Shown: positions 1 through 28,400 of the stretch, piece by piece
Layout of the letters: the number at the start of each line of letters is the position of its first letter
Position numbering within the stretch: the stretch's first letter is position 1
Source of the DNA: a virus
Strand: one strand, 5' to 3'
IMG/VR virus record: IMGVR_UViG_3300006175_000024
Location: 1-28,400 of that record
DNA: 28,400 nucleotides
Position numbers and translations under genes: made by a program
The notes under the pieces: model-generated
The model's input: the letters and a program-made list of their open reading frames with translations, nothing else
The model's database searches: none
What the model was told of the DNA's origin: nothing

Positions 1-45
1 CGCTCGCGCGACTACGATCTCAGGCGGAGACCGCGGTCCTCCCCC

Positions 46-119
<74 letters not shown>

Positions 120-120
120 T

Positions 121-211
121 AGGCGCAAACGAGGCGCAACCGCCCGCGGCTATTGGCGATTGAGCCTCCTCGAATCCCTGTCGATGCGCAACGACGCGCA
201 ACGATGCGAAA
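121..211. repeat. cluster of short GCGCAA repeats downstream of the tRNA
   Basis: The motif AGGCGCAA occurs at 121-128 and 132-139 (11-bp spacing). GCGCAACGA occurs at 186-194 and 196-204 (10-bp spacing), followed by the variant TGCGAAA at 205-211. Helical-turn spacing next to a tRNA suggests protein binding sites, such as integrase arm sites or a regulator site. No function is shown by the sequence. The rest of 120-296 has no convincing gene. Confidence 0.4.
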
Positions 212-262
212 GGGGATCCGGGCCGGGTCGCTGCCTTCGGGTCGCGGATTGGGCGGCGACTC

Positions 263-280
263 GCTGCCCACATGGGCAGC
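263..280. promoter_or_regulatory. inverted repeat upstream of the first small gene (candidate operator)
   Basis: GCTGCCCA (263-270) and TGGGCAGC (273-280) form perfect 8-bp arms around a 2-bp centre. The repeat ends 16 bp before the first ATG of the coupled operon (297). The tiny centre suits a dimeric DNA-binding protein better than an RNA hairpin. No -35/-10 pair could be assigned with confidence nearby. Operator status is inference. Confidence 0.35.
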
Positions 281-296
281 AACTCGCGAGGTCGGC

Positions 297-368
297 ATGA
301 GCCGGCCCCGGCTGTTCCTCGACGTGGACGTCGACCAGCTGCTCGCATGGGCGAAGGAGACGGCATGA
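297..368 (+). CDS. 23-aa small protein, first gene of the coupled operon
   Basis: ATG at 297 follows a GAGG-like ribosome site (285-290). The peptide is acidic and hydrophobic (MSRPRLFLDVDVDQLLAWAK...). Its stop TGA overlaps the next ATG by 4 bp, the same coupling seen through the following 6 kb, and that is the main reason to believe it is translated. The same frame is open upstream to 153 but without a good start. Function is not recognised. It may act mainly as a leader that recruits ribosomes to the operon. Confidence 0.45.
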   Translation: MSRPRLFLDVDVDQLLAWAKETA

Positions 369-565
369 CCTTCCGCGAAGCCGACTACCCCTACGGCCGC
401 GCGATCGATCTCGGCGATGGGCTGCCGTGGTCGGTCGTAATGACCAAGCCCATCGAGGGGGAGCCAGCGGAGTGCCCGTTCATGGTGCTGGTGCGCCAGG
501 CGGGAACGGACCCGCATCCATGCGACTGGTGGCCCGTGTCCTCGTTGGAGAGGCAGACGGCATGA
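365..565 (+). CDS. hypothetical 66-aa phage protein
   Basis: ATG at 365 overlaps the stop of the upstream small gene (ATGA), and its own TGA overlaps the ATG of the HNH gene at 562. A second start further upstream (272) would overlap the first gene almost completely and was rejected. The protein is short and rich in Pro, Trp and acidic residues, with a DWWPVSSL segment near the C-terminus. No signal peptide or membrane segment is seen. I do not recognise the family. Confidence 0.65.
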   Translation: MTFREADYPYGRAIDLGDGLPWSVVMTKPIEGEPAECPFMVLVRQAGTDPHPCDWWPVSSLERQTA

Positions 566-1098
566 ACCGTCGTGCCGAGCTGAAGGCCGACCCGGCCAAG
601 ACCGAGGCGTGGCTGGAACGCAGCAGGGCGACCGCGAGGGCGAAGGCCGCGGCCAAGAAGCTCAAGCCGGGCGATGTTCGTTCCTCGTTGTCTCCGGTGT
701 CGAAGCGCAAGCTCAAGGAGGCTGAGGAGAGGGGCGAGGCCCCGCCGACGAGGCGACGGCCCCGTAAGCCGAGCTTCACCCCGCCGAGCGCGGAGCAGCG
801 CGCGAAGGCCAAGATGCAGGGTTGCCGGATCAAGGGCGAGCACGGCCCACACATCCATCCCGCGCACGTCACGCCACGAAGCCTCGGCGGATGCGACGAG
901 CGTGACTGCGTCGTCGGGCTCCGCGCGGATCTGCACCGGCTCTACGACGAGGGCGTCGATATCGGGCTGCTGGAGGTGCTGACCCCAGAGGAGCAGGCAC
1001 ATGCGGCGTCGCATCTCGGTTTGCTCGGGGCGCTCAAGCGGACCACGAACACGGACTGGCAGCCGGTGGAGCGCACTCAGTCGAGGAGCGTGGCATGA
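562..1098 (+). CDS. HNH endonuclease-like protein
   Basis: 178 aa. The first 85 residues are Lys/Arg/Ala-rich and probably bind DNA non-specifically. The C-terminal part has the degenerate HNH arrangement common in actinophages: H97/H99/H102 in GPHIHPAH, then PRSLGGCDERDCVV with C111 and C116, then H125 in LHRLYDEG. A closing HLGLLGALKRTT segment is also typical. A metal-dependent nicking or endonuclease role in DNA metabolism or recombination is inferred from family resemblance. ATG 562 is chosen because it overlaps the preceding stop; the 427 alternative is buried in the upstream gene. The stop overlaps the ATG of the HTH gene at 1095. Confidence 0.75.
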   Translation: MNRRAELKADPAKTEAWLERSRATARAKAAAKKLKPGDVRSSLSPVSKRKLKEAEERGEAPPTRRRPRKPSFTPPSAEQRAKAKMQGCRIKGEHGPHIHPAHVTPRSLGGCDERDCVVGLRADLHRLYDEGVDIGLLEVLTPEEQAHAASHLGLLGALKRTTNTDWQPVERTQSRSVA

Positions 1099-1514
1099 GC
1101 GGGATCCGCCACAGCCTCAGAACGGTCGAGTATGCGCGGAAGCTCTACGAGGCCGGCTGGTCCCTTAAGCGCACAGCCGAACTCGTCGCCCGCGGGCTCG
1201 GGGTTCCTGAGCCGTCGATCTCCACGGTGCACTCCTGGGTGAAGGACGGTGCGCTCGATGAACGCCGCCGGCAACAGCGCCGGCGCCAGCGGCAGACTAC
1301 CCTCTCCCGCGCGAAGTACACGGTCCCCGGCCATCCCCGATCTCCGGAATGGAAGTTCGGCCGGATGAGGTACCTGCACGCGCACGGGATCGACGCGGCG
1401 ACGATCGCTGTTCTTATGGCTTGCGACTTCGACGACGACCTGTCGGAAGACGAAGTCCGTGAGGCGATTGAACTCAACCGTCTGCCCGAGCGCTGGCGGG
1501 GGGTCGCCGCGTGA
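1095..1514 (+). CDS. helix-turn-helix DNA-binding protein
   Basis: 139 aa. Residues 12-50 look like a homeodomain-type HTH as in recombinases and resolvase-like regulators: a YEAGWSLKRTAELVAR helix, a turn at GLGVPEPS, then the recognition-like helix ISTVHSWVKDG. A very basic Arg/Gln stretch follows (about 56-70), and then a second helical segment that could be another HTH (HAHGIDAATIAVLMACDF). It is probably a phage regulator or DNA-binding accessory protein. No catalytic motif is visible. It starts by ATGA overlap with the HNH gene and ends by GTGA overlap with the next gene. Confidence 0.65.
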   Translation: MSGIRHSLRTVEYARKLYEAGWSLKRTAELVARGLGVPEPSISTVHSWVKDGALDERRRQQRRRQRQTTLSRAKYTVPGHPRSPEWKFGRMRYLHAHGIDAATIAVLMACDFDDDLSEDEVREAIELNRLPERWRGVAA

Positions 1515-1729
1515 GCCCCCGCACCGATCTCGTCTCCGGCCCCGATCAGTACTGGTCCGACGGGCTCGAACCTTCACGCGGCCAGTGGAAGGACATAGCC
1601 CAGGTCGCGTGTGAAGTGCTCGGCCTCGATGTGCCGACGACGAGGCTTGAAGCGACGGTGGTGATGGTCCGGTTGCGTGCCGCGGCCGAGCAACGAACGC
1701 CCCCCCCCGCGGTTCCGGAGGCGTGGTGA
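1511..1729 (+). CDS. hypothetical 72-aa protein ending in a C9 tract
   Basis: GTG start at 1511 overlaps the upstream stop. The protein has an N-terminal polar region and an amphipathic helical part (about 25-62) before QRTPPPAVPEAW. The three prolines are encoded by an uninterrupted run of nine C at 1700-1708. One extra C would join this frame directly to the following gene (1723-1968), making one product of about 145 aa. The family is not recognised. Confidence 0.6.
   Translation: MSPRTDLVSGPDQYWSDGLEPSRGQWKDIAQVACEVLGLDVPTTRLEATVVMVRLRAAAEQRTPPPAVPEAW
1700..1708 (+). repeat. C9 homopolymer near the end of a coding frame
   Basis: Nine consecutive C lie 19 bp before the TGA of the 72-aa gene and 14 bp before the GTG of the next. 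By frame arithmetic (1511 is phase 2, 1723 is phase 1) a single-base insertion, or -1 slippage of polymerase or ribosome, would fuse both genes. It could equally be a sequencing length error. Confidence 0.6.
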
Positions 1730-1968
1730 TCGGACTGGACGCAAAGCTTGACGTCGCCGCCGCTCGGGCGCTCGTGACACTTCCTGTGCAGGAGGCCGAG
1801 CAGGCGGTCGAGAACGCCGCGATGGATCTCGCCTACCGCAGGGCGATGCGCGAACGCCGCGGCCGATCTGGCCCGCAGCCACGCTGCTCGGCGTGCTGTC
1901 GGTTCAAAAGCAACGAGAAGGTGCCATGCGTGTGCGGGTTCGCTCCCGGCCAGGGGTATGGGGCGTGA
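1723..1968 (+). CDS. small zinc-ribbon protein (81 aa)
   Basis: GTG start at 1723 (a second GTG at 1726 is equally possible) overlaps the preceding TGA. Residues 7-45 form an Ala/Glu-rich helix. The C-terminal third carries C55xxC58 and C69xC71, a likely zinc knuckle. The function is unknown, and DNA, RNA or protein binding are all possible. The C9 tract just upstream means this could be the C-terminal half of a fused product. Its stop overlaps the GTG of the next gene. Confidence 0.6.
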   Translation: MVIGLDAKLDVAAARALVTLPVQEAEQAVENAAMDLAYRRAMRERRGRSGPQPRCSACCRFKSNEKVPCVCGFAPGQGYGA

Positions 1969-2294
1969 CTCGTCTCTGTGCCTACCCGCCATGCTCGGCG
2001 TCGTTCGAATCCAGCCACCCTAAGGCCCGCTACTGCTCGGACTCGTGTCGGGCCAAGGACTGGAAGCGCAAGGCGTTCTATGGCGCCGCACGGTCCGTTC
2101 GAACGGACGGCTCGTCGCGGTCGGGACCGCAGGTGTCGCTCAACAAAGCCGTCGCCTCGGTCCATCACTCGCTCGAAGCCCCGCTCATGGCCGCCGGTTT
2201 CACAAGCGCGGGCGCACGCGAGACGATCGAAGACGCACTTCGCGATGCTCTTCCTGCTCGTCAGCGTGCTCGTCTGGAGGCACGAGAGCGATGA
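1965..2294 (+). CDS. zinc-finger protein with CX4C...CX3C motif
   Basis: 110 aa from GTG 1965, which overlaps the upstream TGA; an ATG at 1893 lies inside the previous gene. The N-terminus holds C5-x4-C10 and RYCSDSCRAKDWKRK with C24/C28. This treble-clef-like pattern is common in phage and bacterial proteins that recognise nucleic acid (similar to HNH remnants or CGNR-like fingers). The C-terminal half is an Ala/Arg-rich helix. No HNH catalytic histidines are visible, so a nuclease call is not justified. Confidence 0.65.
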   Translation: MTRLCAYPPCSASFESSHPKARYCSDSCRAKDWKRKAFYGAARSVRTDGSSRSGPQVSLNKAVASVHHSLEAPLMAAGFTSAGARETIEDALRDALPARQRARLEARER

Positions 2295-2512
2295 GCGTCT
2301 TGCACATCACGCCTGGCCCGTCGGTCGAGGTGCGCCGTGAGCCGGCCGGTAAGAAGTGGTGCTTTCGCTGTCGTAGCCGGCTGTCGCATGAGGCAGTCCT
2401 CCTGATTGACCCGCCCGAGCGTCAGCCGTCCTATTTCGATCCGGTGTGGGTCCTGCGGTGTTCCGGCTGCGGCGGGGACCACACGCATTTCCCAGGGTGT
2501 GGTCCCCGTTGA
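2291..2512 (+). CDS. small zinc-ribbon protein (73 aa)
   Basis: ATG 2291 overlaps the upstream stop (ATGA). Two Cys pairs, C24xxC27 and C57xxC60, lie 29 residues apart, with further C/H residues in the tail (HTHFPGCGPR). This is a typical rubredoxin-like zinc ribbon spacing. Residues between the pairs form a predicted beta-hairpin (AVLLIDPP...YFDPVWVLR). The function is unknown. The last codons overlap the TTG start of the next gene. Confidence 0.65.
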   Translation: MSVLHITPGPSVEVRREPAGKKWCFRCRSRLSHEAVLLIDPPERQPSYFDPVWVLRCSGCGGDHTHFPGCGPR

Positions 2513-2862
2513 CCGGCTGTCTGAACTGTGGTCATCCGTGGCTCGCTCACGAAGGCGGTGGGGCGTGTTCGATGTGCTCGTGCCGGGAGTGGCAGCAGGC
2601 GCGGTCAGCGTCGAAGGTGTTCGATCTGCGCTCTGAGCGTGACCATCGAGAGCTTGTACTGATGGCCGCCCAGCCTCGCGAACCTCGTGGTCGTGATGTG
2701 ATCGTCAGCGCTTCGGGCGCTGGCGAATGGGTCGATCCGCGCGCGCGTCATGGATCGGCGTGGTGGAAGGAGCACATGACGTTGGAGTTGATGGCGCGCG
2801 TGCGCGAAGCCCGGCGCCGGCTTGGACTGGTGACCGGGATGTACGACGAGGAGACGAAGTGA
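2509..2862 (+). CDS. zinc-knuckle protein, TTG start (117 aa)
   Basis: The frame is open from 2446, but TTG at 2509 overlaps the previous stop (TTGA) and places the zinc ribbon C4xxC7...C20xxC23 at the extreme N-terminus, so it is preferred. The rest is mixed polar sequence with a basic helix near the end (MARVREARRRLGLV). It ends by GTGA overlap with the next gene. The function is unknown. The C-terminal helix could be an oligomerisation or DNA-contact element. Confidence 0.6.
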   Translation: MTGCLNCGHPWLAHEGGGACSMCSCREWQQARSASKVFDLRSERDHRELVLMAAQPREPRGRDVIVSASGAGEWVDPRARHGSAWWKEHMTLELMARVREARRRLGLVTGMYDEETK

Positions 2863-3266
2863 CCACCACAACCGACCCGTTCCTGGTGACGGTCAAGCGG
2901 CCGGTGTCGCCCGACGATAACGGCACGCCGTTCTGTGCTGCCTGCTCGCACTACCACGAGGGAGCCCGCGCGTGTCCTGACTGTGGGCGGCCGACGCCGT
3001 GCCGAGACCACGGTTCGGATCGCAGCGTCTGGACGCCGGCAACGGAGGTTGTCTCGCGCGTGGCTGTCGCCTCACTGGAGGAAGCGCGCGACAAGGTGGC
3101 TCTGCTGGCCGCCGACACCATGCTTACCCGCGCTGGGGTCATCATTGCGATCCGCGAATCCGGCGGCAGGGTCTCTCTCCCGGACGGAACCGAGATCAAG
3201 GTCGTGCGGACGACGTACGAGCCGTTCTTCCGGTTCGGCAATGCCGCCCAGGACGGTGCGCGATGA
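2859..3266 (+). CDS. zinc-ribbon protein (135 aa)
   Basis: GTG 2859 overlaps the upstream TGA. The N-terminal third contains C26xxC29 and C39xxC42 plus C48/H51, a probable zinc ribbon. Residues 60-105 are helical (SLEEARDKVALLAADTMLTRAGVIIAIRE, quoted in part elsewhere) and the tail is a beta-type segment. Product identity is not recognised. It is embedded in the chain of similar small coupled genes, which suggests a shared regulatory or host-interaction role rather than structure. Confidence 0.6.
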   Translation: MTTTTDPFLVTVKRPVSPDDNGTPFCAACSHYHEGARACPDCGRPTPCRDHGSDRSVWTPATEVVSRVAVASLEEARDKVALLAADTMLTRAGVIIAIRESGGRVSLPDGTEIKVVRTTYEPFFRFGNAAQDGAR

Positions 3267-3724
3267 GTGGGCGGCGCAGCGACAACGATCCGCGCTGGAT
3301 CGAGCATGCGCTTGTGGAGGCGGTACAGCCGCCGAAGTGCTGCCTGTTCGGGAGGCCGCATCGCTACAGTCCGACGTATATCCCGGGCGTTTTTGCCTGC
3401 GTTTCGTGTGACGCGGTGCTCGACAGGCGCGAGCCTCCGAAAGAGCGGCCCGATGTCGAGCAGCCGTCCCTCTCCCAGCAGAACGAGCCGCGGATTCTCA
3501 GCCGCGATCCGGCGGTTTCGAATCGCCGAGCGGAACTGCTTGCATGGTTGCGCGAGCGCGAGGCACATCACGGTCTTTCGGCGAGCCAGATCGCAGACGT
3601 ATCCGGGATCTACGACTCGCTGGCCTGGTATCGCGCCGAGCGTGCGCACGACGATCTCGGCGTCCTCTGTAAGCACGGCCTTGTTCGGCGCGTCGGCCGT
3701 CCGAGTACGTGGTGGCCGTCGTGA
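3263..3724 (+). CDS. zinc-ribbon plus winged-helix-like protein (153 aa)
   Basis: ATG 3263 overlaps the previous stop. The N-terminal part has C26/C27 and C46xxC49, a putative zinc ribbon. After a polar linker the C-terminal 70 residues look like a winged helix: helix LLAWLREREAHHG, helix SASQIADVSG, helix AHDDLGVLCKHG, then wing LVRRVGRPSTWW. It is a good candidate for a DNA-binding regulator of the operon. The activity is inferred from fold pattern only. It ends by GTGA overlap with the next small gene. Confidence 0.6.
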   Translation: MSGRRSDNDPRWIEHALVEAVQPPKCCLFGRPHRYSPTYIPGVFACVSCDAVLDRREPPKERPDVEQPSLSQQNEPRILSRDPAVSNRRAELLAWLREREAHHGLSASQIADVSGIYDSLAWYRAERAHDDLGVLCKHGLVRRVGRPSTWWPS

Positions 3725-3867
3725 CTCCTTCCCCTGAGCCGAACGACGTGGACGAGCATGACGACTACGAGGCGTGCGAGTGCTGCGGCGGCTCGTGGCC
3801 GATGGACGAGCTGGACATCGACGGCCGGTGCCCCGACTGCTACGACGAGGAGGCCGATGCCGCCTGA
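3721..3867 (+). CDS. 48-aa acidic zinc-ribbon peptide
   Basis: GTG 3721 overlaps the upstream TGA. The peptide is strongly acidic (many Asp/Glu) and carries C19xCC (19, 21, 22) and C37xxC40, enough ligands for one zinc ribbon. The stop at 3865-3867 overlaps the next ATG by 11 bp. Tiny acidic zinc proteins of this kind occur in actinophage early regions, but no function is known to me. Confidence 0.55.
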   Translation: MTPSPEPNDVDEHDDYEACECCGGSWPMDELDIDGRCPDCYDEEADAA

Positions 3868-4180
3868 GCACCCCCTTCCGCAGCCGCCGAATGGCGCCGG
3901 CTGGTTCCACCGGAGCACGCCCGCGCAGCGTCGGCTCATCCGCGAGATAGCGGGCATCCTCGGCGACGACCTGTACCGCCGTGACGGTGGCGGGGGCAGC
4001 GAGGAGCGGCCTGCGGAGCCGTGCTTTGCGACCTGGACCTCGCCGCTGAAATGGTCGGTCGACTATGGCACGAACCTCGACGGGGCGACCGTATGGGCGC
4101 GCGTCTATGGGCCGACCGGCCTGCGCGTTTCCGCGTTCGAGATCGCCGACACCCGCGACTTCGAGGCGATCCTACCGTGA
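3857..4180 (+). CDS. hypothetical phage protein (107 aa)
   Basis: ATG 3857 lies just before the stop of the preceding peptide; the open frame from 3758 would cover that gene and is rejected. The sequence starts Pro-rich, has a short helix (AQRRLIREIAGIL), then a beta-rich stretch with aromatic and Gly residues (KWSVDYGTNLDGATVWARVY). No motif is recognised. Its stop overlaps the next GTG (GTGA). Confidence 0.6.
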   Translation: MPPEHPLPQPPNGAGWFHRSTPAQRRLIREIAGILGDDLYRRDGGGGSEERPAEPCFATWTSPLKWSVDYGTNLDGATVWARVYGPTGLRVSAFEIADTRDFEAILP

Positions 4181-4368
4181 CGCTCTCTCCTGAGCAGATC
4201 GAGGCGGCGTTGCCTGCCATGCGGAGATGGGCCCGTACGCGCTTGACTGGTAGTCAGATCGAGCTCCTCGGCGGAACACGCGCAGCGGTGGCAGCGATCT
4301 ATCCCGGTGGCGTCGAGCAGTTCATCGCCGACCAGGAGGCAGTGCCCGACCAGGAGGAAGACATGTGA
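4177..4368 (+). CDS. hypothetical 63-aa helical protein
   Basis: GTG 4177 overlaps the upstream stop. The protein is predicted helical with an acidic tail (DQEAVPDQEEDM). The segment TGSQIELLGGTRAAVAAIYPGG resembles a short helix-turn-helix but is too short to call. Its stop overlaps the next gene start (GTGA at 4365). The function is unknown. Confidence 0.55.
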   Translation: MTLSPEQIEAALPAMRRWARTRLTGSQIELLGGTRAAVAAIYPGGVEQFIADQEAVPDQEEDM

Positions 4369-4715
4369 GCAGGACTGCGGTCAATGTCGTGGTGGAGAAA
4401 CTTGCGGCGCGTGGGGTTTGCTGGCGAACGCGCCAATATGTCGAGGCGTGGTGTGCGGAGCATGGCGGCGCGTGTCCTCATTGCGGGCTGCCGCCGCGGG
4501 AGCATTATCCGGCGCCGGTTGGGCTTCCCCCGGAGATTTACAAGCATCCTCGCTTTGTCGTGTGGGCGCGTCGGCGTGAGGAGCGGCGCGCGGTAAGGGC
4601 TGAAGGGAAAGATCCGAATCTGCCGCCGCCGGATGCCCCGCTGTTTCGTCTGCCTGACGTGGACTATGGGTTGCGCGAGGGCGACCGTCCTTCGAGTGAG
4701 GAGACGACAGCATGA
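4365..4715 (+). CDS. hypothetical protein with CxxC (116 aa)
   Basis: GTG 4365 overlaps the upstream TGA. C37xxC40 in CPHCGLPPREHY may form half of a zinc site together with C19/C30. The middle is basic (ARRREERRAVRAEGKD) and the tail acidic. The second half is rich in Pro and charged residues and is probably disordered. Family not recognised. Coupled by ATGA to the next small gene. Confidence 0.6.
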   Translation: MSRTAVNVVVEKLAARGVCWRTRQYVEAWCAEHGGACPHCGLPPREHYPAPVGLPPEIYKHPRFVVWARRREERRAVRAEGKDPNLPPPDAPLFRLPDVDYGLREGDRPSSEETTA

Positions 4716-4888
4716 AGTACGAGCGAGAGCTTCGGGAATCGCGCGATGGTCAGCCGACGTTGACAGTGGAGTTGTCGCGCGATGCCCTTGCCTGGGCGAT
4801 GGAAGTGGCTGGCAGGCGGCCGGCGGATGAGGCGCCGTCGAAGGAGTTGTTCTACGTCGCGAAGGCCGCTTTGGAGACGACAGGATGA
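4712..4888 (+). CDS. 58-aa hypothetical protein
   Basis: ATG 4712 overlaps the previous stop and the TGA at 4886-4888 overlaps the next ATG, so the gene fills an otherwise empty slot in the chain. The translation is MKYERELRESRDGQ..., with two predicted short helices (SRDALAWAMEVAGRR and KELFYVAKAALE). Highly charged and probably cytosolic. No recognised domain. Confidence 0.55.
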   Translation: MKYERELRESRDGQPTLTVELSRDALAWAMEVAGRRPADEAPSKELFYVAKAALETTG

Positions 4889-5106
4889 GCGAGACGCACG
4901 AGGTCCGACTGGGACAGATCTGGGAGGACTGCGACACGCGCGGGCCTGGCGCCGGTACGGGACGCCGCGTCCGCGTGATCGAGGTTGGGGGCGTCTCCGC
5001 TCGGGTGGAGAACGTCAAGACCAAGCGGCGCACCTACATCCGTCTTCGTCGGTTCCGTCCGTCGAGCACTGGTTACCGGCTCGTGGAGGACCTGCCTGAT
5101 GCCTGA
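4885..5106 (+). CDS. small beta-barrel-like actinophage protein (73 aa)
   Basis: ATG 4885 overlaps the upstream stop. The pattern VRLGQIWEDCD...GRRVRVIEV...RRTYIRLRRFRP, ending in a STGYRLVED-type tail, matches a family of small hypothetical proteins I recall from actinophages and their hosts. It looks like an SH3-like beta barrel. The role is unknown. It overlaps the next ATG (5099) by 8 bp. Confidence 0.65.
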   Translation: MSETHEVRLGQIWEDCDTRGPGAGTGRRVRVIEVGGVSARVENVKTKRRTYIRLRRFRPSSTGYRLVEDLPDA

Positions 5107-5578
5107 TCCCCTCCAGGTAGACGACCGCCCCGAAGGCCACCGCATCTACGAGTGCGACACGCTTGTTGTACACGACCACGAAGAACGCGGCTGCCCGTTC
5201 ACGGACTACGTTCCTGCTTCTGTCGTGGCTGCCCTGGAGGAGGAGGTAGAGCGGCTTCGGCGCGTCGAGGCGAGTGTGACCGCTGAGCGCGATGAGGCGC
5301 GAGCAGTTCTCAAGGGTCCGATCCCTGTGGCGCTTGAGGCTGCTCATGCTGAGGGTGCCCGGCAGGAACGCGAACGGCTGGAGGGCCTGCTCGCGGAGTT
5401 CCTGGCGCATCAGTCGTGGCGGTGTGAGCATCCGCCGCACTTCTACCTCGCCGAGAAGCCACCGAGGGACGATTGCCCTTGTCGGCTGCTCTCGACGCTG
5501 CGGGAGGCGGGTTTCGAGCAAACCACTTCCGGCGTGGCCGCTGTCTTGTCTTCCGAGGAGGGAACACCGGATGCCTGA
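5099..5578 (+). CDS. coiled-coil protein with C-terminal zinc-like motif (159 aa)
   Basis: ATG 5099 is just inside the end of the preceding gene; the longer frame from 4985 is rejected because it would overlap that gene wholly. Residues 41-104 form a coiled coil (repeated LEEEVERLRR / ERERLEGLLAEF type heptads). This is followed by C109, H111, H114 and C126/C128 (RCEHPPHFY...DDCPC), plausibly one zinc site. It is likely a dimeric scaffold or binding protein. It overlaps the next gene by 8 bp. Confidence 0.6.
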   Translation: MPDPLQVDDRPEGHRIYECDTLVVHDHEERGCPFTDYVPASVVAALEEEVERLRRVEASVTAERDEARAVLKGPIPVALEAAHAEGARQERERLEGLLAEFLAHQSWRCEHPPHFYLAEKPPRDDCPCRLLSTLREAGFEQTTSGVAAVLSSEEGTPDA

Positions 5579-5990
5579 CGAACTGCGCGAAGCACTGGAA
5601 TGGATCGCCGACGCCGAGCATGCGGAGGCGGCTGGCACCTTCGAGGGCCTGCACGAGTGGGCTGTCGAGGCGCATGAACGCGCCCGCGCGGCCCTCGCCG
5701 CCTCGTCTTCTCCTGTACGGGAGGTCGCTGCGTTCGTGTTTGTTGCGGCTGAGCGGTACGCCCTGGACCGGTTGTGGACGGGGGTGTCGAAGGACGTCGC
5801 CTGGCAGGTCAAGCTTCATGCCGAGACGGTCCGCGGGGACGCGGGCTGCGTGAACGCGATCATCAAGGACGTCGAGGCATGGATCAAGCGGGGTGACCGT
5901 CGTGGCCAGTCGGGTGTTCATCTGCATGAGATTGAGGCGACGGAGCGTGCGTGGCTTGACGCGGTGGCCGCATTGCGGGGCGAGCGGTGA
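5571..5990 (+). CDS. hypothetical helical protein (139 aa)
   Basis: ATG 5571 overlaps the end of the coiled-coil gene. Nearly the whole protein is predicted alpha-helical, with Ala/Glu/Arg-rich helices and several Trp. No Cys motif and no membrane segment long enough to call. The function is not recognised. This is the last gene before a 16-bp gap that contains a strong ribosome site for the next gene, so translational coupling is interrupted here. Confidence 0.6.
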   Translation: MPDELREALEWIADAEHAEAAGTFEGLHEWAVEAHERARAALAASSSPVREVAAFVFVAAERYALDRLWTGVSKDVAWQVKLHAETVRGDAGCVNAIIKDVEAWIKRGDRRGQSGVHLHEIEATERAWLDAVAALRGER

Positions 5991-6006
5991 CGGACGAAAG
6001 GAAACC

Positions 6007-6251
6007 ATGAACCGTCAGCCGGTACGAGATCCCGACCCGATGCGCGACGCGATGTGGTCATGCAAGCCTGTCCTTCCGGAATGGCAGCGCTGCCCGGTCT
6101 GCGAGGGCCGCGGCACGGTCCCGCACGACTTCTACACGTGCTTCGGGGTCGCGACGAGCACCGCCCGTGAGCGATGTCGGACATTGGCTTCGCCTCGGTG
6201 TTCACGCCGCCAACCGAGTCGGCTGCTTCTACACCAGAGGAGACGACGTGA
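6007..6251 (+). pseudogene. two-CxxC zinc-ribbon protein broken by a 1-base deletion near 6184
   Basis: ATG 6007 has a strong site, CGAAAGGAA (5995-6003). The frame encodes CPVCEGRG (first knuckle) and, further on, RERCRT, then turns into an Arg-rich low-quality tail running to 6372 that covers the next gene. Shifting to the other frame after 6183 gives GFASVFTPPTESA... and a stop at 6249-6251 that overlaps the next GTG exactly like its neighbours. Adding one G between 6184 and 6185 restores C-R-T-C and a protein of about 82 aa. A real mutation or a sequencing error are both possible. As sequenced, the intact frame is 6007-6372. Confidence 0.6.
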
Positions 6252-6511
6252 CCCATTCGCACAACGGCTACGTCTTCGCCGTCACGCAGATCGGGAAGAG
6301 ACGCTTCGCCTGCGGCAGCTTCGAGCCGGCCCGGCCCGACGCTGGCGCGGCCTACGAGATGAGCATGGGTGAGTTCATCGTCGCCCGCACATATGGCCGT
6401 TGCCGGCGCCGTGTCGAGGCCGCAATCGACAAGCACATCCGTGAGGAGCAGTGGAAGGCTGAGGCGCAGGTGCGGGCCTCAGACTTTGTGGCCGGAGAGG
6501 AGACGACGTGA
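6248..6511 (+). CDS. hypothetical phage protein (87 aa)
   Basis: GTG 6248 overlaps the restored stop of the upstream gene (GTGA); the open frame from 6167 lies within that gene. The sequence begins VTHSHNGYVFAVTQIGKRRF, beta-rich, then a helical basic part (YGRCRRRVEAAIDKHIREEQ). No known domain seen. It ends by GTGA overlap with the next gene. The helical tail could bind nucleic acid, but that is a guess. Confidence 0.6.
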   Translation: MTHSHNGYVFAVTQIGKRRFACGSFEPARPDAGAAYEMSMGEFIVARTYGRCRRRVEAAIDKHIREEQWKAEAQVRASDFVAGEETT

Positions 6512-6897
6512 AGGCACGAGAAACGCGAGAGGCACGCGGCAAGTGGCTCGCGACCCTCGATCCTGGCATCGCTCGCTACGTGGACATCCTCAATGCCCAT
6601 GGCGTGGAGACGTTCGAATCGTGCCAGGGCGGCGAGGGCCATTGCTTCCCGGAGCCGACGGTGCGCTTCTCCGGGCAGAAGGGCGCCGGCTGGCAGGCAT
6701 TGGAGGTCGCGTTCAATCATGGCTTTCCGGTGCGCGCCCTTCGCCGCTACTGGTCAATCCAGGACGACGAGCCGGTCGGGCCGAACTGGGAGCTGGTCTT
6801 CTCGCGCGCGGCCAAGCCCCTTCTCGATGAGGAGGTGAAGGAACCGCCGCCGTGGCCAGCATGGATATGCGCGGCGCATGCTCCCTCGGATCGCTGA
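6508..6897 (+). CDS. conserved hypothetical actinophage protein (129 aa)
   Basis: GTG 6508 overlaps the upstream stop. The segments HGVETFESCQGGEGH, PTVRFSG and WSIQDDEPVGPNWELVF are, from memory, hallmarks of a small protein family found in many actinophage early regions and some host prophages. The conserved C/H/E residues hint at a metal site but no activity is known. This is the last gene of the coupled chain; two hairpins follow. Confidence 0.7.
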   Translation: MKARETREARGKWLATLDPGIARYVDILNAHGVETFESCQGGEGHCFPEPTVRFSGQKGAGWQALEVAFNHGFPVRALRRYWSIQDDEPVGPNWELVFSRAAKPLLDEEVKEPPPWPAWICAAHAPSDR

Positions 6898-6904
6898 AAC
6901 GCGA

Positions 6905-6964
6905 AGGCCCCACCACAAAGGGGCGGGGCCTCCACGGAAACACAGCATTGGAATCGCCGTGGAG
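6905..6964 (+). terminator. two adjacent stem-loops after the early operon
   Basis: Stem 1 is AGGCCCC (6905-6911) with GGGGCCT (6925-6931). An alternative register pairs GCCCC (6907-6911) with GGGGC (6920-6924). Stem 2 is CTCCACGG (6930-6937) with CCGTGGAG (6957-6964). They share bases at 6930-6931, so the two stems compete slightly, as in attenuators. There is no T tract, so intrinsic termination is unproven. The location, directly after a 6-kb operon, supports a termination or control role. Confidence 0.4.
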
Positions 6965-6992
6965 TTTCCCAGCCCTACCGGATGGAGCAAGC

Positions 6993-7424
6993 GTGATACG
7001 AGAGTTCGCGAGCGCCGAGCAGCGCGCCCGCACGATGATCGCGAGACTGGAGCTCGTCTCGCATGGGACGGTCGCCAAGCTCGACAGCGAAGGCGGCGGC
7101 TCCAGCGACGGCCCGCTGCTGCCTCCGGGCGGCGTGTTCGCCAAGGAAGACCTCGAGGTCGACCATCCGCACAAGAGCCACGTCTTCTATCGGCGAGCGC
7201 TGCGGAGATGCAGCACGGAGGCCGAGTTCGCCGCGCTCGCGGCAGCAGTAGAGAAGACCCTTCGGCTCTGGCGGCATTCCGCGCGACCGCCCAAGGATTC
7301 AGAAGCGTGGCGGCGTGAGGTCGGTCGTGATACGCGGCCCGCGAAGGTCGTCGCCGCGGAGTGGGAGATCAGCGCGAGCTACGTCTACCAGCTCCGCGAG
7401 CAGTTCAAGCGGGAGGCGGCGTGA
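6993..7424 (+). CDS. HTH-containing hypothetical protein (143 aa)
   Basis: GTG 6993 follows a GGAG-type site (6983-6986); the longer frame from 6852 overlaps the previous gene and both hairpins and is rejected. An N-terminal helix (FASAEQRARTMIARLELVSHG) and a middle segment with DHPHKSHVFYRRALRRC precede a C-terminal HTH-like element (AKVVAAEWEISASYVYQLRE). A DNA-binding regulator is plausible, for example of late genes, but not shown. It ends by GTGA overlap with the next frame. Confidence 0.6.
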   Translation: MIREFASAEQRARTMIARLELVSHGTVAKLDSEGGGSSDGPLLPPGGVFAKEDLEVDHPHKSHVFYRRALRRCSTEAEFAALAAAVEKTLRLWRHSARPPKDSEAWRREVGRDTRPAKVVAAEWEISASYVYQLREQFKREAA

Positions 7425-7861
7425 CTTCTATCCGACCGTCGATTACACTGGGCTGTAGTGGTCCGTCGTGCGCCCAGCGCCCGGACCGCTTCTTCCGCCC
7501 CCGAAGAAGTGACGAGGGCCACATGCAAGACGCCAAGGCAGCGCAAGCCTGCCTTCCCGGGTGCCGGTGCAAAGAGCACTTCGGGCTGGCCGAGTACATG
7601 CGCCAGCTCACCGGCAATGACTATGGGCTGCCATCGGCGCCGCTTGCTGGCAAGCACCACACGCTCCGCGTCCAAACACTGGGCCCTGAACCCGAGGACG
7701 CGATCGCGCTTCCGATACCGGTCGCTTGCGACGGCACCCTGACTTGCGGCTGCGATCCATGCGTGGCTGACCGGATGGAACGGGTCCGTCGTGGCGGGAT
7801 CGGCGCGGGTCCGGCGCAGCTTGTGCCGCGGGCACCGCGGCGACTGCGCCAGGCAGCCTGA
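7421..7861 (+). CDS. Cys-rich hypothetical protein (146 aa; start uncertain)
   Basis: GTG 7421 has GGAGG at 7412-7416 and overlaps the upstream stop. ATG 7523, with GAGGG at 7514-7518, is an equally good alternative that gives 112 aa. Cysteines occur as CLPGCRC and TCGCDPC, suggesting zinc binding. The tail is basic (VPRAPRRLRQ). No family is recognised. The 3' end is followed closely by the strong ribosome site of the next gene. Confidence 0.55.
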   Translation: MTSIRPSITLGCSGPSCAQRPDRFFRPRRSDEGHMQDAKAAQACLPGCRCKEHFGLAEYMRQLTGNDYGLPSAPLAGKHHTLRVQTLGPEPEDAIALPIPVACDGTLTCGCDPCVADRMERVRRGGIGAGPAQLVPRAPRRLRQAA

Positions 7862-7879
7862 ATCGAAAGGGAACGCCCC

Positions 7880-8896
7880 ATGTCGAGCTACGAGAGCTTC
7901 GCGACTACAGCCCCGGGACCCGCCTTCCGGCCATACTCGGATGCGTCGCCGTTCAACCAGCCGATCATCAACCCGGTCGTGCATCCGCATTCGTCGCAAC
8001 TCGTAGAAGCCGCTCTTTCAGTGTCGCATAGCCTGCCGAGCCCGGTCACGACCGACCGCACCCCGTCGAAGGACTGGTCGCACCCGATCTACTTCGCCTC
8101 GACGACCGACCCGCTCATGACGATCTCATGCTCGGGCTACAGCCTCAACGGCCACAAGATCTACGTGCCCGCCAAGGCGCAGCCGGCTGGCGGCGGCGAC
8201 GGCCACATGTTTGTGGTCCAACCTGACGGCTGGGAGTACTGCTTCTGGCAGGCATACCGCTCCGGGAACTTGCTGAAGGTCGCGACCGCCTACCGGCAAC
8301 GCTACGACGGCCTCGGGATCGTCACGCCGGCGATGACGAAGACCGACCCAACGGTTGGTGGGACGACCGCATCCTATTTCGGCGGGCACGCCGGGATGAT
8401 CCGCGCGAACGAATGGACGGCCGGCAGGATCACTCACGCGCTATTCCTTGTCATCCAGCATGGCGCGAGCGATCTGAGCTTCGGATATGGCGAACTGAAG
8501 CCGGGTGCCAACGGCCGCGGCGGCGCTGGTTCGTCGGTCTACCCGGCGTTCAAGGGAGACGCCTCCGGCGGCACGGCTCCGATGGGCGCACGGTTCTGGC
8601 TCGACATGACCGCCGACGAGATCGCCATGTCGACCGCGCCCGCATGGGAGAAGACAATCGCCCACGCCGTCGCGACCTATGGCGCCTATTTCGGCGATAC
8701 CGGCGGCGCCGGGTTCAGCTTCATGACCGAGTCGGCGATCATGTACACGTCGCTCGGTTTGCCGTCCCCGTTTGACCAGATCGCCACGGTTAGCGGTCTG
8801 CACAAAGACCCGACCTGGGGTTACACGTTCGGGTTCACCGGCCGCATCCCGTGGGGTTCGCGGCTCCGGGTCGTCGTCCCGCCGAGCCCGGCATGA
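7880..8896 (+). CDS. 338-aa protein of a host-type actinobacterial family (function unknown)
   Basis: ATG 7880 is preceded by CGAAAGGGAA (7864-7873). The protein is Gly/aromatic-rich and beta-dominated, with the motif GGGDGHMFVVQ followed by WEYCFWQAY, then GGHAGMIRANEWTAGRITHALFL, GARFWLDMT and YGAYFGDTGGAGF. I recall similar DGHM...YEFW and (A)GRIxHAL patterns in hypothetical proteins of high-GC actinobacteria; this is memory, not a search. There is no signal peptide or membrane segment. A carbohydrate-binding or hydrolase-like beta-sandwich is possible. It sits alone between the early and packaging modules, as accessory (moron) genes do. Confidence 0.7.
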   Translation: MSSYESFATTAPGPAFRPYSDASPFNQPIINPVVHPHSSQLVEAALSVSHSLPSPVTTDRTPSKDWSHPIYFASTTDPLMTISCSGYSLNGHKIYVPAKAQPAGGGDGHMFVVQPDGWEYCFWQAYRSGNLLKVATAYRQRYDGLGIVTPAMTKTDPTVGGTTASYFGGHAGMIRANEWTAGRITHALFLVIQHGASDLSFGYGELKPGANGRGGAGSSVYPAFKGDASGGTAPMGARFWLDMTADEIAMSTAPAWEKTIAHAVATYGAYFGDTGGAGFSFMTESAIMYTSLGLPSPFDQIATVSGLHKDPTWGYTFGFTGRIPWGSRLRVVVPPSPA

Positions 8897-8988
8897 GCTA
8901 CCCGTCGGACGCGATGCACGCATGCGGGCAGTAAGCGGATTGGACTGCATGACCAGCATCGTCGATCACATCCGCCGTCTCTACCCAG

Positions 8989-9105
8989 ATGCACAGAGCA
9001 TCAGGGCTCGACAGCGTGGAACGGGACCTCGTGGTCGACGTCGAGGCACGGCAGGGGGTCGATGGGGTCATGGAGGTCACGCCGATCCTGGTGGACCGCG
9101 CGTAG
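8989..9105 (+). CDS. possible 38-aa peptide or remnant of a broken small gene
   Basis: ATG 8989 to TAG 9103-9105 encodes a protein-like acidic sequence (LDSVERDLVVDVEARQGVDG). The other frame upstream, from ATG 8922 or 8949, encodes MTSIVDHIRRLYPDAQSI and then degenerates. Removing one G from GGG at 9004-9006 would join them into SIRLDSVERDLVV. It is therefore either a small independent gene or a frameshifted one. Low confidence. Confidence 0.25.
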   Translation: MHRASGLDSVERDLVVDVEARQGVDGVMEVTPILVDRA

Positions 9106-9305
9106 AGGCGTGCGTTCTCATGCCGCCCAGGGTGGACGTGGTGAACATCACCATCCGCCCAGAGCGGCTGGGCGATCACCGCCAGCCCGCGCCACAGCAG
9201 CCATAAGGCGCGGGGTCGAAAAGTCTGGCCGAAAGCGATCAGCGACCCTCGCTGTCGCCATTTCCCCCTCCGATCGCCTTAAGCTGCCGAGGAGGCGTGT
9301 TTCTG
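9106..9305. other. gene-poor gap before the packaging genes
   Basis: Together with 8897-8988 this is the largest stretch without a convincing gene. An ATG at 9120 opens only a 28-aa frame with no ribosome site. The part from 9207 is less protein-like and holds a strong hairpin (9235-9258), then a pyrimidine-rich run. Position directly before HNH-TerS-TerL fits a late promoter region and/or the cos site of HK97-type phages. Confidence 0.4.
9235..9258 (+). terminator. strong hairpin upstream of the packaging operon
   Basis: GCGA (9235-9238) pairs with TCGC (9255-9258), and CAGCGA (9240-9245) with TCGCTG (9249-9254), around a CCC loop with T9239 bulged. The following bases CATTTCCCCC contain only a short T run. 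It could terminate upstream transcription, protect the 5' end of a late mRNA, or be part of a cos/terminase site. The choice is not decidable here. Confidence 0.4.
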
Positions 9306-9560
9306 GTGGCTCGTACGCTCGAAAATGGCTATGGGCCGGCGCATAAGCGGCTTCGTCAGCGATGGGCGCTGCTGGTTGAGCGTGGCGATGTCGAGTGCGC
9401 CCGTTGCGGGTTTCTGATCGAGCCTGATGAGCCGTGGGATCTCGGCCATGACGACTTCGACCGGTCCGTGTATTCGGGGCCGGAGCATCGGCGGTGCAAC
9501 CGCGGAACGGCGGGGCGGAAGAAGCGTCGTGCGGTGAGGCGCCAATCGAGGCGGTGGTGA
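9306..9560 (+). CDS. HNH endonuclease of the packaging module
   Basis: 84 aa from GTG 9306, placed 10 bp after GGAGG (9291-9295); GTG 9297 is too close to that site. Motifs: C31xxC34 (zinc), WDLGHDD with D46/H48 (metal and catalytic), and GPEHRRCNR with H61 and C64. This is the compact HNH type regularly encoded next to terminase genes in long-tailed phages. In HK97-like cos phages it is required with terminase for specific cleavage of concatemers during packaging. Role assigned by family and position. Confidence 0.85.
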   Translation: MARTLENGYGPAHKRLRQRWALLVERGDVECARCGFLIEPDEPWDLGHDDFDRSVYSGPEHRRCNRGTAGRKKRRAVRRQSRRW

Positions 9561-9562
9561 GG

Positions 9563-9748
9563 ATGAGTGGAGGGTTCCTGGGGATCGGCATCGATGTCTG
9601 GCTCGCCCTGATGGCTCTCGTCTGTCTGAACGGCGCTGCCGTGGTCGCCGGAAGGCTTGCGTGGCGCGCGATCGAGCGACGCGACGCACGGCGCACGGCT
9701 CGCGAACTGCATGAAGCGGATCCCCGCCATTTTCCGCCGCCCGGATGA
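9563..9748 (+). CDS. small membrane protein (61 aa)
   Basis: ATG 9563, or GTG 9557 in the same frame, which overlaps the HNH stop. The N-terminus holds one transmembrane helix (GIGIDVWLALMALVCLNGAA and onward, about residues 7-28), followed by a basic cytosolic tail (WRAIERRDARRTARELHE). The function is unknown. Its place between HNH and TerS is unusual for a membrane protein. Holin activity is possible in principle, but no endolysin is nearby. Confidence 0.6.
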   Translation: MSGGFLGIGIDVWLALMALVCLNGAAVVAGRLAWRAIERRDARRTARELHEADPRHFPPPG

Positions 9749-10023
9749 GCGTTGTCGCTGCCGTAACGCGTGACCTCGGCGAGCTGCGCCGTCGGGCGCC
9801 AGACCTTGCCGACTCGGCGCTTGCCGCATCGGCTCTAGCGCTGGCCGCGGAGATCGACAGCCAGGGGAATTCGGCGACGTCGAAGTCGATGTGTGCCCGT
9901 GAGTTGCGTGACACGTTGGACCGGTTGCGGGATCTCGCGCCGAAGCAGGAGGAGAAGGACGACCTCGATGATCTCGCCGCCCGTCGCGCCCGCCGGATCG
10001 CTAAGGGGGGTTCAGGAGCCTAG
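9745..10023 (+). CDS. terS: terminase small subunit
   Basis: 92 aa; ATG 9745 overlaps the previous stop. The all-helical sequence with DLADSALAASALALAAEID, SATSKSMCARELRDTLDRLR and KDDLDDLAARRARRIA is the pattern of the short actinophage small terminase family. It recognises phage DNA and loads the large subunit. Its 3' end overlaps the large-subunit gene by 56 bp in another frame, consistent with coupled translation. Confidence 0.85.
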   Translation: MSVVAAVTRDLGELRRRAPDLADSALAASALALAAEIDSQGNSATSKSMCARELRDTLDRLRDLAPKQEEKDDLDDLAARRARRIAKGGSGA

Positions 10024-11470
10024 GGTCTGGTCGCTTCCGGAGTCGGTTTCTTCGGCTGGGGAGGAGGCGGTTGAGCTGGCTCGGATGGCCGGGCTGGTGT
10101 TGGATCCGTGGCAGGAGTTCGTGCTTGCGTCGTCGTTGGGGGAGCGGGATGACGGGAAGTGGGCGGCGTTCGAGGTCGGCGTTGTCGTTTCCCGGCAGAA
10201 CGGCAAGGGGTCGATCCTTGAGGCGCGCGAGCTGGCCGGCCTGTTTCTGCTCGGCGAGCGGCTGATTATCCATTCGGCGCATCAGTTCGACACGTCGATC
10301 GAGGCGTTTCGCAGGCTGCTGTTTCTGATCGAGGACACCCCGGACTTCGCTCGTCGCGTCAAGCGCGTGTCGCGGTCGCATGGCGAGGAGGGGATCGAGC
10401 TCAAGGGCGGGCAGCGCATCCGGTTTCGCACCCGGACGAAGGGCGGCGGTCGCGGATTCACGTCGGACTGCCTGATCCTCGATGAGGCGATGATCCTGCC
10501 GGAGAGCGCGCACAGCGCGCTGCTGCCGACGTTGTCGGCCCGGCCGAACCCGCAGGTGTGGTACACCGGCTCCGCGGTCGACCAGGAAGTCCACGAGCAC
10601 GGGATCGTGTTGGCCCGTATCCGCGAGCGCGGCCTGAAAGGTGACGACCCGGCGCTCGCGTACATGGAGTGGTCGGTCGACGAGGACGACTACAACGACG
10701 ACCCTGCCCAGGTCGCGGTCGACCCGGACGCGTGGGCGAGAGCGAATCCCGGCCTCGGGATCCGCATCTCGACCGAGCATGTCGCCCGTGAGCAACGGTC
10801 GATGGACGCGAAGGCATTCGCGGTCGAGCGGCTCGGCGTCGGCGACTGGCCGGCTACGGACGGGTCCGGGCAGCGCGTGATCGGCAGGGCCGCATGGGCA
10901 GCCTGCGAAGACGCCGAGTCGACGGTGCGTGACCCGGTGTGCTTCGCGGTGGACGTCATGCCGGACCGTTCGGCGGCGTCGATCGCTGTTGCTGGCCGCC
11001 GCGATGACGGGCTCGCGCATGTCGAGATCGTCGAGCATCGACGCGGCACCGACTGGGCTGCTGGCCGGCTCGCGGAGCTGGTCGCCGATCACAAGTCGAT
11101 CGGGGCGTTGTGCGACGCGACCGGCCCCGTCGCCTCGCTGCTTCCCGAGCTGGAAAAGCTCGGCGTCCAGGTTGAGGCGGTCAACACGAGCGAGCACGCC
11201 CAAGCCTGCGGGATGCTGTTCGATGCCGTCCAGCAGCAAACCGTCCGGCACCTCGGCAGCCTCGAGCTTGGCGCTGCGGTCGCCGGCGCGGTCAAACGGC
11301 CGCTTGGCGACTCGTGGGCGTGGTCGCGGAAGTCCTCGACGGTAGACATCTCCCCGCTCGTCGCTGTGACGTTGGCGTTGTGGGGTGCCTTGACGAAAAC
11401 GAAACCGAAGGCCCGTGCGATCGACCTGAACGCCGTGCTTCGCGACATGAACCAAACGGAGGAAACATGA
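9968..11470 (+). CDS. terL: terminase large subunit
   Basis: 500 aa from ATG 9968; the frame is open earlier but inside terS. The N-terminal ATPase has Walker A RQNGKGS (76-82) after FEVGVVV, Walker B LILDEAM with D172/E173, and a coupling-type segment VWYTGSAV. The C-terminal nuclease has acidic candidates D329 (CFAVDVMPD) and D383 (LCDATGP). It powers DNA translocation into the prohead through the portal and cuts the concatemer. The length is normal for the HK97-like actinophage family. Its stop overlaps the next ATG. Confidence 0.95.
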   Translation: MISPPVAPAGSLRGVQEPRVWSLPESVSSAGEEAVELARMAGLVLDPWQEFVLASSLGERDDGKWAAFEVGVVVSRQNGKGSILEARELAGLFLLGERLIIHSAHQFDTSIEAFRRLLFLIEDTPDFARRVKRVSRSHGEEGIELKGGQRIRFRTRTKGGGRGFTSDCLILDEAMILPESAHSALLPTLSARPNPQVWYTGSAVDQEVHEHGIVLARIRERGLKGDDPALAYMEWSVDEDDYNDDPAQVAVDPDAWARANPGLGIRISTEHVAREQRSMDAKAFAVERLGVGDWPATDGSGQRVIGRAAWAACEDAESTVRDPVCFAVDVMPDRSAASIAVAGRRDDGLAHVEIVEHRRGTDWAAGRLAELVADHKSIGALCDATGPVASLLPELEKLGVQVEAVNTSEHAQACGMLFDAVQQQTVRHLGSLELGAAVAGAVKRPLGDSWAWSRKSSTVDISPLVAVTLALWGALTKTKPKARAIDLNAVLRDMNQTEET

Positions 11471-11802
11471 GCACCACCGAGCCCGGCGTCCCCGCCGACC
11501 CCACCGCTCCCGCGCCGGACCCGGCGTCCACGCCCGTCGACCCGGCTGTGCCCGCTGACCCGCAGCCGGCCCCGGTCGAGCCGGCGCCTGTCGAAACGCC
11601 CGCTCCCGACCCGGCACCCGCTCCTGACCCGGCCCCGGCCGAGCCCGTCCCTGCTGAGCCGGCGCCGGCACCGGTCGAGGAGCCGCCCGCGGACCCCGCG
11701 CCGGCCCCGGAGGAGACGCCGGAGCCCGAGTGTGGGCCCGAGCCCGTCGTCCCGACCGTCCAGTGCCCGAACTGCGGCTACCTCGTGTCGGTCGCGATCT
11801 AA
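11467..11802 (+). CDS. Pro/Ala-rich repeat protein with C-terminal zinc knuckle (111 aa)
   Basis: ATG 11467 overlaps the terL stop. Residues 5-95 are almost only Pro, Ala, Asp, Glu, Val and Thr in PAPxPAP-like repeats, a stiff, disordered, acidic chain. The last 20 residues contain C88 and a knuckle CPNCGYLV. The very skewed composition reduces the certainty that it is coding, but the exact overlap and the ordered C-terminus support it. Position between terminase and portal suggests a packaging or portal-associated adaptor; this is inference. Confidence 0.65.
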   Translation: MSTTEPGVPADPTAPAPDPASTPVDPAVPADPQPAPVEPAPVETPAPDPAPAPDPAPAEPVPAEPAPAPVEEPPADPAPAPEETPEPECGPEPVVPTVQCPNCGYLVSVAI

Positions 11803-11806
11803 GCCG

Positions 11807-11998
11807 ATGTTCTCCACCGGCCTTGAGCTGCTCGGCCTTGCCGCTCTCACGGCCGGCGTGCTCGTACTCGCGGGACCAGGGTGGGCGCTGATCGGAGGCG
11901 GCTGCGCGCTGCTGTTCGCCGGCTACTCCGCCGACGGCGTCCACCCGTTCACCGCATTGCGAGCGAAGGTCGCTGCCCGTCGCGTCAAGGACGGGTAG
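11807..11998 (+). CDS. small hydrophobic membrane protein (63 aa)
   Basis: ATG 11807, four bases after the previous stop. Two hydrophobic segments (about 5-24 and 26-43, rich in Gly/Ala/Leu) suggest a helical hairpin in the membrane, with a basic C-terminal tail (LRAKVAARRVKDG). Small two-helix proteins before the portal gene are seen in several actinophages. No function is established to my knowledge. Confidence 0.65.
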   Translation: MFSTGLELLGLAALTAGVLVLAGPGWALIGGGCALLFAGYSADGVHPFTALRAKVAARRVKDG

Positions 11999-12001
11999 CT
12001 G

Positions 12002-13288
12002 ATGTCGCTTATCCGCCGTGCTGCGGCGCTCTCAGAGCGTCGTGGCGCGGACGGACGGCTTCCCTGGGGGGATTCGACCCCGCCGACGAACGGGTCCCTT
12101 GGCGGGTCGGTAGCCGGCGTTCCTGTCACGGAGAAATCGGCGTTGCAGGTCGCCGCGGTCTACGGATCGCTCGGGGTGATCTCCGACTCGATGGCGACGC
12201 TGCCGTTCGAGCTGTTCAACTCGCTCGACCCGGCCACGCGTAGGAAACTGCCGCCGTCACGGCTGCTTGAACAGCCATATGTCGAGATCAGCCGGATGGA
12301 CTGGATCGTGCAGTACACGATGTCGGTCGGGCTGCGCGGCAACTTCTATGGCCACATCATCGAACGTGACCAGGACCTTTACCCGTCGCAGATCAAGCCG
12401 ATCCACCCTGACCAGGCCAGGGTGCGGCGCGTCGCCTATGGGCCGAACAAGGGCGCACCCGAGTATTGGTTCGAGGGCAAGGCCGTTCCGATCGATGACG
12501 TGTTCCACGTCCGGTATCTCTCGGTGCCGGGCAGCCTCATCGGCCTGAACCCGATCGAGTACCTGCGCCACATCCTCGGGCTCGCTAGGGCACAGGATCT
12601 TTATGGGGCCTCGTACTTCGCGAACAGCGCGAACCCCAGCGGTGTGATCCAGGTCCCCGGCGATCTCGACCCTGAGGAAACCAGGGCGCTCGCGCAGGGA
12701 TGGATGCAGGCGCATCAGGGGATCGGGAACGCGAACCTGCCAGCCGTTCTCACCGGCGACGCGAAGTTCAACCCGATCACGATCACCCCCGAGGACTCGC
12801 AGTTCCTCGAATCGCGGCAGTTCTCCCAGTCGCAGATCAGCGGCATGATCTTCCGCGTCCCGCCGCACATGATCGGGATCGTCGACCGGTCCACCTCCTG
12901 GGGGACCGGGATCGAGCAGCAAGAACGCGGCTATGTCACGAACACGCTCTCCGGCTACTACGGCCGGCTCGAAGCAGCCCTGACCGCGGTCCATCCGGCG
13001 AACCGGTTCGTGCGAGCGAACCTCAGCGAACGGCTCCGCGGCGACACCCTCCAGCGCTACCAGGCGTACGGGCTCGGGATCGCATCCGGGTTCCTGTGCC
13101 AGGACGACGCGCGCGCTGCCGAGCACATGCCGCCGCTGCCCGACGAGCTCGGCCAGACCTACCTGATGCCGATCAACGCCGAGCCGCTCAAGCAGGCGGT
13201 CATGGAATCCATCGCAGCGTCCAAGCAACCACCTCCGCCTGTCGGGGGCAACGAAGACCAGCAGGGCGGAGGTAAGGCAGATGGCTGA
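12002..13288 (+). CDS. HK97-type portal protein
   Basis: 428 aa, ATG 12002 three bases after the upstream stop. The N-terminal signature KSALQVAAVYGSLGVISDSM followed by LPFELF, the central PIHPDQARVRR...YEPN-like clip region, and GTGIEQQERGYVTNTL followed by the stem-type helix are typical of the Phage_portal (HK97 gp3) family. Twelve copies form the DNA channel at one capsid vertex, which binds TerL during packaging and later the connector. The C-terminal 40 residues are Gln/Gly-rich and likely flexible. It overlaps the protease gene by 8 bp. Confidence 0.95.
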   Translation: MSLIRRAAALSERRGADGRLPWGDSTPPTNGSLGGSVAGVPVTEKSALQVAAVYGSLGVISDSMATLPFELFNSLDPATRRKLPPSRLLEQPYVEISRMDWIVQYTMSVGLRGNFYGHIIERDQDLYPSQIKPIHPDQARVRRVAYGPNKGAPEYWFEGKAVPIDDVFHVRYLSVPGSLIGLNPIEYLRHILGLARAQDLYGASYFANSANPSGVIQVPGDLDPEETRALAQGWMQAHQGIGNANLPAVLTGDAKFNPITITPEDSQFLESRQFSQSQISGMIFRVPPHMIGIVDRSTSWGTGIEQQERGYVTNTLSGYYGRLEAALTAVHPANRFVRANLSERLRGDTLQRYQAYGLGIASGFLCQDDARAAEHMPPLPDELGQTYLMPINAEPLKQAVMESIAASKQPPPPVGGNEDQQGGGKADG

Positions 13289-14534
13289 AACCACGACCGA
13301 AAAGCAGCTCAGGCACGACATCCGAGCGGCCGTCCATGCCGGCCCCGAAGCCGACGGCGACCGGCGCGATCTGATCGTCCACGCGGCCGAGCATGACGTG
13401 TCCGGGCTGATCCCCGACAACTGGAACGCCGACGGCAGCCTCCGGGAGCCGCGCGAGCAGCGCGAGACCGCCAACGACGTCTTCGCAGCGCTCGAAGGCG
13501 CTGTAGAGGACGCGTTCGACGACCTCGACGACTACTGGTACATCTGGGTGCGGGACTGGTACGGATCCGGCGCCGACGACGACCCGTACATGGTCGTCTT
13601 CTGCGTCGAAGACAATCTGTACGCCGCTCCGTTCTCGTTCGACGAGGACAACAAGGTCGTGCTCGGCGAGCCGACGCGCGTGCGGCCGGTCACGTTCTAT
13701 GTCGAGCGTGCCGCGAAGCCGACCCGTCGGCGGACGTCAGGCGGCCTGGAGCTGCGAAAGCAGCGCGCACAAATGCTGGAGGGCGTCCCCGAACGCCGTA
13801 GGTTCGACTTCGGCGGCCTGGAGCTTCGCCAGACAAGCGACGGCGCCTACCGGTTCTCCGGCTACGCCTCCGTGACCGAACACGAGTACGAGGTCGGCGA
13901 CTTCACCGAGATCATCTCGCGCACAGCGTTCAAGCGCACGCTCGCCGAAGACCCCCACGTCGTGCTGCTCATCAACCATGGCGACGGCGGATCAGGGCTG
14001 CCCCTGGCCAGCACGAAGTCGGGGACGCTCACGCTCTCCGAGGACGCCCGCGGGCTGCGCGTGATCGCCGACCTCAACCCAGACGACCCCGATGCCGGGC
14101 TGCTGATCCCGAAGATGGAACGCGGCGACGTGGACGAGATGTCGTTCGCGTTCCGGGCCACCGGACAGCGGTGGAACGAGGATTACACGCTGCGAACGAT
14201 CGAATCGGTGTCGCTGCATCGCGGGGACGTGTCGGTCGTGACGATGGGCGCGAACCCCGCGACGACCTCCTCGTTGCAGGCCCGTGAGCTTGCCGGGGCG
14301 CTGGTCGAGATGAGGTCCGGCAACGCGCCCTCGGCCCACATCCTCGACGTGCTCCGCCAAGCGGCGATCGACCAAGGTCAGCTCGACGATGTCGACGAGC
14401 TGCTCGCCACTCTTCGCAGCGAACCCGACGATGAGCCTGAGGTGAGGGAGCAGCCCGCATCCGGCTTCTGGCTGCCGGCGGACTCCACGATCGAGGCGCG
14501 GCAGCGCCTTATGGCGCTTGGCGGCTCGCGATGA
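13281..14534 (+). CDS. HK97 prohead protease with long N-terminal extension
   Basis: 417 aa. The protease domain lies at about 165-340: FDFGGLELRQ start, GYASV, catalytic His233 in LLINHGDGG and Ser288 in DEMSFAFRA, as in the U35 (HK97 gp4-like) family. It cleaves scaffold/delta domains and then itself inside the prohead. Residues 1-145 are an extra domain (WYIWVRDWYGSGADDDPYMV, acidic) followed by a basic linker (KPTRRRT). I have seen similar acidic domains near actinophage proteases but know no function. ATG 13281 overlaps the portal end. Confidence 0.9.
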   Translation: MAETTTEKQLRHDIRAAVHAGPEADGDRRDLIVHAAEHDVSGLIPDNWNADGSLREPREQRETANDVFAALEGAVEDAFDDLDDYWYIWVRDWYGSGADDDPYMVVFCVEDNLYAAPFSFDEDNKVVLGEPTRVRPVTFYVERAAKPTRRRTSGGLELRKQRAQMLEGVPERRRFDFGGLELRQTSDGAYRFSGYASVTEHEYEVGDFTEIISRTAFKRTLAEDPHVVLLINHGDGGSGLPLASTKSGTLTLSEDARGLRVIADLNPDDPDAGLLIPKMERGDVDEMSFAFRATGQRWNEDYTLRTIESVSLHRGDVSVVTMGANPATTSSLQARELAGALVEMRSGNAPSAHILDVLRQAAIDQGQLDDVDELLATLRSEPDDEPEVREQPASGFWLPADSTIEARQRLMALGGSR

Positions 14535-15730
14535 CCGCCGTCGAAACGCCCGAGGCGGCCAGCCCCGCCGTGACTGTTGTTCGCGAGCCGCTGACCTATG
14601 AACGTGAAGCGCCGCGTAGCTACTTCCGCGACCTCGCGCTCTCGCGGGCAGCGAACGTCAGCGCCGAGAAACGCCTCAAGCAGCATGCGAAAGAGATGCG
14701 CGTCGAACTGCCAGCGTTGGAGAAACGAAACCGCGCCCGCGCGGCCGAGTCCGGCCTGGAGTTCCGCGTCAACCCGTCGACGACGGACGGGCAGGGCGGC
14801 TACTTCTCGCCGCCGCTGTGGATGATCGACCGGTTCGCTACGGCCGTCCGTCCCGGACGGGTGCTCTCGCACCTGATCCCGACATTCCCGCTGCCGCCCG
14901 GCGTCAGCTCGGTGAACCTGCCTCGCCTGACCACGGGCACCCAGGCCCTTCCGAGTTCGCCTTTGGGCAACATTCAAGATCGCGACATCGTGGATGCGGT
15001 CACGTCAAGCCCGGTCGTGACGATCAGCGGGCGGGGCGATGTCGCTCTCCAGGTTCTCGAACAGTCCCCGACGGGAGCGCATCTTGACTGGGCGATCTTT
15101 CGGGACCTGACGGAGAGCTATGACCACCAGCTCGAAGCGCAGATCCTTGCCGGGACGGGCGCCGGCGCGCAGTTCACTGGCCTGCTGAACCTCCCGACCG
15201 GCGCCGGCGGCGTCAACGTCGTCACCTACACGGACGCGTCACCGACCGGCTCGGAGATGTTCGCCTACCTCGGCCAGCTCGCCGCGCAGGTCGGCAACAA
15301 CCGACTCAGGCCGCCCGAGGCATGGGTGATGCGCACCTCACGCTGGGGATGGCTCGGCAGCGCCGAGGACACCGCCGGCCAGCCGCTCGCGGTGCCAGGC
15401 CACGTCCCGAACCCGCCGCTTCCACACCTCCTCGACGATGACATTCCGACACCGGTCGGGATGGAACTCGGCTGGCCGATCTACTGCTCAGACGCGATCC
15501 CCGCGAACCTGGGCACCGGCGCCAACCAGGACACCATCCTCGCCGTGCGTCCGAGCGACATGTTCGTACTCGAAAGCACCCCACAGGCAGCGGTGATGCT
15601 CGACCCGCTCTCCGGAACGCTTCAAGCACGCCTCAGCCTGCACGCCTATGCCGCAGCGATCGTCGGCCGCTACCCGACCGGCATCGCAACCCTCCAAGGG
15701 ACCGGCATGGCCGTACAGACCGGCTTCTAA
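14531..15730 (+). CDS. HK97-fold major capsid protein 1, delta domain missing
   Basis: 399 aa, ATG overlaps the protease stop. The HK97 fold is recognised by NPSTTDGQGGYFSPPLWMID (residues 81-100), QVLEQSP (174-180) and the long E-loop/A-domain C-terminal part ending in SLHAYAAAIVGRYPTGIA. The same motifs recur in the next gene. Here the shared YFRDLA box starts at residue 31, against 123 in the second protein, so the coiled-coil delta (scaffold) domain is absent. It could be a second shell subunit, a specialised vertex protein, or a degenerating duplicate. A strong hairpin follows the stop. Confidence 0.9.
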   Translation: MTAVETPEAASPAVTVVREPLTYEREAPRSYFRDLALSRAANVSAEKRLKQHAKEMRVELPALEKRNRARAAESGLEFRVNPSTTDGQGGYFSPPLWMIDRFATAVRPGRVLSHLIPTFPLPPGVSSVNLPRLTTGTQALPSSPLGNIQDRDIVDAVTSSPVVTISGRGDVALQVLEQSPTGAHLDWAIFRDLTESYDHQLEAQILAGTGAGAQFTGLLNLPTGAGGVNVVTYTDASPTGSEMFAYLGQLAAQVGNNRLRPPEAWVMRTSRWGWLGSAEDTAGQPLAVPGHVPNPPLPHLLDDDIPTPVGMELGWPIYCSDAIPANLGTGANQDTILAVRPSDMFVLESTPQAAVMLDPLSGTLQARLSLHAYAAAIVGRYPTGIATLQGTGMAVQTGF

Positions 15731-15771
15731 CCGGAGCCGTCTCGCCCGCGTTGGATCCCGCCTGACCCGCG

Positions 15772-15797
15772 CCACACGCCCTCCAGGGCGCGTGTGG
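15772..15797 (+). terminator. hairpin between the two capsid genes
   Basis: CCACACGCCC (15772-15781) pairs with GGGCG(CG)TGTGG (15786-15797) around TCCA, with two unpaired bases on the 3' side: ten pairs, mostly GC. No T run follows. It may cause partial termination, protect the downstream mRNA after processing, or slow ribosomes. The rest of 15731-15857 holds no gene; it ends with the ribosome site CGAAAGGAA (15843-15851). Confidence 0.45.
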
Positions 15798-15857
15798 TCC
15801 GGCATGGTCGGACAGCCGCCCGGGAGCCAGTAGCTCAACTCCCGAAAGGAACCACCC

Positions 15858-17474
15858 ATGCCCGCAGTCACGGAGCCCACGCTCCTCGACAAGCTGCGCG
15901 ACCGTCGCGCAGCTCTCGTCGAAGAGTGGGAGCAGCAGATCACCAAGCGCGAAGGCGAGCGCACCGAGTTCGAGGAGCGCCTCGCGGCCGAGAAAGAAGA
16001 CGACCGGCCGTCAGACGCCGACCGTGACGCGTTCCGGTCCGCTGAGGAGGCGTTCAAGCTCGCATCCGACGAGAAGCACGAGGCGATCAAGGACCTCGAT
16101 CAGCGGATCAAGGACCAGGAGGAGATCGCCGAGCGTCGCGCGACCGCCGCACAGGCAAGCACGACCGTCGAGGTCGTCGACGAGCCGAAAATCTACCGGC
16201 GAGACAACGCCGCCAAGATCAGCTACTTCCGCGACCTCGCCGCCAGCGACCCGAAGATCGTTCAGCACATGAACGGCATCGACCCGAACGAGGCGATCGA
16301 ACGGTTGCGCAACCACTCCACCGACGTCGGCGAGTGGGTCACCAAGCGCGCCGCAGACCGCAAGGCCCGCGCGGACGAGCAGATCGACCGCGCCGAGCGC
16401 GAGTTCTGGCTTTCGCACGGCCGCAGCGCCCGCGGGTTCGTCGCCAGCCCGTTCGAGCAGCGCATCAACCCGAACCGCACCGACGGCCAGGGCGGGTTCT
16501 TCGTCCCGCCGCTGTGGCTCGTCGACGAGTACATCCCGGCGCTTCGCGCCGGCCGGATCGCCGCTGGGCTCTGCCGCCAAATGGATCTCCCCGAGGGGAC
16601 CGACTCGATCAACATCCCGAAGCTCTCCACGACGACGAAGGTCGCGCCGCAGGCCGCGGACCTCGCGCCGGTCGCTTCGCAGGACATCACGGACACATCG
16701 ATCAACGCGCCCGTGAAGACCCTCGCCGGCCAGGAGGACACCGCGATCCAGCTCCTCGAGCAGTCCCCCGGCCGGATCATCGACCAGGTCATCACCGAAG
16801 ACCTGTTCGCCGACTACAACCGCCTCGTCGACCAGCAGGTCCTCTACGGCAACGGCGCGAACGGCTCGATCACCGGCATCTACCCGTCCACGAACTGGAC
16901 CGGGACGAACACCGTCACCTGGACCTCCTCGACGCCGCTCGGCCCGGGCTACAACATGGTCCTGGGCGCGATGGCGTCCAAGACCGCCTACAACCGCTAC
17001 AACCTCGAGAACTTCCACTTCCTCGGGCACCCGCGTCGGTGGTTCTGGTTCGCGACCGCGCTCGACGGTGCCGGAGGCGCCGTCGGCCGTCCGGTCGTCA
17101 ACATCGAGTCGGTCGCGTACAACGTCTCCGCGCTCGAGGTCGGCAACGTGCCGTTCGAGGGGCTCGCCGGCCGCGTGCCGTTCGGCCCCAGCTACTACAT
17201 CGACGGCAACGTCCCGACGACCGACAACGGCTCCGGCGCCCTCACGGGCACCTACGACCTGACGATCGGCGCGAAGTGGGACGACCTCTGGCTGTTCGAG
17301 GGCGACCTCCGCACCCGCGTCCTCCCGGAGGTGCTGTCCGGCACCCTCGAAGTGCGGTTCCAGCTCTACAACTACGTCGCGTTCCTGGTCCGCTACGGCC
17401 AGTCGATCACGCTCGCGCAGGGCTCCGGCTTCGCCGCCCCCGCCTCCGCGATCGACTCGTCCGTGACCTTCTAA
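15858..17474 (+). CDS. HK97-fold major capsid protein 2, with N-terminal delta/scaffold domain
   Basis: 538 aa, ATG 15858 with a strong site CGAAAGGAA seven bases before. Residues 1-100 are a highly charged coiled coil (delta domain), and a second helical segment spans about 140-190. The HK97 core starts near 200 with NPNRTDGQGGFFVPPLWLVD (204-223), then QLLEQSP (298-304) and the C-terminal YNYVAFLVRYGQSI. Its delta domain should act as internal scaffold and be removed by the upstream protease. It is probably the abundant shell protein, judged by its own gap and ribosome site. Paralogue of the preceding gene. Confidence 0.95.
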   Translation: MPAVTEPTLLDKLRDRRAALVEEWEQQITKREGERTEFEERLAAEKEDDRPSDADRDAFRSAEEAFKLASDEKHEAIKDLDQRIKDQEEIAERRATAAQASTTVEVVDEPKIYRRDNAAKISYFRDLAASDPKIVQHMNGIDPNEAIERLRNHSTDVGEWVTKRAADRKARADEQIDRAEREFWLSHGRSARGFVASPFEQRINPNRTDGQGGFFVPPLWLVDEYIPALRAGRIAAGLCRQMDLPEGTDSINIPKLSTTTKVAPQAADLAPVASQDITDTSINAPVKTLAGQEDTAIQLLEQSPGRIIDQVITEDLFADYNRLVDQQVLYGNGANGSITGIYPSTNWTGTNTVTWTSSTPLGPGYNMVLGAMASKTAYNRYNLENFHFLGHPRRWFWFATALDGAGGAVGRPVVNIESVAYNVSALEVGNVPFEGLAGRVPFGPSYYIDGNVPTTDNGSGALTGTYDLTIGAKWDDLWLFEGDLRTRVLPEVLSGTLEVRFQLYNYVAFLVRYGQSITLAQGSGFAAPASAIDSSVTF

Positions 17475-17501
17475 GCGACCGGCACACGAAAGGAAAGAAC
17501 A

Positions 17502-18116
17502 ATGTCTGACCTCGTTCGTGGCCGGTTCCCGGTCACAAGCCCGTTCGCCAAGCTCACCGGCATGGCAGCGAACGCCACCCAGGGCAACATCGCGGTCCGG
17601 TCGAACATGGAGTGGTTCGGGCTCGCGAACCCGACCGACGGCGCTCTCGCGGCGACCGGCGTCGGCTGCGCGGTCCCGATCCCCGTCGAGATCGGCGACG
17701 TGATCTCCAAGATCACGATCCTCGCCGGCGCCACCGCAGAGGCGACCGGCACCCACGCGATCGCGGCCCTGTACTCCGGGCTCGCGACCCCGGCGCTGCT
17801 CGCGCAGTCGGCGGACAACACCGGCGCGGCCGCGGTCGCCGCGTCGGCTCCGTTCTCGTTCACGCTGGCGACGCCGCAGACGATCACCGCAACGAACGCG
17901 CCTAATGGGTTCGTGTACGCGTCGATCGCGATCACCGCGACGACGGTCCCGACCGCGGCGGTCGTGTCGGTCCCGACCGCGATCGGCTACCAGTGGTTCG
18001 CCAACGGGCCGCTGTTCCTGTCCGCGACCCACGGGTCCGCGCTCGCCGGCACCGCCGCGGCGACGATCGCGTCGCCCGCGGCGAAAGCCGTCGCGCCGCT
18101 GGTGTTCCTCTCCTAA
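17502..18116 (+). CDS. beta-rich putative capsid decoration protein (204 aa)
   Basis: ATG 17502 follows CGAAAGGAA (17487-17495), the same strong site as the capsid gene. The sequence is Ala/Thr-rich and almost all beta, with SKITILAGATAEATGTHAIA, ALYSG, LLAQSADNTGAAA and YASIAITATTVPTAAVV. I recall similar proteins after the capsid gene in other actinophages. A surface (decoration or head-fibre) protein is the likeliest role; there is no direct proof. It has no Cys pair or signal peptide. Confidence 0.7.
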   Translation: MSDLVRGRFPVTSPFAKLTGMAANATQGNIAVRSNMEWFGLANPTDGALAATGVGCAVPIPVEIGDVISKITILAGATAEATGTHAIAALYSGLATPALLAQSADNTGAAAVAASAPFSFTLATPQTITATNAPNGFVYASIAITATTVPTAAVVSVPTAIGYQWFANGPLFLSATHGSALAGTAAATIASPAAKAVAPLVFLS

Positions 18117-18128
18117 CGGTTCTCGGTT

Positions 18129-18389
18129 ATGGCCTCGATCGCCTACCTGCTCGAAATGCGGTCCCGTGCAGAACGCGCGGGCGACCGCGGCCAAGCCAGG
18201 GCCCTCACCGCTGACCTCCGGCGCCAAGGGCACGCGGACGTGCCCGTGGCGCTGGAGACAGCGGTCCCAGAACCGATGGAACATGCCGTGCCGAGGAAGG
18301 GCGGCCGTCCCAAGCTGCCGCGCTGCGAACACGGCAAGATCGTCGGCCGGTGCCTTGACTGCGAGGAGATCCCCGATGCGGCTGCCTAA
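18129..18389 (+). CDS. small protein with CEHGxxxGxCxxCE motif (86 aa)
   Basis: ATG 18129, 12 bp after the decoration-like gene. N-terminal helix (AYLLEMRSRAERAGDRGQAR), then a basic segment KGGRPKLPRCEHGKIVGRCL with C69, H71, C78 and C81, a zinc-binding pattern seen in small actinophage structural-region proteins. The function is unknown. It overlaps the following small gene by 14 bp. Confidence 0.65.
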   Translation: MASIAYLLEMRSRAERAGDRGQARALTADLRRQGHADVPVALETAVPEPMEHAVPRKGGRPKLPRCEHGKIVGRCLDCEEIPDAAA

Positions 18390-18522
18390 AGGCGTCAAGG
18401 TGACTGGCCGGCGGATCGAGGGCGAGAGCATGGTCCTCACCGTGACGATCGCGCGCTGGCGGCTCTTGCTGACCGGGGCGCATCTCCTGCTGAGTGGTCG
18501 CGTGCGGATCCGACGGTCCTGA
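18376..18522 (+). CDS. 48-aa basic hypothetical protein
   Basis: ATG 18376 lies near the end of the preceding gene, and the TGA at 18520-18522 overlaps the next ATG (18522) by one base. The peptide is strongly basic with a short hydrophobic stretch (WRLLLTGAHLLLSG) that might associate with membrane. It exists mainly on positional grounds. Family not recognised. Confidence 0.5.
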   Translation: MRLPKGVKVTGRRIEGESMVLTVTIARWRLLLTGAHLLLSGRVRIRRS

Positions 18523-18869
18523 TGGCTGGCACGCTCACCATCACCGGGCTCGCTGCGGGGCTTGCTTCGGGCGAGAAGACGATCGGGCCGTTGACGATGG
18601 TCGGGACCGCGAGTGTCGGCGAGATCCGCGACCTGGCCCTCACCGCCGGGGACAACACCATCCCCGTCCCGGCCGGAGCGGCAGCGGTAGCGATCGTCCC
18701 GGCCGACACGAACACTGTCGTCGTCAAGCTGCGAACGAACCTCAACTCGACTGATGCCGGGCTGCCGGTCAGCACCGTCGGATTCCTTGCGATCCCGCTC
18801 GCGGCCGGCACCACAAGCCTCATCCTCAACGCGGCCTCCCAGGCCAACGTCGAAGTCACCTTCATCTGA
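18522..18869 (+). CDS. beta-rich structural protein (115 aa)
   Basis: ATG 18522 shares its A with the upstream stop. Ala/Thr/Gly/Val-rich beta-sandwich-like sequence (GTLTITGLAAGLASGEKTIG, NTIPVPAGAAAVAIVPADT, ANVEVTFI), without charged catalytic motifs. The composition resembles phage virion proteins such as decoration or short fibre proteins. Its place just before the tailspike gene (one-base ATG/TGA overlap) suggests a shared virion role. No specific family is named. Confidence 0.65.
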   Translation: MAGTLTITGLAAGLASGEKTIGPLTMVGTASVGEIRDLALTAGDNTIPVPAGAAAVAIVPADTNTVVVKLRTNLNSTDAGLPVSTVGFLAIPLAAGTTSLILNAASQANVEVTFI

Positions 18870-21184
18870 TGAGCTTCGATATCCATAAGAACTTCGCCTA
18901 TTCAACGGTGGCTATCGCCCCAGCGCCGGCCGCAAGCGGGAGAACCCTCACCGCCCATCCTGGCGATGGCCAGAAATTCCCAGCCACCCCGTTCAACATG
19001 GTGATCTGGCCGATCGGGGCGCTTCCCCTGGCCGGCAATGCGGAGATCGTGCGCATCACCGGGATCAGCGGCGACGTGCTGACGTTCGATCGCGCGCAAG
19101 AGGGCACGACCGCACGAACCATCCGCGTCGGCGACCAGATCAGCGCAGCGATCACCGCCAAGACACTGACCGACGTCGAAGCTGCCATCACCGCCGAGAC
19201 GAGCCGCGCCGAAGCGGCCGAGGCGGCGAGCCTCCAGAAATCAGCAAACCTCGCCGACCTGACCAATTCCTCCGCCGCGCGAGCAAGCCTGGGACTGGGT
19301 TCGGCCGCCATGCAATCGGCGAGCGCTTTCGACGCTGCCGGTACAGCGGCATCGGCTGTCGCATCCGAGGCGACTCGTGCACAAGCCGCCGAGGCACTAG
19401 CGGCTTCCAAAGCCGCGAACCTCGGCGATCTCGCTGATGCTGGCACCGCGCGCAGTAACCTCGGCCTGGGCTCGGCAGCCACCCAATCGTCCAGCGCTTT
19501 TGATATCGCGGGAACCGCCGCCGTCGTCAATATTACGCTTGGACGGCGCACAAGCATCAGCGCGCTGGAATATGGCGCCAGCGGCGACGGGGTGACGGAC
19601 GATACGACAGCACTCCAAGCGTTCTTGACGGCTTGCGCTGGCAAGCGCGGCTTCCTACCGGCGGGCAGGTACAAGATCACCGCATCGGTCACGATGCCAT
19701 CGAATACGGAGGTCTATGGTGAAGGCGGGGCACGCTCCGTCATCGTCGGCACATGGACAACCGCTTCCGGCACTGGCTCCGGCGGCGACTGCTACCTCAA
19801 GAACGCAGATGAAACGGGCGCCGCGACCAACATCACGCTTTGCGATCTCGGAATCGAAGGCGCGGGCACCGGCGCCCCGTTCGGCAGTCCGACGCCCGGA
19901 CCGGTAACCGGCGTGCGGATGCGGCGCGTCTCCGGCTTCCAAATCCGCAACTGTCGCTTCTACCGAGTGCCTGGAATATCCGTCGCATATCAGGGTTGCA
20001 CTCGGTTTCGCATCCTGGGCAACCACATCAATCAGGGCGGGCGCGACGGCATCACGGGCTACTGGTACACCGATCCACTCAGCGACGGCGCCATCGCGAA
20101 CAACGTCATCTACCAGGTCGGCGACGATGGGATCGCGATTCAATGCTCGACCGCCGCCAACCCGAACTCGTCAACCCGCCCGGCGCGCATCTCGATCACC
20201 GGCAACACGATCTATGGACAATCGCAGTCCTATAGCCCGCAGGCCGGACGCGGGATCATGGTCGTCGGCGCCGAGGACATCGCTATTGCCGGAAATGTCA
20301 TCTCAGACACCTATGCTTCGGGGATCGCTCTTCAGGCGGACACGCTTGGCTCGCAGTTCCGCTGTCGCAATGTCACGGTTACGGGAAATAGCATACGCCG
20401 CGGCGGCGTATGGGGAGACGGAAGTCAGCCGCAGGTCGGGATTCGCGGCTCCGGCATCGACGACTGCGCGCTGATCGGCAACATCGTCGCGGAAGCCACG
20501 AAGGACGGCATCTATATCACCGATGCCACCGACTGCGCGATCAACGGCAACATCGTTCACGACAGTGGCGCCGCCCTCGGTGACTTCGCCGTCCACCTCG
20601 ACGGCACGTCTTCGCTGCTGAATGTCCTCAACTGCACCGTGGTAGGAAACACTGTGCGCAACAACACCGGAGGCATTCGCAACAACTACTCCAAGAAGAG
20701 CGTCATCGCGACCAACACATGCGTCGACAATGGACGCACCGGCAACGGGAGCCAATCCAATGGGGCCGGGATCATCCTCAATGGCAATGACGTGATGAGC
20801 GCGGTCGGCAACATCTGTTACGACACGCGCGCGAGCGGCAAGACACAAACTTTCGGCATCGTCGCGCCAAATGTCGGCGGCAGCCCAGGACTGCAGCTCG
20901 TCGGCAACTACTGCGTCGGCAACAACGGTGCCGGGATCTCGATCGCCCAGGCGACGCCAGCCTATGTTCTCAAACGCGGCAATATCGAAAGCAGCTCGAC
21001 CGGCTCATCGCTGAACAGCGACCAGGACATCAGCGGCGCGAAGCAGTTCAGCGGTACCGGAAGCCCAGAGGGGGTCGTCACAGCGCCCGTCGGCTCGAAC
21101 TTCCGCCGTACCGATGGCGGCGCGAGCACCTGCTTCTACGTAAAGGAATCCGGCACGGGCAATACTGGCTGGGTCGCGAAATAA
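18869..21184 (+). CDS. tailspike / right-handed beta-helix (pectate-lyase-like) protein
   Basis: 771 aa. Residues 1-100 are a virion attachment part. 110-217 is a helical region containing a duplicated unit, NLADL...ARASLGLGSAAMQS (127-160) and NLGDL...ARSNLGLGSAATQS (184-217), as in fibre repeats. From about 228 (ISALEYGASGDGVTDDTTAL) a right-handed beta-helix begins, with many GNxI/NGNIV rungs to about 700. The last 40 residues (EGVVTAPVGSNFRRTDGG and on) are a known fibre C-terminal domain. It likely binds or degrades a host surface glycan; the catalytic residues are not identifiable. AT-richer codons than its neighbours suggest exchange. Confidence 0.9.
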   Translation: MSFDIHKNFAYSTVAIAPAPAASGRTLTAHPGDGQKFPATPFNMVIWPIGALPLAGNAEIVRITGISGDVLTFDRAQEGTTARTIRVGDQISAAITAKTLTDVEAAITAETSRAEAAEAASLQKSANLADLTNSSAARASLGLGSAAMQSASAFDAAGTAASAVASEATRAQAAEALAASKAANLGDLADAGTARSNLGLGSAATQSSSAFDIAGTAAVVNITLGRRTSISALEYGASGDGVTDDTTALQAFLTACAGKRGFLPAGRYKITASVTMPSNTEVYGEGGARSVIVGTWTTASGTGSGGDCYLKNADETGAATNITLCDLGIEGAGTGAPFGSPTPGPVTGVRMRRVSGFQIRNCRFYRVPGISVAYQGCTRFRILGNHINQGGRDGITGYWYTDPLSDGAIANNVIYQVGDDGIAIQCSTAANPNSSTRPARISITGNTIYGQSQSYSPQAGRGIMVVGAEDIAIAGNVISDTYASGIALQADTLGSQFRCRNVTVTGNSIRRGGVWGDGSQPQVGIRGSGIDDCALIGNIVAEATKDGIYITDATDCAINGNIVHDSGAALGDFAVHLDGTSSLLNVLNCTVVGNTVRNNTGGIRNNYSKKSVIATNTCVDNGRTGNGSQSNGAGIILNGNDVMSAVGNICYDTRASGKTQTFGIVAPNVGGSPGLQLVGNYCVGNNGAGISIAQATPAYVLKRGNIESSSTGSSLNSDQDISGAKQFSGTGSPEGVVTAPVGSNFRRTDGGASTCFYVKESGTGNTGWVAK
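19247..19519 (+). repeat. two diverged copies of a 102-bp fibre repeat
   Basis: Copies at 19247-19348 and 19418-19519 (171-bp period) encode the same 34-residue pattern NLxDL(x)nARxxLGLGSAAxQSxSAFDxAGTAA. They are separated by an Ala/Glu helix (VASEATRAQAAEALAAS). Such units usually trimerise in phage fibre shafts. Differences at many third positions mean the duplication is old. Confidence 0.75.
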
Positions 21185-21187
21185 GCG

Positions 21188-21343
21188 ATGTTCGGCGCGC
21201 TCTATTATGGCGAAGCCTACTTCGCCGGGCATATGGGAGATGCGGATAACGTCCCGCCGGCTGGTGCGACCGGGCTCGTAGCACCGGCCGTGACGGTTGG
21301 AACCTCCATCCCGGCCCAGCGCACCGGCACCGTCGCCGGATAG
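21188..21343 (+). CDS. 51-aa hypothetical virion-region protein
   Basis: ATG 21188 sits three bases after the tailspike stop. The translation begins MFGALYYGEAYFAGHMGDAD and ends in a Thr/Pro/Ala-rich tail. Short GALYYGEAYFAG-type proteins are familiar from actinophage structural operons, from memory. No function known. The TAG at 21341-21343 is followed by GGAGACGCC and the next ATG. Confidence 0.55.
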   Translation: MFGALYYGEAYFAGHMGDADNVPPAGATGLVAPAVTVGTSIPAQRTGTVAG

Positions 21344-21352
21344 GAGACGCCG

Positions 21353-22324
21353 ATGCCCGCGGACTTCACCCTCAAGCAGGGCGATATCCAAACGCTTACG
21401 GACACCCTGAGCTACAGGACGGCGGCCGGAGCTATCTCCCCGGTGGACTTGACCGGGGCGACCGTCCAGTTCGTGATGCGTGCACTCGCCTCACAGACGC
21501 CGCTAGTGCTCGCGGGCACCACGACGATCCTCGATGCCCCCGCGGGTTCGGTGGAATTCACGCCGACAAGCGCGGACACCGCGGCGCCCGGACTTTATGT
21601 CGCGAGCTGGGTCGTGACGTTCCCCAGCGGCCAGCCAATGACATTCCCCACGGTCGGATACCTCACGGTCTCGATCGAGGAGAACATCACAACCCAAGGG
21701 GGGGCGCAGCTCGTCGGGCTCCCGGACGTCAAAGACTATCTCAACATCAGAACCGACGACCGGACGCACGACGCCAAGCTCATCCGATTCATCCATGCGG
21801 TACGGCCGCTGATCGAGCAGACCACAGGGCCGATCATCCCGCAGGTCTTCGAGGAATGGCATGACGGCGGCCAGTACTTCGTTCAGATCCGCCGCCGACC
21901 GTCGACCGGCTACGGCACCAGCCCGATCCTCACGCTGGTCGGCTGTGACGAGTACCGCGGCTCGATCAAATACCCGCTGAGCGTGATCCAAGATCCCGCG
22001 CATGGGTCGATCTACAGCGTGATAATGGACCGCCTCGGCCGGGTCGTACGACGGACGACCGGCGGCGGCGTGATCGCGTTCCCGCCGATGCCGCAGTCGG
22101 TGCATGTCGTCTACCAGGCCGGGCAGGCGACCGTCCCACCGAACGTTTACGAAGCCGCTTTGGAAGCGATCCGCGTCAACTACCAGACGACGCAGGGGAC
22201 CGGGATCGGATCACGCGCCCTGTCTGACGATCTGGACCGCACCGGGCCGTCGCTCGGGTTCTTCATGCCCCGTCGCTGTCTGGAGCTGCTCGGGCCGACT
22301 CGACGCGCGCCAAGCATCGCGTAG
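21353..22324 (+). CDS. BppU-like N-terminal domain fused to a head-tail connector
   Basis: 323 aa, ATG 21353 with GGAG at 21343-21346. Residues 1-112 follow the pattern of the BppU N-terminal (baseplate upper protein) Ig-like domain: FTLKQGDIQTLTDTL, PVDLTGATVQFVMR, APAGSVEFTPT, AAPGLYVASW, FPTVGYLTVSI. Residues 118-323 look like a gp6-type connector: LVGLPDVKDYLNIRTDD, KLIRFIHAVRPLIEQTTG, then a beta part and a C-terminal helix (YEAALEAIRVNYQT). The second half should bind the portal ring; the first half is normally on tail or baseplate proteins. The fusion is unusual but no frameshift or internal stop is seen. Confidence 0.75.
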   Translation: MPADFTLKQGDIQTLTDTLSYRTAAGAISPVDLTGATVQFVMRALASQTPLVLAGTTTILDAPAGSVEFTPTSADTAAPGLYVASWVVTFPSGQPMTFPTVGYLTVSIEENITTQGGAQLVGLPDVKDYLNIRTDDRTHDAKLIRFIHAVRPLIEQTTGPIIPQVFEEWHDGGQYFVQIRRRPSTGYGTSPILTLVGCDEYRGSIKYPLSVIQDPAHGSIYSVIMDRLGRVVRRTTGGGVIAFPPMPQSVHVVYQAGQATVPPNVYEAALEAIRVNYQTTQGTGIGSRALSDDLDRTGPSLGFFMPRRCLELLGPTRRAPSIA

Positions 22325-22344
22325 AGCCCCAACGGGAGGTTGCC

Positions 22345-22995
22345 GTGCCCAGCTCGATCTTCGAGCCGCTCATCGGCGCCCCGAACGTCGAGGACGCGGT
22401 CCTGAACACCCTGCGGACCTGGCTTCCCACCTACCTGTGGGAAATCGAACGTCAGAACGACCTCCGGAAAGGCAGCCTTCCGCATCCGCCGACCCCGGAG
22501 AGCTTCGACGGCGGCCACGACTTCCTCACCTGGATCGAGGACCAGTGCCCGAAGGTGATCGCGGTCGTCAACCCGGTCGGTGAACCGGAACGCTCCGGGT
22601 CGATCGGCTACAGCCAGGCGTTCGCGGTCCAGGTCGGAGCGGTCCTGTTCGACGACAACGAAGCCGACGCCCGTCGCCTCGCCGGCCACTATGGCACAGC
22701 AATCCAGGGGACGATCCTTCAACAGGGTGATCTCGGCGGGTTCGCTGAGCGGACGATCATGGTCCAGTCCCCGGAGGTGTCGTTCCAGGACCAGGACATG
22801 CGGCGGCTGCACCAGGTCGTCGCGGTCTTCCACGTCTTCGTTACCGGCATCGTCAGCGACTCCGCCGGACCCGACGTCCCCACCCCTACCGATTCGCCGC
22901 AGTACGGCGGGTCGCCTGATGTGCCGTTCACCGACTGGCCGACCGTGCAGACAACGGACGCGACGGTGACGGCGCAACCCATCACAGAGCAGTAG
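22345..22995 (+). CDS. tail terminator-like protein
   Basis: 216 aa; GTG 22345 with GGGAGG eight bases upstream. The pattern LPTYLWEIERQ, DFLTWIEDQCPKVIAVVNPV, AFAVQVGAVLFDDNEADARR and HYGTAIQGTIL fits the phage tail terminator / head-closure family as I know it from contractile actinophages. It caps the tail tube and joins it to the head. The C-terminal 45 residues are Pro/Thr-rich and probably disordered. It precedes the sheath gene by nine bases, as expected. Confidence 0.75.
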   Translation: MPSSIFEPLIGAPNVEDAVLNTLRTWLPTYLWEIERQNDLRKGSLPHPPTPESFDGGHDFLTWIEDQCPKVIAVVNPVGEPERSGSIGYSQAFAVQVGAVLFDDNEADARRLAGHYGTAIQGTILQQGDLGGFAERTIMVQSPEVSFQDQDMRRLHQVVAVFHVFVTGIVSDSAGPDVPTPTDSPQYGGSPDVPFTDWPTVQTTDATVTAQPITEQ

Positions 22996-23004
22996 AGGAG
23001 CAAG

Positions 23005-24474
23005 ATGAGCCCACTCGGCGTCACCGTCACAACGAATGAGCTGTTGCAGGCCGGCGCCGGTATCCCCGTGGGCACCGGCACCGCGTTCTTCGCCGGAGCA
23101 TGCGACCAAGGACCACCACCGAGCCTCGGCACCGCCTATGTGCGGTGCTTCTCGATCAACGACTACGTCACCGCATTCGGGCAACGCTCAACGACGAGCG
23201 CTGCGCTGTACGACGCGGTCGACACGTTCTTTCACGAGGGCGGATCGGTCTGCTACGTCACCCGCGTAACGGACAACACGGCCACCTCGGCGTCGCTGAC
23301 GCTTCAGGACTCGGGGCCGCACCCGACCGTGACGGTCACCGCGCTCACCCCCGGTACCGCCGGCAACAACATCTACATCGCAGCGTCGATCGCGTCGAGC
23401 AAGGTCACGATCACCGTCCAAGACGCCGCCGGGGACGTCCTCGAAACGCACGGCCCCTACTCGACGACGGCCGCGTTGTTCGCCGACACGACGAGCGCCT
23501 ACGTCAGCTTCGCCCAGGCAACCGGATCGGGGAACACGACGAACCTGCCGGTAGCCCTCTCTGCGACCGCGTTGAGCGGAGGCGCTGACGCGAACGACCT
23601 CACCGACGCCTCCCACGTCGCCGCGCTCGCGAACTTCCCCGCGTCGCTCGGGCCGGGCACCGTCGCGCTGCCCGGCAAGACGTCCACGATCGCATGGACC
23701 GGGCTGCTCGCCCACGCGCAGGCGTACAACCGGTTCGCTGCGCTGGACATGGCGGACTCGCCGACCGCGGCGACCCTCATCACCGCGGCCGGGACGACCG
23801 GCACAGCAGCGAACGCCTCGTGGGGCATGTTCGCGACCTCCACCTGCATCATCCCCGGCATCACGCCGGGCACGACCCGGACCGTCGCCGCCTCCGCTGT
23901 CGTCGCTGCGCTGCGTGCGCAAGTTGCCGCTACCGGTAACAATGTTCAGGCTCCTGCTGGACGCAAATGGCCGCTCCAGTACGTCACCGGGTTCACAAAC
24001 ACCTATAACGACGCGGACATGGCGACGCTCAGCGCCGCTGGGATCAACACGTTCGCGATCCGCTACAACGTGCCGTGCCTGTTCGGGTGGGTAACCCCCG
24101 TGAGCAGGGCGACTGACCAAATCTTTTGGGGGGCTGGCCCAGCGTGCGAGCGCATGGCTCTCGTCGCCGACGGCGCGCGAATCATGGAAGGGTTCCTCTT
24201 TGCCACGCTCGACGGGCAGAACCACACGATCACTGCCGCGCAGGGCGCCCTCCAGGCCCTCATCGCCGAGCATTGGCGGGCTGGGGCGCTCTACGGCGAG
24301 ACCGCGGCCGATGCTGGTTCGGCGCTCGTCGCACCGCCGGTGAACACACCCGCGACCGAGCAGGCCGGACAGCTCAACGCGAATATGCAAGTCCGCTTCG
24401 GTGAGGACGCCATGACGGCGAACCTCTCGATCACGGCCGTTCCGATCACCCAGACGGTCACGCCGTCGGCCTGA
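23005..24474 (+). CDS. contractile tail sheath protein
   Basis: 489 aa, ATG 23005 after AGAGGAGC. N-terminal VTVTTNE...GTGTAFFAGACDQGPP, the INDYVTAFGQR and FFHEGGSVCYVTRV boxes, the ATSTCIIPGI insertion region, and the C-terminal half with FAIRYNVPCLFGWVTPV, RIMEGFLFAT and LNANMQVRFGEDAM all match phage sheath proteins. Subunits surround the tube and contract on infection, so the virion is a myovirus. It ends three bases from the oppositely oriented homing endonuclease gene. Confidence 0.92.
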   Translation: MSPLGVTVTTNELLQAGAGIPVGTGTAFFAGACDQGPPPSLGTAYVRCFSINDYVTAFGQRSTTSAALYDAVDTFFHEGGSVCYVTRVTDNTATSASLTLQDSGPHPTVTVTALTPGTAGNNIYIAASIASSKVTITVQDAAGDVLETHGPYSTTAALFADTTSAYVSFAQATGSGNTTNLPVALSATALSGGADANDLTDASHVAALANFPASLGPGTVALPGKTSTIAWTGLLAHAQAYNRFAALDMADSPTAATLITAAGTTGTAANASWGMFATSTCIIPGITPGTTRTVAASAVVAALRAQVAATGNNVQAPAGRKWPLQYVTGFTNTYNDADMATLSAAGINTFAIRYNVPCLFGWVTPVSRATDQIFWGAGPACERMALVADGARIMEGFLFATLDGQNHTITAAQGALQALIAEHWRAGALYGETAADAGSALVAPPVNTPATEQAGQLNANMQVRFGEDAMTANLSITAVPITQTVTPSA

Positions 24475-24477
24475 GTT

Positions 24478-25098
24478 TCAGAGCCGTCGTCGCGGATAGT
24501 TGTCGGTGATGATGTTGGAGATCGTGGATTGGGAGACGTCGAAGGCATTTGCGAGCGCCACCTGGGTTTCGCCAGCGGCATACCTCTCACGGACTCGCGC
24601 GATGGCGTCTGCCTGAAGGGCCATGGTCGGCCGGCGATTGCGGCTCTGCTCTCTCGGAGTCGCCCATCGACAGTTCCCAGGCTCATAGTTCCCGTCGTTG
24701 TCGATGCGGTCGAGACTCGTGCCCGGCGGACGCTCGCCCATGTCCGCGAGGAAGTTCTCGAACGCCTCCCAGCGGTCACATACGGTGATCCCGCGGGCGC
24801 CATAGTCTTTGGCCCAGGGGCCTCCCGAGGTCGGACTGCAACGCCGCTTCATCATCGCCCAGGAGTTGTATGTCGGGGTACTAATGTTGTGGCGCGCATG
24901 CCCGTGGGACACGTGCGAGCAGCCGCAGCTAGTCGTAGTGCCACGCCGCAGTGAGTTGCCGGCTACCACGCGCACATTGCCGCAGTCGCATCTGACCTCA
25001 TAACAACGGTTGCCGTAACTGCGCTTGTTGGAACGAGCGATAACGGTCAGCAGGCCGTAGCGCTGCCCAGGCAAAACGGACTCCGGCGGCCCACTCAT
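24478..25098 (-). CDS. HNH-type homing endonuclease, antisense between sheath and tube genes
   Basis: 206 aa. ATG at 25098 (reverse strand) has GGGAG seven bases upstream, preferred over the longer frame to 25170, which runs into the tube gene start. N-terminal [10 protein letters not shown] with C37xC39 and C58xC60 zinc pairs. Middle [10 protein letters not shown]...[20 protein letters not shown]. Nuclease core [19 protein letters not shown] (128-146). C-terminal HTH ([19 protein letters not shown]) for target binding. This is a free-standing phage homing endonuclease family. It spreads by cutting alleles that lack it. It is the only gene on the - strand in the window. Confidence 0.9.
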
Positions 25099-25131
25099 CA
25101 CCACTCCCAAGATCGAAAGGAACGCGGGTCT

Positions 25132-25557
25132 ATGCCCACATACTATCGGACCGACATGGCCCGCATTCAAGTATCCGTCCAGGGGATCACGCTCGACAAT
25201 GTCTCTTGGGACGTCATGCAGGGCGGCGACAACGTCGCACCCTCGACGAACTATCCGCCCGGCGGAATGCAGCCATCAGTTGAGCTTGGGGGTGTCCCAA
25301 AGCGCAATCAGATGACTGTCGAGCGGATCTGGTCCGACACGCTGATCGCGGCCTACAAGGCGATGGACGCCGGCGCAGGAAGGCTCCCCACCACGATCAG
25401 TTACACCGTCCTCGACGGTCATGGCAACCCCGTGCCAGGCTCGACGATCAGCTACACCGGCATCCTGCTCGAAGCCGCCCGCCCCGACTACGACTCATCC
25501 TCCAGCGCCGAGGCGAAGCTCAAGATCACCGTCGGCCTCAACGGCCCGATCAATTAG
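25132..25557 (+). CDS. tail tube protein
   Basis: 141 aa, ATG 25132, CGAAAGGAA at 25114-25122. The sequence [40 protein letters not shown] and [20 protein letters not shown], ending in [11 protein letters not shown], is a beta-sandwich like contractile-tail tube proteins. It stacks in hexameric rings that form the DNA channel inside the sheath. It follows the sheath gene, as in other myophages, with the homing endonuclease inserted between. The strong ribosome site fits high expression. Confidence 0.85.
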
Positions 25558-25574
25558 CGAAAGGAACCATCCTG

Positions 25575-26078
25575 ATGACGGAGTCCCCGGTGGACGAGGT
25601 CGCCACTGCCGCACCCACCCCTGACGGCTCGATCCAAGGCGCCCTGCGCGCCGCACTTGCCGCAGCGCAGCACCGCCAGAACAAGGACTTCCCGATCCCC
25701 GGCTACAGCGGCCGGCTCTGGGGCACGTTCCGAGCACTCGACGACTACACAGACGTTCGTGGGATCGTCGCCGGGCTCGACAGGGTCAGCGACGACGCGA
25801 CCAAGGAGCTGTACATCGCCGCCGACACGATCATCAAGTCGTGCGTCGGGGTGTATGCGCTGATGGACGGCGAGAAGCACGAGCTGCCGTATGGGATGGG
25901 GATCGGCCTCGCCGACTATCTCGGCCAGCAGGTCGACACCGACCGGCAGGCCGTGTTCGCGCTCTTTCCCGGGACGCTCGCGGTCATGGGCCTGTTGGCA
26001 GACCTCGACGCCTGGTTCAAGGACGCTGACGCGAAGTCGGCCGAGGAGACGGCGGGAAACTCCGAGGCGCCGAGCTAG
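25575..26078 (+). CDS. tail assembly chaperone G
   Basis: 167 aa, ATG 25575 with CGAAAGGAA at 25558-25566. The sequence is acidic at both ends with a compact middle (WGTFRALDDYTDVRGIVAGLDRV and CVGVYALMD...YGMGIGLADYLG). Position before gp10-like and tape measure genes, and the frameshift signal in its last codons, identify it as the shorter of the two chaperones that wrap the tape measure protein during tail assembly; they are absent from the virion. Its stop TAG (26076-26078) lies at the start of the downstream hairpin loop. Confidence 0.85.
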   Translation: MTESPVDEVATAAPTPDGSIQGALRAALAAAQHRQNKDFPIPGYSGRLWGTFRALDDYTDVRGIVAGLDRVSDDATKELYIAADTIIKSCVGVYALMDGEKHELPYGMGIGLADYLGQQVDTDRQAVFALFPGTLAVMGLLADLDAWFKDADAKSAEETAGNSEAPS

Positions 26079-26239
26079 TTGAGCTCGGCGCGCTCCTCGC
26101 GATCCAGGGCGTCCTCACGGTCGACGCCGACCGGCTGTACACCAACGACGACCCGGCGTATGTGATCTGGCTTCGGGCGCTGATCGAACGCACCGCCGCG
26201 CTTCAGCGCGAGGTCAACAAGCAGGCAGAAAAGGGGTGA
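25575..26239 (+). CDS. tail assembly chaperone G-T (frameshift product)
   Basis: Translation shifts -1 after AAC (26058-26060) and continues from CTC at 26060 to TGA at 26237-26239, adding 59 residues (LRGAELVELGALLAIQGVLT..., with YVIWLRALIERTAALQ and a Lys-rich end) to the 162-residue G part: 221 aa. The T part has no usable start of its own, which supports production by frameshift only. G and G-T at a fixed ratio chaperone the tape measure protein in lambda-like and many contractile phages. The T frame ends eight bases before the next ATG. Confidence 0.85.
26054..26091 (+). promoter_or_regulatory. programmed -1 ribosomal frameshift signal (G GGA AAC plus hairpin)
   Basis: The slippery heptamer G GGA AAC occupies 26054-26060, with GGA and AAC in the G frame. 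After six bases, a perfect 10-bp stem GCGCCGAGCT (26067-26076) / AGCTCGGCGC (26082-26091) closes a five-base loop AGTTG. Three more pairs (GAG/CTC) can form beyond a bulge. All three canonical elements are present in the expected order and spacing. Confidence 0.9.
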
Positions 26240-26246
26240 CGCCAGC

Positions 26247-26723
26247 ATGCCGACAACGATCACCTCCGGCAGCGCCGGCATCGACCTCCGCGACTTCCAC
26301 AGCATGGTCAAAGGGCTGCGCAAAGCCAAGCCCGAGCTGAACAAGGAGCTGCGCAAGGGGCTGCGGGCCGCGGGCGTGCTCATCGCCGAGGAAGCGAAGA
26401 CGATCGCCGGGCAGCATTCCAATTCGATCCCGCCGACAATCCGGGTCAGGACCGCGGGGGCGACCGTCGCGATCCTCGCTGGCACCGCCGATGTCCCGCT
26501 CGCGGTCCTATACGAGATCGGCAATACCGGCAAGGGTCGCGTACAGGCGCCCTCTCACAAGTCGACGTTCCGCCATCCCGTGTTCGGCAACCGCGAGGTG
26601 TGGGTCGAGCAGGACCGCCACCCGTTTTTGGAGCCCGCGGCGGTACTTCATGCTGCGGAGGCTGAGCGCATGGTCGTCAAGGCCCTCGACAGGGCGATGC
26701 ATTCGATCGTCTTTGACGCCTGA
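26247..26723 (+). CDS. HK97 gp10-like tail completion protein
   Basis: 158 aa, ATG 26247. The start GIDLRDFHSMVKGLRKAKPELNKELRKGLR, then AEEAKTIAG, VRTAGATVAILAG, LYEIGNTG, FRHPVFGN and WVEQDRHPFLEPA, is the HK97-gp10_like family pattern (helix, beta sheet, HPF box, C-terminal helix). Members help complete the head-tail junction or tail end. It is unusual, though known, for it to lie after the chaperone genes instead of next to the terminator. Its stop overlaps the tape measure ATG by one base. Confidence 0.85.
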   Translation: MPTTITSGSAGIDLRDFHSMVKGLRKAKPELNKELRKGLRAAGVLIAEEAKTIAGQHSNSIPPTIRVRTAGATVAILAGTADVPLAVLYEIGNTGKGRVQAPSHKSTFRHPVFGNREVWVEQDRHPFLEPAAVLHAAEAERMVVKALDRAMHSIVFDA

Positions 26724-28399
26724 TGGACCGGATCGTTCGCTACATCATCACCGGGGACACCGAGGGTGGTATCCGGGCGATGCGCAAGCTCGAAAGCGCA
26801 TCGGAGAACACGACGAAGAAGCTCAGCAAGACCGGCCACGAGATGGAAAAGGTCGGCCGGTCGACCAAGAAGCTCGGCGGCCACGTCAGCGCCCTGGCGG
26901 GGATCATCGGGGCCGGCGGTCTCGCGTTTGGGATTAAGGATATCGTCCAGGCCGGGATGGGCTGGCAGACCCAGCAGGCCCAGCTTCGCAGCAGCCTCCA
27001 GGCCACCGGGCTCGCCGGAGCCGCGCTTACAGCCAAGATCAAGGCGGTCAACGACGAGGTCGAACGGTCCAGCACCCGCGGAGGGTTCGCCCCCTCCGTC
27101 GAAACGGGCGGGATCGCGAAGCTCGTCACCTCGACGCACAGCGCCACGAAGGCGCTCAAGCTCAACACGGAGGTCATCGCGGTAGCACGCCGCGCTGGCC
27201 TGGACTATGCGAGCGCCTACTCGCTCGTCGCCCGTGCGCAGACCGGGCAGGCGCGTGGCCTGGCGAAGTACATCGGCATCGTGCAACCAGTCACCAGGCA
27301 TGTCCAGGCGCTGCGGCTCGCTCACGCCCAGCTCAACCCGCAGATGTTGCGCCACGCCCAATTGCTCGATAAGCAGGCCACGGCGAACATGGTCAACGCG
27401 CGGATCATGCGCCGGCTCGGCGGCGCGACCTCCGCCTACAGCCACACCGCGCAGGGGGCAATTTCGAACGCCTCCAACGGCTTCGCGGCAATGAAGGAAC
27501 AGCTCGGCCGCGACTTTCTGCCAATGGTCACGAAGGTCGGGATGGCGATGGCGAGCGTCGCGCGTTGGATGGAACGCCACAAGACGCTCGCGACCATCCT
27601 GATCGCGACGTTTGGCGGTCTCACCATCACGCTGATCGCGCTCGCGGGGGCTATCGCGGCGGTGGATACCGTCACTACTGCGTGGGCCGGGATTCAGAAG
27701 ATCCTCGACATCGAGCTGTCAGCCAACCCGATCGGCGCGGTCATTCTCGCCATCGCCGCCCTGATCGCGGTTGTTGTGCTCGTCGCGATGCACTTCAACC
27801 GCTTCAAGGCCATCGCTCGGTCGGTGTTCTCCTGGCTTGAGGGCGCGGTCGGATCGGTCGTCGGGTTCGTCAAGAAGCACTGGCCGCTTCTCCTGGCGAT
27901 CATGGGCGGCCCGTTCACGCTGCTGCCCTATCTCGTGGTCACGCACTTCGGGAAGGTCAAGAAGTTCGTTGGCGGGGTTATCGGGTGGATCGGCGACAAG
28001 TTCGACTGGCTCTGGCGAAAGATTAAGGGCGTCATCAACGCGATCGGGAACCTCCCGAAGAACGCGCTGCACTTCGCCGGAAACGTCCTGCACACCGCGA
28101 CGTTCGGCTTGTTCAACCAGGGCGGCCTGATCCCGCGCATGGCGTCCGGCGGGATGGTACGCGGCCCGGGCGGGATCGACCGGGTGCCGATCATGGCAAC
28201 GGCCGGCGAGTTCATGCTGCGCAAGGAGGTCGTCAGCTCGGTCGGCGTCGCGAACCTCAACGCGTTGAACTCCAGCGGGCAGCTCGCTCGAGGCGGGATG
28301 CCGGACACGATCGAGCTTCATCACACGACGAAGATTGGCGCACGGGTGCTTACCCAAGAGGTCGTGAAGTTCCAGCTTCAAATGGCGGCACGGGCCTGA
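26723..28399 (+). CDS. tape measure protein (complete, 558 aa)
   Basis: ATG 26723 overlaps the previous stop; TGA at 28397-28399, so the gene is complete by one base. N-terminal amphipathic and coiled-coil region (1-110), long helical part, hydrophobic segments at about 289-313, 336-357 and 385-405, and the typical Gly-rich C-terminus FNQGGLIPRMASGGMVRGPG with ATAGEFMLRKE. It sets tail length and is injected with the DNA. At about 1.5 Angstrom per residue, a tail near 80-90 nm is expected (rule of thumb). Short for a tape measure protein. Confidence 0.9.
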   Translation: MDRIVRYIITGDTEGGIRAMRKLESASENTTKKLSKTGHEMEKVGRSTKKLGGHVSALAGIIGAGGLAFGIKDIVQAGMGWQTQQAQLRSSLQATGLAGAALTAKIKAVNDEVERSSTRGGFAPSVETGGIAKLVTSTHSATKALKLNTEVIAVARRAGLDYASAYSLVARAQTGQARGLAKYIGIVQPVTRHVQALRLAHAQLNPQMLRHAQLLDKQATANMVNARIMRRLGGATSAYSHTAQGAISNASNGFAAMKEQLGRDFLPMVTKVGMAMASVARWMERHKTLATILIATFGGLTITLIALAGAIAAVDTVTTAWAGIQKILDIELSANPIGAVILAIAALIAVVVLVAMHFNRFKAIARSVFSWLEGAVGSVVGFVKKHWPLLLAIMGGPFTLLPYLVVTHFGKVKKFVGGVIGWIGDKFDWLWRKIKGVINAIGNLPKNALHFAGNVLHTATFGLFNQGGLIPRMASGGMVRGPGGIDRVPIMATAGEFMLRKEVVSSVGVANLNALNSSGQLARGGMPDTIELHHTTKIGARVLTQEVVKFQLQMAARA

Positions 28400-28400
28400 T

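Follow-up and report, generated by a model that had tools for sequence, protein, structure and literature searches.

Most HK97-type phages make both the hexamers and the pentamers of their shell from one protein. The locus described here raises the question of what a second such protein does in a phage that encodes it next to the first. The window (the whole stretch of DNA analysed, a virus record of 28,400 bases) had been described in an earlier note as carrying two consecutive and intact HK97 major capsid genes, the first of which would lack the delta (scaffold) domain and would have to co-assemble with the product of the second. Both open reading frames were verified, with the YFRDLA box beginning at Tyr31 of the upstream protein (MCP-A, hereafter A) and at Tyr123 of the downstream one (MCP-B, hereafter B). 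The features of the locus are collected in table 1.

Table 1. Features of the capsid locus in the window and the basis of their assignment.
Feature	Position	Strand	Basis
TerL	9893-11470		
Portal protein	12002..13288	+	PF04860, 2.3e-69
Prohead protease S78	13281..14534	+	PF04586, 2e-30
MCP-A, capsid paralog of HK97 fold with a short propeptide, 399 aa	14531..15730	+	Profile matches, model
Predicted propeptide of MCP-A (residues 1-79), with the conserved cut-site residue Arg79 at its end	14531..14767	+	LittleE alignment
A-B intergenic leader	15731..15857	+	Arms CGGGAG 15821-15826 and CTCCCG 15839-15844; ribosome-binding site AAAGGA 15845-15850
MCP-B, major capsid protein of HK97 type, full length, 538 aa	15858..17474	+	Profile matches, ENC
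Predicted propeptide of MCP-B (residues 1-202), with the conserved cut-site residue Arg202 at its end	15858..16463	+	LittleE alignment
Helices of the B coiled coil (residues 9-42 and 53-102), lacking in A	15882..16163	+	B model
Small 204-aa protein, strong codon bias, adjoining B	17502..18116	+	ENC 30.4

The assignment of both products to the HK97-type capsid proteins was borne out by profile searches, in which PF05065 (Phage_capsid) matched A with an E-value of 5.3e-10 (39.6 bits) and B with 1.1e-8 (35.2 bits), the curated cut-off being 24.2, and phrog_2263 (major head protein) matched the capsid pair with E-values of 9.3e-25 and 1.1e-37. Over the capsid core the two proteins share 33-35% identity, far above chance; they have all the core landmarks in common and are each other's sole match within the record. 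The T4 gp23/gp24 profile matched neither of them, PF05065 being the only Pfam match up to an E-value of 0.1. AlphaFold models were obtained with alignments of only 11 and 9 rows. That of A, of moderate confidence (pLDDT 59), was recognised as HK97-fold by Foldseek against 1ohg (E 2.8e-9) and by VIA-align (Z up to 17.4), with Z values of 15-17 across 210-265 residues for the chains of GTA, HK97 and encapsulin, while the model of B is dependable only in the N-terminal coiled coil (ten-residue means mostly 73-92), its capsid core being unusable. TerL, portal, protease and tail genes surround the pair, which sets it apart from an encapsulin, a cellular shell without phage morphogenesis genes. Portal, S78 protease and capsid genes are consecutive, and a propeptide with a cut site precedes the N-arm, as in the self-scaffolding modules of HK97 type. 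The start codon of A overlaps the stop codon of the protease gene (ATGA), and lies at or near it in most of the loci collected. A protease-capsid frameshift fusion, hinted at by the fact that phrog_2263 also matches the protease, was set aside, the ATGA overlap fitting ordinary translational coupling and visual inspection revealing no slippery site. The tail genes lie 3' of the gene of the 204-residue protein, which is kept next to B in most pair-bearing loci. Searches with Pfam and PHROG profiles returned no family match for this protein, a candidate head decoration protein.

The description of A as a protein without a delta domain needs correction, in that A retains a propeptide of about 79 residues with a conserved processing site, as compared with about 202 residues in B. 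The extra coiled coil of B, on the other hand, was recovered in its model as two N-terminal helices that are missing from A. The processing site is fixed by the mature N-terminus of the LittleE capsid protein, which has been sequenced (PMC3706429), and which aligns with R/VNPSTTDGQGG of A and R/INPNRTDGQGG of B (the slash marking the cut). An Arg occupies the cut site in 53 of 54 A proteins, in all 36 scorable B proteins and in 35 of 36 single-copy proteins. Given this conservation and the alignment with the sequenced LittleE site, A is expected to be cut after Arg79, with removal of some 79 residues, and the S78 protease is presumed to process both capsid proteins. Across the family, the median length of the propeptide is 87 residues in A, 207 in B, and 162 in the single-copy proteins and the deep-clade partners described below, so that A is, like T4 gp24, a capsid paralog with a shorter propeptide. 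A missed upstream start of A was rejected as an explanation, as the open frame extends no more than 108 residues ahead of the motif, too few to hold the coiled coil.

The history of the pair was reconstructed from more than 150 loci, collected by scans of viral contigs and one scan of genomes, with a tree built from the core columns only, leaving out the propeptide. The A proteins form one clade (SH-aLRT 100) and the B proteins another (99), with the remaining full-length proteins outside both. A full-length partner is found on the same contig for 43 of the 54 distinct A proteins. Those without a partner are mostly at contig ends or in elements carrying A only; an exception is L010, in which A stands before the protease and a tape-measure gene with no B in its 8.8-kb contig. 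A deep subclade of eight A proteins (L059, L062, L065, L074, L083, L088, L094 and L147) has its own clade of eight full-length partners, and L147 has portal, A, protease and full-length MCP in this order, instead of the portal, protease, A, B of the main lineage. One A and one B were present in each of the 12 B-lineage records checked (34.8 to 106 kb), and one capsid gene in 4/4 records of single-copy relatives. For the same pairs of contigs, the distances between the A proteins and those between the B proteins are correlated (Mantel r 0.76, with none of 2000 permutations as high), and the dN/dS of A, where computable, is approximately 0.13-0.4, indicating purifying selection. The search for the same pair in related phages, suggested at the outset, thus found both genes retained together. 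From the two clades, the linkage, the A-B co-divergence and the low dN/dS, we conclude, on sequence grounds, that the pair is an ancient and selected feature of Actinomycetota phages, the window being that of a soil phage. Two matches were obtained in a sample of 396 genomes from a single phylum, and no A-type relative was recognised among 50,697 records of cultured phages, all 57 matching records doing so at a single place.

These data also bear on the possibility that A is a decaying duplicate or an unused gene. A has no coiled coil and diverges approximately 1.25 times faster than B (faster in 87% of 595 comparisons), as a decaying copy might; but the 54 A proteins are all intact, with invariant core residues, low dN/dS and conservation of both cut site and linkage, and we reject degeneration of A, in agreement with the earlier note, as hardly credible.

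Which of the two is the major protein is suggested by codon usage. In the window, the ENC value of B is 28.7, close to that of the following gene, and that of A is 38.5, as found for the portal (38.5), the protease (36.9) and TerL (37.2). Family-wide, ENC is lower in B than in A in 25 of 31 pairs (p 1.5e-4), lower values being accompanied by higher GC3. From this bias, and from the likeness of A to the low-copy portal, protease and terminase, we infer that B is the abundant, major protein and A the scarce one. A stronger ribosome-binding site for B was ruled out as a further signal, the comparison of A and B across the family showing no difference in strength (p 0.51). The CGGGAG/CTCCCG arms beside the ribosome-binding site are found before B in many relatives, and not before A. 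They pair in 92% of cells versus 14-58% when slid, only one pair showing double changes, with a median single-sequence z of 0.84 and weak covariation, and an RNA hairpin before B is best taken as a lead. Rfam returned no known RNA at the capsid genes.

The unequal amounts implied by codon bias are relevant to a shell in which varying proportions of A enter the hexamers or the lattice as a whole, for which they would be unexpected. Two HK97-fold shell proteins can indeed co-assemble, as proposed for A and B: in the Streptomyces lydicus encapsulin of Family 2B they do so in varying proportions and with irregular tiling (PMC12407261), and the landmarks common to the two cores are in keeping with such mixing; the encapsulin is, however, a cellular nanocompartment that forms variable mixed shells without portal, protease or terminase, and both viral precedents for a short propeptide are specific to pentons. 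Such a mosaic is, on balance, unlikely. The codon usage of A, like that of portal and protease, and the position of its gene between portal/protease and B (between portal and protease in L147) have also led us to consider that A is confined to one special place, such as the capsomers round the portal vertex, or acts in assembly only. Gene position alone is a weak argument, we know of no precedent for an HK97-fold paralog restricted to the portal vertex, and we regard this proposal as quite improbable.

By taking into account the expression signals together with the T4 gp24 and Ccm precedents, we regard A as probably a dedicated minor subunit of the shell, co-assembled with B and most likely forming the pentamers at the non-portal vertices. 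Both of these systems have been solved experimentally. In T4, 10 residues are removed from gp24, which makes up 11 pentamers, and 65 from gp23, which makes up the hexamers (PMC9958956). Similarly, Ccm of SaPIbov5 loses 87 residues and makes pentamers, and the phi12 CP loses 128 and makes hexamers (PMC8569155). A special position of A beside B is also how the co-assembly put forward in the earlier note is most simply read. In the scheme that we infer for processing, co-assembly and vertex position, B would form the hexons and scaffold its own shell, its long coiled-coil propeptides organising the procapsid from inside, and A would join through ordinary HK97 capsomer contacts, adding only a short propeptide. 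The S78 protease would then cut after Arg79 of A and Arg202 of B, freeing both propeptides, and the shell would mature. Ccm alone forms no shells in an HK97-type system without a separate scaffold (PMC8569155), an analogy that favours the original suggestion that A would be unable to scaffold itself.

The elements that carry A only bear on this suggestion and count against the vertex position, in that A may build shells without B. In L160, the whole contig of L061 (15,290 bases), a tRNA-Glu gene spans 13159-13231, and a 26-nt repeat of the 3' end of that gene (92%) lies at 80-105, adjoining an integrase gene. The segment of approximately 13 kb between these att repeats encodes protease, MCP-A, TerL, TerS, a primase and a helix-turn-helix protein; portal, tail and MCP-B genes were not found in it, a search that distant portal genes could escape. 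L161 carries TerL, A, protease and integrase; L162/L163 primase, HNH, TerL, A and protease; and L173 (a 17,991-base contig, in which terminase, portal and protease were not found) helicase, RusA, A, WhiB and a serine integrase. Both ends were identified in L160 only, the others being fragments or of uncertain bounds. In the A tree, the A-only rows nest among the phage A rows, and the starred branches force at least two changes. The A-only elements look like phage satellites that captured A. If A is a penton protein, they parallel Ccm; if A builds shells alone, they argue the opposite.

Elements of this kind also bring up the proposal that A sets the size or shape of the capsid, or forms an alternative, smaller particle, leading to two kinds of head. 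Ccm, a homolog with a short propeptide, does convert phi12 heads from prolate to isometric (PMC8569155), and A occurs without B on contigs of about 9-18 kb. Against it, the pair is kept in records of approximately 35 to 106 kb with no sign of a switch, and a phage with one genome length would gain little from two head sizes, which makes this proposal rather unlikely. It overlaps with a vertex position of A, as Ccm works from pentons.

Returning to A as a vertex subunit, a broader and more tentative proposal, which we would call conceivable but short of probable, is that in an uncultured lineage of Actinomycetota phages A has since ancient times been a dedicated penton protein, and that satellites captured it without the MCP at least twice, seizing the vertices of their helpers and resetting head size. 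If this were true, capsid piracy by a stolen penton would be a recurrent strategy outside staphylococci. T4 and Ccm, the exceptions to one-protein shells that are known to us, are both special cases. With a conserved second subunit, single-copy relatives and A-only elements, the origin of a penton by duplication becomes testable, and the same lineage makes testable the share of the propeptide in scaffolding and the effect on head size of stolen pentons used by satellites.

Among cultured phages, the closest relatives of A and B are the MCPs of cluster J and Bipper-type mycobacteriophages (Omega, LittleE, Porcelain and Cracklewink), 31-34% identical over 92-96%. These phages share the cut site and the upstream capsid maturation protease gene, and differ in that they encode one capsid protein, its propeptide being approximately 145-155 residues long, and that no A gene was found; the capsid of BAKA has T = 13 (PMC3706429).

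HK97 paralogs of which one is a dedicated minor subunit are already known from T4 and Ccm. What appears to be new is the lineage itself, together with the pairing of A with a B that scaffolds its own shell, the relatives with one capsid gene and the elements that carry A only, no description of such a capsid pair having been found in the open literature searched (subscription journals being outside its scope). As for A and B, gp23 and gp24 are paralogous HK97-fold proteins, the minor one with the shorter propeptide, and both are cut by the prohead protease. However, T4 has a separate internal scaffold, whereas B bears its own long propeptide; A and B are approximately 33% identical as opposed to approximately 20% for the T4 pair, and A precedes B. 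Ccm resembles A as a capsid homolog with a shorter delta domain, and the A-only integrative elements resemble SaPIbov5. The window itself does not correspond to a satellite lacking the major capsid protein of its helper; A orthologs do occur without B in L160, L161, L162/L163 and L173. Unlike Ccm, A of the window adjoins B in one phage, seemingly co-inherited vertically with it, as would be the case for a normal phage component.

The full-length capsid gene is interrupted at the GQGGY motif in L025, L060, L070, L123 and L143, where it encodes MCP-B (the full-length HK97-type protein), and in L141 and L144, where it is the single capsid gene, the position of the break being that of the capsid intron of mycobacteriophage LittleE. 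A second break in L060 MCP-B falls at LEQSP, and only the first L060 break gave an Rfam group I intron match. No split gene was seen for MCP-A, the short-propeptide paralogue. MCP-A is also found without MCP-B or portal in small, satellite-like integrative elements (L160, L161, L162/L163 and L173); that of L160 (80-13231) has a tRNA-Glu 3'-end repeat at both flanks, and its genes include integrase, primase, terminase and protease.

The conserved MCP-B leader, possibly a translational control element, carries paired CGGGAG/CTCCCG arms directly adjoining the ribosome-binding site, with GGGATC/GATCCC and GGGACG/CGTCCC as variants in relatives. The gene following MCP-B, duplicated in some loci (L182, L214, L186, L197), gave no family match, and its product is a candidate decoration protein. 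The protease N-terminal domain is a movable module, since its counterpart in L014/L015 lies at the C-terminal end of the protease gene.

Additional features of the window
Feature	Coordinates	Remarks
tRNA-Arg (TCT) gene	46-119	left end
Protease N-terminal domain	13281-13709	residues 1-143
MCP-B leader	15731-15857
204-aa protein	17502-18116	strong codon bias; conserved position after MCP-B
Putative tail sheath	23005-24474	weak match, phrog_279, 8.4e-10

The tail-sheath match suggests a contractile tail for this phage, whereas the cluster J relatives of its capsid proteins are siphoviral.
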